Both the position numbers and the translations under genes were made by a program. Positions 1 through 64,000 of a stretch of DNA of 64,000 nucleotides are shown here, piece after piece (the stretch's first letter is position 1; every line of letters begins with the position of its first letter). The stretch is from Gammaproteobacteria bacterium (GTDB lineage: Bacteria; Pseudomonadota; Gammaproteobacteria; JAPPPA01). Below the pieces are notes generated by a model, which searched no databases, was not told the origin of the DNA, and saw only the letters and a program-made list of their open reading frames with translations. Where the stretch lies: NCBI GenBank assembly GCA_030425645.1, contig JAUHZK010000001.1, positions 248,001 through 312,000 of the forward strand. Reading direction: 5' to 3'.

Positions 1-293
1 CGCAACTTGGCTTTAGCGGTGGCGATTTTCTCGGCCGCCTGATCAATACGCGCCTGATCAATACGCTGAAATGTTTTGTTGTCGATATTAACCACGGTCA
101 ATAGGTCTTGCTTCACATCAAACAACATAAACATTTTTTTAGAGCCCGCTTTTTCCACCCGGACCATGTCAGATTTAGCTAACACAAAGCTCTGTTCATC
201 ATTAGGATCAACGAAACGCAACTCAGCGTCGGCCATCGCCGTCCCGACAAACAAATTCAAAACCAATAAAACTTTTAAATAAATAACACGCAT
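1..293 (-). CDS. Exported protein of unknown function, 3' end outside the window
   Basis: The frame opens at the ATG ending at 293 and runs off the left edge, so only the first 97 residues are visible. The N-terminus (MRVIYLKVLLVLNLFVGTAMA, cleavage expected before DAELRF) is a typical Sec signal peptide, so the product is probably periplasmic. The visible mature part is small, charged and soluble. A duplicated RIDQA stretch is encoded by a short direct repeat near position 50. The gene starts 9 bp after the MATE transporter stop on the same strand, so the two are probably co-transcribed. I do not recognise the family. Confidence 0.6.
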   Translation of the reverse strand, partial: MRVIYLKVLLVLNLFVGTAMADAELRFVDPNDEQSFVLAKSDMVRVEKAGSKKMFMLFDVKQDLLTVVNIDNKTFQRIDQARIDQAAEKIATAKAKL

Positions 294-302
294 TGTTTCT
301 GC

Positions 303-1628
303 TTAAACCTTAATGTCCTTCCAATCGGCCTTTTGCCATAAATACCCGAACACACCCGCTTGCAAGGCACGATACGCAAATTGCGCCACCCATACCGCGA
401 TAAGCCCACCACCTAGCCACGGGCCCACCACCCAGGCAACTGGCAGAAATAAGCCCCACTGCAACCCTATCGATACTTTCATCACCACTTGTGCGGCACC
501 GACGCCCAGCAGAGCGTTCATCAAAATCAGACCAACGCCATCAAACGCCATGCACCAACCGACCATTTTTAACGGCAATGTGGCCACGGCAATCGTCGCT
601 GCGTCCGTCACAAACACAGACAATACCCATTCAGTCGCCGCCCACATGGGCACACCAAGCAATACCAGAAATACAAAACCCACCTTGGCCACATCCCAGC
701 CCCAGCTCTTGGCATCCATTGGATCACCCGCGCCAAGCGCCTGGCCGGATAAGGAAGCAGCCGCCAGACCGAGCCCAATGGCCGGCAATATGCACACCAG
801 CATAATGTTGACCAGCACATTCGCAGCGGCGAGCTCTCGCGTGCCTACTTGGCCAATAATCCAATACATGGCGGTTAAGCCCGCCGCGAAAAAGAAGGTT
901 TGAATAGAAGAGGGCATTGCCAATTTGAGCATATTGCTAAATTGCTCAGAAGTTGGCACGCCAACCAAAAACCCGTTTGGCCGGGCGTGGCGCAAGCCTA
1001 AATAAAAGTAATACGCGGTGCCGAAAACCAACGCTAGGCTAGTACCCACACCTGCACCGGTAGCACCCATCTCTGGAAAACCAAAGTTGCCAAAAATAAG
1101 CGCGTAGTTAAAAAAGATATTCAGCGCATGCATCATCAGCAAGGTGCGCATGTAGTAGCCGGATTGATTGACGCCGTTCCAGTAACCGCGAAAGCAAAAG
1201 TTCATGCCGACAAAAATCATGCCCGCCAAACGGGCTTGCCAATAGGGCACGCCCACTTCAACCACAGCGGGATCTCCATTCAGTAACGGGAATAGAAACG
1301 GCGCGGCAAAAAACAGAATTACACTTAATGGCACACCGATACCGAGAGCCAGCAACAAACCGCCGTTTAGACCCACGGCCATTTCTTGGGTATTGCCCTC
1401 TCCCTTTCTACGGGCCGCGATGGCTTGCACACCAGACGATAGCCCCGTGATAAAGGCAATCGCCATAAAGTTGGCAAAACCACCCAAACCGACAGCCGCC
1501 AAGGCAGCATCACCGAGGCGCCCGACAAATGCCGTGTCTACCAAATTGAGAATATTTTGGCTGGTCATGCCGCCGATAATCGGCAGCGCGAGCGCCAAAA
1601 CTCTATTTAAACGATCTCGAGCGAGCAT
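303..1628 (-). CDS. MATE family efflux transporter (DinF/NorM-like)
   Basis: This 441-residue integral membrane protein has about 12 hydrophobic segments, the usual MATE length and layout. The opening (RVLALALPIIGGMTSQNILN followed by LVDTAFVGRLGDAALAAVGLG) is the characteristic first repeat of MATE proteins. The family exports cationic or lipophilic compounds across the inner membrane using a sodium or proton gradient. The substrate cannot be read from the sequence. It is followed closely by the truncated exported-protein gene and is divergent from the gene at 1801. Several antisense frames inside it are shadows. Confidence 0.9.
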   Translation of the reverse strand: MLARDRLNRVLALALPIIGGMTSQNILNLVDTAFVGRLGDAALAAVGLGGFANFMAIAFITGLSSGVQAIAARRKGEGNTQEMAVGLNGGLLLALGIGVPLSVILFFAAPFLFPLLNGDPAVVEVGVPYWQARLAGMIFVGMNFCFRGYWNGVNQSGYYMRTLLMMHALNIFFNYALIFGNFGFPEMGATGAGVGTSLALVFGTAYYFYLGLRHARPNGFLVGVPTSEQFSNMLKLAMPSSIQTFFFAAGLTAMYWIIGQVGTRELAAANVLVNIMLVCILPAIGLGLAAASLSGQALGAGDPMDAKSWGWDVAKVGFVFLVLLGVPMWAATEWVLSVFVTDAATIAVATLPLKMVGWCMAFDGVGLILMNALLGVGAAQVVMKVSIGLQWGLFLPVAWVVGPWLGGGLIAVWVAQFAYRALQAGVFGYLWQKADWKDIKV

Positions 1629-1800
1629 TGAGCGGGTTCAAAACAGGAATGGGAACAGCTTACAATCTTATGAGATTTCATTGAGCTTTAATATACGGTG
1701 GTGTATAAAGCCAAGGTACTGGCGTTGCGCTTAGGTTCTGGTTCGCGCGCGAGGCCGTTCAACAAGTTTTAAAATTAGCAAATCTGGACAAGGGATAACA

Positions 1801-2646
1801 ATGCTTAAAACTGTGAAAATTATGTCGGCAGGCCTTTTGGCTAGCGCCGCACTTTCTGCTACTGGCGTTGCATCAGCAGCAGGCTATGAACTTAGTGACG
1901 ACCAAAAACGCGCCATTGTTGCCTTGCTGACTGCTCCTAAAGCGGCTCCAGGTATCGGCATTGGCGTTCCAACGGGTTTTGGCGCTGGTTCCGGCCAAGT
2001 TTATGCAGCGATCGGCGGCACCACGACTGAAGATGCTGGCGGCGACAGCGACCTAGATGGGTCTGCCTCAATCGGCATGGGCTTTGGTGATGCAAACGAA
2101 TTCTTAGCGCTAGAAATTCAAGCCAACATTATTAGCTTGACTGACAACGCCCCTGACTCTGACTTTGGCGAAGAAGGTTCTTTCTCTGCCAAAATCAGCC
2201 GTAACGTTGGCCGCACTTCTGCCATCTCTGTGGGTGCCGAGAACATCAGCACCTGGGGTGACTCATTAGACGGTACCGACCCTAGCGCATACATTGCTTT
2301 CACCACGGTCAAAGCACTGTCTGACAACCCAAGCAACCCACTAACCTTCAGCTTCACCATCGGCGCTGGTACTGAGCGCTTCCAAGAAGTTGACAACAAC
2401 GTAACTGACAGCGGCCCAGGCGTATTCGCAGCTGCAGCACTGGCAGTACATCGCCAAGTTGGCCTAATTGCTGACTACAACGGCAACTACGCTAGCGCAG
2501 GCATCTCTTTGGTACCACTACGCAGCTACCCACTAACCGTTACCTTGAGTGCAGTTAACGTGAATGGCGTTGACGCAGCCGATGGCGGCACCGCAACCGG
2601 TGACACCGAGTTTGGCGGTAGCTTAGGCTACAGCTGGAACTTCTAG
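1801..2646 (+). CDS. Exported, probably outer-membrane beta-barrel protein, unknown function
   Basis: The 281-residue product starts with a clear signal peptide (LLASAALSATGVASAAG, cleavage near residue 27). A short helix-prone segment (ELSDDQKRAIVALL) follows, then a Gly/Ala/Thr/Ser-rich region of alternating hydrophobic residues ending in a C-terminal Phe (GYSWNF), which is the usual BAM recognition signature of outer-membrane barrels. A GGGATAA motif 5 nt upstream of the ATG acts as ribosome-binding site. The next small exported protein follows 26 bp later and the pair ends at a strong terminator, so they form a two-gene unit. No specific function is recognised. Confidence 0.75.
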   Translation: MLKTVKIMSAGLLASAALSATGVASAAGYELSDDQKRAIVALLTAPKAAPGIGIGVPTGFGAGSGQVYAAIGGTTTEDAGGDSDLDGSASIGMGFGDANEFLALEIQANIISLTDNAPDSDFGEEGSFSAKISRNVGRTSAISVGAENISTWGDSLDGTDPSAYIAFTTVKALSDNPSNPLTFSFTIGAGTERFQEVDNNVTDSGPGVFAAAALAVHRQVGLIADYNGNYASAGISLVPLRSYPLTVTLSAVNVNGVDAADGGTATGDTEFGGSLGYSWNF

Positions 2647-2661
2647 TCCCATTTATCTATT

Positions 2662-2666
2662 AGGTG
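2662..2666 (+). promoter_or_regulatory. Ribosome-binding site fixing the start of the 2673 gene
   Basis: AGGTG lies 6 nt before the ATG at 2673. An upstream in-frame GTG at 2664 overlaps this site, so the ATG rather than the GTG is the likely start. Confidence 0.6.
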
Positions 2667-2672
2667 ATTACG

Positions 2673-2999
2673 ATGAAAACTCTATTAGCCCTTGTTGCCG
2701 CTGGCAGCATGTTTGTTTCAGGTGCCGCACTAGCCGGCAAAGCGCCAGCAGCCAACCAAAGCCAGCCTACTGGCTCTGTAGTAACGACTAGCAGCACCGC
2801 CGCTGCCATCAGCAACGCAACTGATGCGAGCGTTACAGTGGTTGGCGCTACGGCTGCTGGCGTACAAGTAACCGTTACAGCTACCGTTGGTGGCTCTGTG
2901 GTTTCCGTACCAGCTGTTGCATCAATTTCTGGCGGCACGGTAACCGTTACGTTTGCTGACGGTTCTAACCTGAGCTTTAGCGCAGCTGATTTCAGCTAA
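2673..2999 (+). CDS. Small exported protein rich in Thr, Val and Ala
   Basis: With the ATG at 2673 the product has 108 residues. A signal peptide (MKTLLALVAAGSMFVSGAALAG) is followed by a low-complexity Thr/Val/Ala/Gly region of beta-prone repeats (VTVVGATAAGVQVTVTATVG, later GGTVTVTFADGSNLSF). It may be a surface or matrix-type beta protein, but no family is recognised. It lies directly downstream of the 1801 barrel-like protein and just before a rho-independent terminator. Together they look like a small cell-envelope operon. Confidence 0.7.
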   Translation: MKTLLALVAAGSMFVSGAALAGKAPAANQSQPTGSVVTTSSTAAAISNATDASVTVVGATAAGVQVTVTATVGGSVVSVPAVASISGGTVTVTFADGSNLSFSAADFS

Positions 3000-3021
3000 G
3001 TTTTAGTCAAGACTAAACGGG

Positions 3022-3050
3022 AAAGGCAGCGCTTTTGCGCTGCCTTTTTT
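3022..3050 (+). terminator. Rho-independent terminator of the 1801-2999 pair
   Basis: A perfect 8-bp GC-rich stem (GGCAGCGC / GCGCTGCC) with a TTTT loop is followed by TTTTTT. The next gene starts only 14 bp beyond the T run, so either read-through or a promoter inside this small region must feed it. Confidence 0.9.
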
Positions 3051-3063
3051 GTTGGCAAACAGT

Positions 3064-4041
3064 ATGCAACCACTCATTACACAAACCGCACGAATTACCG
3101 GCACTGGCAGCCACATCCCAAAGCGACGCATCAGCAACGCTGAGGCAGAAACGCTGTGCAACACCTCGGACGAATGGATTCGCAGCCGATCCGGAGTCAC
3201 GCAGCGTTTTTTTGCTGGCGAAACTGAAAGCACAGCCGACATGGCCATCGCAGCCGCTCGCTGTGCGCTTGAAGATGCCGAAACCGACCCGAAAGACATT
3301 GATCTCGTTATCGTCGGCACCCATTACCCAGACTACGCTACGCCATCGGTCGCTTGCCAAGCACAAGCGGCGCTCGGCATTACCGGCGCCGCCTTTGATT
3401 TAAACGCCGCCTGCTCTGGTTTTGTGTACGGACTAGACAACGCTTGGCGACAAATCATTACTGGCGCCGCCGAGCGCGCATTGGTGATCGGCGTAGACCG
3501 ACTGTCGCAAGTCGTGAACTGGGACGATCGTGCCACCGCCGTACTATTTGGTGATGGCGCAGGTGCAGCAATACTCGAAGCCAGCGATACCGAGACCGGC
3601 ATTCAATACAGCCGACTATATGCCGATGGCGCGCTCAAAGACGTTGTGTTCATCACCAACGGCAACCAACCACCGGGTAAAGACTACGAAACCAACCGAA
3701 TTTACATGCGCGGCAACGAACTATTCCGACATGCAGTGCGCGTATTGAGTTCTGGCATCAAAACTGCTCTAACAGATAGTAATAAGTCCATTAACGATAT
3801 TGACTGGCTGATTCCGCATCAAGCAAACATTCGAATCATGAATGCCGTGGCGAAGAAAATCGGGCTGCCAGAGGAAAAAGTCATTGTGACGGTAGATCAA
3901 CACGCCAACACATCGGCAGCTACCATACCGTTAGCGCTAGACCTTGCCAGACGAGACGGGCGCATTAAAAAAGGGGACACCGTAGCCTTAGCCGCCGTTG
4001 CCGGAGGAATGGCTTGGGGCGTCACGTTATTTACTATGTAA
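3064..4041 (+). CDS. 3-oxoacyl-ACP synthase III (FabH-like, KAS III family)
   Basis: This 325-residue protein belongs to the FabH/KAS III thiolase-fold family that condenses an acyl-CoA with a malonyl thioester. The catalytic Cys lies in DLNAACSGFVYGLDNAW, the His in WLIPHQANIRIMNAVAKK and the Asn in HANTSAATIPLAL, so the Cys-His-Asn triad is complete. The start is set at the ATG at 3064, which gives the usual N-terminus before ARITGTGSHIP; a TTG at 3049 is possible but overlaps the terminator. No other fab genes are nearby, so it may be a second KAS III for specialised or branched acyl chains rather than the housekeeping copy. Confidence 0.88.
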   Translation: MQPLITQTARITGTGSHIPKRRISNAEAETLCNTSDEWIRSRSGVTQRFFAGETESTADMAIAAARCALEDAETDPKDIDLVIVGTHYPDYATPSVACQAQAALGITGAAFDLNAACSGFVYGLDNAWRQIITGAAERALVIGVDRLSQVVNWDDRATAVLFGDGAGAAILEASDTETGIQYSRLYADGALKDVVFITNGNQPPGKDYETNRIYMRGNELFRHAVRVLSSGIKTALTDSNKSINDIDWLIPHQANIRIMNAVAKKIGLPEEKVIVTVDQHANTSAATIPLALDLARRDGRIKKGDTVALAAVAGGMAWGVTLFTM

Positions 4042-4053
4042 CCATCAACAAAA

Positions 4054-4887
4054 ATGTCAGATTTTCCTCAAAACTTAACTGGCCGTATTATCGCCGTTCC
4101 TGAAAGCCGCTCACTCGACATCTTCACACGGCTACTAGAACGCCGCGGCGCAGAGGTTATTCAGTGCCCGCTAGTTGGGATTCACAACACACCTGACACA
4201 GCCCCCGTTTTAGAGTGGCTAGAAGCCTTTAATCGCGGCGATTATGACGACCTAATCTTAATGACAGGTGAAGGACTAAGGCGCCTACAAAGCATTATTG
4301 AGCTGCACGCACCGAACATGCGCGATGACTTTTTAAGCCAACTAGGCAGAGTGAGAAAAATCACACGGGGGCCAAAACCCAATAGCGAACTACGTAAGTT
4401 GGGCTTAGAGCGTGATATCAATGCGCTGGCACCAACCACCGAAGGCATCATCAACACAATGCGAGAATTGAACTTGGACGGCCATACCGTTGGCTTGCAA
4501 CTTTACGGCACCTATAGCAACCCACCACTGGTTGAGGCATTAGAAGCGCAAGGCGCCACGGTGAAATCAGTCGCTCCCTATGTATACGCAGACGACATAG
4601 AAGAACAGCGCGTGGTAGATTTGATTCACCGACTCGTTGCTGGCGACGTGGATGTTATCGCCTTTACTAGCGCCACCCAAGTTAAACGACTATGGGCGGT
4701 GGCCAAAAAGATTGAGCAAACTCAACGCATGGAGCAAGCGTTCTCCAGACTCGCGGTGACCGCGGTGGGGCCGGTAGTAAGAGACTGCCTGGTTGAAAAA
4801 GGCGTACGGGTAGACCTTATGCCGGAGGACAGCTTCTTTCTGAAACCACTGGTGAATTTGTTAGGTGAGAAACTGGGACCTAAATAG
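4054..4887 (+). CDS. Uroporphyrinogen-III synthase family protein (HemD-like)
   Basis: The 277-residue protein has the two-lobed HemD organisation: an N-terminal GRIIAVPESRSLDIFTRLLE / RGAEVIQCPLVGIHN segment and a C-terminal segment containing VDVIAFTSATQVKRLW and LAVTAVGPVVRDCLVEKG, both typical of this divergent family. The enzyme cyclises hydroxymethylbilane to uroporphyrinogen III, the precursor of siroheme and heme. It converges on nasA, and the adjacent NirB needs siroheme, so this may be a nitrate-associated copy. The match is at family level because HemD proteins are poorly conserved. Confidence 0.75.
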   Translation: MSDFPQNLTGRIIAVPESRSLDIFTRLLERRGAEVIQCPLVGIHNTPDTAPVLEWLEAFNRGDYDDLILMTGEGLRRLQSIIELHAPNMRDDFLSQLGRVRKITRGPKPNSELRKLGLERDINALAPTTEGIINTMRELNLDGHTVGLQLYGTYSNPPLVEALEAQGATVKSVAPYVYADDIEEQRVVDLIHRLVAGDVDVIAFTSATQVKRLWAVAKKIEQTQRMEQAFSRLAVTAVGPVVRDCLVEKGVRVDLMPEDSFFLKPLVNLLGEKLGPK

Positions 4888-4905
4888 GCCTGCTACTCCT
4901 CCCAC

Positions 4906-7638
4906 TTAAGCCTCAGCTAATAGAGACTCCAGCTCCGGCACACAGGAACCACAGTTGGTGCCTGCTTTTAAACAGCCACCAATGTCTGCTGCAGACTTGC
5001 AACCTTGTTCCGCAATGGCTCGCTTAATCACGTTTTGACCAACGCCAAAGCAAGAACAGACGATCGGCCCAACGTCTGCCGACGGGTCTGGCGCCTCACC
5101 CAGCAACAGCGCTTGGCGATCCTGCTCATCAATCTCCTCTTTGGCAAATACACTCGCCAACCATGAACGCGCCGGCAGCTGCGGCGTGGGCGACACAAAT
5201 ACGCAGCCTTCAATCCGATTTTCAACAATCCAAGCCGCGCGATAAACGCCCTCGGACGGGTCCCGATAGTCAATCCAGTCGGCGTCATCCAAAGCAATGC
5301 TGATACCTAACTCTTCAGAATTGGCAGCGGCTTCAGGCATACCTAAACCAAACCCAGCTCTTGCCCAGCTTTCCAAGTCTTGCAACTCCGCTGTGCCGGC
5401 AAATTCATAACGCCAAAACTGGCTGCCTTTGACCTTCACCCAAGCGTCCGCACCACGCTCGCCTATCTTTTTAGCGTATTCCGTGGCAGGTTGGCGCGAC
5501 AAAATAAAGCCGTACCAACGCATACCACTTGGTTTTAGCTGAACTGGCGTGTGCTTAAACTCAGGCTCTCCAGAAACTGGATCCACCACAGGATTCACCA
5601 CACTGCCAACGCCGCCACTGGCCGAATAGGTTTTGCTCCAATGAATTGGCATAAACACCTCACCGGCGCGCATTACCAAGGTAATGCGCGCACGGCCAGA
5701 TGCCGTTCCCCAACTGGAACTCAGCTCAACAAATTCATCTTCTTCAATGCCCCGTGCCTGCGCATCGGCAGGGTTGATTTGAATAAAAGGCTCTGGCAAA
5801 TGGCTGGATAACTTTGGCGACTTACCCGTGCGCGTCATCGTATGCCAGTGATCCCGAATACGGCCGGAATTCAGCACCAAGGGATACTCAACACTGGTAG
5901 CGTTCTCCGGCGCTTTATTCGTTACCGAAACAAACTGAGCTTTAGCACTGGGCGTAAAGAACTTCCCATCGCCCAGCATTCTGGGCGTGCTTTCAACACC
6001 CGCAGCCCGTGGCCACTGAAAAGGCTCTAGATCGTCATATTCTTCAACACTTAAACCAACCAAGTCGGAAATATCAAAATCCCGCTGACCGCTATTTCTA
6101 TGACCAGACAGCGCGGCATGCTCATTAAAAATTTCGGCTTGATGGCGGTATGGAAAGCCACTGGCAAAGCCCATCCGTTTGGCGGCCTCACAAATAATCC
6201 ACCAATCGGGTTTGGCATCGCCAGCTTTAGGTAAAAACGAACGTTGGCGTGAAATACGACGTTCCGAATTGGTGACGGTGCCATCTTTCTCGCCCCAGCC
6301 GGTGGCGGGTAGCAGTACATCGGCATAACGCGTGGTGTCGGTTTTTTCGATGCAATCCGAGACCACTACAAATTCACATTTGTCTAAGGCGGCATTGACT
6401 AAGTCAGCGTTGGGTAAGCTCACCGCGGGGTTGGTGGCCATAATCCAAACGGCTTTGATATAGCCGTCGTTAATGGCATCAAACATTTCCACGGCTTTAA
6501 AGCCGGGCTTTTTAGCAATTTTTGGGCTGTTCCAGAACTCTTGTACGAGCTTGGGGTGCTGCGGATTGTCAAAGCCCATATGCGCCGCCAACATATTGGC
6601 AAGGCCACCAACTTCGCGGCCGCCCATGGCATTGGGCTGGCCGGTAATGGAAAACGGTGAGGCGCCAGGTTTGCCGACACGGCCGGTACCCAAGTGGCAG
6701 TTAATAATGCTGTTAACTTTGTCGGTGCCTTGGGTGGATTGATTAACGCCTTGCGAGAATACAGTCACTGTTTTCGGGTTGTCAGCGAACCATTCGTAAA
6801 GTTGGCGTAGGTCATCCGCGTTTACGTCGCAGGCTTCGGCTACCGTTTTTAGATCACTGGCTTCTGTTAGGGCAGCGTTAAGGGCGGCATCAAATTTTTC
6901 GGTGTGGTCGCTGATATAAGCGGCATCGAGTTTGTCTTGCTGATGTAAATAAGCCAACAAGCCGTTAAATAGCAAAACATCGGTACCCGGCTTAAGCGGA
7001 ATATGCAGGTCAGACTGTTCAGCGGTGGGGGTGCGACGTGGATCCAGCGTGACGATTTTTTTGCCTGGGTTCTGCTTGCGTGAGCGAATAATGCGTTGGA
7101 ACACAATCGGGTGGCACCAAGCGGTATTCGAACCTACTAGCACCACCAAGTCGGCTTCTTCTAAATCTTCATAGCAGCCCGGCACAATATCGTTACCAAA
7201 GGCGCGTTTATGGCCGGCTACGGCCGACGACATGCACAGGCGTGAGTTGGTGTCGATATTGGCGCCGCCGATATAACCTTTCATCAGCTTGTTGGCGACG
7301 TAATAGTCTTCGGTTAGCAATTGGCCGGAGACATAAAAAGCCACGCGGTCAGGGCCGTATTTATCCAGCGCGCGTTTAAAACCTTTGGCAGCCACATCGA
7401 GGGCGCTGTCCCAATCGACGGTGCGGTCGCCCACTTGCGGTTGTAGCAGGCGGCCTTCTAAGTCAGTGGTTTCGCCGAGTGCTGAACCTTTAGAGCACAG
7501 CAGGCCAAAGTTGGAGCCGTGCTCTTTGTCGCCGGCAACTTCAACGTTGGTGCCGCCGGTGGGCTGGGCATTAACGCCGCAGCCAACGCCGCAGTATGGG
7601 CAGGTTGTTTTTACGCAAGGGCTTTGCTGGTCACTCAT
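4906..7638 (-). CDS. nasA: Assimilatory nitrate reductase catalytic subunit
   Basis: The 910-residue molybdopterin oxidoreductase begins with a 4Fe-4S motif (Cys13, Cys16, Cys20, Cys48), followed by the molybdopterin domains (ANIDTNSRLCMSSAVAGHKR carries the motif around the Mo-ligand Cys) and the C-terminal dinucleotide-binding fold (VLNSGRIRDHWHTMTRTGKS). Residues about 855-905 form a BFD-type 2Fe-2S domain (VCSCFGVGQNVIKRAI ... GGCLKAGTNCGSC), as in Klebsiella-type NasA. It reduces nitrate to nitrite in the cytoplasm. It is the last gene of a long minus-strand run starting with the Moco genes and is preceded by its probable electron-donor flavoprotein. Confidence 0.95.
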   Translation of the reverse strand: MSDQQSPCVKTTCPYCGVGCGVNAQPTGGTNVEVAGDKEHGSNFGLLCSKGSALGETTDLEGRLLQPQVGDRTVDWDSALDVAAKGFKRALDKYGPDRVAFYVSGQLLTEDYYVANKLMKGYIGGANIDTNSRLCMSSAVAGHKRAFGNDIVPGCYEDLEEADLVVLVGSNTAWCHPIVFQRIIRSRKQNPGKKIVTLDPRRTPTAEQSDLHIPLKPGTDVLLFNGLLAYLHQQDKLDAAYISDHTEKFDAALNAALTEASDLKTVAEACDVNADDLRQLYEWFADNPKTVTVFSQGVNQSTQGTDKVNSIINCHLGTGRVGKPGASPFSITGQPNAMGGREVGGLANMLAAHMGFDNPQHPKLVQEFWNSPKIAKKPGFKAVEMFDAINDGYIKAVWIMATNPAVSLPNADLVNAALDKCEFVVVSDCIEKTDTTRYADVLLPATGWGEKDGTVTNSERRISRQRSFLPKAGDAKPDWWIICEAAKRMGFASGFPYRHQAEIFNEHAALSGHRNSGQRDFDISDLVGLSVEEYDDLEPFQWPRAAGVESTPRMLGDGKFFTPSAKAQFVSVTNKAPENATSVEYPLVLNSGRIRDHWHTMTRTGKSPKLSSHLPEPFIQINPADAQARGIEEDEFVELSSSWGTASGRARITLVMRAGEVFMPIHWSKTYSASGGVGSVVNPVVDPVSGEPEFKHTPVQLKPSGMRWYGFILSRQPATEYAKKIGERGADAWVKVKGSQFWRYEFAGTAELQDLESWARAGFGLGMPEAAANSEELGISIALDDADWIDYRDPSEGVYRAAWIVENRIEGCVFVSPTPQLPARSWLASVFAKEEIDEQDRQALLLGEAPDPSADVGPIVCSCFGVGQNVIKRAIAEQGCKSAADIGGCLKAGTNCGSCVPELESLLAEA

Positions 7639-7668
7639 CAGAGCTTCTCTTTAAATCTGTGCAAACAG

Positions 7669-7691
7669 CAGACCTAGCCAAGCTAGATCTG
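7669..7691 (-). other. Intercistronic hairpin between the nasB-like gene and nasA
   Basis: On the minus-strand transcript a 10-bp stem (one G-U wobble) closes over a 3-nt loop, with arms CAGATCTAGC and GCTAGGTCTG. There is no T run, so it is more likely an RNA-processing or stability element than a terminator. Confidence 0.5.
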
Positions 7692-7699
7692 CCGAAGGG

Positions 7700-8944
7700 T
7701 TAGGCTGCGGCAGCGATGCTCTCGAGCAGCGGCTCGGCATAGGCTTTGCCAAAAATCAGTTTTTGGCGCGCGGCACTAATGTCGGTACCGTTTTGAATCA
7801 GTTCAAAATACCAAGCGCCATCGGCGGCTTCGCCGTACATCACCGCGCCAATCAGCTTGTTGTCTTGGATCACAAGACGTTTGTAGATCTGTTTTTTCGG
7901 ATCACGATAGACCAATGACTCGGTGCCTTCGCCGCCGTCGAATTTGCCGGCAGAAAACAGGTTAATACCGCTGACTTTTAGCGTGGTTGAAACCACTGTG
8001 CCGGCGTAAGAACCGATGCCATGGCTGGCTAAATGGTTGGCACAAATTTTGGCTTGATCCCAAAGCGGTGCCACGAGGCCATAGCAGGTGCCACGGTGCT
8101 GTACGCATTCGCCAACCGCATAGATTTTCGGATCGTAAGTTTGCATGGTGTCGTTAACCACAATGCCACGCTCACAATGCAGACCAATCTGTTGTGCTAA
8201 GTCGATATTGGGACGCACACCGGCGGCCATGACGACCAGTGATGCTGGAATCTTACGGCCGTTGGCAAACTGCAGTGCCTCAACACGTTTTTTGCCGAGT
8301 AGGGCATGGGTTTGTTCGCCCATCTCAAATTCCACGCCTTTTTCTTCCAGCGATTGTTTGAGTAGGTGGGCCGATAGCTCGTCGAGTTGACGTTCCATCA
8401 GGTTTTCAAAAATATGTACCACGGTCACGGTCATGCCACGTTTTTGCAGACCATGAGCAGCCTCCAAACCGAGCAAACCACCGCCAATCACTACCGCGTG
8501 TTGATGTTCTTCAGCCGCTTCGAGCATGCGGTCTACATCATGCGCGTCACGGAAAGAGACCACGCCGGGTAAGTCTTTACCGGGCACCGGCAAGATAAAC
8601 GGGTTGGAGCCGGTGGCAATTAAAAGACGGTCATACGGGACTTCGAGGCCCGACTCGGAAACCACCACGCGGCGGCCGCGTTGCACATCAACCACCGGAT
8701 CGCCGGTATGTAGGGTGATGTTATTAGCCGCATACCATTCCGGCGTGTTGAGCATGATTTCGTCGAGTGTTTTTTCACCCGCCAGCACTGGCGACAACAT
8801 AATACGGTTGTAGTTGCCATGCGGCTCGGCACCAAACACGGTGACGTCGTACATATCGGGTGCTATTTCTAATAGCTCCTCGACAGTACGCATGCCGGCC
8901 ATGCCGTTGCCGATGACGACTAGTTTTTGTTTCTCGTTACTCAT
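7700..8944 (-). CDS. NAD(P)H-dependent flavoprotein, nitrate reductase electron-transfer subunit (NasB-like)
   Basis: This 414-residue pyridine nucleotide-disulphide oxidoreductase has an FAD motif (KLVVIGNGMAGMRTVEELLE), an NAD motif (VVIGGGLLGLEAAHGLQ) and the second FAD motif (IYAVGECVQHRGTCYGLVAP). It matches the N-terminal flavin part of NirB but stops before any BFD or siroheme domain. Between nirD and nasA it is most likely the NADH dehydrogenase delivering electrons to NasA. Both flanking intergenic regions carry secondary structure: a REP-like repeat upstream and a hairpin downstream. Confidence 0.85.
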   Translation of the reverse strand: MSNEKQKLVVIGNGMAGMRTVEELLEIAPDMYDVTVFGAEPHGNYNRIMLSPVLAGEKTLDEIMLNTPEWYAANNITLHTGDPVVDVQRGRRVVVSESGLEVPYDRLLIATGSNPFILPVPGKDLPGVVSFRDAHDVDRMLEAAEEHQHAVVIGGGLLGLEAAHGLQKRGMTVTVVHIFENLMERQLDELSAHLLKQSLEEKGVEFEMGEQTHALLGKKRVEALQFANGRKIPASLVVMAAGVRPNIDLAQQIGLHCERGIVVNDTMQTYDPKIYAVGECVQHRGTCYGLVAPLWDQAKICANHLASHGIGSYAGTVVSTTLKVSGINLFSAGKFDGGEGTESLVYRDPKKQIYKRLVIQDNKLIGAVMYGEAADGAWYFELIQNGTDISAARQKLIFGKAYAEPLLESIAAAA

Positions 8945-8973
8945 CGTGAACTATCCATAGATCTCACGGATGC

Positions 8974-9033
8974 CCTTCGACGGGCTCAGGGCGATCGGAA
9001 AGTAAATTCCGTTAGTCCTGAGCTTGTCGAAGG
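8974..9033. repeat. REP-like inverted repeat pair between nirD and the nasB-like gene
   Basis: Two 17-bp arms face each other: CCTTCGACGGGCTCAGG at 8974-8990 and CCTGAGCTTGTCGAAGG at 9017-9033, matching at 15 of 17 positions when inverted, with partial similarity extending into the flanks. The same unit appears at 14793-14863 with the arms in the opposite order. Such extragenic palindromes are common in Proteobacteria. Confidence 0.85.
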
Positions 9034-9040
9034 ACGAGCC

Positions 9041-9382
9041 CTAGTGTTTGATGTAAACCACGCCGTCGACGACTTCGGTTTCCCAAGTTTTTAGCGTTAC
9101 GCTTTCGTCTTGCAAACACACGCCGCTGTTGAGGCTAAAGTGTTGCTTGTATACCGGTGAGGCGATTACAAGCTCGCCTTTAATATCACCAACAATACCG
9201 CGTGACAGCACATAAGCGTCAGAGAACGGGTCGTAGTTATTGATGGCATAGACTTCGCCAGCAATTTTGAAAACGGCGACCTGCTCACCTTGAACCAGTG
9301 CGCAAACGCCGCCGTGCTCAGGGATAAAGTCTAGCTCGCATACTTGAGTGGCTAGATCGTTAGTATTGGCTACTGCGTTCAT
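9041..9382 (-). CDS. nirD: Nitrite reductase (NADH) small subunit
   Basis: The 113-residue protein has a Rieske-like fold (VCALVQGEQVAVFKIAGEVYAINNYDPFSDAYVLSRG, then KGELVIASPVYKQHFSLNSGVCL). The Cys/His iron-sulphur ligands of true Rieske proteins are replaced, as is normal for NirD. It is the small partner of NirB in assimilatory NADH-nitrite reductase. The start is 3 bp downstream of the nirB stop, so translation is probably coupled. Confidence 0.93.
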   Translation of the reverse strand: MNAVANTNDLATQVCELDFIPEHGGVCALVQGEQVAVFKIAGEVYAINNYDPFSDAYVLSRGIVGDIKGELVIASPVYKQHFSLNSGVCLQDESVTLKTWETEVVDGVVYIKH

Positions 9383-9384
9383 GA

Positions 9385-11964
9385 TTAAACTTCCGCCTCA
9401 AGTTCAGTCTTTTGGGCAGGGCGGATCTGACCGCGCTCATCAACCCATTTAATGTTGCTGTCAGTCTCGGCACTGTTCACAAAGTGTTGGAAGTGCTTAC
9501 GACGCTCTGGATCTTCGACAGTGGTTTTCCACTCACACTGGAAGGTGTCAACGATCAGTTCCATTTGCTCTTCTAGCTCGGCAGCAATGCCCAGCGAGTC
9601 TTCAAGCACCACTTGTTTGACGTAATCCAGACCACCTTCAAGGTTGTCTAACCACACGCTGGTGCGCTGTAGGCGGTCAGCGGTACGGATGTAGAACATC
9701 AAGTAGCGGTCGATATATTTGATTAGGGTCTCGTCGTCTAGGTCTGACGCTAATAGGTCAGCGTGGCGTGGTTTCATGCCACCGTTGCCAGACACGTATA
9801 GGTTCCAGCCGTTTTCGGTGGCGATCACGCCGACGTCTTTACTCTGCGCCTCAGCACACTCACGGGTACAGCCAGAAACCGCAAACTTCAGTTTGTGCGG
9901 TGAACGTAGGCCTTTGTAGCGCTCTTCAATAAAGATCGCCATGCCCACAGAATCCTTAACGCCGTAACGGCACCAGGTAGAGCCGACGCAAGATTTAACG
10001 GTACGGACTGACTTACCGTAAGCCTGACCGGTTTCAAAACCAGCGGCGATAAGCTCTTCCCAAATCAGTGGCAGCTCGTGCAGTTGTGCGCCGAACAAGT
10101 CGATACGCTGACCACCGGTGATCTTGGTGTAAAGGTTGTATTTCTTCGCCGCCTCGCCCAATACAATTAGCTTGTCTGGGGTGATTTCACCGCCAGGTAC
10201 ACGCGGTACTACAGAATAGGTGCCGTTTTTCTGCATATTGGCGAGGGCGCGGTCGTTGGTGTCTTGTAATACTGAGTGTTGTGGTTTCAGTACATACTCA
10301 TTCCAAGTGGCCGCCAGAATATTACTCACGGTTGGTTTGCAGATATCGCAACCATGACCTTGGCCGTGCTGTTCAAGTAGCTCGGTAAAGGTTTTGATTT
10401 TGCCTACGCGAACCAAATGCTCCAGCTCTTGGCGGGTATAAGCAAAGTGCTCGCAGATAGACTTGTCGACTTCGATGCCTTGTTTCTCAAGCTCGTTGTC
10501 TAAAACTTGTTTGGTCAAAGCGGCACAACCACTACAGGCCGTTGCCGCTTTGGTGCAATCTTTAAGCTGCCCCAAATCAGTGCAACCACCGGCAATGGCT
10601 TCGCAAAGCTGGCCTTTGCTAACGTTGTTACAGCTACAAATCTGCGCGGTATCCGGCAGTGCATCAACACCTAAGCCAGCAGCGGCTTCGCCGTCAACGC
10701 TAGGCAAGATAAGGGCTTCCGGGCTCTCCGGTAAGTCCATATCGTTCAGTTTCATTTGCAGCAGGTTGCCGTAAGCGTCGCCGTCACCAACTAATACCGC
10801 GCCTAAAACGCGTTTCTTGTCGGCATCAACCACAAGCTTTTTATAGGTCTGCGCGGTTTCATCGACAAAGGTGTAAGCCAACGCGCCTTCGGTACGGCAA
10901 TGCGCGTCACCAATCGAGCAAACATCTACGCCAAGCAGTTTCAGCTTGGTGCTCATGTCGGCGCCGGCAAAGCTGCTATTTAACGAACCGGTAATATGAT
11001 CAACCGCTGCCTGCGCCATGGCGTAACCCGGTGCTACTAGGCCGTAAATCATGTTGTCGTAGAGCGCGCATTCGCCAATGGCGTATACGTTAGGGTCTGA
11101 GGTGATGCAGTTGTCATCAATGATGATGCCGCCGCGTTCGCCAATTTCTAGGCCAAACTCACGCGCTAACTCGTCTTGCGGGCGAATACCAGCCGAGAAC
11201 ACGATCATATCGGTCTCTAGGCTAGTGCCGTCGGCAAACTCCATACGGTGCGTGCAGTTATCGCCATCCACAATCTGTTGGGTGTTTTTGCTGGTGTGCA
11301 CTTGCACGCCTAGCTCTTCAATCTTGCGGCGCAGCATGTCTGAACCACCTTGGTCCAGCTGTACGCCCATTAGGCCGGGGGCAAATTCCACTACATGCGC
11401 TTCAAGGCCAAGATTCTTGAGTGCATTCGCGGCTTCTAAGCCCAGTAGACCACCGCCCACAACCACGCCAACTTTGCCGCGCTTGCTGCATTCCATCATT
11501 TGATCGAGGTCGTCGATGGTGCGGTATACAAATACGTCGTCACGGTCTTTGCCCGGTACCGGCGGTACAAATGGGTAAGAGCCGGTCGCCATTACTAGCT
11601 TGTCGTACTCAACAACGGTGCCTTGGCTGCCAGTCACGGTTTTAGCGTCGCGGTCGATGCCGGTGGCTTTTTCGTTCAGCAGCACCTTAATGCCGTTGTC
11701 TTCGTAAAAGCCGGGGGTGACTAGTGATAAATCGTCGGCTGATTTGCCGCCGAAGTATTCAGAAAGATGTACGCGGTCGTAAGCCAGTAGCGGCTCTTCG
11801 CAGAAGGTGATGATGTCGTAATCACCTTGGCCAGCGGCTTTTGCTTCCTGCAATTGCTCAATAAATTTGTGACCGACCATGCCGTTGCCGATAACAACAA
11901 CAGTTTGTTTTTCGTTATGTCCCGTCATTGGGGCATCAGGTTCTAGAATCTTGGCATTCTTCAT
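9385..11964 (-). CDS. nirB: Nitrite reductase (NADH) large subunit
   Basis: The 859-residue protein has the full NirB layout: FAD/NAD domain (VVVIGNGMVGHKFIEQL; VGVVVGGGLLGLEAANALK), a BFD 2Fe-2S domain near residues 440-490 (ICSCNNVSKGQLCEAI, CSGCAALTKQVL), a second short Cys-rich segment (HGCDICKP), and the siroheme/4Fe-4S half with CVGSTWCRYGVKDS and CTRECAEAQSKDVG. It reduces nitrite to ammonium in the cytoplasm. It follows the PqiA-like gene but has its own sigma-54-type promoter and structured leader, so it probably begins a nitrogen-regulated transcript nirB-nirD-nasB-nasA. Confidence 0.96.
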   Translation of the reverse strand: MKNAKILEPDAPMTGHNEKQTVVVIGNGMVGHKFIEQLQEAKAAGQGDYDIITFCEEPLLAYDRVHLSEYFGGKSADDLSLVTPGFYEDNGIKVLLNEKATGIDRDAKTVTGSQGTVVEYDKLVMATGSYPFVPPVPGKDRDDVFVYRTIDDLDQMMECSKRGKVGVVVGGGLLGLEAANALKNLGLEAHVVEFAPGLMGVQLDQGGSDMLRRKIEELGVQVHTSKNTQQIVDGDNCTHRMEFADGTSLETDMIVFSAGIRPQDELAREFGLEIGERGGIIIDDNCITSDPNVYAIGECALYDNMIYGLVAPGYAMAQAAVDHITGSLNSSFAGADMSTKLKLLGVDVCSIGDAHCRTEGALAYTFVDETAQTYKKLVVDADKKRVLGAVLVGDGDAYGNLLQMKLNDMDLPESPEALILPSVDGEAAAGLGVDALPDTAQICSCNNVSKGQLCEAIAGGCTDLGQLKDCTKAATACSGCAALTKQVLDNELEKQGIEVDKSICEHFAYTRQELEHLVRVGKIKTFTELLEQHGQGHGCDICKPTVSNILAATWNEYVLKPQHSVLQDTNDRALANMQKNGTYSVVPRVPGGEITPDKLIVLGEAAKKYNLYTKITGGQRIDLFGAQLHELPLIWEELIAAGFETGQAYGKSVRTVKSCVGSTWCRYGVKDSVGMAIFIEERYKGLRSPHKLKFAVSGCTRECAEAQSKDVGVIATENGWNLYVSGNGGMKPRHADLLASDLDDETLIKYIDRYLMFYIRTADRLQRTSVWLDNLEGGLDYVKQVVLEDSLGIAAELEEQMELIVDTFQCEWKTTVEDPERRKHFQHFVNSAETDSNIKWVDERGQIRPAQKTELEAEV

Positions 11965-11977
11965 TGCTTAAACCTCT

Positions 11978-12012
11978 GGGCTTAACCCTTAAAGCCCCGT
12001 CTTTGGGACTTT
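11978..12012 (-). promoter_or_regulatory. Structured nirB leader with an ANTAR-type hexaloop hairpin
   Basis: On the transcript, AAAGUCCC and GGGGCUUU (12012-12005 and 11998-11991) form an 8-bp stem with one wobble and a hexaloop AAAGAC. A at loop position 1 and G at position 4 are the hallmarks of hairpins bound by ANTAR antiterminators such as NasT/NasR. A second hairpin (GGGCUU / AAGCCC, 11997-11978) reuses the 3' arm of the first, so the two are mutually exclusive. The second ends just before the AGAGG ribosome-binding site of nirB. No ANTAR gene is present in this window. Confidence 0.55.
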
Positions 12013-12032
12013 TCCTACGTTTGCGAGGGTAT

Positions 12033-12050
12033 AAGCAAGAGCGATGCCAA
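12033..12050 (-). promoter_or_regulatory. Sigma-54 (RpoN) type promoter of nirB
   Basis: Read on the minus strand the site is TTGGCATCGCTCTTGCTT. It has GG and GC separated by exactly 10 nt, matching the TGGCAC-N5-TTGCW consensus at most positions. The predicted start is near 12023, giving a leader of about 59 nt. It lies between the PqiA-like gene and nirB. Confidence 0.65.
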
Positions 12051-12076
12051 CTTTTGTTGCAGTGCGCAAAAACGCG

Positions 12077-12553
12077 CTACTTTTGAGCTGCTGGTTTCTC
12101 TAGAAAGCTTGATAGGGCAAGGCTTAGCAGGGTGGCGGCCAATAATAGATAGAGGCCATATTGCGCCTCCGCATGGGCGATGGCGCCGAGTTTGGCGGCG
12201 GAAATAATCAACGCCACGATAAAGACGTCCAACATCGACCATTTGCCGAGTTTGCTCAGGCGTGCCATCCACAGTGGCGTGCGTGGGTGATCGGGTACGC
12301 GCACCAAGAAAAAGCTCAGCAGGTTTTTAGCAATAGGGAATAGCACTGAAAAAACCAAAATGACTAGGCCCAAAAACCACTCGCCGTGCCGTAATAGTTG
12401 CTGAATAGCCGAGGCCAGACTGGTTTCGCTACTAAATATCCAAAACTTACTGAGTGACAGCAGCGGGCTAAAAATACCTATCAGCAAGAGGGCTGTGCTG
12501 AGTAATAGCAGCAGCTGCACCGTGATCGTTTGAGCTTGAGTGAGCTGGCGCAT
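12077..12553 (-). CDS. PqiA-domain (paraquat-inducible protein A) membrane protein
   Basis: With the ATG at 12553 the product is 158 residues with four hydrophobic segments. The pattern FSPLLSLSKFWIFSSETSLAS, then FPIAKNLLSFFLV and KLGKWSMLDVFIVALIISAAKLG, is typical of a single PqiA domain; full-length PqiA has two. It lies 2 nt after the moeA stop, so it is translationally linked to the Moco genes. PqiA proteins are inner-membrane partners of MCE-type lipid transport, but no pqiB is nearby. A TTG/GTG extension into moeA (to 12574) is possible but less likely. Confidence 0.75.
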   Translation of the reverse strand: MRQLTQAQTITVQLLLLLSTALLLIGIFSPLLSLSKFWIFSSETSLASAIQQLLRHGEWFLGLVILVFSVLFPIAKNLLSFFLVRVPDHPRTPLWMARLSKLGKWSMLDVFIVALIISAAKLGAIAHAEAQYGLYLLLAATLLSLALSSFLEKPAAQK

Positions 12554-12555
12554 GT

Positions 12556-13761
12556 CTAGCTGGCGGGGCACCAAGCAACGATGTCACCGGCGCGGAGGTC
12601 TTGTCCCGCCTTGACCCGAATCAGTGCATTGGCTTCATTCATATTGGTCAGCATATGCGAGGCTTGGTGGCGTAAGCGGCTTAAGCTGATTTGGCCGTTG
12701 TCTGCTACCTGTTGGTGCATGCGCACCCAGCGGTCGCGTCGGCTATCAGCACGTATATCATCCGCCAATAGCGCGGCTTGCCACAGCGGCCCCGGTGTTT
12801 GGCTGCCGGCGAATAAATCCAAGATACGTTGGGCGTATAGATTGAGGTTAACGGCCACGGCCGCCGGGTTGCCAGGCAAACCGAGAATGGCTTTGTCAGC
12901 CCCGTTAGTTTTGTGTATGGCAAATAACAGCGGCATACCCGGTTTCTGCGCCACTTTGTGGAAGATGGTTTCCGCGCCCAGTGCGTCGCAGCTGCTGGGA
13001 ATGTAATCGTAATCACCCACCGAAACACCGCCGGTGGTAACCAGCAAGTCGCATTCGTCCAATGCTTTTTGCATGGCTGCTTTTACGGTATCGGCATCGT
13101 CTTTTACCCATTGCACCGATAAATCTTGAATGCCTTGGGTTTTAAAGAAGTTTAGGCAGGTTGCGCCATTGGCGTCGTAAACCTGCCCGGGTTTTAGTTT
13201 ATTGCCGGGTGGAATGACTTCATTGCCGGTAATTAATACGCGTACGCGGGGCTGCTGATGCACCATCAGCTCGGCAATACCGCTATTGCTTAAGGAGCCA
13301 ATCAAACCCGGCGTGAGTTTGCTGCCAGCTTTGGCAAGCAATGCGCCTTGCTGGATTTCCTCACCTTGCTGGCGGAAGTCAGCACCTTTGGCGACGTCTT
13401 CAGTGGTTGAAAGCTTGCCGTCGTCTAACGCGGTATATTCTTGGCGGATTACCGTGTCGGCACCCAGTGGCACAAAGCCACCGGTGAAAATGCGAACAGC
13501 CGTCTTGGGTTTGTGTTCCGGCGCTGCGTTCATGCCGCCGGCTGGGATTTCGCCTTCAACGGTTAATGGCTGCGCCGTTAAATCGGCATGCGTTACTGCA
13601 TAACCATCTACCGCAGATTGCGGAAACGGCGGCAAATCAATCGGGCTGTTTTGATCTTCGGCCAGCGTTAAATCCAAGCACTCCAAAATCGGACGCTTGC
13701 TGGTGGGCAAGGCCTTTATGTTCTGGTTAATTTGCTCGAAGGCGTTGTCGATAGGGATCAT
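12556..13761 (-). CDS. moeA: Molybdopterin molybdenumtransferase
   Basis: With the ATG at 13761 (MIPIDNAFEQINQNIKALP) the product is 401 residues, the usual MoeA length. Conserved segments are LPPFPQSAVDGYAV, RIFTGGFVPLGADTVIRQE, LLVTTGGVSVGDYDYI and AILGLPGNPAAVAVNL. MoeA inserts molybdate into adenylylated molybdopterin to finish Moco, needed by NasA. The frame stays open upstream to 13857, but that part is a REP-like repeat and overlaps the moaCB stop, so the longer start is rejected. It continues directly into the PqiA-like gene. Confidence 0.95.
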   Translation of the reverse strand: MIPIDNAFEQINQNIKALPTSKRPILECLDLTLAEDQNSPIDLPPFPQSAVDGYAVTHADLTAQPLTVEGEIPAGGMNAAPEHKPKTAVRIFTGGFVPLGADTVIRQEYTALDDGKLSTTEDVAKGADFRQQGEEIQQGALLAKAGSKLTPGLIGSLSNSGIAELMVHQQPRVRVLITGNEVIPPGNKLKPGQVYDANGATCLNFFKTQGIQDLSVQWVKDDADTVKAAMQKALDECDLLVTTGGVSVGDYDYIPSSCDALGAETIFHKVAQKPGMPLLFAIHKTNGADKAILGLPGNPAAVAVNLNLYAQRILDLFAGSQTPGPLWQAALLADDIRADSRRDRWVRMHQQVADNGQISLSRLRHQASHMLTNMNEANALIRVKAGQDLRAGDIVAWCPAS

Positions 13762-13772
13762 GGTCGAGTAAA

Positions 13773-13848
13773 GGGGACAGACCCCTCTTCGGAAACGCTG
13801 AGATGTAAATGAGTTATTGCCATGGTCTGATGGGCGGGGTCTGTCCCC
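13773..13848. repeat. Inverted GGGGACAGACCCC repeat between moaCB and moeA
   Basis: A 13-bp unit at 13773-13785 is repeated as its exact reverse complement (GGGGTCTGTCCCC) at 13836-13848, 50 bp away. The right unit ends 1 bp before the moaCB stop codon. Such units are commonly seen as REP-like elements near REP-associated transposases; no such gene is present here. It adds open frame upstream of moeA that mimics a longer N-terminus. Confidence 0.8.
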
Positions 13849-13849
13849 G

Positions 13850-14755
13850 TTAGCCAAGACGGTGATTGGAGACTAACTTCAGCAAACCGCCACGCAGGGC
13901 GTGGAAGCTTTCTTCAACCCCGGCCGTTGAGCCGGGCAAGGTGACGATAACCGTATTGCCGCTAAGGCCACCAATGCCACGTGACATTAGCGCATAAGGG
14001 GTACGTTTTTGGCCGTGCTGGCGAGCGGTTTCCATCAAACCTGGTAGTTCTTTGCTGAGTAACGGCTGTACGGCTTCTACCGTCAAATCAGTCGGTTCGG
14101 TGCCAGTGCCGCCCACGGTAAAGATCAGCTCAATATCTTTTTGTAGCCAAGCTTGTAGGCGTTGATTGGTGTCTTGCAGCTCACCAGCGCAGGTTTCAAA
14201 TTCGCTGATTTCAAATTTGTATTTTTCTAGTAGCGCTTTCAAATGCTCAGCCGCTTTATTCGACTTTTTGCCGCTGGCTACATCAGGATGCGTTGCCAAG
14301 ATTCCAACTTTTACCGCAGGGCTAAGCTGGCGTAAGTAATGCGATTTGCCGCCGGTTTTCTTCAGCAGGTGAATATCACCGATATGCATTTGCTCTTGGT
14401 CGGTATGCGGCTTGAGCATGTCCCACAAGCAAAGCAGGGTGGCGGAAACGGCGGTTAGCGCTTCCATTTCTACGCCGGTGCTATTAATCACCGTGGCGCT
14501 GGCCTCAGCCCGCACATAACCGTCTTGAAAGTCGTAAGTCACATCGGCGGCACGGCTCATCACTGGATGGCAAAACGGCAAAATCTGTGGCGTGTTTTTA
14601 ACCGCCTGAATACCGGCCATACGCGCCACTTCTAGCGCATCGCCTTTTTCGGTTTTGCGGTCTTTTAAAAGCTGCAAGGCATCGGCGGGCGCATAGAGCT
14701 TGCCGGTGGCTACCGCTGTGCGTAGTGATTCGGGCTTGTGAGTTATGTCTTTCAT
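13850..14755 (-). CDS. moaCB: Fused MoaC-MoaB molybdopterin biosynthesis protein
   Basis: With the ATG at 14755 (MKDITHKPESLRTAVATGKL) the product is 301 residues. Residues about 1-150 are MoaC, cyclic pyranopterin monophosphate synthase (GDALEVARMAGIQAVKNT, LPFCHPVM, STGVEMEALTAVS, KTGGKSHYLR). Residues about 155-301 are a MoaB/Mog domain (VGILATHPDVASGKKSNKA, LIFTVGGTGTEPTDLTVEAV, VIVTLPGSTAGVEESF) that adenylylates molybdopterin. One polypeptide thus supplies an early and a late Moco step. An upstream in-frame TTG at 14779 is less likely because MoaC proteins start at this MKDITHK-like position. A REP-like repeat lies on either side of the gene. Confidence 0.92.
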   Translation of the reverse strand: MKDITHKPESLRTAVATGKLYAPADALQLLKDRKTEKGDALEVARMAGIQAVKNTPQILPFCHPVMSRAADVTYDFQDGYVRAEASATVINSTGVEMEALTAVSATLLCLWDMLKPHTDQEQMHIGDIHLLKKTGGKSHYLRQLSPAVKVGILATHPDVASGKKSNKAAEHLKALLEKYKFEISEFETCAGELQDTNQRLQAWLQKDIELIFTVGGTGTEPTDLTVEAVQPLLSKELPGLMETARQHGQKRTPYALMSRGIGGLSGNTVIVTLPGSTAGVEESFHALRGGLLKLVSNHRLG

Positions 14756-14792
14756 ATTCTGTTCAATATTACCGAGCAATCAATCCGTTCGC

Positions 14793-14863
14793 CCTGAGCT
14801 TGTCGAAGGGTGAACCAGCTAAGTGTAGTTCTACCGCATTCCCCGTCCTTCGACGAGCTCAGG
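14793..14863. repeat. REP-like inverted repeat pair between moaE and moaCB
   Basis: Arms CCTGAGCTTGTCGAAGG (14793-14809) and CCTTCGACGAGCTCAGG (14847-14863) are the same unit as at 8974-9033 but arranged tail-to-tail. The left arm here is identical to the right arm of the other copy. The segment fills most of the intergenic gap inside the Moco run. Confidence 0.85.
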
Positions 14864-14881
14864 ACTAACGGGTATTACGGT

Positions 14882-15304
14882 TCAAGTTTTCAATGGCGTG
14901 CCTTCACGGAAAACGGAAGTGCCATCACTGTAATGTTCTTCTTTCCAAATTGGCACGCGTGACTTAGTAGTGTCGATCGCGTACTTGGCGGCTTCAAAGG
15001 CCTCGCCGCGGTGGGCGCTGCGGACCACGCAGTGAATGGCGATATCGCCGATTTCTAAATCACCAATGCGGTGAATAATGCGACATCGGCTAACGCCGAA
15101 TTTGTCTTTTACTTCTTGCTCAATTTCGGCAATGGCTTTTTTCGCGATAGGCTCGTAAGCGGTATAGCTCAAGCGCTCTACGGATTTGTTGTCGTGGTGG
15201 TTACGAATGGTGCCGCTAAACACCACCAAGGCGCCGGCGCTATCGTCTTCGGTTTCCGCTAGTAAAGCGTCTAAATCTAAGGGTTGAGAGCTAAGAGTTG
15301 TCAT
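14882..15304 (-). CDS. moaE: Molybdopterin synthase catalytic subunit
   Basis: The ATG at 15304 gives 140 residues, normal for MoaE. Conserved segments include GALVVFSGTIRNHH, LSYTAYEPIAKKAIAEI, CRIIHRIGDLEIGDIAIHCV, SAHRGEAFEAAKYAID and the catalytic Lys region VPIWKEEHYSDG. With MoaD it converts cPMP to molybdopterin. The upstream in-frame ATG at 15331 would add a poorly conserved MDFVAIITA leader. It is spaced about 70 bp from moaD and about 125 bp from moaCB, where a REP-like pair sits. Confidence 0.94.
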   Translation of the reverse strand: MTTLSSQPLDLDALLAETEDDSAGALVVFSGTIRNHHDNKSVERLSYTAYEPIAKKAIAEIEQEVKDKFGVSRCRIIHRIGDLEIGDIAIHCVVRSAHRGEAFEAAKYAIDTTKSRVPIWKEEHYSDGTSVFREGTPLKT

Positions 15305-15376
15305 GGCTGTGATTATGGCCACGAAATCCACTAAATCTACGAAAAATTTATTTCGTGTTTTTCGCGGGTTTCGTGG

Positions 15377-15619
15377 CTATCCACCTCCTACTGGTGGAAG
15401 TAAAACCAGCTCATCGCCAGCTTGCAGTTGATAAGAACGCGGCACGATTTCATCGCCAATAGCGCAGGCGCAGCGGGGTAGTTCGCTGGCAACGGCCGGG
15501 TGTGCTTCGACCAGAGTGGCCAATGCCGTTTCAATGCTGTTGTTTTGTGGCCAGTCGACCTCGCAAACAGCTTGGCCAACTTTGCTTTGCAATATACCTA
15601 GGCAGTGAATCTTTAACAT
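15377..15619 (-). CDS. moaD: Molybdopterin synthase sulphur-carrier subunit
   Basis: The 80-residue ubiquitin-like protein ends in PPVGGG, so it has the C-terminal Gly-Gly that is adenylylated and thiocarboxylated before sulphur transfer to MoaE. The core (DEIVPRSYQLQAGDELVLLPP) is typical. The start at 15619 (MLKIHCLGILQSKVG) lies 4 bp after the moaA stop, so translation is probably coupled. The frame extends to 15640 with a less likely MQWADKE leader that overlaps moaA. Confidence 0.92.
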   Translation of the reverse strand: MLKIHCLGILQSKVGQAVCEVDWPQNNSIETALATLVEAHPAVASELPRCACAIGDEIVPRSYQLQAGDELVLLPPVGGG

Positions 15620-15623
15620 TTCT

Positions 15624-16628
15624 TTATCCGCCCATTGCATGCATGGTAATTGGTCTCTCTACATATCCCGGATGGTCGATATAACCTCGGTGTTTGTTCC
15701 AGATATCGCCGCGGATGGCTTTAGTCAGCGTTTCATCATCAGCGCCTTCGCGCAGCAGCGGTAAGAGTTCGGTGCCGGTTTGCGAAAACAGGCAGGCGAA
15801 AACGGTGCCTTTGGCGGTAATGCGAATACGGTCGCAGCTGCCGCAAAAGGCATGGCTAATGGTCGGAATAACGCCAAAAACTTGTCCGCCACTGGGCCCG
15901 TTTTTTAATTGGTAACGGGTCGCGGGCTCGTGGCCTTTAGGCAGCACTTGTACGCTGTGCTGCTCGGACACGGCGTTTAGGATTTCGGTCTCGGTGACAA
16001 CCAGGCTTTCGTCCCAAACATGGCCGGAATCAAGCGGCATAAATTCGATAAAACGTAGTTCAACGTTCTCGGCCGCGGCCCAGTTCAGCATCGGCAAAAT
16101 CTGATCTTGATTTTGGCCTTTCATTAAGACGGCGTTGACCTTAACCGGCAGGCCGACTTTTTTGGCGGCGGCGATACCCTCTAATACGGGCTGCAGCGGC
16201 GCTTTGGTTAGGGTTTTGAATAGCTCGGCATCAATTGCGTCGAGGCTAATATTGACGTCATCTAAACCCGCCGCTTTCAGTGGCGCGGCAAATTCGCCTA
16301 GGCGGGCGGCATTGCTAGTCATCGACAGCTTTTGTAGCCCTTGGCTCTTGAGCTTGGCGAGTTCGGTGGTGATTTCAACCACATCTTTACGCAGTAACGG
16401 CTCGCCACCGGTTAGGCGGATATGGGTAATGCCGAGCTGGGTAACGGCCAGCGTGGCGATACGCAGGATTTCTTCTTGTCGAAGAATGGCGTCGCGCGGT
16501 AGCCATTTTGGCGTTTCCGGCATGCAGTACTGACAACGGAACTGACAGCGGTCGGTGAGCGACAAACGCATTTTGCGTTTCACTCGGCCATGTTGGTCTT
16601 GCAGTAGTCGCTGTGGGTCAGTCGTCAT
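15624..16628 (-). CDS. moaA: GTP 3',8-cyclase, radical SAM
   Basis: The 334-residue protein has the radical-SAM motif CQFRCQYC near residue 30 and the second 4Fe-4S site near the C-terminus (AFCGSCDRIRITAKGTVFACLF), and it ends in the conserved Gly-Gly (MHAMGG). It converts GTP to 3',8-cyclo-7,8-dihydro-GTP, the first Moco step. The start is placed at the ATG at 16628, which overlaps the mobA stop by 11 nt. It heads directly into moaD. Confidence 0.96.
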   Translation of the reverse strand: MTTDPQRLLQDQHGRVKRKMRLSLTDRCQFRCQYCMPETPKWLPRDAILRQEEILRIATLAVTQLGITHIRLTGGEPLLRKDVVEITTELAKLKSQGLQKLSMTSNAARLGEFAAPLKAAGLDDVNISLDAIDAELFKTLTKAPLQPVLEGIAAAKKVGLPVKVNAVLMKGQNQDQILPMLNWAAAENVELRFIEFMPLDSGHVWDESLVVTETEILNAVSEQHSVQVLPKGHEPATRYQLKNGPSGGQVFGVIPTISHAFCGSCDRIRITAKGTVFACLFSQTGTELLPLLREGADDETLTKAIRGDIWNKHRGYIDHPGYVERPITMHAMGG

Positions 16629-17232
16629 CAATCAGTGCTTGTAAGGCGTCTACCGTATTGGCGTTCCAGCGTTCAGCTGGCCAGTTATCAAAAACAATAG
16701 CCGATGTTGCCATGCTAGCCAGCCATTTATGTATGGCCTTGCCGCCGTGTTCTAAATATTTCAGTAACGCTGCTTGCTGGTTTTTACGAATCAGCAATAC
16801 CGCGTTTTGGTTGCGTTGGCCGTCGTTAATTACGGCGGCAACGTGTTCTGCTTTGGCGTTAAGCAGGAACTGGGCCAGCTTGGCGCCAAAGTCCGGCGGC
16901 AATTTGGGGCAGTCGCAGGGCAGCGTTAGCAGCCATTCGGTTTGGCACTGGGCAAGTAAGGCAGCGACACCGGCGAGTGGTCCAGCGTGATTACTGTCGT
17001 CGGCAAAGCTGGGCGCGAATGTTTGATAGCGCTGCTGGTTACGGTTGGCGCTAATCAGCGTTGGTGTTTGTCCTAGCTGTTGTTGCGCGCTCGCTAAAGT
17101 CCAATGAATCAGGGGCTCGCCATTAAACGGCAAGAGGCCTTTGTCGGCGCCGCCAACGCGCTGACCTTCGCCGCCAGCGAGCAAGCCAAGGGTAACGAGT
17201 GGGGTTATGACAGCGTGAGGAGCTTCTGGCAC
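16618..17232 (-). CDS. mobA: Molybdenum cofactor guanylyltransferase
   Basis: The core starts with TPLVTLGLLAGGEGQRVGGADKG, the MobA nucleotide-binding signature, and contains NHAGPLAGVAALLA and LLTLPCDCPKLP (metal-binding Asp). MobA adds GMP to Moco, giving the bis-MGD form that NasA-type reductases use. The open frame extends to 17466 but that part lies antisense to the amidase gene; the GTG at 17232 gives a normal length of 204 residues. It is the first gene of the minus-strand Moco/nitrate run and is divergent from the amidase, with about 30 bp between starts. Confidence 0.88.
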   Translation of the reverse strand: MPEAPHAVITPLVTLGLLAGGEGQRVGGADKGLLPFNGEPLIHWTLASAQQQLGQTPTLISANRNQQRYQTFAPSFADDSNHAGPLAGVAALLAQCQTEWLLTLPCDCPKLPPDFGAKLAQFLLNAKAEHVAAVINDGQRNQNAVLLIRKNQQAALLKYLEHGGKAIHKWLASMATSAIVFDNWPAERWNANTVDALQALIDDD

Positions 17233-17263
17233 AGTAAGCGGCAATAAACGAGGAGACCGTAGT

Positions 17264-18703
17264 ATGCCATTGGCCGTGACTGCGCCGACAGATAATGTCT
17301 TGGCGAACTCAGATGCGAATTTGGATGCGACCGCGATTGCGGCGCTAATTGCGCAGGGCGATTTAAGCGCCGTGGAGGCCACACAGGCGGCGATTGCACG
17401 TTTGCAAGCCGTGAATGAAGACTTAAATGCGGTTGCTTGTGAGCGCTTTGATGTGGCGCTAGCCAATGCCGCGGCCTTGGATGCGCGGCGTCAATCAGGC
17501 CAGCAAGATGCGGCCGTGTTTGCTGGTGTGCCTTCGTTTATTAAAGACAATACCGACTTGGTGGGCCTGCCAACGCGGCATGGTTCACGTGGCACCCCTG
17601 ATGTGCCAATGAAGAAAGACGGTGAGTTTGCGCAGCAATTTATGGCCACGGGCCTTATTCCAATTGCCAAAACCACCTTGCCCGAATTCGGTTTGACTGC
17701 CACCACGGAGTACAGCCAATCTGAACCAACCCGTAACCCGTGGAATACGGCGCACTCTTGTGGCGGCTCTTCGGGTGGCTCGGCAGCCTTGGTGGCGGCC
17801 GGCGTGGTGCCGATTGCACATGCTAACGATGGCGGCGGTTCTATTCGTATTCCGGCAGCTTGTTGTGGGGTGGTCGGTTTAAAACCAACGCGTGACCGCC
17901 TGCGAAATGCGGCAATGGTAGAAAAGCTGCCGTTAAATATTGTCGCTGACGGCGTGGTTACCAGAACAGTACGCGACACGGCTGCTTTTTATGCTGGCGC
18001 TGAGCAGCATTACCGTAATCCGCAGTTGCCAGAAATTGGTCATGTGACGGGCCCCAGTAAAAAGCGTTTGCGTATTGCTGTCTGTGCTGAGCGCCAAGGC
18101 GGCCAGCGCTGTGATGCAGAAGTCACCACCGCGGTTGAGCGCGTGGCGGCCAAATTGGAAGAGCTGGGTCACCACGTTGAGTGGGTTGAGTCGCCCGTAA
18201 GCGAGCAAATGGGTGAGGACTTTTTCCTCTATTGGGCCATGCTGGCGGCGTCGCTAAATTTCCTAGGCAAGCAAACCCTGCATCGCCAGTTTGATCGTAA
18301 ACAACTAGAGCCCTTGACGCAGAACCTGAGCAAGCACTTTGTAAAAAATGCTTGGCGTTTCCCCACGGCCTTTAAACGCCTAAAAGGCTATAACGCCATT
18401 TATGAGGCCCGTTTTGCCGATGTTGATGTGGTGCTAACGCCAACCCTAGCGAAGCCGCCGGTGCCGCTAGCGCATTTGGCTTTGGATTTGGATATTGAAA
18501 CCACTTGGGAGCGCCTACAGGAGTATGCCTCGTTCACGCCGGTGCAAAACGTCACCGGCGCGCCAGCCATTAGCTTGCCGTTAGCGCAAAGCCAAGCCGG
18601 CCTGCCAATGGGGATGCAATTTGCCGCTCAGCGCGGCCAAGAAGCGATGTTGTTAGGGTTGGCTTACGAGTTGGAAGCCGCCATGCCTTGGAGTTATGCG
18701 TAA
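17264..18703 (+). CDS. Amidase signature family protein
   Basis: The 479-residue protein carries the amidase signature: catalytic Lys in FIKDNTDLVGLPT, the Gly/Ser-rich motif HSCGGSSGGSAALVAAG and the nucleophile region NDGGGSIRIPAACCGVVGLK, so the Ser-cisSer-Lys triad is intact. Such enzymes hydrolyse amides to acids and ammonia; the substrate is unknown. A GGAG ribosome-binding site precedes the ATG. Its stop overlaps the start of the Nudix gene (TAATG). An amidase next to nitrogen-assimilation genes could supply nitrogen, but that is only contextual. Confidence 0.9.
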   Translation: MPLAVTAPTDNVLANSDANLDATAIAALIAQGDLSAVEATQAAIARLQAVNEDLNAVACERFDVALANAAALDARRQSGQQDAAVFAGVPSFIKDNTDLVGLPTRHGSRGTPDVPMKKDGEFAQQFMATGLIPIAKTTLPEFGLTATTEYSQSEPTRNPWNTAHSCGGSSGGSAALVAAGVVPIAHANDGGGSIRIPAACCGVVGLKPTRDRLRNAAMVEKLPLNIVADGVVTRTVRDTAAFYAGAEQHYRNPQLPEIGHVTGPSKKRLRIAVCAERQGGQRCDAEVTTAVERVAAKLEELGHHVEWVESPVSEQMGEDFFLYWAMLAASLNFLGKQTLHRQFDRKQLEPLTQNLSKHFVKNAWRFPTAFKRLKGYNAIYEARFADVDVVLTPTLAKPPVPLAHLALDLDIETTWERLQEYASFTPVQNVTGAPAISLPLAQSQAGLPMGMQFAAQRGQEAMLLGLAYELEAAMPWSYA

Positions 18704-19230
18704 TGAGCGAGTTAGCGGCAGAGTCGCATATTGCTGAAGCCAATTTGCCGCCCGCGACGTGGTTGCCTGAGCAGCAGTTTCGTGAAGCCACGGCGGCTTT
18801 GCCATTGGTGTCTTTGGACTTGTGTGTGGTGAATGAGCAGCAGGCGTTGCTACTCGGTAAACGCATTAATGAGCCAGCTAAAGGCTGGTGGTTTACGCCG
18901 GGCGGTTGCATTCGCAAGCATGAGCCTTGGCAACAGGCGCTGGCTCGAATAGGGCAGCAGGAGATCGGCTGCCGCCCAGAGCATCTTAAAAACGCTGAGC
19001 TAATGGGCGTTTACGATCATTTCTACCCGACCAGTGCATATTCGCCTGAGCTGACTACCCATTACGTCAATCTGCCCCACTATATTGCCTTAGAAAGCGG
19101 GCAGCTCGGATTGGAGCGGGATACGCAGCATACAGATTGGCAATGGCTGGCATTGACGGAGGCGGCCGTCAGCGAAGAGGTGCATCACTACGTGCGCGTA
19201 TACGCACAACTATTATTGGCTAGGAATTAA
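18703..19230 (+). CDS. Nudix hydrolase, GDP-mannose mannosyl hydrolase type
   Basis: The 175-residue protein has the modified Nudix box of the Gmm subfamily (WFTPGGCIRKHEPWQQALAR followed by IGQQEIG), where the central Glu pair of ordinary Nudix enzymes is changed. Gmm enzymes cleave GDP-mannose to GDP and mannose. The motif GVYDHFYPTSAYS and the segment TTHYVNLPHYIAL are also typical of Gmm. The ATG overlaps the amidase stop in TAATG, so the two are translationally coupled although functionally unrelated at first sight. Confidence 0.85.
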   Translation: MSELAAESHIAEANLPPATWLPEQQFREATAALPLVSLDLCVVNEQQALLLGKRINEPAKGWWFTPGGCIRKHEPWQQALARIGQQEIGCRPEHLKNAELMGVYDHFYPTSAYSPELTTHYVNLPHYIALESGQLGLERDTQHTDWQWLALTEAAVSEEVHHYVRVYAQLLLARN

Positions 19231-19277
19231 CTTCTGCGATAAGCCGCGCTTGATTCGCGTGGCTGGCCGCAGCCGAA

Positions 19278-20177
19278 TTATTTGACCGTGGCGGCCAGTT
19301 TTGAAAACAGCTGCTGCAGCCATTCGTAGGCTTGCTGGTGAGCTTTACTGGGCTGGCTGTGTTTGGGGCTGACTAAATAAACTCCCATAGGCACTTCGCC
19401 GGCGGCGCCAAATAGCTGTTTTAAGCGGCCATTCTGCAGTCGGTGGTTAACGATTGGTTTAACTCCAATGGCGATACCTAGGCTGCTTTCGGCGGCGGTT
19501 AGGGCTGCAAACTGATTTTCAAAATACAGCTGGCGTTGTGGATTTAGGCTGAAGCCTAGTAGCTCGGCGGCAAGTGCCCAGTCATTGCTAGTGCTGCGAC
19601 CATGAATCAGGGTCGAACGCGAAGTTTCGCTAATACCTGCAGCCTCAATCTTGGCGTGAATATCAGGCGCGCAAACGGGTACGCCGACCGCTTTACACAG
19701 TAATTGGCTATTGAGTTCGGGCCACTCGCCAAAACCCACACGAATGCCAGCGTCGCTACGGTCGGATTCAAAGTCGACCACCTTGTCGCTGGTTTCTACC
19801 CGCAGATCGATATCGGGGTGCTGGTTTTGAAAATCTGGCAAGGCCGGAATAATCACATCAAATGCGATTTGTGCAGTGGTGCTGATACGCACCACGGGTG
19901 AGCCTTGGTTGCGCACCAACTCGGCGTAACCACGTCGATGTTCGTCTAACACTTTATGGGCGGTTTGCGCGTATTGGCGACCGGCTTCTGTCAGCGTGGT
20001 GCGGCGACCTTCGCGCCGGAATAGTGGCGCTTCAATTAGGCCTTCCAGTGTTTTGATCTGTTGGCTCACCGCTGAGGTGGTGACATTGAGTTCTTGTGCA
20101 GCTTTGCTAAAGCTTTCCAATCTGGCTGCAGCCTCAAACGCGGGTAGCAACTGAATAGGTGGTGGCGCTTGTCTCAT
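19278..20177 (-). CDS. LysR-family transcriptional regulator (GcvA-like)
   Basis: The 299-residue protein has an N-terminal winged helix-turn-helix (LPAFEAAARLESFSKAAQEL, VTTSAVSQQIKTLEGLIEAP) and a C-terminal periplasmic-binding-like effector domain (VRISTTAQIAFDVIIPALPD, AGIRVGFGEW). The sequence resembles the GcvA subgroup. It is divergent from the MMPL transporter at 20343, and the 165-bp intergenic region carries a palindrome, so regulation of that transporter and of itself is plausible. The effector is unknown. Confidence 0.9.
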   Translation of the reverse strand: MRQAPPPIQLLPAFEAAARLESFSKAAQELNVTTSAVSQQIKTLEGLIEAPLFRREGRRTTLTEAGRQYAQTAHKVLDEHRRGYAELVRNQGSPVVRISTTAQIAFDVIIPALPDFQNQHPDIDLRVETSDKVVDFESDRSDAGIRVGFGEWPELNSQLLCKAVGVPVCAPDIHAKIEAAGISETSRSTLIHGRSTSNDWALAAELLGFSLNPQRQLYFENQFAALTAAESSLGIAIGVKPIVNHRLQNGRLKQLFGAAGEVPMGVYLVSPKHSQPSKAHQQAYEWLQQLFSKLAATVK

Positions 20178-20216
20178 TTAAGAACTCCTAACAATGCCGA
20201 CATGTTAAATGGATTT

Positions 20217-20236
20217 TTGGCGCCTATTCTTAAGAA
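20217..20236. promoter_or_regulatory. TTGGCGCCTA motif and adjoining palindrome upstream of the MMPL transporter
   Basis: TTGGCGCCTA (20217-20226) abuts a perfect 10-bp palindrome TTCTTAAGAA (20227-20236) between the divergent LysR and transporter genes. The first motif recurs at other promoters in the lipid region; the palindrome is a candidate LysR operator. Confidence 0.35.
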
Positions 20237-20342
20237 AATCTAAATAATGCGTTAGAAAAACTCGATTGCTTGGCGGCGCGGGTGGCTTTAGTCTGGCTGT
20301 CACTATATTAAGGACAGCTTTAGGCTGAATCGGGAGAAGGAT

Positions 20343-22691
20343 ATGGATAAGCAAGCCAAGGGCTCGAATGGCAATGGCCTGATTGAGCGTTATGGTCGCG
20401 GCGTTATTCGCTGGCGTTGGTTAGTCTTGCTGGCTTCATTCTCGGCCATGGCGGTGAGCTTTTATAGCATCAGCCAGAATGTGAAATTCTCGACCGACTA
20501 TCGCGACTTCTTCGGCCCCGGTAACCCGCAGGTCTTGGCCTTTGACAAGATTGAGGCCGACTACACCAAGCTCGACCAAATCAGTTTTATTCTGGCCCCA
20601 GAAGAAGGCACGGTGTTAAGCCCGCGCATTATTGAGAGTATGCGCTGGATGACTGAAGAAGGCTGGCAGCTGCCTTATGCCACGCGTGTCGATTCCTTAA
20701 CCAATTTTCAAAATACCACGGCCATTGGCGACGACCTAAACGTTGAGCCGTTAGTAACAGAATACGGTGAAGTGACCCAGGCCGATGTAGACCGCGTACG
20801 CGAAGTGGCGCTTAACGAGCCCTTGCTCACCGACTCACTTATCTCTAAAAATCTAGCTGAGCCGGGCCAATATGGTGCGGTGGCTGTAACGTTTACGTTG
20901 CCGAAGAAGAAGCTCTCAGAAACGCCCGAAGCGGTAGCTGCTGCGCGCGATTTAGAGCAACGCTATATGGAGAAGTATCCGGGCGTAAAGATTTATATGA
21001 TTGGGCCAACCATGCTCAGCGTGGCGTTTTTGGAAGCCTCTAAAAACGACAGCATCAACCTCACGCCGATTCAGTATTTGGTCATTATTAGCGTGTTGTG
21101 GTTATTGCTGCGCTCAGTTTCTGGCCTGATTAGTACCATGCTGGTGATTACCGCCTCGGCGTTAGCGGCCTTTGGTATTGCTACCGCGATGGGGATTACC
21201 ATTACCTCCATCACCGCCACCACGCCCACCATCATTATGACTTTGGCGGTGGCAGACAGTATTCACCTACTGGTAGCGATGCTGCTACAAATGCGTAAGG
21301 GCGCCAGCCGCGACGATGCGCTAGTAGAGTCATTGCGGCTGAATATGGGGCCGGTGTTTCTGACCTCGATTACTACCGCAGTCGGCTTTCTGAGTATGAA
21401 CTTTTCCGACTCGCCGCCGCTACGCGACCTAGGCAATATTTCCGCCATTGGCGTGATGATGGCCTTCCTGTTTTCAGTCACCACCTTGCCCGCAGTCATG
21501 GCCATTTTGCCGGTTAAGGTGCGCCAGTCTGAAGACCGCATTGCCGCGTTTAGCTCGCGCTACGGCGGTTGGTTAGTGGGGCGCTGGCAGGCGGCGCTAG
21601 TAGCGTCTGCCATCGTGGTCGGCGGGCTTGGTTGGATGGCGCAATACAACAAGTTTGGCGACGACGACTTTGTGCGCTACTTCAGCGAAGACATTCGTTT
21701 CCGTACCGATACTGACTTTGCCCGTGACCATTACTCCGGCTTTATGGGTGTGTTTTATGACCTAGACACCAAAGAAGACTGGGGCGTGGCCGAGCCCGAC
21801 TACCTGCGTAAGTTGGAAGCGTTTGAAGCCTGGTGGTACGAAAATCCCGATGTCACCAATGTGCGCTCGATTGCGCCATTAATGAAACGCATCAATAAAT
21901 CCATGAATGGCGATGCCCCTGCGGCCTATGCCATTCCAGACGAACGAGCGTTGTCGGTAGAGAACCTGTTCCTCTACGAAATGAGTTTGCCGTTTGGCTT
22001 GGACATTAACCAACAAATTAATAGCGAGAAATCTGGCAGCCTTTTCCGCGTCACCTTCGGTGATGTGGCGTCAGAGAAAATTCGCCGTTACGGTGCCGAC
22101 GGCGAACAATGGCTGAAAGACAATGCGCCAGAGTTGCTGACCCAAGTCACCGGCCCGCCGCTAATGTTTGCCCATATTAGTTTGCGTAATATTGAATCGA
22201 TGCAATCTGGCACCTTGATCGCGATGCTCGCTATTTCTGCTTTGCTGATGATTGCCTTGCGCAACCTGAAACTCGGTGCCTTATCACTGGTGCCGAACTT
22301 GCTGCCGTTGATTATGACGTTAGGCGTGTGGGCCATTATTCACGGCAATATCATCTTCACCAACGCCGTGGTTAGCGGCATGGTGCTGGGTATTGTGGTG
22401 GATTACACCATTCACTTTTTATCGAAGTACTTACGCGCCCGTCGCGAAATGGGCTTGAGTACCGAGGCTGCTGTTCGCAGTGCCTTCACCATGGTGGGTG
22501 CGCCTATTGTGGCCACTTCGGTGATTTTGGTTGCTGGCTTCTTGGTGTTAACTACCTCTGATTTCGCCGGTAACTCGACTATGGCGGGCCTCACCAGTAT
22601 TGCGATTGTGTTGGCGCTGATCTGTGACTTTGTACTGTTGCCTGCGTTACTGATGTGGCTGGACAACAGTGAACGCAAAGCGACGCGTTAA
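20343..22691 (+). CDS. RND superfamily transporter, MMPL type
   Basis: The 782-residue inner-membrane protein has the two-fold RND/MMPL plan: TM1 near residues 23-45, a periplasmic domain, TM2-6 near 240-395, TM7 near 415, a second periplasmic domain, then TM8-12 near 625-775. The proton-relay regions are LAVADSIHLLVAML in the first half and VLGIVVDYTIHFLSKY in the second, both with Asp. MMPL proteins of this kind move hydrophobic lipids or hopanoid-like molecules. The start follows GGGAGAAGG. It converges on a DUF1302 outer-membrane protein, a frequent partner type in such bacteria. Confidence 0.9.
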   Translation: MDKQAKGSNGNGLIERYGRGVIRWRWLVLLASFSAMAVSFYSISQNVKFSTDYRDFFGPGNPQVLAFDKIEADYTKLDQISFILAPEEGTVLSPRIIESMRWMTEEGWQLPYATRVDSLTNFQNTTAIGDDLNVEPLVTEYGEVTQADVDRVREVALNEPLLTDSLISKNLAEPGQYGAVAVTFTLPKKKLSETPEAVAAARDLEQRYMEKYPGVKIYMIGPTMLSVAFLEASKNDSINLTPIQYLVIISVLWLLLRSVSGLISTMLVITASALAAFGIATAMGITITSITATTPTIIMTLAVADSIHLLVAMLLQMRKGASRDDALVESLRLNMGPVFLTSITTAVGFLSMNFSDSPPLRDLGNISAIGVMMAFLFSVTTLPAVMAILPVKVRQSEDRIAAFSSRYGGWLVGRWQAALVASAIVVGGLGWMAQYNKFGDDDFVRYFSEDIRFRTDTDFARDHYSGFMGVFYDLDTKEDWGVAEPDYLRKLEAFEAWWYENPDVTNVRSIAPLMKRINKSMNGDAPAAYAIPDERALSVENLFLYEMSLPFGLDINQQINSEKSGSLFRVTFGDVASEKIRRYGADGEQWLKDNAPELLTQVTGPPLMFAHISLRNIESMQSGTLIAMLAISALLMIALRNLKLGALSLVPNLLPLIMTLGVWAIIHGNIIFTNAVVSGMVLGIVVDYTIHFLSKYLRARREMGLSTEAAVRSAFTMVGAPIVATSVILVAGFLVLTTSDFAGNSTMAGLTSIAIVLALICDFVLLPALLMWLDNSERKATR

Positions 22692-22706
22692 CTAACGCGT
22701 CGCTTT
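22677..22706. terminator. Bidirectional terminator between the MMPL and DUF1302 genes
   Basis: A perfect 14-bp inverted repeat (AAAGCGACGCGTTA / TAACGCGTCGCTTT) with a 2-nt centre overlaps the transporter stop codon and ends 4 bp before the convergent DUF1302 stop. The T run is short, so termination efficiency is uncertain. Confidence 0.7.
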
Positions 22707-22710
22707 GCTG

Positions 22711-25008
22711 CTAGAAGTCATAGCGGAAAGACAAGGACACATTGTCGCGGTCGTTTTCTAGGTTGCGGTCGCCGGCGCCGGTATACCACTGGAACTCAAC
22801 TTTGGTGGCGAAGTTGCCGCGTACGAATTCGGAGCTGGAAAGGAAAAACTTGCGGCCTTCTACGAAGTTGCCGCCGGGGCCTGGGCTGTTGCCATTAACG
22901 TCGATAAAGGCGCCAAGGGTTTGGTTCAGGTTGGCACCAAATAACAGGTTGTTATAGGTGGCGATTGCTAACACGCGGAAACCCCATGAGAAGTCGTCGG
23001 CGAAGTTTTCCAACGGCTCCTGAATTTTGTTCTGAATAATGGCACCGCGCAGGCAATTAGTGGGGTTGTTGATAAGCACGTTGCTATTGTCGGTGCAGCC
23101 ATTTTGTTCGTCGTATTCCTTGCGGCCTTGGCTAGCGTGATCTTCGGTGCCGGGGGCTTCGTATTGCAAAACGGCGGTGTCCGGTAAGTCAAAAACCGTG
23201 GTGGCGGCGATGTCACCCAACAAGATCACGCTGTCGGCGCCAAAGGGGTTGGTGCCTAGTGAGTAAAGTAGTGTGCTACTCACGTTGGCGACTTTATGGC
23301 GTTTGTAACCGCTGATCAGTGTGCCCGGTGCAATGGTGGGTAGTTCATGTGCGTTGCCGTTGGCGACCGGGTCGGCGGCGGCTTCTTCAGCGCGATCGTA
23401 CTGCTCTAAAAACGATGGTACGCCAACATCTCTTGAACCTTGGAAGGCTGGCGAGAGTGAGTAGTAGTAAACGTCAGTGGCGTTAATCTGCAGCGGCATA
23501 TTGGGGAAGTAGGCGACCTCGCCTGCCCAAGATAGGTCACCGACAGTGGTGTTAAACGAAAACCCATACATTCGAATGTCTTCGGGGTATTCCAGAAAAA
23601 GTGCGCCGCTGTCGGCATGTTTCAGCGCGCCAAGTACCGCAATGTCGTCAGGGTCTAAGTTAAGAATGGTTTGGGTGATGGCGCTAAAGGCTTGGTTAAG
23701 AGGGCTGATTGGGCTAATTAACGCCTCATAAATGTCGCCGGTGCCGCCGAGAATTTGGAATAGTGAGCCGATTGGGTCAGTTGGGTCGATTGAGCCGTCG
23801 GGACGGTCGGTAGCGATAAAACCGGCGTAGGGCAGCCGTGAATGGTAGTTCATGGCGTAAAAACCCATTTCGGTGTCATTCAACCAGCCGGCGTAATATT
23901 TGATTCCAAGCCCCCACTGGCCGTCATCGCGTGGTGTTAGATCGCGTTCGGTGCGGCAAATGGTACGGCCAGCGTCGCCACCGCGATCAGCTTGGTACGG
24001 CCCAAAAATATCAAACGCCGCTTGTTCGCCCGGTTTGTCATATTTGGCGGGGTCGCGGTTAATGCAGCCTCGGCCAATATTGGCGCGGTCGTTACCGTCG
24101 TCACGAATGTTGTGTGGATCTTCAGCGGCGTTAGCGAGGGCGTATTTGCCGCCAGTGCCAGCTACGTCTGAAGTTGAGAAGAATGTGCCGTGGGGGTCAA
24201 CCTGAATGGGCTCCCAGCGTAGCTGGTAGAACAGGTCTAGGTTGATATTGTCGGTCAGGTCAATGCCGGCGGTGGCTAGTGGCACTGGATTAAAAAGCTC
24301 TTTTAAATCCATGCCCGGCGTGCGCAGGCGGATTAGGTTAGGGGTGTTCACCGAGTTGATGGAATTAACCACAAAGGTGGTGCTTTCGCCCCAGGAGATG
24401 GTTTGGTTACCAATGCTCAGTGCCAGAGTGCGATCAAATAAATCGAATTCGCTGTAGAGCGCAAAGTCTTCCAGTTCGGCGTTATAGGCGACTTCGTCTT
24501 CGACGGCTTTTTCTCGCTGCGTGGTGGCCGGTTGGAAGGTGCTGTCGGGGTGGCTTTCGGTAAAGTCGGCGGCGCTGGGGTCGTACAAAGCAATTAAGCG
24601 CGCAAACAGGCTGATGTTCTCCCAAGCTAGGCTGAAGTCGGTAGTGAACTTGGCGACACTGTGGGTAATGTCGCCTTTGTCGTAATTTAGATTACCGTTA
24701 TCGCCATTGGGGTTGTTGTTACCGGGTGCGTTGATAAAGGCATAGGTCTCTTGCGCGTCAAACACGCAGCCGCCGAGAATATCAGCAGGGTCATTAGGGT
24801 CGGTAACACAGAGATTGGAGCCGCCGGGATTGTTGTATTTAGAAACAATATTTTGGTCGCGGCTGCTCATGCGCCAACGCGCCCCTACCGTTAACGAAGT
24901 GTCGGCACTGCCTTCGATATCGCCCCATTCAAAACTAAAGGCGTCAAGGTGAATAGGGGCCGCTAGCAGCGCGACTAGCGACAGCTCTCTAAGGTGTTTC
25001 ATTGTCAT
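22711..25008 (-). CDS. DUF1302 family outer-membrane protein
   Basis: The 765-residue protein has a signal peptide (LRELSLVALLAAPIHLDAFS) followed by the DUF1302 opening FEWGDIEGSADTSLTVGARW. The body is rich in beta-strand-like alternation and aromatic residues, with NQTISWGESTTFVVNSINSV and GMDLKELFNPVPLAT typical of the family, and it ends in LSFRYDF with terminal Phe. DUF1302 proteins are predicted outer-membrane barrels often found with MMPL transporters and implicated in lipid or terpenoid handling; no reaction is proven. It is longer than many members. The upstream gene is a sterol-desaturase-like hydroxylase 135 bp away. Confidence 0.85.
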   Translation of the reverse strand: MTMKHLRELSLVALLAAPIHLDAFSFEWGDIEGSADTSLTVGARWRMSSRDQNIVSKYNNPGGSNLCVTDPNDPADILGGCVFDAQETYAFINAPGNNNPNGDNGNLNYDKGDITHSVAKFTTDFSLAWENISLFARLIALYDPSAADFTESHPDSTFQPATTQREKAVEDEVAYNAELEDFALYSEFDLFDRTLALSIGNQTISWGESTTFVVNSINSVNTPNLIRLRTPGMDLKELFNPVPLATAGIDLTDNINLDLFYQLRWEPIQVDPHGTFFSTSDVAGTGGKYALANAAEDPHNIRDDGNDRANIGRGCINRDPAKYDKPGEQAAFDIFGPYQADRGGDAGRTICRTERDLTPRDDGQWGLGIKYYAGWLNDTEMGFYAMNYHSRLPYAGFIATDRPDGSIDPTDPIGSLFQILGGTGDIYEALISPISPLNQAFSAITQTILNLDPDDIAVLGALKHADSGALFLEYPEDIRMYGFSFNTTVGDLSWAGEVAYFPNMPLQINATDVYYYSLSPAFQGSRDVGVPSFLEQYDRAEEAAADPVANGNAHELPTIAPGTLISGYKRHKVANVSSTLLYSLGTNPFGADSVILLGDIAATTVFDLPDTAVLQYEAPGTEDHASQGRKEYDEQNGCTDNSNVLINNPTNCLRGAIIQNKIQEPLENFADDFSWGFRVLAIATYNNLLFGANLNQTLGAFIDVNGNSPGPGGNFVEGRKFFLSSSEFVRGNFATKVEFQWYTGAGDRNLENDRDNVSLSFRYDF

Positions 25009-25059
25009 CCTCCAAACATCTAGGCTTGGGTTGGCTAATTATTGTTTTGCTTATTGTTA

Positions 25060-25069
25060 TTGGCGTCTA
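25060..25069 (+). promoter_or_regulatory. TTGGCGTCTA motif in the gap upstream of the DUF1302 gene
   Basis: This 10-mer is a one-mismatch variant of the motif seen at 20217. It lies in the 135-bp gap before the DUF1302 gene but in the opposite orientation to it, so its role is the least certain of the set. Confidence 0.2.
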
Positions 25070-25143
25070 TATTGCCGACTTCTGGGTAAATGCAATTGAC
25101 CACGCAAACCGACTACTTGACTGCTGATGCCAATTAATCGGCT

Positions 25144-26388
25144 TTAGGCGTTGCTAGGTAGCAGCCGTATATGGCGGCGTATGGCGTATAACCAGACTAG
25201 GCTGGTCGCCCCGATTAGGCCGATGCTAGCCGCGGCGATGAGCGTAAACGCTGGGTTAAATGCATATGCGAAACCGGCTGCAGTGGTTAGCAACCATTTG
25301 TAGGTTTCTGAAGGTGCCGCCCAAGCGCTAGCTTGCTGCAAGCCGCCGACATTAATGCCTGACCAAGTTGCGAACGCTAAAAGCAGTGCGATCTGCAGAG
25401 CATCTAATTGAGCTGCAAATGCCATTACCGGCAAGATGGCCGCGCCGGCAAGGCCGTATTGCAGCAGGCAATAACGCCATAGCGTTGCGCTAATTCGGGT
25501 TTCGAATTTCTGGTAATGGCTTTCGGTTGCTGTGTCGGCTTTGGGTTCGTCAGATCGTAGTTCTGACGGTAGCCAGCCTGGGTGGGCAAACCACAGTTTA
25601 ATGCGGTCGCGCCAGCGGCGGGTCTGCATGCTGCTGCGGCTGAGTTCGACAAAGCAGTGCATATTGGCCCAAAGCGGGTTCCAGGTTTTGACAGGTACCG
25701 TCAGGCCGTAACGCACAGGGGCTTCTTCGCGGGCATAGGTGCCAAACACGCGGTCGATCAACATAAATACGCCAGCGTAGTTTTTATCCAAATATTCTGG
25801 GTTGGAGCCGTGGTGCACGCGGTGCGCTGAAGGCGTGTTGAAATTGCTTTCTATCCATTCGGGTAAGCGCGGCACGGTGCGGGTGTGAATCCAGTACTGA
25901 TATATAGCGAGGAAGGCGACGCCAATAAAGAATTCAAACGGCGGCAACCCCAATAGTGCGAGCAAGAAATACAGCGGGTACACCATGAGGTCGTGCACAA
26001 AACTCTGGCGTAGCGCTACCGAGATATTGAACTCTTCACTACTATGGTGCACCAAGTGGCCAGCCCAGAGTAGGTTGATTTCATGTGACCAGCGGTGCTG
26101 CCAGTAGTAAAGAAAATCGACTGCCACGATCACCAGTGGCCATTGCCACCAAGCGCTGACGTTTAGATCAAGCCAGTGCCACCACTCATAAATGGCAACG
26201 TAGGCGGCAAACAAAAATACCTTGCTGAAAATATCGACCACCTGCCGTGTGGAACCAAGGCTGAGGTTAAGCAGGGTGTCGTTGAGGCTAAAGAAGCCTA
26301 AACCCCGGCGCCAAGATACGATCGCCTCTAGCAGCATTAGGGCGATAAAAAACGGCACAGCGAGGTTGATGATGTCAGTCGCGTTCAT
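25144..26388 (-). CDS. Sterol desaturase/fatty acid hydroxylase family protein
   Basis: The 414-residue membrane protein has the eight-His di-iron pattern of the family: WQHRWSHEINLLWAGHLVHHSSEEFN and, further on, HTRTVPRLPEWIE then SAHRVHHGSNPEYLDKNYAG. Three to four hydrophobic segments surround these, and a further hydrophobic C-terminal third (about residues 300-410) is predicted membrane-embedded. Such proteins hydroxylate or desaturate sterol-like or acyl lipids using O2. The gene starts 4 bp after the stop of a second family member on the same strand, so the pair is co-transcribed. Confidence 0.9.
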   Translation of the reverse strand: MNATDIINLAVPFFIALMLLEAIVSWRRGLGFFSLNDTLLNLSLGSTRQVVDIFSKVFLFAAYVAIYEWWHWLDLNVSAWWQWPLVIVAVDFLYYWQHRWSHEINLLWAGHLVHHSSEEFNISVALRQSFVHDLMVYPLYFLLALLGLPPFEFFIGVAFLAIYQYWIHTRTVPRLPEWIESNFNTPSAHRVHHGSNPEYLDKNYAGVFMLIDRVFGTYAREEAPVRYGLTVPVKTWNPLWANMHCFVELSRSSMQTRRWRDRIKLWFAHPGWLPSELRSDEPKADTATESHYQKFETRISATLWRYCLLQYGLAGAAILPVMAFAAQLDALQIALLLAFATWSGINVGGLQQASAWAAPSETYKWLLTTAAGFAYAFNPAFTLIAAASIGLIGATSLVWLYAIRRHIRLLPSNA

Positions 26389-26392
26389 GTCG

Positions 26393-27646
26393 CTAGCTCT
26401 GTTTTAGGGCAAAGTCTTTGCTGATAGGTGGGTTCCAGTCGGAGCTGCCGAACAGAATCCAGAAGCGGTCTTTCCAGCTCTTGTTGTGCCATAGCTCGTA
26501 GGCGATTTGCACAGTGCCAGCCAGTGCTTGGCGGAATGGGTTCATGACTAAATCTGGGTTGCCGGTCAGTCCCGGCTGAGGGCATTCCTTGCTGGGGGCT
26601 ACGTAGGTGCCGAAGGCGATATCCCACATGCAGAACAGGTTGCCACCACCAATATTGACGGTGTTGTTGGCTTTGCGTTTGCCGGTGTATTCGAGTTCTG
26701 CCGCATGGTGCATGGCGTGCCAAGCGCCGGCGTTAAAGACAAATCCCATGGTGCGTAACCAGCGATTGTTCATGGCTTCTTTGTAAAGCGCGGTGGCGTG
26801 CGACCAAGGGTCCACCATATTGACTAGCGACATAACGATGGCGGTTTCAATATAAAGCGGCTGCTCTGAAAACAGTTTGGTGGCTGCAGCAAAAGCAAAG
26901 TTGTAAGGAATAACCACAAACACCAGCAGCGGAATAGTGAAGAACACCGCCGTGGTGGTGTGAGCGCTAAGTACTCGTGGCATATGGTGAATGCGGTGGA
27001 ATAGCAACCAAGCGGCACGGAAGTCGTGGCTCCAGCGATGAGCCCAGTAGTGAATAAAGGTGCCGATTAAGTAAATGCAGAGCATGGCCAGCCATGAGGG
27101 CAGCTCCACCAAAGTGGGTACGTATTGGTCAACCAAGCTATGGGCATAGGCACCCATGTCGCCGACAAAATTTAGGCTGCTGGCAAAGTCGCCGCCCATT
27201 AAATAAATAACGCTGGCAGCGATTACGCCCAACACTATGGCGCCGAGTAGACCAAAGAAGTTGGTCATGCCCCATACCCACATTTCTTCCATTGGGTATT
27301 TTTCACCGTTGGGGCCGGAATATAGAAAGTAAGCTCTCAAACCGGCCAAAGCACGGGCGAACATGGCGCCACAGAGCAAAATAACCACGCCAAAGAAAAA
27401 GGCGTCGTGGCCACCTGCTTCGGCACGTTGTTTAAGAGCCGCTAGCTCGTCCCACAACAGCTGAAAGCTAACTTGCTCGCCCAGCCCAGGGCCGACATTG
27501 GCAAAAGTTTCACTCAGTAGCAGTGGCATGAATACGGCTGCAAAAATGACCGCAAAGCTAATGGCATAAAGGTTGGCGGCGGGGCGAAGTTTTTCAGAGA
27601 ATTTCAGCTCTCCGCTCCACATGGTGTTAGCAATGGTTTTCAGCAT
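26393..27646 (-). CDS. Second sterol desaturase family protein
   Basis: With the ATG at 27646, preceded by GGGAG, the product is 417 residues. The His clusters are HYWAHRWSHDFRAAW, FHRIHHMPRVLSAHT and WHAMHHAAELEY, the di-iron ligands expected of the family. Hydrophobic segments flank them. It is not a close copy of its neighbour at 25144, so the two probably act on different positions or substrates. The frame stays open to 27715 but the extra residues lack a ribosome-binding site and overlap the regulatory region. It is divergent from the SDR gene at 27831. Confidence 0.9.
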   Translation of the reverse strand: MLKTIANTMWSGELKFSEKLRPAANLYAISFAVIFAAVFMPLLLSETFANVGPGLGEQVSFQLLWDELAALKQRAEAGGHDAFFFGVVILLCGAMFARALAGLRAYFLYSGPNGEKYPMEEMWVWGMTNFFGLLGAIVLGVIAASVIYLMGGDFASSLNFVGDMGAYAHSLVDQYVPTLVELPSWLAMLCIYLIGTFIHYWAHRWSHDFRAAWLLFHRIHHMPRVLSAHTTTAVFFTIPLLVFVVIPYNFAFAAATKLFSEQPLYIETAIVMSLVNMVDPWSHATALYKEAMNNRWLRTMGFVFNAGAWHAMHHAAELEYTGKRKANNTVNIGGGNLFCMWDIAFGTYVAPSKECPQPGLTGNPDLVMNPFRQALAGTVQIAYELWHNKSWKDRFWILFGSSDWNPPISKDFALKQS

Positions 27647-27705
27647 GGTTAGCTCCCTTTTTCGATGACGCATTATTGGCAGACTGGTTGCCCAGCGCTT
27701 GACCG

Positions 27706-27767
27706 TAGGCACCAATTAATTGACCCTTGGTGTCATGTGACATCACCTATTGTCATTTTTAGTCAAT
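27706..27767. promoter_or_regulatory. Divergent control region with TTGGTGCC motif and TGTCA dyads
   Basis: Between the hydroxylase pair and the SDR gene lie TTGGTGCCTA (27706-27715, minus), a dyad TGTCA-TG-TGACA (27731-27742) and ATTGTCATTTTTAGTCAAT (27749-27767). The last shares its first 11 bases with the dyad at 28719-28737. These look like operators for a dimeric regulator, but which one is unknown. Confidence 0.45.
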
Positions 27768-27830
27768 ACAACATTAGCGTTGCCAGCAGAGAATGTCTGG
27801 CAATTGCAGTCTTATGATTTGGAGAGATTC

Positions 27831-28649
27831 GTGAAAAGCTTTAGTAATAAAGTCGCCATCGTGACCGGCGGTGGTGGCACTGGGATTGGCCACAACCTAG
27901 TGATGGCCTTGGCTGAGCAGGGCGCTAAAGTGGCCTTTTGTGATGTTGCCAATTTAGAGCACACGGAAGAAAAGCTAAAAGCACTGGGTACAACCTATTA
28001 CAGCGCGCCGGTAGATATGAGCGACAAAGCGCAGATCAACGACTTTGTAGACGCCGTACTGGATGAGTTTGGTCAAATTGATGTGTTGATTAACAACGCG
28101 GGTATTGCCTTGGGTGATCGCACCTTTGCGCAGGTTACCGAGGCTGACTTCGAAAAAATTACCGACATTAACTATTGGGGTGTTATCCATACCACCCAAC
28201 GATGCTATCCCCATATGATTAAGCAGCCTGAGGCGGCGATTGTGAATATCTCCAGCAGTCAGGGCATTTTGGCAGCACCGCATTTGGTGCCGTACTGCAC
28301 TACTAAGTTTGCCGTACGTGGTTTTACTGACAGCCTGCGCGCTGAGCTAAAGCTTGCGGGTGTGCGTAATCTAACCGTGCATACGGTGCACCCCGGCGCG
28401 GTGGCGACCAACATCACTATGAATGCTGATTATGTGGGTGCTAGCTCGCAAAGCTTCCATGAAAACCTGCAAAAAGGCACACCGCCAAATAAAGCGGCGC
28501 AGATTATTCTCAAGGGTATTCGTAAAAACACTGGCCGCATCTTTATTAGTGATGGGCGCTTGCAAGACATTCTGGCGCGCCTATTGCCGACGAGCTACGT
28601 GTCGGTGATCAAGCTGCTATTCAAGCTAAAGAAAATAGAACTGCACTAG
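27831..28649 (+). CDS. Short-chain dehydrogenase/reductase
   Basis: The GTG at 27831, preceded by GGAGA, gives 272 residues. The cofactor motif is VAIVTGGGGTGIGHNL, the NNAG motif is DVLINNAGIALGD, and the catalytic residues are Ser in IVNISSSQG and YxxxK in YCTTKFAVRG. It is a classical SDR that oxidises or reduces an alcohol/ketone with NAD(P). A longer frame from 27750 lacks an SD and overlaps the operator-like dyads. Together with the monooxygenase and the second SDR it forms a plausible alcohol-ketone-ester pathway. Confidence 0.9.
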   Translation: MKSFSNKVAIVTGGGGTGIGHNLVMALAEQGAKVAFCDVANLEHTEEKLKALGTTYYSAPVDMSDKAQINDFVDAVLDEFGQIDVLINNAGIALGDRTFAQVTEADFEKITDINYWGVIHTTQRCYPHMIKQPEAAIVNISSSQGILAAPHLVPYCTTKFAVRGFTDSLRAELKLAGVRNLTVHTVHPGAVATNITMNADYVGASSQSFHENLQKGTPPNKAAQIILKGIRKNTGRIFISDGRLQDILARLLPTSYVSVIKLLFKLKKIELH

Positions 28650-28698
28650 AGCGGCTACTGGCTTAATGGGCGGTGCGTAGGTGCATCTTCCTTGCTTA

Positions 28699-28737
28699 TT
28701 GGCACCTAGAGTCAACTGATTGTCATTTTGTGACAAT
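28699..28737 (+). promoter_or_regulatory. TTGGCACC motif and TTGTCA dyad upstream of the monooxygenase
   Basis: TTGGCACCTA (28699-28708) is followed by ATTGTCA-N5-TGACAAT (28719-28737), a perfect 7-bp dyad. The arrangement resembles the region at 27706-27767, suggesting shared control of the two transcripts. Confidence 0.5.
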
Positions 28738-28793
28738 GCTTGTTGTCAAAAAAACTGCATCATAGTGCTACAGAATTTAGAGGAGTCAGCAGG

Positions 28794-30299
28794 ATGACTA
28801 CAGAAACCTTTACTACCATTATTATCGGCACCGGCTTTGGCGGCCAGTGTGCTGCCATGAAGCTTAAAAAAATGGGCCTCAGCGACTATGTGATGCTAGA
28901 GCGCCGCGACTTTATGGGCGGCACTTGGTGCCAAAACACCTATCCCGGTGCGGCAGTGGATGTGCAGTCGCCGCTGTATTCGATTGAGGCCGAGCCTTAT
29001 AAGTGGAGCCAAATGTTCGCCGAACAGGCTGAGCTGCAGGAATACACCAACCACGTTATCGACAAAAACAATCTGCGCGAGAAGGTGCGATTAAACACCA
29101 GCGTAGAAAGCGTGAACTGGGATGAGCAAGCTCAGCAGTGGCAGGTAAATACCAACAATGGCAACTACCGCGCGCAGTTTGTGATCAATGCCAGCGGCTT
29201 GCTCAGTACACCGATGACGCCGAATTTTCCCGGCCGCGACAGCTTTGCCGGCATGTCATTCCATACCAATAATTGGGACTGGGACTACGACTACAAGGGC
29301 AAGCGCGTTGCCATTATCGGCAGTGGCGCCAGTGCTGCGCAGGCGATTCCGGCGATGGTGGGTGATGTGGCTGAGATGCATGTATTCCAACGTTCTCCGC
29401 ATTGGGTGCTGCCTCGTCCCGATCATAAATTTAGTAAAGCCGAACGTTGGCTATTGGGCTTTAAACCGATTTACAAAGCCTTGCGCAGCATTATTTATTG
29501 GAGTCTGGAGAGCCGAGTGATTGGCTTTAAATACTCTAAAACCATGCTCAAACTAGCGGCCCAAAATAAAGCCGAGCGCTTTATTAAGAAAACCATTTCA
29601 GACCCGAAATTGCAGGCGGCCTTGAAGCCGGATTACACCATCGGCTGTAAGCGCATTATCTTGTCTAGTACCTTGTACCCGGCCTTAGATCAGCCGCATG
29701 TGCAGGTGCATACCAAAGATGATGGCATTGCCTCAATTAATGAAAAAGGCATTTTGACCACCACCGGTCAGCAATGTGATGTCGACCTAATTGTGTATGC
29801 CACCGGCTACCAAGCCACCGACGGCATGATTTCTTACCCAGTTACCGGCAAACAGGGTGTGACCTTGGAGCAACAGTGGGAAGCCTACCCGCGCGCCTAT
29901 ATGGGCACCTCAATGCCGAACTTCCCTAACCTGTTTTTAATGGTTGGCCCGAATACCGGTATTGGCCACACCTCGGCTATTTTCATTATTGAGTCGCAGC
30001 TGGAATACATCGCCAAGAGTATTAAGCACGTTATTGGCGGCGCTAAGAAAACCATTGAAGTGACGGCCGAAGCAGAAGCTAACTACACCAACAACATCCA
30101 TTCAGAAATGGACAAAACGGTGTGGAAACAAGGTGGCTGCAGCAGCTGGTACAAGAGTAATAGTGGCCATGTGATCGCTATGTACCCGGGCTTTAGCTTT
30201 ACCTATAAACGTCTGGCAGCCAACTTTAAGCCCGAGCATCACCATGTGACGGCAGCGCCTAGCGAAGAGCTCGGCAATGCGCAGCCAGAAGCTGCCTAA
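28794..30299 (+). CDS. Baeyer-Villiger-type flavin monooxygenase
   Basis: The ATG at 28794, preceded by AGAGGAG, gives 501 residues. FAD motif GTGFGGQCAA (residues 12-21), GGTW at 42-45, the BVMO fingerprint FxGxxxHxxxWD at 151-162 (FAGMSFHTNNWD) and the NADPH motif IGSGASAAQ are all present. Such enzymes insert oxygen next to a ketone to form an ester or lactone. It lies between two SDRs and upstream of two alpha/beta hydrolases, which fits alcohol to ketone to ester to acid, a common route for cyclic or steroidal compounds. The substrate is unknown. Confidence 0.92.
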   Translation: MTTETFTTIIIGTGFGGQCAAMKLKKMGLSDYVMLERRDFMGGTWCQNTYPGAAVDVQSPLYSIEAEPYKWSQMFAEQAELQEYTNHVIDKNNLREKVRLNTSVESVNWDEQAQQWQVNTNNGNYRAQFVINASGLLSTPMTPNFPGRDSFAGMSFHTNNWDWDYDYKGKRVAIIGSGASAAQAIPAMVGDVAEMHVFQRSPHWVLPRPDHKFSKAERWLLGFKPIYKALRSIIYWSLESRVIGFKYSKTMLKLAAQNKAERFIKKTISDPKLQAALKPDYTIGCKRIILSSTLYPALDQPHVQVHTKDDGIASINEKGILTTTGQQCDVDLIVYATGYQATDGMISYPVTGKQGVTLEQQWEAYPRAYMGTSMPNFPNLFLMVGPNTGIGHTSAIFIIESQLEYIAKSIKHVIGGAKKTIEVTAEAEANYTNNIHSEMDKTVWKQGGCSSWYKSNSGHVIAMYPGFSFTYKRLAANFKPEHHHVTAAPSEELGNAQPEAA

Positions 30300-30320
30300 A
30301 ACAATAAATAGGAGACAGCA

Positions 30321-31139
30321 GTGAAAGACTTTAACAACAAAGTAGTGGTGGTAACGGGTGCCGGTTCTGGCATGGGGCGCGCCTATGCCGAGGCTTTTGC
30401 CAAGCGTGGCGCTAAGCTTGCGCTGAATGACTACAACGCCAACACTTTGGCCGAAACCGTTGGTTTGTTGGGTGGCGCGAAAGTGGTATCGCAAGCCTTT
30501 GACGTTAGTGACGCTAGCGCTATGAATGATTTTGCCAGCAAGGTTGAGGCTGAGCTGGGTGCCGCCGATGTGGTAATTAATAACGCCGGTGTCGAGGGTG
30601 CAGTGAAACCGGGCTGGGAAATTAACCGGGCCGAGTTTGAGCGCATTTTTGGCATTAACTTCTACGGCGTGGTGAACGGTAGCCAAGCCTTTATGCCGCA
30701 GCTTATGTCTAAGTCAGAGGCTGTGCTGTTAAACGTTTCCAGTATTTTTGGATTAATTGGCACGCCTAATAATGCCGACTACTGCGCGACTAAGTTTGCC
30801 GTGCGTGGTTATACCGAATCCTTAATGGCTGAGTTGCAAGAAAGCCCAGTAAAAGCGTTCTTGCTACACCCAGGTGGCATCGCCACCAATATCGGTGCCA
30901 GCCAAGACGATCAGGATTTTCGTGACGAATACCTGACGACGCCCCCCGAGGAAATCGTTGAGTATGTGATCAAGTGCATGGCTAATGGCAAGCAGCGCAT
31001 GGTTTACGGCAATGGCGCTTACAAAACCTGGTTGGGTGCACGTTTTGTACCCTTACGTTGGATGGCGAAAATTATTTGGCGCGAGCTAAAGCCGGTGTCA
31101 GACCTGTCGTTATATTCATTCCTTACTCAAAAGCGTTAG
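30321..31139 (+). CDS. Short-chain dehydrogenase/reductase
   Basis: The GTG at 30321, preceded by GGAGA, gives 272 residues. VVVVTGAGSGMGRAYAEAFAK is the cofactor motif, DVVINNAGVEGAV carries NNAG, Ser lies in LLNVSSIFG, and YCATKFAVRGYTESL has the YxxxK pair. It resembles the SDR at 27831 in length and active-site neighbourhood. It follows the monooxygenase by 21 bp and precedes the first alpha/beta hydrolase by 9 bp, so all belong to one transcript. Confidence 0.92.
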   Translation: MKDFNNKVVVVTGAGSGMGRAYAEAFAKRGAKLALNDYNANTLAETVGLLGGAKVVSQAFDVSDASAMNDFASKVEAELGAADVVINNAGVEGAVKPGWEINRAEFERIFGINFYGVVNGSQAFMPQLMSKSEAVLLNVSSIFGLIGTPNNADYCATKFAVRGYTESLMAELQESPVKAFLLHPGGIATNIGASQDDQDFRDEYLTTPPEEIVEYVIKCMANGKQRMVYGNGAYKTWLGARFVPLRWMAKIIWRELKPVSDLSLYSFLTQKR

Positions 31140-31148
31140 GGCAGTTCC

Positions 31149-32075
31149 ATGAAAAAAATTATTCTTGCGGTAGTCATTGCGGTTGCTGGTTATTGGGTTT
31201 GGACGTCACCGGTTGCCGGTGCCTGGATTTATGCCAATGCGACCGATGCCGAAGCCAAGTTTTATGGTTTTGAACAGCAAACCGTAGATATCGGTGAGCT
31301 GCAGATGGAAGCCTACGTAGGCGGGCCAGAAGACAAGCCCGCCATCGTGATGATCCACGGCTTTAGTGCCGACAAAGATGTATGGCCACGCTTTGCCAAG
31401 CATTTTGTTGAAGACTATCGCGTAGTGATTCCCGACTTGGCTGGCCACGGTGATACCGGCTACCAGCGAGAATGGGATTACAGCGCACCGGCGCAAGCCA
31501 AGCGTGTGGCGGCCTTGTTAGACCAGCTAGGCATTCAGAACGTGCATGTGATTGGTAACTCGATGGGTGGCTTTATTACGGCATGGTTTGCTCGCCTGTA
31601 TCCGGAGCGCACCATAACTGCGGCGCCAATGGACCCTGCTGGTTTGGACTTCCCGGTGCTTAGCACCATGCATCAAATGGTCGAAAACGGCACTAATCCA
31701 TTCTTTGTGCACAACCAAGAAGAATTTGAGCTGTTCTACAGCTTAACGATGGAGAAGCCTCCGTTTTTGCCGCCGTCGGTTATTGCCGCTACCGGTGAAA
31801 TTTATATCGAGCGCCGCGAAGAGCTACGCCATATTGAAGACAGCTTCTACGGCCACGATTGGTTGACCGATGAGCTGCAAAACATCCAAACCCCAAGCTT
31901 AGTGATGTGGGGCAGTGGCGACCAAATCCTGCATGCCAGCGCCGGCCCAGTCTGGGAAAGCAAATTGCCAAATGGTCGGTTGCATATTTTTGAAGGCATT
32001 GGCCATATGCCAATGGTAGAAACCCCCGCAGAAACCGCCCAGGTTTATCGCGCCTTTATAGAGCAGTCTCGATAA
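31149..32075 (+). CDS. Membrane-anchored alpha/beta hydrolase, first of a tandem pair
   Basis: The 308-residue protein starts with an uncleaved anchor or signal (MKKIILAVVIAVAGYWVW). The fold shows the oxyanion motif VMIHGFSADKDVW, the nucleophile elbow GNSMGGF (Ser138), an acid in WGSGDQILH and the His in GIGHMPMVE. It probably hydrolyses esters, for instance those made by the monooxygenase upstream, though the anchor would place it outside the cytoplasm. It is a close paralogue of the next gene, with almost the same N-terminal 60 residues. Confidence 0.88.
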   Translation: MKKIILAVVIAVAGYWVWTSPVAGAWIYANATDAEAKFYGFEQQTVDIGELQMEAYVGGPEDKPAIVMIHGFSADKDVWPRFAKHFVEDYRVVIPDLAGHGDTGYQREWDYSAPAQAKRVAALLDQLGIQNVHVIGNSMGGFITAWFARLYPERTITAAPMDPAGLDFPVLSTMHQMVENGTNPFFVHNQEEFELFYSLTMEKPPFLPPSVIAATGEIYIERREELRHIEDSFYGHDWLTDELQNIQTPSLVMWGSGDQILHASAGPVWESKLPNGRLHIFEGIGHMPMVETPAETAQVYRAFIEQSR

Positions 32076-32207
32076 GTACTGACTGCGCCGCCGGCAATCA
32101 TTGTTGGCGGCGTCATTCACTGGCTTGGCAAACGGGCGCAACGTATAGCCCACTAGAGCTTGTCGCCACAACTTGTGATTGCGGCGCGGACACAGAGAAG
32201 AGACATT

Positions 32208-33137
32208 ATGAAAAAAATTATCCTCGCTATTATTGTGGCGGCAGCTGGCTATTGGGCCTGGACCTCGCCAGTGGCTGGGCAATGGATTTATGCCAATGCA
32301 TCAGATGCCGAAGCCTCGTTTTATGGTTTAGAGCAGCAAGCGGTCGATATTGGCGAACTGCAAATGCAAGCCTATGTCGGCGGCCCGGAAGACGCGGAAG
32401 CGATTGTGATGATTCACGGTTATAGCGCTGACAAAGATGTTTGGCCGCGTTTTGCTAAGCACCTGATTAAAGACTATCGCGTGGTAATACCGGATTTGGC
32501 GGGCCACGGTGATACCGGTTTTGATGCCAGTTGGGATTACAGCGGCCCGGCGCAAGCTAAGCGCGTAGCCGCGCTGATGGACGCGTTGGGTATTGAAAAA
32601 GCCCATATCACCGGTAACTCAATGGGCGGTTTTATTACCGGTTGGTTTGCGGTTTTGTTCCCTGAGAAAACCATTACCGCAGCACCGATGGACCCGGGCG
32701 GCGTGGCCTCGCCGATCCCTAGCGATATGGAAAAAATGCTGGCCGAAGGTAAGAACCCGTTTTCAGTCGAAAGTGTTGAAGACTTTAAACGCTTCTATCC
32801 AATGACCATGGCCAAACCGCCATTCTTGCCGCCGTCGGTATTAGCGGCAATGGCTGAGCAATATATGGCGCGCAAACCCGAGCTAGAAGCGATCTTTCCT
32901 TACCTGCATGGCCGTGATGGCTTGTTGCCTGAGCTGCCTAAGGTCGAGCTTCCGCTCATGGTGATCTGGGGCGACCAAGACCGCCTAATTCATGTAAGCG
33001 CAGGGCAGCAGTGGGTAAACGCGGCACCGAACGCGCAACTGCATATTTTTGAAGGTATTGGCCATATGCCGATGGTGGAAATTCCGGCGCAAGCGGCGGC
33101 GGTGTATCGCGCCTTTATTAGCACCGCCACTAATTAG
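32208..33137 (+). CDS. Membrane-anchored alpha/beta hydrolase, second of the pair
   Basis: With the ATG at 32208 the product has 309 residues and shares with its upstream neighbour the anchor (MKKIILAIIVAAAGYWAW), MIHGYSADKDVW, GNSMGGF, WGDQDRLIHV and GIGHMPMVE. It is clearly a duplicate that has since diverged, mostly in the cap region after the nucleophile (GGVASPIPSDMEKML versus the corresponding part upstream). The 132-bp gap between the copies has a short GC-rich inverted repeat (CGCCGCC / GGCGGCG) but no T run. The frame extends upstream to 32160 without ribosome-binding support. Confidence 0.88.
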   Translation: MKKIILAIIVAAAGYWAWTSPVAGQWIYANASDAEASFYGLEQQAVDIGELQMQAYVGGPEDAEAIVMIHGYSADKDVWPRFAKHLIKDYRVVIPDLAGHGDTGFDASWDYSGPAQAKRVAALMDALGIEKAHITGNSMGGFITGWFAVLFPEKTITAAPMDPGGVASPIPSDMEKMLAEGKNPFSVESVEDFKRFYPMTMAKPPFLPPSVLAAMAEQYMARKPELEAIFPYLHGRDGLLPELPKVELPLMVIWGDQDRLIHVSAGQQWVNAAPNAQLHIFEGIGHMPMVEIPAQAAAVYRAFISTATN

Positions 33138-33218
33138 ACAACAGTAAAAAGCGCGCACCGCTAGTCCCTGCAAAGAACAGGTTCAGCGGTGGGGCGCTAG
33201 GCAAGATGGGGAGAGAGC

Positions 33219-34592
33219 ATGCCTAAGCAGTTATTGGCCGCATTCGCGGCTATTGGTTTTTTAAGTGCCTGTGCACCATCCAGCTCGGCCCCGGGTGCGG
33301 GCACTGGTGCGGAAGCAGAAACCGTCAACTTGGCTCGGTGTAGCCAAGTCGAGTTTGACGACCATGGCGACAAGGCCGTGCCGAGCTGGTCTACCGCGCC
33401 TAGCGACGCATTGATTACGCCGCCGTTGCTGAATATGTCGGTGCGGCAATTTTTTGCACCGCATTGGCCCGGCGAGGTGGTGCGAATGCGATTAAGTAAT
33501 CGTTATTCGTCTGTGCCGCTTACCCTGCAAAATTTGCGTCTAGCTGAGCAAGACAATAGTGCCACCGCTGCAGTGGTAGAAGGCAGCGATTGCCTGCTGA
33601 CCTTTGGAGGGGAAAGCACGGTCACGATTGGCGCTGGTGAAACGGTGCTAAGCGACGCTATCGTTTTCCCGGTAACGCCGTTTAAGCGCTTGGGTATTAG
33701 CTTCCTGTCACCGGAATTCGCGCCGCAGTTGACTCGTCACTTGGCTGCTGTCGAAACCCCCTATATTAGTATTCCCGGTGACCACACCGCCGACCCTGCT
33801 GGCACAGCTTATGTGCCAGCACCGATAGCGTTGTCTAACAACTTCTTGGTTATTGAAGCGTTGGAAGTTGCCGCTACACCTGAGGTTAGTACCGTGGTGG
33901 CGATAGGTGATTCCATTACCGACGGTGCCTCTGACTTGTTGGGATCTTTAGCGGGTTTGTACTTTAGTCACCCGAGTTTGGGCAAAGATGAGCGCTACCC
34001 CAATTTCCTTGCCAAGCGATTTTTAGAGGCGGGTTTGCCGTTTGCTGTGTCTAACAAAGGCATAGGTGGTAACCGCCTGTTAAGCGACGGCATAGTGCCG
34101 CAATATGGCCCGCCGATTATTGAGCGCTATGACTATGACGCACTGGAAGTGCCGAGTGTGTCGCATGTGCTGATGATGATTGGCACCAACGATTCTGGCA
34201 CGGCGACGCCACAAGAAATCCCATCGACTGAAGCAATGATTGCTGGCTACACCGATGTGATTGAGCGTAGCCATGCTGCTGGCGTGAAAATCATTCTCGG
34301 CACCATCCCGCCGGCAAAGGGCATGATTGTTGGCGAGCTACCTGCAGGTCTTAGCGATAGTTTTGGGATTATGCATGGTATGCCGCAGGCCGAGGTGGCC
34401 CGTAATGAAGTTAATGATTGGATTCGTTCGCAAACCTTGAGCGATGGCGTTGTCGACTTTTACGCATGCCTTGAAGATCCAAATAATCCAGGTTATCTAC
34501 TACCCGAATACAACAGTGGCGATAACCTGCATCCGAGTGCGGCGGGTTATGCGGCGATGGCCGACTGTATTGATCTAGAGCTTTTTTACTAG
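33219..34592 (+). CDS. SGNH/GDSL-family esterase lipoprotein
   Basis: The 457-residue protein begins with a lipoprotein signal (FLSAC, Cys at residue 18). After an N-terminal beta domain, the SGNH blocks follow: block I VVAIGDSITDGASD, block II NKGIGGNRLL, block III MMIGTNDSGT and block V GDNLHPSAAGYAAM with the catalytic Asp and His. It is a predicted envelope-bound esterase or lipase. It starts 81 bp after the second hydrolase and is followed 12 bp later by the DUF1295 gene, so it extends the same operon. Confidence 0.88.
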   Translation: MPKQLLAAFAAIGFLSACAPSSSAPGAGTGAEAETVNLARCSQVEFDDHGDKAVPSWSTAPSDALITPPLLNMSVRQFFAPHWPGEVVRMRLSNRYSSVPLTLQNLRLAEQDNSATAAVVEGSDCLLTFGGESTVTIGAGETVLSDAIVFPVTPFKRLGISFLSPEFAPQLTRHLAAVETPYISIPGDHTADPAGTAYVPAPIALSNNFLVIEALEVAATPEVSTVVAIGDSITDGASDLLGSLAGLYFSHPSLGKDERYPNFLAKRFLEAGLPFAVSNKGIGGNRLLSDGIVPQYGPPIIERYDYDALEVPSVSHVLMMIGTNDSGTATPQEIPSTEAMIAGYTDVIERSHAAGVKIILGTIPPAKGMIVGELPAGLSDSFGIMHGMPQAEVARNEVNDWIRSQTLSDGVVDFYACLEDPNNPGYLLPEYNSGDNLHPSAAGYAAMADCIDLELFY

Positions 34593-34604
34593 AGGAGAAC
34601 GACG

Positions 34605-35519
34605 ATGGCGGCTGCTTTTCTTTGTACTTGTTTTATTGCGATTTGGGCTGTTCTGCTGAATGCCGATAACGCCTTTGTTGCAGAATTTGCGCTACAAAAT
34701 GGCATTGCCCAAATGTTGCTGTTTTTGTTTGTGGTCTGCATTCCGTTATGGCGCACTGGGCGTTTGTCTTACGTCGATATCGCTTGGCCGTTTGGTCTTA
34801 CCTTGATTGGTGCACAGTTAATGCTGGCCGCTGAACCCGGCAATTGGAGTGCCTATATTGTGGCCGCCATTTATTTGGCAGTGGGCCTGCGGATGGGCTT
34901 GGGTGCGCTGACCATGGGTTTAAAAACCGGTGTCATCTTTAAGCATGAGTTTCCACGCTACCAATACCGCCATGAAATACTGGCCAAGCAGGGCGTTAAA
35001 AACCCCGGCCTACATTTGCAGATCGATGCCATCACCCAAGGCTTAGCGAATATTAGCGTGCTGGCGATGCCCGGCATCTTGATTTTGTCCAATCAAGGCG
35101 CGCCGTTATCCATGCTTGAGGTATTCGGCTTCTCGCTATGGGGCGTGGCCTATGTGTTAGAAACCATTGCCGATGGCCACAAGTTGCACTTTATTGCCAA
35201 TAACCCGCGTGACGCGGTTTGTAATGTTGGCCTCTGGCGTTATAGCCGTCACCCTAATTATTTTGCCGAGTGGTTGGTTTGGTGTGGTTTGACTATCGCC
35301 TCGCTGCCTTCGTTAATGGCCGTGTTTGCCAATGCGGGAGCGCTGACTGGTGGTGTTTATGCGTTGGCGCTATTGGGCGCGCCGGCGGTAATGTACTTCA
35401 CCCTGGTAATCGCCACCGGCGCTAAACCAGCCGAATATTATTCGGTAAAAAAACGGCCCGGTTACGCCGAATATCAGCGCACCACCAGCGTATTTTTCCC
35501 TTGGTTTCCTAAGAAATAG
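34605..35519 (+). CDS. DUF1295 / steroid 5-alpha-reductase-like membrane protein
   Basis: The 304-residue integral membrane protein has about seven hydrophobic segments and the C-terminal signature NVGLWRYSRHPNYFAEWLVW, shared by DUF1295 proteins, steroid 5-alpha-reductases and isoprenylcysteine methyltransferase-like enzymes, where it binds the cofactor. The reaction in bacteria is not settled, but the family fits a lipid- or steroid-modifying role. An AGAGGAG ribosome-binding site precedes the ATG. It is the last gene of the operon, ending at a strong terminator. Confidence 0.85.
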   Translation: MAAAFLCTCFIAIWAVLLNADNAFVAEFALQNGIAQMLLFLFVVCIPLWRTGRLSYVDIAWPFGLTLIGAQLMLAAEPGNWSAYIVAAIYLAVGLRMGLGALTMGLKTGVIFKHEFPRYQYRHEILAKQGVKNPGLHLQIDAITQGLANISVLAMPGILILSNQGAPLSMLEVFGFSLWGVAYVLETIADGHKLHFIANNPRDAVCNVGLWRYSRHPNYFAEWLVWCGLTIASLPSLMAVFANAGALTGGVYALALLGAPAVMYFTLVIATGAKPAEYYSVKKRPGYAEYQRTTSVFFPWFPKK

Positions 35520-35526
35520 CCGCCCA

Positions 35527-35560
35527 ACAAAAAAGCCCCTGATATCAGGGGCTTTTTGTT
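35527..35560. terminator. Bidirectional terminator between DUF1295 and WS/DGAT genes
   Basis: A perfect 9-bp stem (GCCCCTGAT / ATCAGGGGC) is flanked by A6 on the left and T5 on the right, so it can end transcription from both convergent genes. Confidence 0.95.
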
Positions 35561-35575
35561 TATGGCTGCGCAGGT

Positions 35576-37021
35576 TTATTTCTTAGCAGTGCTTTTTCGC
35601 TTGCTAGTGGTTTTGCGCTTTTTCATCTTCTTAACCGCTTCTTCCAGCTCTTCTAGGGCTTTTTCCGTATGCGGCACCAGCTTCTGTACGCTTGGTAGCG
35701 ACTTGCGGCAGGCAATGTAAACAAAGCTGATGCGGTCGTCATAGCTAAACTGCGTAATGTTCAGCGCTTGGCCTTGCATGATGAAAGAGATAGGCGAGAT
35801 GTTCAGCACCTCGGCGCCATTCAACCAGCGTTTTTCTTGTGGGCCCGGTACGTTAGATACCACCACGTTAGACATCGGCTTGCGGCGGCGGTTACCAATG
35901 CCAGTAATTTGGCCAATGGTAAACGGCAGCGTTAGCAGTGCCGCGTAGGCGGTGATCTGCTCTTTGTTCATAGAACGGAGCATGGTTTTACCGGCGCTCA
36001 TGGACTGATTAACTGCCTTAAAGCGCTCAATCGGGTCAGCGATGTCGGTGCCTAAGTTGGCTAGCAGCATGCCAATCGCATTGCCTTCTTCTGGGCCGTC
36101 TTTAGGACGAATGGAAACCGGCACTTGGCCCACTAGGCGTTTTTTCGGCAGCGCGTTTTGTTCTTGTAAATAACCGCGTAAGGCACCGCCACACATGGCC
36201 ATGACCACGTCATTCAAGGTGCCGCCCAATTCCGCAGCGACGTTTTTAAGACGCTCGGTTTTAAACTCAACAATACTGACCCGGCGGGCCGGGCCAACGG
36301 GTACGTTGAGAATGGTTTCCGGTGCCGAGTAGGGCGCAATCAAACCCGGTGTGCCTTTGCCGCGACCACCCAATAAGGTGTCCCATGTGGCGGAGGCAAC
36401 GCCAGCAATCGACTTCAGCGGGTCAGTGACCTGATCCATCAAACTGGTGGTTTGTGTGGCCGCGTCGTTCTTCTCACGTTTAGTACGCTTGGGTTTTGGT
36501 TGCGACCAAAGTGGTAAGAAGTCGTCGTCGATTTCTGGGCTGGTGCTGGTCCAGCGTGCCACCATTTTGGAACCGGCGACGCCGTCCACTAGGGCATGGT
36601 GCATTTTTGAGTACACCGCAAAACAATCGTCTTCTAGGCCTTCAATGGCGTGGATCTCCCACATTGGGCGGGCGTGATCCAGTGGAATACTGTGTAGGCG
36701 AGAGATTAGCTGCGCCAGTTCGCGTTCGCCGCCAGGATAAGGCAGCGCTGAATGGCGTAGGTGATAGTCGAGGTCAACGTCTTCTTCAACTTCCCAACTA
36801 GGTAGCGGATCTTTAAGGCTGTTTGGTGCCAGCTTTTTGTTGAACGGAGATTCCTTAACCGGAAACTGCTTGAAGTGCTGAACCATGTCAGCCACATAAG
36901 ACTTAGGTGCGCCTTTTGGTAGTTTCAGGCGAACCAGTACGCCTACCTGATTAGGTGTGTTTTCACTTTCGGTAACTAGAAAAAATGAGTCGCCGGGACC
37001 CAATGTTTGTGTCTTTGCCAT
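35576..37021 (-). CDS. Wax ester synthase/diacylglycerol acyltransferase (WS/DGAT)
   Basis: With the ATG at 37021, preceded by GGGAGGA, the product has 481 residues, normal for the family. The catalytic motif HHxxxDG is HHALVDG at 141-147, and the C-terminal SNVVVSNVPGPQEKRW is also characteristic. The enzyme joins fatty acyl-CoA to long-chain alcohols or diacylglycerol to make storage wax esters or triacylglycerol. The C-terminus carries a Lys/Arg-rich tail. It is divergent from the SMP-30-like gene. A longer frame to 37117 lacks an SD. Confidence 0.95.
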   Translation of the reverse strand: MAKTQTLGPGDSFFLVTESENTPNQVGVLVRLKLPKGAPKSYVADMVQHFKQFPVKESPFNKKLAPNSLKDPLPSWEVEEDVDLDYHLRHSALPYPGGERELAQLISRLHSIPLDHARPMWEIHAIEGLEDDCFAVYSKMHHALVDGVAGSKMVARWTSTSPEIDDDFLPLWSQPKPKRTKREKNDAATQTTSLMDQVTDPLKSIAGVASATWDTLLGGRGKGTPGLIAPYSAPETILNVPVGPARRVSIVEFKTERLKNVAAELGGTLNDVVMAMCGGALRGYLQEQNALPKKRLVGQVPVSIRPKDGPEEGNAIGMLLANLGTDIADPIERFKAVNQSMSAGKTMLRSMNKEQITAYAALLTLPFTIGQITGIGNRRRKPMSNVVVSNVPGPQEKRWLNGAEVLNISPISFIMQGQALNITQFSYDDRISFVYIACRKSLPSVQKLVPHTEKALEELEEAVKKMKKRKTTSKRKSTAKK

Positions 37022-37122
37022 GTCTTCCTCCCATTGTTTGAACGCGGCAGTCACCGATGCGTTTGTAATGTTGTTTATGCAACCGCACTGCCAGTACGCG
37101 TTGCAGTGTATCGCCAAGGGGG

Positions 37123-37161
37123 CTTAACGCCAAACTAGCTGTATTTGTATTGGCGCCTTAA
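37123..37161. promoter_or_regulatory. Inverted repeat with TTGGCGCC between WS/DGAT and SMP-30-like genes
   Basis: CTTAACGCCAA (37123-37133) and TTGGCGCCTTAA (37150-37161) face each other in the divergent intergenic region. The right arm is another copy of the recurring TTGGCRCC motif. Confidence 0.4.
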
Positions 37162-37204
37162 AGGTGGCTTCGGGTATGGTTCGGTTAATAAAAGGAGATA
37201 GCCG

Positions 37205-38302
37205 ATGCGCCTAATTTTGTTGTCAGTTGTGCTTGTGGCATTGCTGCTAAGCGGCTGCGGTAAGAACGATATTGACCCCTCTGCCTGTGAGGCTGTAGGT
37301 GATGCCCAACCGATATGTGGTTTTCATCAACCAGAAGACTTTGCGTTGTTGCCCGATGGTAAAACGCTGGTGGTGGCGGAATTGGGAAGCATGTTCACCT
37401 ACGCGCGTGGATATTTGGCGCTGTTTGATACCGAAACTGAACAATCAAAACGCTTTCAGCTATTTGACCAGCCCGCTAGTGAAGTGTGGGTAGATGTTGA
37501 TTGCCCGGGCCCGCCGGGTGGTGTGTTTTCACCGCATGGTATTCATTATTCACAACGCGCCGATGGCGCTGGTCAATTGCTCGTTATTAACCACGGTGAG
37601 CGCGAAAGCGTTGAGTTCTTTGAGGTGGTTTCTCAGCAAGGCGAGTACGACATTCAATGGCGTGGCTGTGTGGTATTGCCAGAAAACGATTTCGCCAATA
37701 GCGTCGTGGCCACGCCCGAAGGCAGCTTTATTTACTCGCATATGTTTAGCAGAGATGCGCTGCGTTTTGGCACCACATCGTGGCCGGCGCTAAAGGCTGT
37801 GCTCGGCATACCAAGTGGTCACGCTGTCGAGTGGAAAGGCCTTGCGGTGGCTGACGGACGCCAGTTTGAAAAAGTGCCGGGCAGTGAGGCAGGTTTTCCT
37901 AATGGTGTTGAGCTGAGTGACGACGGTCGTTATTTGTTTATGAATACCAGCGTTGACGGTTACGTGCATAAGATTGATCGCATGGCTGGAAAGCGCGTAG
38001 CAAGTTCCGAGAAGATTCCGCACCTCGACAATATTCGTTGGGACCAAAACGGCCGCCTACTCGTCGCTAGTATGACAACAGGATTGTTTGAGTCGGTGCG
38101 CTGCTTGGAAGTTGCCCCCACTAATTGCGGCGGTGAATACGACATCGTGCGCTTAGATCCACAAACGCTGGAACATGAAGTGGTTTACAGCCATCAAGGC
38201 GGCCAGCCAATGGGTGCGGCGACAGTCGGTTTTCAAGTCGGCGATCATCTTTATATCGGTTCCTATGCCGGCGACCGACTGGTTAAAGTGCCGTACCAAT
38301 AG
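37205..38302 (+). CDS. SMP-30/gluconolactonase-like beta-propeller lipoprotein
   Basis: The 365-residue protein starts with a lipoprotein signal (LLLSGC, Cys19). Segments such as PEDFALLPDGKTLVVAE, GFPNGVELSDDGRYLFMNT and LDNIRWDQNGRLLVAS are blades of an SMP-30/strictosidine-synthase-like six-bladed propeller with metal-binding Glu/Asn/Asp positions. It may be a lactonase or a binding protein in the envelope. Preceded by AGGAGA. The CDGSH gene begins 2 bp after the stop (TAGCTATG), so translation is coupled. Confidence 0.8.
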   Translation: MRLILLSVVLVALLLSGCGKNDIDPSACEAVGDAQPICGFHQPEDFALLPDGKTLVVAELGSMFTYARGYLALFDTETEQSKRFQLFDQPASEVWVDVDCPGPPGGVFSPHGIHYSQRADGAGQLLVINHGERESVEFFEVVSQQGEYDIQWRGCVVLPENDFANSVVATPEGSFIYSHMFSRDALRFGTTSWPALKAVLGIPSGHAVEWKGLAVADGRQFEKVPGSEAGFPNGVELSDDGRYLFMNTSVDGYVHKIDRMAGKRVASSEKIPHLDNIRWDQNGRLLVASMTTGLFESVRCLEVAPTNCGGEYDIVRLDPQTLEHEVVYSHQGGQPMGAATVGFQVGDHLYIGSYAGDRLVKVPYQ

Positions 38303-38304
38303 CT

Positions 38305-38625
38305 ATGTCCGAGCAAAACCAACAGCAAGTACCATTACCGTGGGTGGTCACGGTGGCGGCGGGTCGTTGCTATTCGATATGTGGTTGCGAGAAGCGCAAA
38401 CAGCAGCCTCACTGTGATAAAACCGGTCAACCCTGTGCCGCGGTGATACATCAGTCATCGCAAGCGCAAACCTTAATGATATGCCGCTGTGGTGATTCTA
38501 AGCAGTTGCCGTTTTGCGATGGTTCGCATAACCGAATGACAGAGATTAGCCGCAGTACATTAATAAAAGAGTTTTTTATGGAGCCGTTTGAGGCCCTGAA
38601 AACTGCGTTCCGGAGGAATAAATAA
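38305..38625 (+). CDS. Double CDGSH iron-sulphur domain protein
   Basis: The 106-residue protein has two CDGSH-type 2Fe-2S motifs: YSICGCEKRKQQPHCDKTG and MICRCGDSKQLPFCDGSHN. In each, three Cys and one His (or equivalent) would bind the cluster; in the first motif the final His is absent in the CDKTG end, so this site may be altered. These small proteins act in redox or cluster transfer. It lies in a tightly coupled operon; its stop overlaps the start of the next gene in TAATG. Confidence 0.85.
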   Translation: MSEQNQQQVPLPWVVTVAAGRCYSICGCEKRKQQPHCDKTGQPCAAVIHQSSQAQTLMICRCGDSKQLPFCDGSHNRMTEISRSTLIKEFFMEPFEALKTAFRRNK

Positions 38626-39251
38626 TGGCAACACCACAAGATCAGCAATTAACGCCGGCAGGTGGCTGGGCGAATCCGGGTCGAGTGCGCTTAGGGCCAA
38701 TGAAACGTGAAGAACAAAGTCTGCGTATACGGCTATTTGCAAAGGTGATTTCCAAAGTAGGGCGCTTGCAGGCCTTTAATGTGTTTCTACTGCTGATGCG
38801 TAATTTTCGCCTATTCCGTGGTTGGCTCAATTACAGCAGCAAAATGATGCCTTACGGCACCATTGGACGCAGAAATACCGAGTTGGCCATTTTGCGTGTG
38901 GCTTGGGTTTGCCGTTCTCGCTATGAGTGGGGCCAACATGTTGATATTGGTTTGCGGGCAGGTTTGAAACCGGAGGAAATTTCCCGGGTGCCGCTCGGAC
39001 CAGAAGCTGCGGATTGGAGCGATAAACAACGCCAAATCTTAAATTGCTGTGACGAGTTTTGCCGTGAGCGCATGATTAGCGATGCGACTTGGGATGCGCT
39101 AGGCCAGCACTTTAATGATAAGCAGTTGATTGAACTGTTTTGCTTAATCAATCACTATCAAGGACTTGCCAATGTGCTCAATAGCACGGGCCTGCCGCTA
39201 GATGCGGCGGTGGAAGAGATTCTAGCGAATGCGCCGATTCATAACGCCTAA
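38625..39251 (+). CDS. Carboxymuconolactone decarboxylase (CMD) family protein
   Basis: The 208-residue protein has the CMD core in RNTELAILRVAWVCRSRYEW followed by GQHVDIGLRAGLKPEEI, with the Glu, Cys and His usual in alkylhydroperoxidase-type members, although only one Cys of the CxxC redox pair is retained (CRSR). Such proteins act in aromatic degradation or peroxide reduction. GGAGGA lies 7 nt before the ATG, inside the CDGSH gene. The start and the preceding stop overlap. Confidence 0.85.
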   Translation: MATPQDQQLTPAGGWANPGRVRLGPMKREEQSLRIRLFAKVISKVGRLQAFNVFLLLMRNFRLFRGWLNYSSKMMPYGTIGRRNTELAILRVAWVCRSRYEWGQHVDIGLRAGLKPEEISRVPLGPEAADWSDKQRQILNCCDEFCRERMISDATWDALGQHFNDKQLIELFCLINHYQGLANVLNSTGLPLDAAVEEILANAPIHNA

Positions 39252-39275
39252 GTGGAGGCGGCCGGGAGAGAACGG

Positions 39276-40448
39276 ATGAGAATATTATTAAAAGTGTTGC
39301 TAGCAGCGGCCTTGGTGTTTGTCTTATTGGTGGCGTTTGCGCCACCGTTTAATGCCGAGCGCATAAATGGCATGAATAACGTCTTTCCCCACGAGCCTTA
39401 TGCGGTCAGTGAAAAAGCATCGGCTTTGCATGCGACCTTAAACGTGGCTGACTGGCACGCTGACTCTTTATTGTGGTCGCGTGATTTATTGCAGCGTTCC
39501 GAACAGGGCCAAGTGGATTTGCCGCGTTTACGTGAGGGCAATGTCGCGGTGCAGGTGTTTGACTCGGTCACGCGGGTGCCATCCAAAGGCACCAACCTAG
39601 AAGACAACCCCGCGGTGGGTGACAAGATTCGTTTATTGGCATTGGCTGATGACTGGCCTTTGAATACCTGGTTTAGCCGTTTTGCTCGCGCTGAATATCA
39701 GGTGGGTAAATTGTTCGATTTAGAACGCCGTGCGCCAGAACAGATCAAAGTGGTGTTAACTCAGGCTGATCTAAATACGGTCTTAGCCGAGCGTGCGCAA
39801 GGCTCGCAAAAGTTGGCGGCGGTGATGGGTACGGAAGGTATGCATGCTCTAGATGGCGAGCTAGCAAACGTGCAAGGCCTCTTTGATGCGGGTTATCGCA
39901 TTGCCGGTTTAACGCATTTTTTTGATAACAAAATGGGCGGTTCGCTACATGGCCAAAGCGACGAGGGCTTAACCGAGTTTGGTCGCGCGGTGATCAAGGA
40001 AATGGATCGCCTAGGCATGATTGTAGATGTGGCGCATTCCTCCTACGCCATGGTTGAAGATGTATTGGCTTTGTCGCCACGGCCGGTGATTGTTTCGCAT
40101 ACCGGTGTTCGCGGCGCCTGCGACAGTCATCGCAATTTCCCCGACGCATTGATGAAGCGAATTGCCGAACGCGGCGGCCTAGTCGCCATTGGCTTCTGGG
40201 ACACCGCCACCTGCGGCCGCACCGCTGGAGCCATTGTTGATAACATCCGCTACGCCATCGACCTGCTCGGTGTTGATCATGTGAGCCTTGGCTCGGATTT
40301 TGACGGTTCTGTCGACACACCAATTGATGTATCGGAAATGGCCGCACTCACCCACATCATGCTAGAGCGCGGCTTTAGCGAAACCGAAATCCGCGCCGTG
40401 ATGGGCGGCAACCAAATCCGCTTTTTACAGCAGTGGTTGCCGCAGTAA
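39276..40448 (+). CDS. Membrane dipeptidase, peptidase family M19
   Basis: With the ATG at 39276, preceded by GGGAGA, the product is 390 residues with an N-terminal membrane anchor (LLKVLLAAALVFVLLVAF). The binuclear zinc residues are in NVADWHADSLL (HxD), MGTEGMHALDG (Glu), VDVAHSSYAM and VIVSHTGVRGACDSHRN (His), and the Asp of SLGSDFDG. The enzyme hydrolyses dipeptides or related amides in the periplasm. It is the last gene of the SMP-30-like operon. The frame extends to 39252 from a GTG without SD support. Confidence 0.9.
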   Translation: MRILLKVLLAAALVFVLLVAFAPPFNAERINGMNNVFPHEPYAVSEKASALHATLNVADWHADSLLWSRDLLQRSEQGQVDLPRLREGNVAVQVFDSVTRVPSKGTNLEDNPAVGDKIRLLALADDWPLNTWFSRFARAEYQVGKLFDLERRAPEQIKVVLTQADLNTVLAERAQGSQKLAAVMGTEGMHALDGELANVQGLFDAGYRIAGLTHFFDNKMGGSLHGQSDEGLTEFGRAVIKEMDRLGMIVDVAHSSYAMVEDVLALSPRPVIVSHTGVRGACDSHRNFPDALMKRIAERGGLVAIGFWDTATCGRTAGAIVDNIRYAIDLLGVDHVSLGSDFDGSVDTPIDVSEMAALTHIMLERGFSETEIRAVMGGNQIRFLQQWLPQ

Positions 40449-40449
40449 A

Positions 40450-40461
40450 CCTTAGCTAAGG
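40450..40461. repeat. 12-bp palindrome between convergent genes
   Basis: CCTTAGCTAAGG is a perfect palindrome squeezed between the M19 and lipoprotein stop codons. With no T run it is at most a weak terminator. Confidence 0.35.
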
Positions 40462-42444
40462 CTATCGTTCTCGGAAGTCGGTCATTGCCGCAATTAATGC
40501 GTCTAAGCGTTCTTGCGGCAAGGCGACAAACATATCGGCTGAGTAGAGGTCGGTGGTCAAAGTGATCGCGTCATCCACGGTGCCAACTTGAGTGATGGTT
40601 TCACCTTGGATATGCCCAACCGCCAAATCTTTGCCAACCAGCCAAGGTGGCATGTTCCATTGCACCTCTACGCCTTGTTGCTCAATCCAGATTGTGGGGT
40701 CGGTGTGGTTGTCGTATTGCAGGTTTACTAAGGTGAGAATGGCGGAGTCGGGAGACACTAGGGTTGAAATATCAGTGGTGGCTGAGCTTGATGAGGCTCC
40801 TTGCTCCCAAACCGTGCTTTTTAGAATGTCGCGGCCTATGTGGCTTAACAGGGCGGTCTGGAATTCCACGTCTGGCCATGTTGGGCTGTTGATTGAGTTT
40901 TTGCCGTAGATGAACCAGCGTACGCCTTTGGCTCCATGCCCAAATGACAGCCAGCTGTATGCGCGCGCATCGTCCGGCGAAGGATAGCGTGGGTTGAGGT
41001 TCGGATCGTAGCCGCCGTTTATCAGGCCCAGGTCCGAATACACCGGTGGCCAGAACCAGAACGGTTTGGCCCCTCGAACCGTGCGAAAAGTATCGGCGTA
41101 ATCAGCAGCGCCCTCAAAGCGAAGGTTAATTACGTCTGAGGTAAATGGATAATGATCCCAGCCGTTAATATCTCCCTGCGCACCAAACATGTTGATGGCA
41201 CCAATAAACTGCAAGTTAATGGCGGCTGGCTTGGTGGCATTGATTTTATTGGCCTCGTTTATGAGTGCTTGCACCTCCATTGGGGTGCTGAAATGAATGC
41301 CGTAAGGAAGCCCGGGGGCGGCAACTAAGTCGGGTTCGTCGATGGGTTCTAGCGCCCATACGCCGGGTCGGTCGTGATAATGGCGAAAGATTTCTAAACG
41401 CTCTTCCGCAGAGTGCGCTCCGTAAAGCATTACCCCCATGTTGTTTTCTTCGGCGTGGCTAATGACTAGATCAAGATTTTCATAGTCTGCTTGAGGGCTG
41501 TGATTGAAGGCGGTAACGGAGTTGAATTGGGTATCATGGAGTAGATTGAGATCATCTTTGTCAACTTCAGTGATGCCCATGCCGTTTGAGAAGCGGTCGT
41601 CCACAACCCGGCGTTGAGTCATGATTGGCGGGCTGTTCTCAATATCAACCTGAACAATAAATGGCTCGCCCAGCGTCAGGGTTGTATCGAGTTCAAGTAG
41701 GGTTGGTGAACCGCTGTTTAATGTTGAGCCGCCTCGCCAGTTGATGGCGTTGCCGTTGACCTTTACGCCTTCAATGTGTTCGCCGTTGGCCGGTGCGAGA
41801 AATAGATGTGAGCGCTGCTCTTCTTCGTTGAAGAAAAGGTCGGTGATGGTGGATGCGGTGGTCGCTAAAGAAAAGGTTTGACTAGTTACTGAGGCGTCTG
41901 ATGGTGACGTAATCACGTTAAATGTTTGCGGCACGTTAGGCAACAATACATCGCCGTTTATGACAACCGTGGCTACACCGTTAGGCGGCAAGGTTTTTGA
42001 ATCTAAAGACCACCATGAGAGTGGCTGTATAGGATTGCAAACGTCTCTAAAGGTATCGTCAGTGCTGACTAGATCGATGTATGCATCTAGTGACAGGCCG
42101 TTAAGCTGTATGTCTTCAATGGTTACGTCGACCGAATTGAGGTTTTTGAAATAAAGCTCGAGTGTTCCGCCTTTGGTGCGGTGGATGTAGCACTGGTTGG
42201 CCGCAACTTCTACTACGCCACCCGACGTAATTGGTGGCACGGCTCGCTGGCGGTACTCGTGGCCCAGAACCGTGAGTGGTTCGGTTTTAGCAGCAGGTGG
42301 TGTTGTACTGTTGCCGGGGCTGCCTCGCTCGCCCGCTATGTCGGGTGATGAGCTGCAAGCTACGAGCAGGATTAAACAGCTAGCAGTGCTAATGAATTTT
42401 CTTGCACGGGGGCATTGCTCCCCGAACTGGGTTTTTGAACGCAT
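40462..42444 (-). CDS. Large lipoprotein with a TIM-barrel/glycosidase-like region
   Basis: The ATG at 42444 has GGAGGAG 7 nt upstream, unlike the ATG at 42459, so the product is 660 residues. It begins with a lipoprotein signal (SCLILLVACSSS). The N-terminal third is beta-rich, with NLNSVDVTIEDIQLNGLSLD. The middle part looks like a TIM barrel (VMLYGAHSAEERLEIF, GVWALEPIDEPDLVAAPG, AYSWLSFGHGAKGVRWFIYG), where EPIDEPD could hold catalytic acids as in clan GH-A glycosidases. No family is firmly recognised. It is divergent from the AraC gene at 42577. Confidence 0.7.
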   Translation of the reverse strand: MRSKTQFGEQCPRARKFISTASCLILLVACSSSPDIAGERGSPGNSTTPPAAKTEPLTVLGHEYRQRAVPPITSGGVVEVAANQCYIHRTKGGTLELYFKNLNSVDVTIEDIQLNGLSLDAYIDLVSTDDTFRDVCNPIQPLSWWSLDSKTLPPNGVATVVINGDVLLPNVPQTFNVITSPSDASVTSQTFSLATTASTITDLFFNEEEQRSHLFLAPANGEHIEGVKVNGNAINWRGGSTLNSGSPTLLELDTTLTLGEPFIVQVDIENSPPIMTQRRVVDDRFSNGMGITEVDKDDLNLLHDTQFNSVTAFNHSPQADYENLDLVISHAEENNMGVMLYGAHSAEERLEIFRHYHDRPGVWALEPIDEPDLVAAPGLPYGIHFSTPMEVQALINEANKINATKPAAINLQFIGAINMFGAQGDINGWDHYPFTSDVINLRFEGAADYADTFRTVRGAKPFWFWPPVYSDLGLINGGYDPNLNPRYPSPDDARAYSWLSFGHGAKGVRWFIYGKNSINSPTWPDVEFQTALLSHIGRDILKSTVWEQGASSSSATTDISTLVSPDSAILTLVNLQYDNHTDPTIWIEQQGVEVQWNMPPWLVGKDLAVGHIQGETITQVGTVDDAITLTTDLYSADMFVALPQERLDALIAAMTDFRER

Positions 42445-42576
42445 TGATGACTCCTCCATTTGTCGCAATTATTTACTAATCTCATTAATGCCGTATTGAC
42501 CCTAGAAGCCTGCCTTTGACACTACAAACAAGCTTAGGCAATTGACCTATTAGCCAGCTTGGGTAACAGTTGTGTT

Positions 42577-43626
42577 ATGGAAAAAGAACGCCGCCAGAGG
42601 TCGCCTTACTTTTTAACGTTCAGTTACGTGTTGCCGCTCTTTAATCACATTAAAGAGCAGGGCTACTCGGTGACGCCACTTTTAGATTTGTTGGGTTTGT
42701 GTGAAGCGGATTTGGCGAAGCCAGATGTTCGCATGGACCATTCCCTGCTGAATGAGATGTGGGCCTTGGCGGAGTCGATCACCGGGGATGAGAATATTGG
42801 CCTACATGCTGGCATGAATATGCAAATTGGCCACATTGGTATGTTGGGGCACTTGATTCTGACCTGTGAAACGGCTGGTGAGACGTATGATTTTGTCGCC
42901 CGCTTCAACAACTTAGTGGGTAATGGTGATCTGGTGGAGTTTGAGTACGGTGATGATGAAGTCACTATGCGTTGCACTATTTGCGACTCAACTCGCCAAC
43001 ATTGCCGACACCATGCTGAATACAACTTGGCGAGTTGGGCTACTTTGGGGCGCTGGGTCAGCTCGTCTGACAAAAACCCGACGGCTATTTACTCGCCTAG
43101 TAAGCCACCTGCAAACGACGTTGAGCAGAAGTCGTTTTTTGGTTGCCCCGTTTATTATGAAACGGGTAATAGTATTGAATTTGTAGTGCCCAAAGCCTAT
43201 AGCGACTTGCCATTGATGGCAGGCGATCCCTTGCTAAGGCAAGCGTTGGAAGCTGCTGCTCGGGACAGACTGTTGGAGCTGCAAGGTCAGCAGCTGGATA
43301 GCGATCCGCTGAGAAGGAAACTGAAACAATTTATTGTCTCGTCTCTGTATCAAGGCGCCCCCACATTGGAAGCGGCTGCGGCGCATTTAGATATTGGTGC
43401 GCGTAAATTGCAGAAAGATTTAGAACGGCGAGGTAGTACTTACAAACAGCTGCTGGATTCCGTTCGCCAAGAACAGGCAGGAATGTTGGTTACAGACGTT
43501 GAGCTATTATTGGTTGATGTTGCGTTGATGCTTGGGTTCTCGGAGCAAAGTAGTTTTCAAAGAGCATTTAAGCGCTGGTTTGATGTTACGCCAACAGAGT
43601 ATCGTAAGGCGCAGTTGAACGATTAA
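42577..43626 (+). CDS. AraC-family regulator, first of a tandem pair
   Basis: With the ATG at 42577 the protein has 349 residues: an N-terminal arabinose-binding-like sensor domain of the OruR/QsdR type (residues about 15-210) and a C-terminal double helix-turn-helix (LEAAAAHLDIGARKLQKDLE, then DVALMLGFSEQSSFQRAFKR). It is divergent from the lipoprotein at 42444 and probably controls it or nearby lipid genes. A TTG start at 42559 is less likely. The next AraC gene begins 9 bp later. Confidence 0.9.
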   Translation: MEKERRQRSPYFLTFSYVLPLFNHIKEQGYSVTPLLDLLGLCEADLAKPDVRMDHSLLNEMWALAESITGDENIGLHAGMNMQIGHIGMLGHLILTCETAGETYDFVARFNNLVGNGDLVEFEYGDDEVTMRCTICDSTRQHCRHHAEYNLASWATLGRWVSSSDKNPTAIYSPSKPPANDVEQKSFFGCPVYYETGNSIEFVVPKAYSDLPLMAGDPLLRQALEAAARDRLLELQGQQLDSDPLRRKLKQFIVSSLYQGAPTLEAAAAHLDIGARKLQKDLERRGSTYKQLLDSVRQEQAGMLVTDVELLLVDVALMLGFSEQSSFQRAFKRWFDVTPTEYRKAQLND

Positions 43627-43635
43627 ACTAAGCCA

Positions 43636-44676
43636 ATGGCAGAACCACAAGAAAAACTCTACGTAGCCCTCGGCTATTTGCGGCCGATGTTTGATTACCT
43701 GATTCAGCAGGGGCAAGAAATTCAGCCCTTGCTAGATGAACTCGGTATTCAAGAGTCGCAGCTATCGGATCCTGATTTGTTGTTGGACGATAGCAACTCA
43801 AACGAGGTGTTTGAGTTGGTGGAGCAGTTAACGGGTGATCCGAACGTTGGCTTCAATATGGGCCGCTCGATGCAGGTGGCGCATTTGGGCGTGTTGGGCA
43901 TGTTGGTGATTAGCTGCGACACGGTGAGTGATGCGTTTGACCTTGTTTTGCGTTATCAAGATTTGCTCGGTAATGGCGGTGTTGTGACACAGCGTCAAGA
44001 AGGCGATCAAATGATAATTGGCTTCGAAAGCCACTCCGCCCGTACCGAGCCGTACTGTCGCCATAATGACGAGTTTTGTTTTGCTGGCTGGATCAATATC
44101 GGCAAAATGATTGGTGGTGCGTCTTACTCGCCCAGTCGAGTCTGTTTGGCGCATGAGCCACCAGAAGACGACTCGGCCCAGCGTGAGTTCTTTGGTTGTC
44201 CCGTTGAATACAACGCCCCGGCGAATGAAATCTATGTCGCTGCCGAATTCGGCAAGATAAAGCTATTCGGTGGCAATCCGCAGTTAAAAGGCGTGCTGGA
44301 GGCGCAAGCCAAACAACGCTTGCAGGCGCTACAGGGCGCGCAAACAGACGCCGATCCAGTAGTGGCGAAAGCCAAGCAGTTTATCGCTGACTCGATGGCT
44401 TACGGGATTCCCAGCGTTGATGACGCCGCCGAACAGTTCCACACCTCAGCGCGCACCTTGCAGCGCCAGCTAGAGGCCGCTGGTAAAGGCTATAAAGAGC
44501 TAGTCGACGAAGTGCGGGCAGACCTTGCCAGCAAATACATGCGTGACGCCGAACTGTCTTTATTAGACGTGGCGCTAATGCTTGGTTTCTCTGAGCAAAG
44601 TAGTTTTCAACGTGCCTTCAAACGTTGGTTTGACCAAACACCGGGGCAGTTCCGTACCGCAATGCAGGCGAGCTAG
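43636..44676 (+). CDS. AraC-family regulator, second of the pair
   Basis: The 346-residue protein is a paralogue of the gene upstream: same domain plan, similar QEIQPLLDELGIQESQLSDP and HLGVLGMLVISCDTVSDAF regions, and a DNA-recognition stretch DVALMLGFSEQSSFQRAFKR identical to that of its neighbour. The shared recognition helix suggests overlapping DNA targets, with different effectors sensed by the diverged N-terminal domains. It is convergent with the DUF4345 gene. Confidence 0.9.
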   Translation: MAEPQEKLYVALGYLRPMFDYLIQQGQEIQPLLDELGIQESQLSDPDLLLDDSNSNEVFELVEQLTGDPNVGFNMGRSMQVAHLGVLGMLVISCDTVSDAFDLVLRYQDLLGNGGVVTQRQEGDQMIIGFESHSARTEPYCRHNDEFCFAGWINIGKMIGGASYSPSRVCLAHEPPEDDSAQREFFGCPVEYNAPANEIYVAAEFGKIKLFGGNPQLKGVLEAQAKQRLQALQGAQTDADPVVAKAKQFIADSMAYGIPSVDDAAEQFHTSARTLQRQLEAAGKGYKELVDEVRADLASKYMRDAELSLLDVALMLGFSEQSSFQRAFKRWFDQTPGQFRTAMQAS

Positions 44677-44710
44677 GTACGGCCCTCAGTATCAGCCGTT
44701 GTCAGCGTTA

Positions 44711-45094
44711 TCAGTTAGCGTTCTTCTTGAGTAGCCATAATGCCAGCAGCGTCGCGGTCACTTCGTAGGCAAATAAAAAACCAAGTAACGGATGGTGTAA
44801 GCCGACCATTGCCATGCTGACGCCGCGGCCGAGTGCTAGGCCGCCGCTATATAGCGCCAGCAGCGTGAGTGAGTGGCGTTGGTATTGCGGTTTGAATACG
44901 CCCCAGGCAAAACCAATGGCCATGGTGAGGAATAGGCCGCCTATGGCGGAGCGGAACATATTGTCGAGCCCGGCGTTGTCGGAAACGATGTTGTACTGCG
45001 CCAACAGCAGGTTTGGGTCAATCAGATAGGCGATGCCAATAGAGCCAATGGCAATGGCATTTAGCGCCAGAACAGCGCTGCTGAGTTTAGGCAC
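44711..45094 (-). CDS. DUF4345 family membrane protein
   Basis: The 127-residue protein has four hydrophobic segments (SAVLALNAIAIGSIGIAYLI, FRSAIGGLFLTMAIGFAWGV, LTLLALYSGGLALGRGVSMA, FAYEVTATLLALWLL) and the family pattern NMFRSAIGG and GGLALGR. Its function is unknown. The start overlaps the end of the SDR gene by 8 bp, so the two are translationally coupled. Confidence 0.8.
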   Translation of the reverse strand: MPKLSSAVLALNAIAIGSIGIAYLIDPNLLLAQYNIVSDNAGLDNMFRSAIGGLFLTMAIGFAWGVFKPQYQRHSLTLLALYSGGLALGRGVSMAMVGLHHPLLGFLFAYEVTATLLALWLLKKNAN

Positions 45095-45899
45095 GGGCTT
45101 GTCTCCGTAGGGTCTGTTTTACCAACTGTAAGCCAATGCTGCCAAATAGTCCCGGCATGTGGCGGGCGATAAAGGTTGTGGTTTTGGCCATGCCGCCCGG
45201 AATAATCAGCCAATGGCCTTTGTCTAAACCTTGCAGCATTTTGTCGCAGGCGTAATCGGCATCAAGCGAGCCTGCGAACTTTTTCATCTCTAGGCTGACG
45301 GGGTCGCCGGTGGCGTGCTCTTGTGCCACCATCGGCGTTTTCACCTCTGGCGGGCAAACGCAGCTGATGTGGACGCCTTTGGGTTCGTATTCATTCCGTA
45401 GCACCGTGGCTAAACCCACCACGCCGAATTTTGAGGCGCTATAAGCCGAGTAACCGTAGTTGCCGATAAAGCCTGCTAATGAGGCCAGCAGGGCTAGACG
45501 TGCCCCGGGCTTAAGTGTTGGCAGCACCGCACTGGCAAAGTTAAAGCTGCCGTTGAGGTTGATGTTAATAACGCGTTGGAACTCATCTACCGCGGTTTCG
45601 GCGGCGACTTTGTTAACGGCGATGCCTGCTGAGTTAATGGCTAAATCAATGTCGCCAAAGGTGTTGATCGCGTCGGCCACAGCTTGCTTCACTAGGCCGC
45701 TATCGGTGATATCAATTTTAAATAGCTGCCATTTGCTGGCCCCGGCGTTAGCTGCGTCATTCAAGGCTAGCTGGTAGTCGTCGCTAATGCCTAAGTCGAG
45801 CACGCTGACGTGGGTGCCACGTTTTAATAAGCGCGTAGCCAAGCCGTTGCCTAGGCCGCTGCCGCCGCCGGAAATAACTGCGTGTTTTGCGTTGTTCAT
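45087..45899 (-). CDS. Short-chain dehydrogenase/reductase with hydrophobic C-terminus
   Basis: The 270-residue SDR has the cofactor motif AVISGGGSGLGNGLATRL, LAINSAGIAVN in the NNAG position, and the active-site YxxxK in YSAYSASKFGVVG preceded by Ser in LLASLAGFIG. The C-terminal part (TTTFIARHMPGLFGSIGLQL) is similar to ketosphinganine reductase-like SDRs that act on lipids and sit near membranes. It is followed by the coupled DUF4345 gene. The 238-bp gap to the lipoxygenase-like gene holds a 7-bp inverted repeat (GGGCTAG / CTAGCCC, 45920-45944). Confidence 0.88.
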   Translation of the reverse strand: MNNAKHAVISGGGSGLGNGLATRLLKRGTHVSVLDLGISDDYQLALNDAANAGASKWQLFKIDITDSGLVKQAVADAINTFGDIDLAINSAGIAVNKVAAETAVDEFQRVININLNGSFNFASAVLPTLKPGARLALLASLAGFIGNYGYSAYSASKFGVVGLATVLRNEYEPKGVHISCVCPPEVKTPMVAQEHATGDPVSLEMKKFAGSLDADYACDKMLQGLDKGHWLIIPGGMAKTTTFIARHMPGLFGSIGLQLVKQTLRRQARA

Positions 45900-46052
45900 G
45901 GTTTTTTGTTTTGAGCGTTGGGCTAGGGCGGTGTGCGCTAGCCCGGTTAGAAATTTGATTCATTGTCGCCGCCATTGGCCGCCAAGTGTTGACGGCCGAT
46001 GACAGTTGTTTGATTGCGGGCGTCAAACGCGGCTAGTGGTTTGTGGCTGATT

Positions 46053-46060
46053 TTGGCGCC
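46053..46060 (+). promoter_or_regulatory. TTGGCGCC motif upstream of the lipoxygenase-like gene
   Basis: This copy of the recurring motif lies 78 bp before the ATG at 46138. An imperfect TTTGA-N9-TCAAA dyad lies about 30 bp further upstream. Confidence 0.35.
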
Positions 46061-46137
46061 GACTACGCAAGCTTGGCGTGAAATGACGGATAGAAACTAA
46101 TAGGGTACGTTTAGAAAAAAGAATGGAGAGGAAGTGG

Positions 46138-48267
46138 ATGGCTCAATTTGATAATGATCCCTATCAAGGGATTTATCAGCAATTACCCGTTGGTGCGTGG
46201 GACGCTGCGCGTGCGCTTTGCAACGGCTCGGCAGACACGAGTGAAGAGAACCACGAGCTGAGTCATATCACCTTGGGGTATTGCGACACCCATTTCAGCA
46301 TCGGTACGTCGTTTCGCGAAGACCCGATGTATCCCTTCCCGCTGTTGCGCCATCGTGCCGAGGCCTGCAAGCAACAAGAGCGCGATGCTGAGTTAACGCA
46401 AGCCAAATTGAATAACCCCTTTAACGGCGAGCTGCTTCCCGGCGCAGTGGTCCACGGCAATATTGGTTCGCAGGATGTGCGCGAGAATGCTGTATGGACA
46501 ATGCGCGGCACGCAACAGCAACGTGACCAGTTTGCGCAGGAAGCGAGCTTTGGCGTTGATGACGCTAACCCAGCGGAAAATGCCACCGATTTACTGGAGG
46601 CAATGTTCCCCTATATTGAGAAGAACTGGCGTCTGTGGGCGCAAAACCCGGATAAGTTAAATGGCTTGATGGCCTTGCTTGCCGGCGCAGCAACCGATGG
46701 CCAGGGTGCCAGCGGTACTCGTATCAGTCTCTTGTCTCCGGTGCTAACAATCTACCCAGAAGCCCGTGGTGATGACGTTTGCTACTGGGATTTCTACCCG
46801 GAGAAGTACCCTCAGCGTTATCCCAAGCAGCCGTTCCACGACGAGCATCAAGACGACGATATTGTTGGCTGGTTGCAGCTGGCAGCTTCGTCGCCGTATT
46901 CACCGCTGAAGCCTTTCCGACAGCATCAAGAAAACTTTGCCTATAGCAATGCCATGTTTACCGAGTTGGCGCCATTTGCCGACGACGACCTTGAGCAAGC
47001 GATGGCTGAAGGCCGTGTCTTTATCGTTGACTTTAAGCACTACCATGAAGACAACATTAAGCCGCCAGCAGCCAATTCAGGCGCTCGTTTCTTTACACCG
47101 ATTGCCTTGTTCGCAGTGCCTAAAATCGGTGGTGACTTAAAGCTGCTAGCGATTCAGCCAACTCAAAATGCGCCCAAAAACCAAGCCGAGTATGACGCTT
47201 GGGTGAACGATAATGTTCAAGACCCGGCGCGACCGCTGTCAGAAATTTTGACGCCAAATGACGACTTTTGGTCGTGGCAAATGGCCAAAACCTGCTTTAT
47301 GAGCATGTATGCCATTAGCAACGTGGTCGACCATCTGTCTACGCATGTTTATTTGGGCGCTATTCCGGTGGCGTTCTATCGAAACATTCCTAAGCAGCAC
47401 CCGCTAACGGCATTGCTAGAGCCGCACTTTATGTCGCTGTCGTTAAACAATCACGCGGGCATTTTTTGGGATCAAGGCCGTGCTTGGGAAGACTTCGGCG
47501 CTACCGATGACGGCTTTTTAACCGGCATGGCCGACGAAATCTCTGGCTGGAGTGGGCAAACGTTTATCGACTCCACCGTGCGCACCGCTGGCCGCTATGA
47601 CTTTGTTGAATACAGTACGCCATTAGACCGCCGCAGCGATCGAGACTTTGCCGCGATTGAGGACTTTCCATTGCACGATGATGAGTTTGGGCTTTTCGAC
47701 ATCATTAAGCGTTGGGTCGACGGCTATTTGCGTCTTTACTACCGCTACGACGCCGATGTGGTGAATGACCAAGAGCTACAAGCTTTCTGTTACGAGACCT
47801 TAAACGAGGCTAAGGTCAGTGGCTTTCCAGAGTCCTTGAATACCATCGATGAGATGGTCGACACCGTTACTCGCATTATCTATTGGATGACCAACAATCA
47901 CGCCCTTGAAGCGACCTTGGGCGCTCAGCATATTGCGCCAGTGGGCTATTACTCAGATCGTGTGCCGCGCAAGGGCGAAACCAAAACCGAGCAAGATTGG
48001 CTGAATATCTTGCCCCCCATTAACCGCGGTATGGCGACGTTTATCGCCTCGCGCGTGTTTGTGGATCTGCCGCAGGAATGGCATCGCTCATTGGGCAAAT
48101 ACCCGCAAGGGCAATTTATGCACGACCAGCGTGTTTATAAACACCTCAAGATATTCCAAGAGGCGATTTACGAGCTTAATGAAAAGATTAAAACGCGGAA
48201 TGAAACACGCCGTTGGGAGTACAACCTAAAGCGGCCAGCGACCATGACCGTGAGCCCGTGGAACTAA
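46138..48267 (+). CDS. Lipoxygenase-fold protein with a remodelled iron site
   Basis: The 709-residue protein matches the C-terminal catalytic domain of lipoxygenases: STHVYLGAIPVAFYRNIPKQ followed by HPLTALLEPH, LYYRYDADVVNDQELQAFCYE and TRIIYWMTNNHALEATLGAQ align with the soybean enzyme. By that alignment the five iron ligands are mostly not kept. The first two His are shifted or absent (only His399 is close), the His of the third is present (His588), the Asn position is Ala592, and the terminal Ile is replaced by a sequence ending SPWN. It may bind metal differently or be non-catalytic. No signal peptide. Preceded by AGAGGAAG. Confidence 0.8.
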   Translation: MAQFDNDPYQGIYQQLPVGAWDAARALCNGSADTSEENHELSHITLGYCDTHFSIGTSFREDPMYPFPLLRHRAEACKQQERDAELTQAKLNNPFNGELLPGAVVHGNIGSQDVRENAVWTMRGTQQQRDQFAQEASFGVDDANPAENATDLLEAMFPYIEKNWRLWAQNPDKLNGLMALLAGAATDGQGASGTRISLLSPVLTIYPEARGDDVCYWDFYPEKYPQRYPKQPFHDEHQDDDIVGWLQLAASSPYSPLKPFRQHQENFAYSNAMFTELAPFADDDLEQAMAEGRVFIVDFKHYHEDNIKPPAANSGARFFTPIALFAVPKIGGDLKLLAIQPTQNAPKNQAEYDAWVNDNVQDPARPLSEILTPNDDFWSWQMAKTCFMSMYAISNVVDHLSTHVYLGAIPVAFYRNIPKQHPLTALLEPHFMSLSLNNHAGIFWDQGRAWEDFGATDDGFLTGMADEISGWSGQTFIDSTVRTAGRYDFVEYSTPLDRRSDRDFAAIEDFPLHDDEFGLFDIIKRWVDGYLRLYYRYDADVVNDQELQAFCYETLNEAKVSGFPESLNTIDEMVDTVTRIIYWMTNNHALEATLGAQHIAPVGYYSDRVPRKGETKTEQDWLNILPPINRGMATFIASRVFVDLPQEWHRSLGKYPQGQFMHDQRVYKHLKIFQEAIYELNEKIKTRNETRRWEYNLKRPATMTVSPWN

Positions 48268-48280
48268 GGAGGTAGCGCAT

Positions 48281-48634
48281 ATGAATCAGAAAACTACTCG
48301 TAGAGCTTTCCTCAAAAGCACGGTTGTTATCCCCGGCGGGGCCGTTGTTGCCTCATCCGCCGCTTGGGCGTTAAGCGCTAATGAGGAAGAGCAGGCGCGG
48401 GGGCAAATTGAATACCTGTCTCAGGTTTTGCAGAAATACACCGTCACCTCGGTAACGGCTCGACCAGAGGATATCGAAGGTTTCGCTCGGCGGTTTACTG
48501 AGCAGCACGGCGTTATTGCTTATCGCGCTGAGTTCGGTGGCATTCCCGGCGAGGCTCGGTTGCTTAAGTTGTTTGTGCAAAATCGTCACCCCGGCGTGAT
48601 CAGTTTTGCTGCCGCTCAAGCGGCCAAAGTTTAG
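48281..48634 (+). CDS. Small protein with a twin-arginine signal
   Basis: The 117-residue product starts with a Tat-type signal (TRRAFLKSTVVIPGGAVVAS, with the consensus TRRAFLK). The mature part is a small helical domain (GQIEYLSQVLQKYTVTSV, FARRFTEQHGVIAYRAEFGG). Small Tat proteins of this sort are often subunits that carry a partner across the membrane. It follows the lipoxygenase-like gene by 13 bp after GGAGG, and the next gene begins 10 bp later. No family is named with confidence. Confidence 0.8.
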   Translation: MNQKTTRRAFLKSTVVIPGGAVVASSAAWALSANEEEQARGQIEYLSQVLQKYTVTSVTARPEDIEGFARRFTEQHGVIAYRAEFGGIPGEARLLKLFVQNRHPGVISFAAAQAAKV

Positions 48635-48644
48635 GAGCGTTGGC

Positions 48645-49271
48645 ATGAGATTATCAATGCTAAAAGCGATGATTACGGCGGCTCCATTGGCCTTGCTTGT
48701 GGCCTGCGGCGGCTCGCCGGAAACAGGCGTGAATGTGACCGATAAAGCGGTTGCCTGCGAGACGCCGTTAACACAGGCGCGCTCTGGCGTAGCGGCAACC
48801 GTTGGCGGCCAATATCACTATTACAGCGGCGACGCACGTTACACCGCGGCGGGTCTACAGCGTAGCCTGGCGGTTGAAGATTTGTTTGACCACCAGGCGA
48901 GCTGGCAGCTCACTAATGTGACGCCAGCGCTCGGTACTTATCGATGCGGAGATATAGACGCGCCTTATATTGCCTTAACCCGCGATGGTGCAACCCTGGA
49001 TTCGGCCCTAGGCGAGTGTGAGGTGGAAGTAACCGAAGTCAGCGAACAAGGCTTGCGCGGTCGTTTCAGTTCGGTTTTGCAGGCGCCAGCGGGCGGCCCA
49101 GAGCGGCGAGTAGATGACGGTTGTTTTACGGTGGTGTTTTCAGACGCTATTCTGGACGCTGATCTGGATGGATTAGCGGACGCTGATGATGGTTGTCCGT
49201 TTGACGCCGCCAACGATTGCGCCGAACAGCCGGCCAATATCAATAGTTGCGCTGTAGACCAACCAGCCTAA
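48645..49271 (+). CDS. Lipoprotein with a Ca2+-binding-repeat-like C-terminus
   Basis: The ATG at 48645, with AGGAG 7 nt upstream, gives 208 residues beginning with a lipoprotein signal (LALLVACGGSP). The C-terminal segment DADLDGLADADDGCPFDAA resembles a thrombospondin type 3 calcium-binding repeat. The middle part contains paired Cys but is not recognised. It sits between the Tat protein and an SDR in the same operon and is presumably envelope-attached. A longer frame from 48606 overlaps the upstream gene. Confidence 0.75.
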   Translation: MRLSMLKAMITAAPLALLVACGGSPETGVNVTDKAVACETPLTQARSGVAATVGGQYHYYSGDARYTAAGLQRSLAVEDLFDHQASWQLTNVTPALGTYRCGDIDAPYIALTRDGATLDSALGECEVEVTEVSEQGLRGRFSSVLQAPAGGPERRVDDGCFTVVFSDAILDADLDGLADADDGCPFDAANDCAEQPANINSCAVDQPA

Positions 49272-49291
49272 TTAAGGGTGTGGAGAGCTGA

Positions 49292-50089
49292 GTGAAGAAT
49301 ATTAAAGACAAGGTTGCGGTTGTTACCGGTGCCTCCGAGGGCATCGGTAAAGGCATTGCTAAAGCATTGGCGGCAGAAGGTGCCAAGGTGGCAATTGTGG
49401 CGCGTTCGCAAGACAAGTTGGACGCTACAGCGGCTGAGCTAAGCGGCGAAGTCAAAGGCTTTAAGGCCGATTTGATGGACGCCGACGATGTGCGTCGCGT
49501 GATCGCTGAAGTCAATGAGCATTATGGTGCCGTTGATATTCTGGTGAATAACGTGGGTGGCGGCACCTTTAAGCCGCTGCATATGCAAACGGCGGCTGAG
49601 GCTGACTTGCCTGTAGGTATCCCTGTAACGGCGGCAATGGCGGCAAGCCATGCGGTAGTGCCAGGGATGATGGAACGGCGCAGTGGACATATTGTGACTC
49701 TGACCAGCCCGGCGGGTTATATCCCGTTTCCGAATATGATGCCTTATGTGGCTGCTCGCCACGCCATGAACGGTTTAGCGCTGTCGCTAAATGAGGAACT
49801 TAAACCTTATGGTGTCGGCTCCACGCTGTTTTGTCCGGCGCAGGTGAATACTGGCTATTTTGACCGTAATGACGCCAATATGGACTGGTATCCAAAGGCT
49901 TCCAAGATCTTCCCTGTATTGGAACCGGATGAAGTTGGCGTTGAGGTGATTAAGGCTATCCGTAAAAATAAACGCGAAATGATCTACCCGTGGAGCTTGC
50001 GTTGGTTTGTGCGTGCCTATCAGAAGCTGCCTGTGTTATCGGTGGCGTTGCTTCGATTAATGGGCTTGTGGCGGCCGTCGGCGTCTTAA
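49292..50089 (+). CDS. SDR-fold protein with Arg in place of the catalytic Lys
   Basis: The GTG at 49292, preceded by GGAGAG, gives 265 residues. The cofactor motif VAVVTGASEGIGKGIAKAL and the NNVG motif are normal, and Ser is present in TLTSPAGYIPF, but the catalytic YxxxK is YVAAR (Tyr152, Arg156). SDRs without this Lys are usually slow or inactive, or have a changed mechanism. It ends the lipoxygenase-like operon, so that operon contains two proteins with altered active sites. Confidence 0.88.
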   Translation: MKNIKDKVAVVTGASEGIGKGIAKALAAEGAKVAIVARSQDKLDATAAELSGEVKGFKADLMDADDVRRVIAEVNEHYGAVDILVNNVGGGTFKPLHMQTAAEADLPVGIPVTAAMAASHAVVPGMMERRSGHIVTLTSPAGYIPFPNMMPYVAARHAMNGLALSLNEELKPYGVGSTLFCPAQVNTGYFDRNDANMDWYPKASKIFPVLEPDEVGVEVIKAIRKNKREMIYPWSLRWFVRAYQKLPVLSVALLRLMGLWRPSAS

Positions 50090-50111
50090 ACGACCGTCGG
50101 TGTTGCTGCCG

Positions 50112-51101
50112 CTATGAGTTGCCGCGGTAAGCACTGGGAGGCATGCCTTCCCATTGGTTGAAAGCGCGATTGAAGTTGCTGCTATCGGTGTAGCCAAGCC
50201 TAAAGGTAATTTCATTTAGCGGCATATTTAGGCTCAGGTACTGCTTGGCTAAATCGTGGCGCACGGTAGCTAGTAGAGCGCTAAATGACGTGTTGGCCTC
50301 TTGTAGGCGGCGCTGCAATGAGCGGCTACTCATATTCAGTGCCGCTGCAACCGCATCCAGACTGGGTGCGCCGCCGCCAAGCTGGTTAGTGATTTCATTG
50401 CGTACGGCGTCGAGTGGTGAAGCGTCGTTATTGGCTTTTAAGCGGCTTTCTAAAATGGTTTCAAAGCCGCGGCGCATCTGTTCGTTGCGCGTCAAAATCA
50501 GGCGTCCGGCCTCGCGATATGAGATCACATATTTGGTCACTCGCGCATTCCATCGAACGGCTACACCAAAGGCCTGATCCCATTCGCTGCTGTCCTCTGG
50601 TCTTGGTCGAGTGAGCTCAACACGAGAGAGTTGCAGTGGGCTGGCAAGGTATTGCGATACCCACACTGGGTGCATCAAAGCAATGAACTCGAGCCGTTCG
50701 TGTAGCAACGGCACGGCTAAATTGTAGTGGATGGTAATTTCTAAACCGGCGTCGGTGAGTTGCGATTTGAAGGTGCCAACGTTGGAAAAAAGAGTGGAGT
50801 AATGGTCTACCTGTTCCATCCACTCGGTAATATTTTGGCTAGCGCCGAGGAACACGCCTAAGTCTTGCAGGTCGATCAGCTTTACCCGCTGGGCGGCACG
50901 AATGCCAATGGTTTTGCCGTGCTGCTGGTATCCCAATCGCCAAAGCTGAGTGACGGTTTCAATTGCAAACGCCTCTTGCGGTGTTTCTAGGCACTGCAGG
51001 TCTAGCCCCAGCTCGGCAGAAAGCTTTGCACGTGTCCAACCGCTTTCCAGCAGAATATCTACTAGACCTCGATATACGGATGCGAGTACTCGAAATTGCA
51101 T
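50112..51101 (-). CDS. AraC-family regulator (OruR-like)
   Basis: The 329-residue protein has an N-terminal arabinose-binding-like domain (about residues 20-205) and a C-terminal AraC helix-turn-helix (LDAVAAALNMSSRSLQRRLQ and LNEITFRLGYTDSSNFNRAF). It is convergent with the SDR at 49292 and tandem with the DUF6351 gene, from which it is separated by a terminator, so it has its own promoter. Targets are unknown. Confidence 0.9.
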   Translation of the reverse strand: MQFRVLASVYRGLVDILLESGWTRAKLSAELGLDLQCLETPQEAFAIETVTQLWRLGYQQHGKTIGIRAAQRVKLIDLQDLGVFLGASQNITEWMEQVDHYSTLFSNVGTFKSQLTDAGLEITIHYNLAVPLLHERLEFIALMHPVWVSQYLASPLQLSRVELTRPRPEDSSEWDQAFGVAVRWNARVTKYVISYREAGRLILTRNEQMRRGFETILESRLKANNDASPLDAVRNEITNQLGGGAPSLDAVAAALNMSSRSLQRRLQEANTSFSALLATVRHDLAKQYLSLNMPLNEITFRLGYTDSSNFNRAFNQWEGMPPSAYRGNS

Positions 51102-51145
51102 TTATTGAGTGTAAGAAAGGGTGGTCGTTGGAGCAATGGCTCAAT

Positions 51146-51175
51146 GCAAAACGGCCAGCTCGAAAGCTGGCCGTT
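51146..51175 (-). terminator. Rho-independent terminator of the DUF6351 gene
   Basis: On the minus strand an 11-bp perfect stem (AACGGCCAGCT / AGCTGGCCGTT) with a TTCG loop is followed by a TTTTGCA tail. It lies 22 bp past the DUF6351 stop. Confidence 0.85.
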
Positions 51176-51197
51176 CTCTAACAGTTTAGTGCAGCTG

Positions 51198-53615
51198 CTA
51201 CTGCTGCCAGCCTGGCTCCCAGGTATTGTGGAACGACGGACTAGCCCAGCCGCTAGGGAAGTCGGCGCGTGGCATTTGTGTGCCGCCGTAAATCACGTCG
51301 CCAAGCTCGTCTTGATAGCTTAGCCAGGTAATGGTGGGTTGCCAGCCGAGTGGGCGTTTTGACCAGTCGCAGACCATCGCTTCGCCGTTAACGTCGAAGG
51401 CGGCTTCGAGCTGTTGCCACTCGCTTTCAGTCCAGTCTGGGAACGGCAGTGGCAAGCCATCATTGGCAAAGCCGTAATCGTCGTTGCGGTCGAGTGGTTT
51501 GAGTTGGCACTGTACTTGGTCGCCGTATTGGTCGGCACCGGCCTCTGTTCTTGGTGTGCCAAAGACCGTCATGGTGGCTTCAGGGCACATGTTGCCGGGG
51601 ATACCGTTGCAACGGTCGGCGGCACTGTCAGGTCGATTCGAAAGCACCTTCTCAGCTAGCGGTCGATCGCTGCTATCGGCCTCAATCGCGTCTAGCCATT
51701 CGCCCATCGCAACTAAGGATTGGTTCATATAGTTGATGTCGCCAATCAGTACGGTTGCGCCGCCCCAGTGCGCGAAATTGCCGTGGTGGCCAAATTCGCG
51801 GTCAAGGCGCCAGCGTACCCAGTAGCCATGCACGGCGTCGTGGGCTGCGCCTGGATCAGGGCCAGTCATGTTAATAATTGGCACTGTGTCCATGTTCACA
51901 ATGGTATTGAGAATGCCCGTACGATAAGCGTTTGGCAGTGCTGGGTAGTCGGGTTTTAGCCGTTCGGGGGTCACGTTTAGGCTCGGGTCAACACCGCCAA
52001 TATTGACGTTAAGCGCTAAAAACTGAGCTGGGGTGATAACGCCACTTTGCAGTTGTTTAAGGCCATATTGCACGCCTTCGTTGCCAAGTGGGAAGCCAGC
52101 AAAGCCGTAGCCTAAATCTTGCTCAATTTGTGACCAGTGGTCACGCGGGTCTTCGCTTGGAAAACGTTCACGCGGGCCAACCATGTTTGTCATAAAGGTC
52201 AGCACGTCGCAGCGTACGCCGCCTGGGTTGGTATCGTTATCGAAGCGCGTGGTGACATCGCCAGCAATGGTGTCGGGTACGCCGCTGCAGTTCGACGCGG
52301 GGTTAACCGCTTCGCCAAAGAGGGCAGAGTCGGCCAGCGATGCGTTTACGATACCGGCTAGGTGACCGTAAATAGCGTTCTGCTGTGGAATGGTGAAGAC
52401 GGTACCGTCGCGGGCTGTGTTGGCTGTGATAACGGTATTAACCAAGTTGTTAACTTGGGTGACAAAGCCATCAAAGTCGCTAGGGGCCGATGGGATATCA
52501 ATGCTGGCGTCAAAGTATTTCAGCAAGATGTGATAGTCGGCGAACTGGGTGGCGGTACTCATTACGTCTGGGTAAGTACAGGTAGTGAGTAGACCTTGGT
52601 ATAAACCCGGGTAAGCATTGGCGATCATGTTTTGAGTAATGGCACCGCCTGAGCAGCCGCTGCCAACGGTATAACGCAGCTCGCCGTAGTGTTCGATAAA
52701 GCGTTCCTTTGCCATCATCAATGCTTCTGCCTGATAAGACAGGTTGCAGTTGTGGCCGAGGTTAAGCTGAGAGGCGGCGACCACGGACCAGCCTAGGCCG
52801 AGTGCGGTGATATACGATTGTTCTGTCACAGGGTTGGCTGGAATCGTGCCGGAATAGTCGTCGGTGCGAGGGGAGCCAGTGCTGTGATGACCGCGGCAGT
52901 TGCCGCCGTGCGGCACCATTACAGCGCCATTCCATTGTGATTGTGGTGCTGCAGGCGTCCAGTCTTCACCTTCTTTAAAGAGGGTGTAAAAGGCGTATTC
53001 ATCACGCCCTTGGAAACCGCTTTCCTTTCTTACGATAAATGGCACCGTTTCACCGTTTTCGGTGGTGGTGGTGGCGACATCGTTTGCTGGGTTAGCTGGG
53101 TCGTATTCTTGTAGGCCGCCGTTAGCCGGGTTGGTCGACTTATAAAGCCAGCTATAGCTCACAGGCTGATTACATTGGTCGTCCTCGGCGTCGCCGTTAT
53201 TACAGGCCCAAGGCTGGATTTGCGGGCCGGTAAATACAGGGCCACCAGTTGGGTGGTTGGTAATGTCTACGCTATTACCAATGTTCGCGGCAATGGTGTT
53301 GTCGCCTAAGTTCAGCCCTTCGATGCGGCCTAGCAAGCGTAGAGGATTGTCGCTGGTGGCTTGTAGTTGCGAGGTAACATCGCTGCCGTTGAGCTCTAAA
53401 ACCAAATCGTTAAGGTCTTCGGCGCTATCGAGTACCACTTCGATCAAAACGTCGCCGCCGGAAATTAGGTCGGCGCGATTGGACACGACGGCGACCGAGG
53501 CTCTACCGAGGTCACTGTTATTGTTGCCGCTGTTATTGCCACCGGTACCGCTGGGGCTGTTATTGCCACAGCCAGCTAACGCAGCCACTAGGGCCGCGAA
53601 TAAAATATTCTTCAT
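51198..53615 (-). CDS. DUF6351 family lipoprotein, alpha/beta-hydrolase-like
   Basis: The 805-residue protein begins with a lipoprotein signal (LVAALAGCGN, Cys16) and an Asn/Gly/Ser linker. VVSNRADLISGGDVLIEVVL and DITNHPTGGPVFTGPQIQPW are typical DUF6351 openings. The nucleophile elbow YTVGSGCSGGAITQN suggests a serine hydrolase related to tannase/3-hydroxybutyrate oligomer hydrolases. HGNFAHWGGATVLIG and DPGAAHDAVHGYWVRW follow in the C-terminal half. It is a predicted secreted or surface esterase, divergent from an AraC gene at 53783. Preceded by GGAGACAAATC. Confidence 0.85.
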   Translation of the reverse strand: MKNILFAALVAALAGCGNNSPSGTGGNNSGNNNSDLGRASVAVVSNRADLISGGDVLIEVVLDSAEDLNDLVLELNGSDVTSQLQATSDNPLRLLGRIEGLNLGDNTIAANIGNSVDITNHPTGGPVFTGPQIQPWACNNGDAEDDQCNQPVSYSWLYKSTNPANGGLQEYDPANPANDVATTTTENGETVPFIVRKESGFQGRDEYAFYTLFKEGEDWTPAAPQSQWNGAVMVPHGGNCRGHHSTGSPRTDDYSGTIPANPVTEQSYITALGLGWSVVAASQLNLGHNCNLSYQAEALMMAKERFIEHYGELRYTVGSGCSGGAITQNMIANAYPGLYQGLLTTCTYPDVMSTATQFADYHILLKYFDASIDIPSAPSDFDGFVTQVNNLVNTVITANTARDGTVFTIPQQNAIYGHLAGIVNASLADSALFGEAVNPASNCSGVPDTIAGDVTTRFDNDTNPGGVRCDVLTFMTNMVGPRERFPSEDPRDHWSQIEQDLGYGFAGFPLGNEGVQYGLKQLQSGVITPAQFLALNVNIGGVDPSLNVTPERLKPDYPALPNAYRTGILNTIVNMDTVPIINMTGPDPGAAHDAVHGYWVRWRLDREFGHHGNFAHWGGATVLIGDINYMNQSLVAMGEWLDAIEADSSDRPLAEKVLSNRPDSAADRCNGIPGNMCPEATMTVFGTPRTEAGADQYGDQVQCQLKPLDRNDDYGFANDGLPLPFPDWTESEWQQLEAAFDVNGEAMVCDWSKRPLGWQPTITWLSYQDELGDVIYGGTQMPRADFPSGWASPSFHNTWEPGWQQ

Positions 53616-53740
53616 GATTTGTCTCCTCTTTCCGCCAGCCTAACTCAGCGAGCGCGTTTGGCATTCTAAACGATACGAAGGTAATTCGCATGTGGGGTTG
53701 TGCGGACGCGAAGACGTTGTTTGGTATGCAAAATGAGACG

Positions 53741-53754
53741 AAAAGTAAACTTTT
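53741..53754. promoter_or_regulatory. Palindrome in the DUF6351/AraC divergent region
   Basis: AAAAGT-AA-ACTTTT is a perfect 6-bp dyad 29 bp before the AraC start. It is a candidate operator or part of an AT-rich promoter. Confidence 0.3.
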
Positions 53755-53782
53755 ACACAGATTGTGAATCTATTCTGCTCAT

Positions 53783-54601
53783 ATGGATAGATTAGAGTCA
53801 CTACTACAGCGTTTTAGCTTGCAAGCCTCGGTGTTTCACCGTGGCTTGCTGTGCACGGCGGCCACGTTTGAGGCTGACCAAGATGTTGGGCACGTGCATG
53901 TGTTGAAGTCTGGCGAGATTATGGTGGATACCCAAGGTCAGGGTAGTCAAACCATTGTTGGGCCTGCGCTGTTGTTCTATATGCAGCCAACAGTTCATAC
54001 GCTGAGGCCGAGCCTGCGTCACGAGCCAACCTTGGTCTGCGGAGCTATTCGTTTTGGGATTGCTAGCGGCAACCCAATCGGCCAAGCCTTGCCGAATCCA
54101 ATGGTGGTGGACCTCAGCAATAACCAAAGTCTGCGGATGACGTTGGAGCTGATGTTCGCCGAAGCCTTTGAGCATCATTGTGGTCAGCAAGCCGCGCTAG
54201 ACCGCTTATGCGAGTTATTAATTTTGCAGCTGCTACGGCATTTAATGGAAGACGGCGTAGAGCAGATTGGCCTGATGGCCGGACTGGCTGACCCGCGGTT
54301 ATCGCAGGCGCTGACAGCCATGCACAACCAACCGGCACATGATTGGACTTTGGCGAGTTTGGCGTCAGAAGCCGGCATGTCGCGCTCGCGCTTTGCCTTG
54401 CGTTTTAAAGATGTGGTGGGAATACCTGCCGGCGAATATCTTGCCAGCTGGCGGGTTGGCTTAGCGCAGCTGCTATTGAAGAAGGGTAAGCCCGTCAACT
54501 TGGTGGCGCATGAAGTCGGTTATAGCGGCTCGGCGGCTTTAGCGCGTGCGTTTACTGCGCAACTGGGATGCTCGCCTACGGCTTGGCTGAAATCCCAGTA
54601 A
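53783..54601 (+). CDS. AraC-family regulator with cupin-type sensor
   Basis: The 272-residue protein has an N-terminal cupin-like ligand domain (GHVHVLKSGEIMVDTQGQGS, LLFYMQPTVHTLRPS) and a C-terminal AraC helix-turn-helix (LASLASEAGMSRSRFALRFK and NLVAHEVGYSGSAALARAF). It belongs to the cupin_6-containing AraC group. It is divergent from the DUF6351 lipoprotein, the likely target. Its 3' end overlaps the convergent small membrane protein gene by 26 bp. Confidence 0.9.
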   Translation: MDRLESLLQRFSLQASVFHRGLLCTAATFEADQDVGHVHVLKSGEIMVDTQGQGSQTIVGPALLFYMQPTVHTLRPSLRHEPTLVCGAIRFGIASGNPIGQALPNPMVVDLSNNQSLRMTLELMFAEAFEHHCGQQAALDRLCELLILQLLRHLMEDGVEQIGLMAGLADPRLSQALTAMHNQPAHDWTLASLASEAGMSRSRFALRFKDVVGIPAGEYLASWRVGLAQLLLKKGKPVNLVAHEVGYSGSAALARAFTAQLGCSPTAWLKSQ

Positions 54602-54998
54602 GAAGCTGCGGCTGTCGCCCTAGGTAAATCACCCAGAGCCCTAACACCACATCAACACCGGCACAAAATGGCGCCCACCAACTGGGTACGCCGGGGTTGT
54701 TAATTACGTGGGGGTGCAGAAAGTCAAACAAGCCGTGCAGCACAATACCTAAGCCCACCAGCCAGTAGGCCTTAAAGGCGGCAAAGACCGCGAATACGGT
54801 AAAGGCCACCAGCCCCAAGGTTTCCAAGGCAATGGCGTCGTTCGCCATCACCGCGAAAAGCAGGTAGTAGCTGGCAATGACGATCAACACGGTAGGGTAA
54901 AAGCCGCGTTCTTTGTCGAAACCGGTAATGCGCCCACTGGCGGCAATAACGACAGCACAGGCAACACCAAAGCTTAAAGCGATAACAAATGTGTTCAT
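54576..54998 (-). CDS. Small membrane protein of unknown function
   Basis: The 140-residue product has about four hydrophobic segments (TFVIALSFGVACAVVIAASG, VLIVIASYYLLFAVMA, LGLVAFTVFAVFAAFKAYWL, CAGVDVVLGLWVIYLG) and a conserved-looking GLFDFLHPHVINNPGVPSWW motif between the last two. I do not recognise the family with confidence. It is preceded by the narK terminator and is convergent with the AraC gene, so it is probably a single-gene unit. Confidence 0.7.
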   Translation of the reverse strand: MNTFVIALSFGVACAVVIAASGRITGFDKERGFYPTVLIVIASYYLLFAVMANDAIALETLGLVAFTVFAVFAAFKAYWLVGLGIVLHGLFDFLHPHVINNPGVPSWWAPFCAGVDVVLGLWVIYLGRQPQLLTGISAKP

Positions 54999-55021
54999 GG
55001 CTGAGCACTATAGGCGCAGCC

Positions 55022-55053
55022 AAAAAAAAAGCCCAGCGAGTCACTCGCTGGGC
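55022..55053 (-). terminator. Rho-independent terminator of narK
   Basis: On the minus strand a perfect 10-bp stem (GCCCAGCGAG / CTCGCTGGGC) with a TGA loop is followed by nine T residues, 43 bp after the narK stop. Confidence 0.95.
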
Positions 55054-55095
55054 TGAAGAAAGACTAGTGGTTAGTTAGTCCATCGTAGGAGCGGT

Positions 55096-56448
55096 TTAAG
55101 CAGCTTGTTCGGCGGCGTTGCGTGCAGCTTCGCGCTGGGCTAGCGCCTCTGCCAATGCAGCGTCTTGCTCTTTAATGTCTTCAGGGCTGAAACGCACTAG
55201 TAGTACTAATACGGATACGCAGGCCACTACGCAGCCAATGTAGAAAAAGCCTTGTGAGTAGCTAATGCCTTCGGCCTTAAATAGGAAGCCGGCCGCGACA
55301 GCGCCAACGTTGCCGCCAGCGCCAACAATGCCAGCGACTGCGCCGAGCGCCTTTTTGTTTACGAACGGTACGATGCCGTAGGTAGCGCCTTCGGTCATTT
55401 GTACGAATAACGAGAACACCAGCATGCTGCCAACTGCGAGCACTAGTACGCTCTGTTGCGAGAACAGCATTAGCGCTAGGCCTTCACATAGGACCACGGC
55501 GAAGAGGAAGAAGATACGACCTTGGAAGCCAACTTTACGGGCCATAAAGTCTGAAAATACGCCGCCTAAGGTTCGGGCGAAGAGGTTCATTAGCCCGAAT
55601 AGGCCAGCGATGATACCGGCGGTTTTGAGGCTTAGGTCAAAGTTGTCGAAGTAGTAAATGGCGGCGATGTTGTTAAGGGTTAGCTCAACACCAAAGCAAG
55701 CTGCGTAAACAATAAAGAGCAACCAAACGCGGTAATCAGAAGCAGCGGCTTTAAAGCTCTCTAGGGCTTGGCCTTCTTTCTTCTCGGTGCCGTTGTTTTT
55801 GCGAATATCTTTGAAGTCGCCATCGGGAGCATCGGTAGTAAAGGTCCAGTAGAGGAATGCAGTGATTAGCATCATGACGCCCGGAATCACCATTGCCATG
55901 CGCCAGCTAACAGCCTCAGAAAAACCTAGTGCCAAAATGCCGGCGAAGAATAGTGGCATCACCATCTGCGTGACGCCGCCACCAAGATTACCCCAGCCAG
56001 CGGTAGTGGCATTGGCAGTGCCGACTACATTCGGCGCAAACATCATTGAGGTGTGGTACTGGGTAATGACGAATGAAGCACCGATAGCGCCAATCGCCAA
56101 GCGCGCTAGCAGGAAGCTTTCATAGCTGTTAGCTAGGCCGATGGTCATCACCGGAATAGAGCCGAGCACCAGTAGACCGGTATAAACGCGGCGTGGGCCC
56201 AGCTTGTCGGTAAGTGGGCCAATCAGCAAGCGCACCAAAACGGTGATGCCGACTGAGGCAATAATGGTGTTACCAATCTGGGCTTTGGTGAGCAGTAGGT
56301 CTTCACGCACTACGGCCATTAATGGCGCAATACCAAACCAACCAAAAAAACATAAGAAGAACGCAAACCACGTTAAGTGGAAGGTACGCATTTGTACGGT
56401 TTTGAAATCAAACAGGTTAATACCTGTGGCTTTATTCTGAATATCCAT
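55096..56448 (-). CDS. narK: Nitrate/nitrite transporter, NarK/NasA type MFS
   Basis: The 450-residue major facilitator has 12 predicted helices and both nitrate signature motifs: TAGWGNLGGGVTQMVMP in TM5 and GIVGAGGNVGAVAAGFLF in TM11. The conserved opening (TWFAFFLCFFGWFGIAPLM) also matches. It imports nitrate for the nasA/nirB system at 5-12 kb, from which it is separated by over 40 kb. A sigma-54-type promoter and a hexaloop leader resembling those of nirB precede it. The C-terminus is an Ala/Glu-rich tail. Confidence 0.95.
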   Translation of the reverse strand: MDIQNKATGINLFDFKTVQMRTFHLTWFAFFLCFFGWFGIAPLMAVVREDLLLTKAQIGNTIIASVGITVLVRLLIGPLTDKLGPRRVYTGLLVLGSIPVMTIGLANSYESFLLARLAIGAIGASFVITQYHTSMMFAPNVVGTANATTAGWGNLGGGVTQMVMPLFFAGILALGFSEAVSWRMAMVIPGVMMLITAFLYWTFTTDAPDGDFKDIRKNNGTEKKEGQALESFKAAASDYRVWLLFIVYAACFGVELTLNNIAAIYYFDNFDLSLKTAGIIAGLFGLMNLFARTLGGVFSDFMARKVGFQGRIFFLFAVVLCEGLALMLFSQQSVLVLAVGSMLVFSLFVQMTEGATYGIVPFVNKKALGAVAGIVGAGGNVGAVAAGFLFKAEGISYSQGFFYIGCVVACVSVLVLLVRFSPEDIKEQDAALAEALAQREAARNAAEQAA

Positions 56449-56490
56449 CTCGAGGCTCCTACTTAATACCTCTTTAATTCTTTAAGCGTT

Positions 56491-56506
56491 GCACCGTCGT
56501 TGATGC
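56491..56506 (-). promoter_or_regulatory. ANTAR-type hexaloop hairpin in the narK leader
   Basis: On the transcript, GCAUC and GGUGC pair (5 bp, one wobble) around the hexaloop AACGAC, with A at position 1 and G at position 4. The hairpin lies a few bases after the predicted start site, in a leader of about 62 nt. nirB has a similar arrangement. Confidence 0.5.
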
Positions 56507-56519
56507 GTTGCAGCATAGA

Positions 56520-56537
56520 AAGCAGGATGCGTGCCAG
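56520..56537 (-). promoter_or_regulatory. Sigma-54 (RpoN) type promoter of narK
   Basis: The minus strand reads CTGGCACGCATCCTGCTT: a perfect TGGCACG -24 element, with GG and GC 10 nt apart and one mismatch in the -12 TTGC. The predicted start is near 56510. Confidence 0.75.
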
Positions 56538-56594
56538 ATTTGCCAGCCTGGCCTTAAGGTGTTGTTAATTATGGATTTTTAGGGTCGTAACCGC

Positions 56595-59396
56595 TTAGGC
56601 GTGTTGCACGCGATCGGTTAACTCAGCAATACGCGCTGCCTGATTCTGGTTCAGGTTGCGGTAAATAATGGCAGCAATACGCGGATGCCGTTTGCGTAGC
56701 GTCTCAAGGTCTTCGGTATTGAATTTCAGTACCCGCACGCGGGTCATGGCGTCAACATTGGCACTGCGTTTTTTGTTAAAAGAGCCGACCTCACCCAAGA
56801 CTGCACCACGGCGTAGCGTATTCAGGCTAATACGTTCGCCTTTGTCGTTCGGTACCCAAACTTCTAAGGTGCCGTCTATCAGTACATAGATATTATTGGC
56901 GTCGCGGCCTTTTTCAATAATGCGGCTACCGGCGCGGTGCGTGGTGAAATTGCTCATTAAGGCAAAACGACGAGCTTGGCGCAGGTTGAGCCCTTGTAGC
57001 AAAGGAATAGAGCGTTGTGGGTCGTGCCCCAAATCGAGTCGTAGCACGTCCCACAAGGTCACAATCTTCAGTCGCGAGGCCATCGCTGGGGTGAAGGTGA
57101 CGTCGGTAATCCAAGCCATGGCCAAGGTAAAGGCGGCTAATGCACCAAATTCGACTTGGTTTTTTAATTCCGAATCGGTCATCACCAGAAAGCCGCAGAC
57201 TAGGGCGATAGAGGTGAAGGTAATTGGCCGGATAACGCCGTTGAGGGTGGCGTAGGTAGCTTTTTCCTCGCTGGCGGCTTGTTTGGCTTCGGCGTTAAAA
57301 CGCACGAGGTAGTGAATGGTGTCATCCACCGCAATACCGAGCACGATGCAGGCAATAAGGCTGGTGGTCGGGTTGAGGGTGATCCCAAATAGTCCTAGTG
57401 CACCAAAATAAATCGCGATTGGGATCACGTTCGGCATTAGCGCCATAAAGCCGACGCGGCGAGAGGTGAATAACAGCGTCAAGATGATCCAAATCACCAC
57501 GAGGGCAAGCCCGAAGGAGACCAGCTGGCCGCCGGCAATATCATCAACTGTACGGGTAGCGAGCACGGATGAGCCGGTGGCGCGACCAATCATCGGCGGC
57601 GGTAGACGTTTTAAGCGGGTTTCGACGCGCTGTAATAGGGCGTTAATGCTGGCGGTGTCTTCAACATTGGCGCGTACGGCAATTTTGATGGTGTGGTATT
57701 CGGCGTCAACAAAACTACGCAACTCGTCGCCGCCGCCAAACAAAAATAGCTGCTTAATAGTGCGGGGTTCGTCCGGAATGTTATAGCTTTCGGGGTCGCC
57801 GGCATTGAGGTTTTGGTTGATTTGCAGCAGTAGATCAACCAAAGAGTGGGTGTCGGCGACTTCCGGTTGTTCTTCTAGCCAATTTTGTAGCGAGCGAATA
57901 TCGGCTAACACTTCGGGTTGCACGAAGGTGTCTTTTACATAACCCTCAATCACAATAAAGAACGGGCTGGCACCGCCGAGTGTGCTGTTGATGAATTCGT
58001 AGTCTTGGCGTAGTTCTGAGGTCTCTGGGAAGTCAGAAATATAGCTGCTGCCGACTTCAATACGGCTGGCGCCGTATAAAGCCACGGCGAGGGTGGCAAA
58101 ACCCAGCGTCAAGATCAGTGGCCGTAACTTCAGGTTGTATCGAGCCAGGAAATCCGCGGTGCGGGCAAACAGCCTTGAGCCGGTAGGCATGCGTATTTTT
58201 TTAACCTTGCCGGCGACGGTGAGTGTGGCAGGTAAAAAAGTCAGCGCCAACAACACCGTATAGGCGACGCCGAGCGTAGCGAAAAACGCAAATTCTTTAA
58301 CCGCGGCTAAGGGGTTAACCAATAGTGCTAGAAAACCGGCGCTGGTGGTGAGGCCGGTAATAAATAGTGGTAGCGATATTTTGTCGAGTACCCAGCGCAA
58401 GCGTTGGCTTGGCATGATGCTGCCCGGCTGATGATGGCGGAAGCTCTCGTAATACTCAGTGATGACGTGCATGCAGTATGCCAAGCCCAGAGTGATAATG
58501 ACCGGCGGCACAATCACCGTAACCATATTCAGTGGCCGATTCAGCAATACCATGGTGGCTAGCGTCCAAGCCAAGCTCACAATAATGGTAGCAATGGGCA
58601 GCACGGTGGCGCGCAGAGAGCGGAACGCCAGCAATAATAGCGCTGAAAGAATAAGACCAATCAGCGGTAGCGCCTTGGTCAGTTCCTTGAATAAGGTTTC
58701 AGCGGTTGCGTCTTTGACAACCAAACCACCGGTAATCCAGCTTTCAAAATAAGGGTCTTGCTGCTCCACAATGCTGCGTAGCTGCTTTACTAAGTCGCTC
58801 TCTAATAAGGCGCGGTCACCAATATCTCGTAGACCAACGAGGACGGTGCCGACTTGGGCATCGGCGGTAATTAAGGTGTTGCGGTAAAGGTCATTCAGCA
58901 AAATCGCTTGGCGAGCTTCGTTACTGAAATTGGCTTCTTGCAACTGGTCGTAAATATTGCCGAAGCTGATTTCTTCTTGGCTGACTTGGATGGCGGGTGC
59001 GGTGGCAATGGAGATAACAGAGTGCACACCGGGCAGTTCAGCAATTTCCGCAGCCATGTTTTGAATGCGCTGCAGCGGCTCGGCTCGTAGCACATTGGCG
59101 GTTTCGCCATTAATGGCGTGCGGGCGTAGCGCAACCACAATGGCGTCGTCGCTGCCAAAAATATGGCGGTTGTGACGGTAGAAGTTCAGGTCTTCGTCAT
59201 CACGAGGCAGAAGCCGGTCTAGTGAGGGATCAACGTCTAGCCGCAAGCTGCCCGTTTTTAGATCCACTAAGCTTAGGCCGGCTAAGCTGGTTAACGCGAA
59301 GACAACTAGAATGCACCACCAAGCTTTGTCGGTGGCAAAGCTGACCAAGGCGCTGGCTGCGCGTTGGGGGATTTCTTCTTCGTTAACGTTGGCCAT
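56595..59396 (-). CDS. RND/MMPL transporter fused to a cyclic-nucleotide-binding domain
   Basis: The 933-residue protein has a normal MMPL body (TM1 near 28-50, two periplasmic domains, 12 helices) ending near residue 780, then an extra cytoplasmic domain at 811-933. That domain is a CAP_ED/cNMP-binding fold: GSRIIEKGRDANNIYVLIDG, then the phosphate-binding cassette GAVLGEVGSFNKKRSANVDA with the expected Glu869 and Arg877-Ser-Ala. The second-half proton-relay site has GIAVDDTIHYL; the first-half equivalent (LGLAYCMHVITEYY) lacks Asp. It probably exports lipids under nucleotide control. It is the last gene of the operon with the LolA-like and cyclase genes. Confidence 0.92.
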   Translation of the reverse strand: MANVNEEEIPQRAASALVSFATDKAWWCILVVFALTSLAGLSLVDLKTGSLRLDVDPSLDRLLPRDDEDLNFYRHNRHIFGSDDAIVVALRPHAINGETANVLRAEPLQRIQNMAAEIAELPGVHSVISIATAPAIQVSQEEISFGNIYDQLQEANFSNEARQAILLNDLYRNTLITADAQVGTVLVGLRDIGDRALLESDLVKQLRSIVEQQDPYFESWITGGLVVKDATAETLFKELTKALPLIGLILSALLLLAFRSLRATVLPIATIIVSLAWTLATMVLLNRPLNMVTVIVPPVIITLGLAYCMHVITEYYESFRHHQPGSIMPSQRLRWVLDKISLPLFITGLTTSAGFLALLVNPLAAVKEFAFFATLGVAYTVLLALTFLPATLTVAGKVKKIRMPTGSRLFARTADFLARYNLKLRPLILTLGFATLAVALYGASRIEVGSSYISDFPETSELRQDYEFINSTLGGASPFFIVIEGYVKDTFVQPEVLADIRSLQNWLEEQPEVADTHSLVDLLLQINQNLNAGDPESYNIPDEPRTIKQLFLFGGGDELRSFVDAEYHTIKIAVRANVEDTASINALLQRVETRLKRLPPPMIGRATGSSVLATRTVDDIAGGQLVSFGLALVVIWIILTLLFTSRRVGFMALMPNVIPIAIYFGALGLFGITLNPTTSLIACIVLGIAVDDTIHYLVRFNAEAKQAASEEKATYATLNGVIRPITFTSIALVCGFLVMTDSELKNQVEFGALAAFTLAMAWITDVTFTPAMASRLKIVTLWDVLRLDLGHDPQRSIPLLQGLNLRQARRFALMSNFTTHRAGSRIIEKGRDANNIYVLIDGTLEVWVPNDKGERISLNTLRRGAVLGEVGSFNKKRSANVDAMTRVRVLKFNTEDLETLRKRHPRIAAIIYRNLNQNQAARIAELTDRVQHA

Positions 59397-59407
59397 GGTG
59401 ACGCCGG

Positions 59408-60190
59408 CTAGCGCACTTTATAAAAATTGCTGGGGCTAAAGGTGCGCGACGAAATTTTGTCGTCGTATTCGACGCGAGTGATTTCTACCTCGGTGCGGGT
59501 CTCATTTAGCTTGTCTTCCATGCTGGCGCGTCTGGCTAGCCAGCGCTCACCAATTTGGCTAAGGCTCAATGGGTCTACGCTAAGCACTTTGCGGGCTTCG
59601 GTGTCTTGCTCAAATAGTTCGGACATCAGTGGCACGCAGGTGGCTTGGTCAACTTGATTAACCACTCTTTGGTAGCTGCTATTCGGATCCGTTGGCACCA
59701 TGGTGATGATCCATGTGGGCCTTTCGCCAATGCTGCCGGTGCCGTCAAGACTCAGTTCGCCACTACTGGCAATGGCCTGTAAATAGCGAATATCTTCATA
59801 GCTAAAATCGGTGCCCCAGAGCTTACCTTTTGAGGTGTTGCCCTTAATGCGATGGACGCGTTTGATGGCCGGTATATAGGAATACACGGTCTGCTCGCCA
59901 GCTTCTTGAATGGCGAGATAGGCCGCGCCTTCGAGGTCTAGCGGCGAATCAATTCTGGCCATCAGGCGGGTGTCTTTGTCGTCTCGGTGGCGCCACCATA
60001 GGCGTGCGCTAAGGGCTTGCTCGCTACCGGCACGGTCAATGCTGCGCAGTCGAACCGACTGCTCGCTAGTGGTGGTGGGGATATTGGCAAGCATGCATTG
60101 TTGGATGCTTTCTAGTGTCGCTGGCGTGCTCTCGGCCCGCGCCGCCAGGCTCAGTAAAATCAGCGGCAAAAATAATATCGAACTACGCAT
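59408..60190 (-). CDS. LolA-like outer-membrane lipoprotein-sorting family protein
   Basis: The 260-residue protein has a signal peptide (SILFLPLILLSLAARAES) and the beta-rich pattern of the PF17131-type family: DTRLMARIDSPLDLEGAAYL, TVYSYIPAIKRVHRIKGNTS, GKLWGTDFSYEDIRYL. Relatives are found next to MMPL/RND transporters and may carry the exported lipid through the periplasm. It ends 11 bp before the RND start, so the two are co-translated. The cyclase gene ends 123 bp upstream. Confidence 0.88.
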   Translation of the reverse strand: MRSSILFLPLILLSLAARAESTPATLESIQQCMLANIPTTTSEQSVRLRSIDRAGSEQALSARLWWRHRDDKDTRLMARIDSPLDLEGAAYLAIQEAGEQTVYSYIPAIKRVHRIKGNTSKGKLWGTDFSYEDIRYLQAIASSGELSLDGTGSIGERPTWIITMVPTDPNSSYQRVVNQVDQATCVPLMSELFEQDTEARKVLSVDPLSLSQIGERWLARRASMEDKLNETRTEVEITRVEYDDKISSRTFSPSNFYKVR

Positions 60191-60313
60191 GCTGGCATTC
60201 TCTGTGCTAACTCCTAGCCGCTACGGTGTTGCTAGGGGTAAAAATCATGTATCGCATTGTGGCGGCAACCGGCAGCCGCCGCAAGCAGATTTAGGCGCTT
60301 GTAATAGCGGGGA

Positions 60314-63300
60314 CTAGGCGGCTAATTCCGGGTGTTTTTGTTGCAACCGCTCGGCGTGGCCGTCGGCACCGTAATCAACAAACAGCTGGTGCGCTTTGCT
60401 GAGGCATTCGTTAGCCTCGTTACGTTGATTTCTGACCCAGTGCAGGCGGGCGGTTTCTTCAAGCATGAACGGTGTCAGCATAACCGCGCCGGTTTGGCTA
60501 ATGAGTGTATTAATGGCATTAAGGTGCTGCTCGGTCAGCGCTGGGCTATCTTTGCCGAGTTTGCGTAATACGCTGAGCATGGTTAGGCGTGTTTGGCACT
60601 CGACAATTCTGGCGTGGCGTTGCTGCGATTCGGCAATGGCCTGCTCGCCGATTTTGAAGGCTTCTTCCAAGCGGCCGGCGCCCAGCAATGCCCGCGTGTA
60701 GGTGGCGAGGTTGGCGGCCTTGAATTGATAGGCCGCAGTGCCTTTTTCGGTCAGAGGAATGGCGGTTTCGCAGGCTTCGATGGCCACATCCCAGCGTTCA
60801 GCAAGGCAATTGGCAATGGCCACGGCACGTTGGGCGTTGGCAATAAAGAAGTGACTTTGATTCTCGCTGGCGCGAATGATGGAGTCTTTAGCCGCTTGCA
60901 GGGCTTTTTCGCTATTACCGCTAAGGTTGCAATATTCGACTACATTGCCATAGAACCAGCTAACCGGAGTTTGTCTCTGGGTCGCCATTTCAATCGAAGC
61001 GATGAGGTCTTGATGGGCTTCATTCAGCTGGCCCATATAACTAATCATGAGTGCGCGAAAACCACGCGAGTAATAGTTGTCTAAGGTAACTGGGCCTTCG
61101 GTCCACGGTTCACAGCCCGGTTCGGTGAGTATTTGCAGGCCTTCCTTGACCCGGCCTGCACCAAAGTAGGCCACCATAATCGAGGTGCGAAAACGGCTCT
61201 CCACTTCCTCGCCGCCGTGGGCTGCACGTGCTGTGCGTAGTGCTTCAGTGGTGTTGATGACGGCATCGTCGGCATCGGAGTCGCGCATTTGCGCCATGGC
61301 GTAACTGACTTGTAGTTCTGCGAGGGCGGTCTTGTCTTCGCTTTCGGCGACTAGGCTTTTGGCCTCAAGCCAAGCCTGTTCGGCTTCTTCAAACGGTAAC
61401 TGATAGAAGGTGGCGATGCGCAAAATGCCGGCGCGGGCGGTAATGCGGCCGTGTAAAACTTTGGCTGAAAGCGGTGCCTTGTCTAGCAGCTCAATCGCGC
61501 GTCGGTAACGTCGTAAGGCGTCGTCCATGTCTTTGGCCGCCATATAGGTGGCAGCGATGGGTAGCCAATGGGCGGCTTGGTCCCAGAGTTTGGCGCGCTC
61601 GTAGTGATGTGCCAGCTGTAGGCTGGCTTCGCTGCGAGAGGCAATATCACCGGCTTCGGCCTCAATCAGTTCGGCTAATTGTGAGTGGGTTTGCTGGCGG
61701 CGACTTTTCAGTTGGCTGTGGTAAGCCACTTCTTGCACCAGTGGGTGCCGGAATTGCCAATGACAGGGATCAGTCTCGTCGCAGCTGTCATCCAGAATGG
61801 TGGGCTCCATAAAGCCGAGCGTTCTCAGCGCGTTGAGGTCGTCAAGCAAGTTTGCGTCCTTGATATCCGCGTCTGACTTCTGTAGCAGCGTCAGTAACAT
61901 GGCGCGGGCGACTTGTTTGCCGATGACAGCGGCGCTTAACAGTGTTTGTTTCTGGGTTTCGTTTAGGCGGTCAATACGAGCGCCAATAACGGCATGGATG
62001 GTGTCCGGGATTTTGACATCTTCAACCGCCTTAGTAAGCCGCAGCGAGCCGGCTTCGCCGACAAGGGTGCCGGCTTCCAAAAAGGCTTGCAGGGCTTCTT
62101 CAACAAAATAGGGGTTGCCAGCGGCGCGTTCGGCCAAGCGCTGTCTGAGGCTGGCGAGTTCGCTATCGCAACCAATCAGGCGCTCGGCTAGCTCCAGCAT
62201 GGCTTGGTCATCTAAGGGGCGTAGGCCTAGGTGAAGATCGGCTTGGTTTAACCAACTGGGTTTTTCATGCGGCCGGTAGTTAAAGATGATCGATACCGGG
62301 TGTTCGCAGACTTCGCTGCGCATACGCTCTAGAAAGGCCAGTGTGCCTTCGTCGGCCCAATGCACGTCATCAACAATCACCAAGCTGCGGCGGTCTGGTG
62401 CGGCAGCGTTAAAGCGATCATAAAACTCGAACAGTTTTTCTAAACGTAGTTCCGGCGGCAGATTGAGCGCGGGTTTGCTGGGGTCGGCAATCTCCAAAAA
62501 CTCAAACATCAGTTGTAAGGAGTTGTCGTCGCCAATGTTCATCAAGGTGATGGCGCCGGCGACTTTTTGTCGAGCGCTGGCATTGTCGTCACTGTCGATA
62601 ATGCCGAAGTAAGCACCGATAAGTTCGCGCATTGGTTGGAACGGCGCGGCATTGGCGTAAGGCACGCAGGCGCAGCTATAGACTTCAATATCTTCGCTGC
62701 GGGCGATTTCGGCAATCTCGTGGCAGATCCGGCTTTTGCCAATACCAGCATCGCCTTCCACTGTGGCAATAATGCCGCGTGGTTTTTCCGCCTTAAAGTT
62801 AAGCACTTGCGCCAGTGATTCGAGCTCGCCTTCGCGCCCAATAAAGGGAGATAGTCCGCGTTTGCGGCTGAGGTCGAGCCGAGTGCGGAGGCGGCCTTCG
62901 CTTTCTAGCTCATACAGTTCAATCGGTTCGCTGACGCCTTTGACTTTGCTGGCGCCAAGGTTGTTAAGTTTGAAATAACCCTCTACTAGGCGAGCGGTGT
63001 AGCGTGTCATTAACACGCTGCCAGGGGCTGCTAGGCTTTCCATGCGTGCGGCTAGACCCACGGTGTGGCCTTGGGCGGTGTAATCCATACGTAGGTCATC
63101 GCCAATACTGCCAACGATGACTTCGCCGGAATTGAGACCAATGCGGGTGGAGATATTAAGGCCGTCTTCTAGACGTAAACGTTGCCCAAAGTCGGCTAGA
63201 CGGTCGCGCAGGGTGATGCCAGCGCGACAAGCACGGGCAGCGTGGTCTTCATGGGCAACGGGCGCGCCAAACAGGGCCATAATGCCATCGCCGGTATATT

Positions 63301-63712
63301 GGTTGATGGTGCCCTCAAAGCGGTGCACTTCTTCACCTAGGATGGCGAAAAACTCATCCAGAATTTCGTGCCAGCGTTCGGCGTCGACTTGTTCTGCGAG
63401 ATCAAGAGAGCCTTTAAGATCGACAAACATCACCGTCACTTGCTTGCGCTCGCCTTCCAGCGCGCTGCGGCTGCTGAGAATGCGGTCAGCTAAATGTTTG
63501 GGTGTGTAGTCTTTGGGGCTTGCTTGGGTCTTGCGGCTTGGGGCTTCACTAGTGCTAGCAGTCGCGAGTGAATTGCCACACTGGTTGCAGAATTTTGAGT
63601 CAGCGGGATTTTCGGCGCCACATTGAGCGCAGCCGGGTTTTAAGCTGCTGCCGCACTGGTTGCAGAAGCGAGCGTTGTCGGCGTTGTCGTGATGGCAGTT
63701 TGTGCATTGCAT
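60314..63712 (-). CDS. Zinc-ribbon/class III nucleotide cyclase/ATPase/TPR signalling protein
   Basis: With the ATG at 63712, preceded by GAGGA, the product is 1132 residues. Residues 1-48 form a double zinc ribbon (four CxxC pairs). Residues about 88-270 are a class III cyclase domain with metal Asp98 (VMFVDLKGS) and Asp142 (YTGDGIMALFG). The purine-selecting Lys is Gln138, and the transition-state Asn position is Gly219, while Arg223 is kept. An AAA-type ATPase follows (Walker A GDAGIGKS at 320-327, Walker B LVIVDD at 444-449), then helical TPR-like repeats to the end. It is the first gene of the RND-cNBD operon. Confidence 0.9.
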   Translation of the reverse strand: MQCTNCHHDNADNARFCNQCGSSLKPGCAQCGAENPADSKFCNQCGNSLATASTSEAPSRKTQASPKDYTPKHLADRILSSRSALEGERKQVTVMFVDLKGSLDLAEQVDAERWHEILDEFFAILGEEVHRFEGTINQYTGDGIMALFGAPVAHEDHAARACRAGITLRDRLADFGQRLRLEDGLNISTRIGLNSGEVIVGSIGDDLRMDYTAQGHTVGLAARMESLAAPGSVLMTRYTARLVEGYFKLNNLGASKVKGVSEPIELYELESEGRLRTRLDLSRKRGLSPFIGREGELESLAQVLNFKAEKPRGIIATVEGDAGIGKSRICHEIAEIARSEDIEVYSCACVPYANAAPFQPMRELIGAYFGIIDSDDNASARQKVAGAITLMNIGDDNSLQLMFEFLEIADPSKPALNLPPELRLEKLFEFYDRFNAAAPDRRSLVIVDDVHWADEGTLAFLERMRSEVCEHPVSIIFNYRPHEKPSWLNQADLHLGLRPLDDQAMLELAERLIGCDSELASLRQRLAERAAGNPYFVEEALQAFLEAGTLVGEAGSLRLTKAVEDVKIPDTIHAVIGARIDRLNETQKQTLLSAAVIGKQVARAMLLTLLQKSDADIKDANLLDDLNALRTLGFMEPTILDDSCDETDPCHWQFRHPLVQEVAYHSQLKSRRQQTHSQLAELIEAEAGDIASRSEASLQLAHHYERAKLWDQAAHWLPIAATYMAAKDMDDALRRYRRAIELLDKAPLSAKVLHGRITARAGILRIATFYQLPFEEAEQAWLEAKSLVAESEDKTALAELQVSYAMAQMRDSDADDAVINTTEALRTARAAHGGEEVESRFRTSIMVAYFGAGRVKEGLQILTEPGCEPWTEGPVTLDNYYSRGFRALMISYMGQLNEAHQDLIASIEMATQRQTPVSWFYGNVVEYCNLSGNSEKALQAAKDSIIRASENQSHFFIANAQRAVAIANCLAERWDVAIEACETAIPLTEKGTAAYQFKAANLATYTRALLGAGRLEEAFKIGEQAIAESQQRHARIVECQTRLTMLSVLRKLGKDSPALTEQHLNAINTLISQTGAVMLTPFMLEETARLHWVRNQRNEANECLSKAHQLFVDYGADGHAERLQQKHPELAA

Positions 63713-64000
63713 AGGAAGTCCTCGCTGACAGCATAACAAAGCTAATTTTATTGTGGTGGCTAGGCCGATTTTTTGCGCAGCTGATAGGTTGGCAGTTGCG
63801 CAATTTTGCTGCGTATTGGCTGTTTTAAGCAAACGCTCGCGGCTCAAATTGTCTTCAATTCTGCAGGTTTGTCTGCTTGATTGTTATGTTGTTGTTTTTA
63901 AATAAAAAAATCCGATAACGCGGCAAGTTTTGATTGCCTAAAAACGCCCAAAAACCGACGAACGGTAGTTTGAGCGGTATGTGTAACCACCGTTCACCAA
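63713..64000. other. Non-coding upstream region of the cyclase operon
   Basis: The 288 bp to the right edge contain no convincing gene. The segment around 63880-63915 is AT-rich (poly-T/poly-A) and could hold the promoter. An imperfect inverted repeat GAACGGTAG / CCACCGTTC lies at 63960-63995. The open frame continuing upstream from 63712 to 63847 has no conserved start. Confidence 0.5.

Follow-up and report, generated by a model that had tools for sequence, protein, structure and literature searches.

A gene in the 64,000-nucleotide stretch of gammaproteobacterial DNA analysed here (the window) raises the question of why a membrane transporter of the RND type ends in a cyclic-nucleotide-binding (CNB) domain, and whether this domain still serves to bind a nucleotide. 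The features of the locus are listed in Table 1. The 933-amino-acid open reading frame (ORF) matched both Pfam MMPL, in two stretches corresponding to the two halves of the transporter (99.5 bits; cut-off, 20.5), and cNMP_binding, at residues 820 to 904 (55.4 bits; cut-off, 27.5; E value, 6e-15), which confirms the fusion proposed in a preliminary description of this DNA. The full-length model (pLDDT, 86) contains 12 transmembrane (TM) helices, two periplasmic domains, and a C-terminal beta-roll. The CNB domain follows TM12, and the predicted topology fits the earlier placement of this domain at the cytoplasmic end of the transporter. Pfam detected no helix-turn-helix in the protein, which sets it apart from the CRP/FNR transcription factors and agrees with the earlier view that the fusion does not involve a DNA-binding domain.

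Table 1. Positions of the features of the RND-CNB locus in the window
Feature	Positions	Strand	Basis
MMPL/RND transporter with C-terminal CNB domain, CDS, 933 aa	56595..59396	-	ORF, Pfam, model
RND (MMPL-type) core, residues 1-772	57081..59396	-	Pfam, Foldseek to MmpL4/MmpL5, conservation
Linker near TM12, conserved TLWDxLxLxLG motif, residues 773-804	56985..57080	-	
Cyclic-nucleotide-binding (CNB) domain, residues 805-933	56598..56984	-	Pfam, PDB sequence matches, AlphaFold, fold match
Phosphate-binding cassette GEVGSFNKKRSA, residues 868-879, including E869 and R877	56760..56795	-	
C-helix (lid) segment with P905, N914, and R922	56631..56684	-	Conservation in fusions
LolA-like periplasmic protein (PF17131), 260 aa, signal-peptide-like N-terminus	59408..60190	-	Pfam; pairing in relatives
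Class III nucleotide cyclase: double zinc ribbon, cyclase domain, AAA_16, TPR	60314..63712	-	Pfam

No description of an RND-CNB or MMPL-CNB fusion was found in the open-access papers searched. None of the 30 CNB families compiled in PMC2246266 is RND, MFS-CNB fusions are mentioned in PMC10710835, and a match to the query on a Thalassospira plasmid is annotated merely as an MMPL family transporter. MloK1, HCN, and bacterial MscS-CNB proteins likewise carry a cytoplasmic C-terminal CNB domain, connected by a linker after the last membrane helix, and the CNB domains of HCN and MloK1 match that of the window protein at Z scores of about 15 to 16. However, these proteins are ion channels, whereas the window protein is a predicted proton-driven exporter.

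The translation of positions 56760 to 56795, GEVGSFNKKRSA, contains both the glutamate (E869) and the arginine (R877) that the preliminary description had assigned to the phosphate-binding cassette. The spacing that it gave, GE(V)G..F....RSA, is inexact, since one residue separates G871 from F873 and three residues separate F873 from R877. This difference is important, as the distance from E to R is 8 residues in the window protein, compared with 9 residues in canonical CNB families (Kannan 2007, Table 1; PMC2246266) and 10 residues in E. coli CRP (E-x9-R, by alignment). We found 89 distinct RND-CNB fusions by searching whole genomes together with named genome contigs. The E-x7-R form is found in the window protein and 54 members of its clade (55 sequences), and the remaining 34 have E-x8-R or E-x9-R, with R 9 to 10 residues after E. 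The cassette of the window clade is one residue shorter than the canonical E-x8-R, which is no bar to binding, since length varies among proven binders such as E. coli CRP.

Both E869 and R877 are kept in 87 of the 89 fusions and G868 in all of them, so the cassette is not a chance resemblance. G842, N914, and R922 are also invariant (89/89 each), P905 is kept in 88 fusions, and G830 is kept in 86. G830 occupies the position of PKA G169, which is coupled to the phosphate arginine. R209 and the co-evolving G169 (PKA numbering) are the signature of canonical CNB domains (PMC2246266), and the window protein possesses the GE...R cassette together with the coupled beta2-beta3 glycine (E869, R877, and G830). 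A counter-example to this conservation is L046/L151 (G213), in which the cassette has been lost (GAATLFHGRHFAN), with E changed to A and R changed to H. The identities of the cassette residues do not separate cAMP from cGMP, and the E/R motif points neither to nor away from c-di-GMP.

Structure prediction of residues 805 to 933, named in the preliminary description as a check, gave a CRP-type fold. AlphaFold, run on 27 sequences, predicted the domain with a pLDDT of 87, with the beta-roll and C-helix of canonical CNB domains and with the cassette helix present. Thermus CAP ranked first among the fold matches (Z score, 19.2; rmsd, 1.4 over 134 residues), with cAMP-bound mycobacterial CRP and GlxR next, and the matches also included the c-di-GMP-responsive CLP and a PycTIR CNB domain with cUMP. 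The domain resembles the CRP family in fold, in its E/R/Ser-Ala cassette, and in the arginine-coupled glycine, but it has no DNA-binding domain, follows the last TM helix of a pump, and has a cassette shorter than that of canonical families. In comparison with a sister species (86% identity), pN/pS was 0.06 for the CNB domain and 0.17 for the RND pump, ratios that are approximate because synonymous sites are far towards saturation. Purifying selection is stronger on the CNB domain than on the pump. The retained E, R, and Gly, this constraint, and the predicted CRP-like fold support the earlier proposal of a non-degenerate domain that has probably kept ligand binding.

The pump core matched MmpL4 and MmpL5, with a Foldseek TM-score, normalised to target length, reaching 0.80 for MmpL4, and HpnN, NPC1-type proteins, and Patched were also among its fold matches. 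Polar or charged residues in TM4 and TM10 serve to energise RND pumps, and such residues are found at these proton-relay positions in the fusions, including H310 in TM4 (kept in 82/89) and D691 and D692 in TM10 (84/89 and 83/89, respectively). His695 is a further conserved residue of TM10. Because the core is MmpL4/5-like and the TM10 Asp and His residues are kept, the pump is probably energised. It is similar to the MmpL/HAE3-type RND proteins (MmpL3/4/5 and HpnN) in fold, topology, and Pfam MMPL membership, but it shares only 14 to 16% identity with them and is paired with a LolA-like gene. Its score against the HAE3 subfamily (TIGR00921, NCBIfam) was 230.6 bits, below the curated cut-off of 351.9, and the one characterised member of the HAE3 family is a hopanoid exporter (PMC3924187). 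The TLWD linker was present in 80 of the 89 fusions versus none of 63 CNB-less RND genes, a contrast that is inflated because one search pattern was the TLWD motif itself. The genome that contains the window also has CNB-less MMPL/RND genes at window positions 20343 to 22688 (+) and at L171:3663-6769, and in L171 a LolA-like gene directly follows the RND gene, the reverse of the order at the fusion locus.

The LolA-like gene lies 11 bp upstream of the RND-CNB gene on the same strand, and its product belongs to PF17131 (LolA-like protein, Pfam; 123.7 bits; cut-off, 30). MMPL and LolA-like parts are also linked in Thalassolituus TOL_3187. A role in moving hydrophobic cargo or components of the envelope is proposed for such proteins, and long alkanes strongly induce TOL_3187 (PMC6304351). 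A cyclic nucleotide domain is mentioned 0 times in that paper, which distinguishes TOL_3187 from the window pump.

The cyclase gene lies upstream of the LolA-like gene, on the same strand as the RND-CNB gene. Its ORF extends mechanically from 60314 to 63847, and the internal ATG at 63712 is the likely start. The cyclase domain (Guanylate_cyc, Pfam; 80.2 bits) contains the two metal Asp residues and the transition-state Arg, and the metal Asp residues, Thr, and the transition-state Arg are present in all 22 cyclases of such cassettes. The position of the transition-state Asn is occupied by N in 12, G in 5 (including the window cyclase), H in 4, and S in 1. In addition, all 22 have Gln at the position where class III cyclases are expected to have the substrate Lys. 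The activity of the window cyclase is uncertain because of its Gly in place of Asn and Gln in place of Lys, and its product and rate do not follow from these residues. Two other class III cyclases of the same genome, L169 and L170, retain both Asn and Lys, and cyclases of this type could supply the nucleotide in its place.

RND-CNB fusions were found in Gammaproteobacteria, Alphaproteobacteria (Thalassospira and Pacificispira), Myxococcota, Desulfobacterales, Rokubacteria, Omnitrophota, and Muiribacteriota. In a tree of 152 RND proteins, they fell within one well-supported group of 96 rows, which includes 7 CNB-less proteins. In the Solimonas/Nevskia order, the fusion was found in 62 of 85 genomes; the LolA-like gene was directly upstream in all 40 sampled loci, and a same-strand cyclase was upstream of the LolA-like gene in 17 of them. 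The order cyclase, LolA-like gene, and RND-CNB gene recurs in several gammaproteobacterial families. The contig of the sister species includes the LolA-like gene and breaks off within the cyclase gene, of which it covers the 3' part. Only a minority of fusions have an adjacent same-strand cyclase (20/89), versus none of the 63 CNB-less RND genes. Chance proximity was rejected on this comparison (Fisher P of about 1e-5), although the counts are not independent because 19 of the 20 belong to the window's clade of 45; the remaining one, L167, is distant. The downstream neighbours, encoding an SDR, a GreA/B-like protein, a DUF3450-MotA/ExbB fusion, and a DUF1329 protein, are variable and gave no clue to the substrate. 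A HEAT-repeat protein with a C-terminal CNB domain (L075:12600-15614) is encoded directly downstream of an RND-CNB gene, and a divergent upstream gene has two copies of the cyclase domain. Elsewhere in the window, a large tannase-like DUF6351 protein (609.9 bits) is encoded at 51198 to 53615 (-), flanked by two AraC-type regulators.

The genome, which is 99.5% complete, encodes five class III cyclases; no class I cyclase was found in it, and no CRP-type regulator was detected, with HTH_Crp_2 giving no match above the cut-off. Only four of its proteins have CNB domains: besides the RND-CNB pump, these are a CNB-EAL protein and two tandem-CNB pyridine-nucleotide oxidoreductases. The pump is therefore among the few candidate receptors for the products of the five cyclases. 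L169 (C14:3000-22000) and L170 (C12:40000-52000) lie about 4 to 11 kb from the tandem-CNB oxidoreductases, and thus the linkage of a cyclase with a CNB protein recurs in this genome.

With moderate confidence, we favor a mechanism, based on sequences and models, in which cyclase-supplied cyclic nucleotide would bind the CNB domain and gate the export of lipid-like cargo by the RND/MMPL protein, with carriage by the LolA-like protein. The pump would be a proton-driven exporter of a lipid-like molecule, and its cytoplasmic C-terminal CNB domain would take a cyclic mononucleotide, cAMP being likelier than cGMP. The nucleotide-bound domain would alter pump activity through the TLWD linker under TM12. 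Local supply or tuning of the nucleotide would fall to the AAA/TPR class III cyclase encoded upstream, and the LolA-like protein would ferry the released substrate across the periplasm. Binding, ligand identity, the direction of gating, the substrate, and cyclase activity are the elements of this model that we infer. The short cassette, the substituted cyclase residues, the small number of adjacent cyclases, and relatives with kinase or GGDEF domains are points against it. The idea that the cyclic nucleotide is the cargo of the pump and is captured by the CNB domain was set aside because the LolA-like partner suggests lipid cargo.

Relatives that end in a kinase or GGDEF domain raise the possibility that the RND part sends signals rather than receiving them. 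A histidine kinase takes the place of the CNB domain in L091:9821-12796 and L095:1427-4396 (HisKA/HATPase_c, Pfam) and, by sequence, in L094:9821-12799 and L099:2574-5549. All four are within the fusion clade, and their kinase follows the same TM12-proximal linker as in the fusions, in a TAWD variant that the TLWD pattern does not count. In RND-CNB-GGDEF triple fusions, the pump, the CNB domain, and a diguanylate cyclase form one chain (L077, L079, L080, and L088, inside the fusion clade, and also L049, L051, and L165). Kinase and GGDEF domains are output domains, which fits a sensor (transceptor) model. In this model, the RND part, with the same fold as Patched-type proteins, would detect a lipid or the state of its own transport, and the CNB domain of the window protein would respond by changing cyclic nucleotide signalling through release or sequestration of the nucleotide or through contact with the cyclase or another partner. 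This appears unlikely for the window protein, which stops at the CNB domain with no output domain. Moreover, CNB domains are usually input modules, and the proton-relay residues in the TM helices, together with the LolA-like partner, indicate real transport.

It is also rather doubtful that the pocket takes another ligand, such as c-di-GMP (as in Xanthomonas CLP), cUMP, cCMP, or a nucleoside, or that the domain serves mainly in oligomerisation. CLP and the cUMP-bound PycTIR domain among the fold matches, the missing cassette residue in the window clade, and the GGDEF-fused relatives are consistent with this idea; however, the retained E, R, and coupled Gly are the signature of canonical cyclic mononucleotide binders, and the neighbouring gene encodes a class III mononucleotide cyclase rather than a GGDEF protein. 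A vestigial CNB remnant with neither ligand binding nor function is highly improbable: L046/L151 indicates that E and R can be lost, but the domain is under tighter constraint than the pump, and both residues are kept in nearly all fusions.

MmpL/HpnN-type RND pumps carry lipids to the outer envelope, and, to our knowledge, the control of their activity after synthesis is little understood. The cyclase and LolA-like neighbours, which the preliminary description had overlooked, give the RND-CNB fusion its meaning, and the sequences suggest an undescribed and widespread way to switch lipid-type pumps by cyclic nucleotide. We tentatively propose that the cyclase, the LolA-like protein, and the CNB-gated RND pump may form a dedicated system that lets cAMP or cGMP influence envelope lipid export in bacteria directly, without any CRP regulator, and that the RND/linker platform, combined elsewhere with kinase or diguanylate cyclase domains, may be a general interface between pumps and second messengers. 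The idea is accessible to testing through the soluble 129-residue domain (residues 805 to 933). If it is true, a built-in cyclic nucleotide receptor with a neighbouring cyclase would place lipid export under direct second-messenger control and would provide a clue to the purpose of cyclic nucleotides in a genome that encodes five class III cyclases but no CRP.
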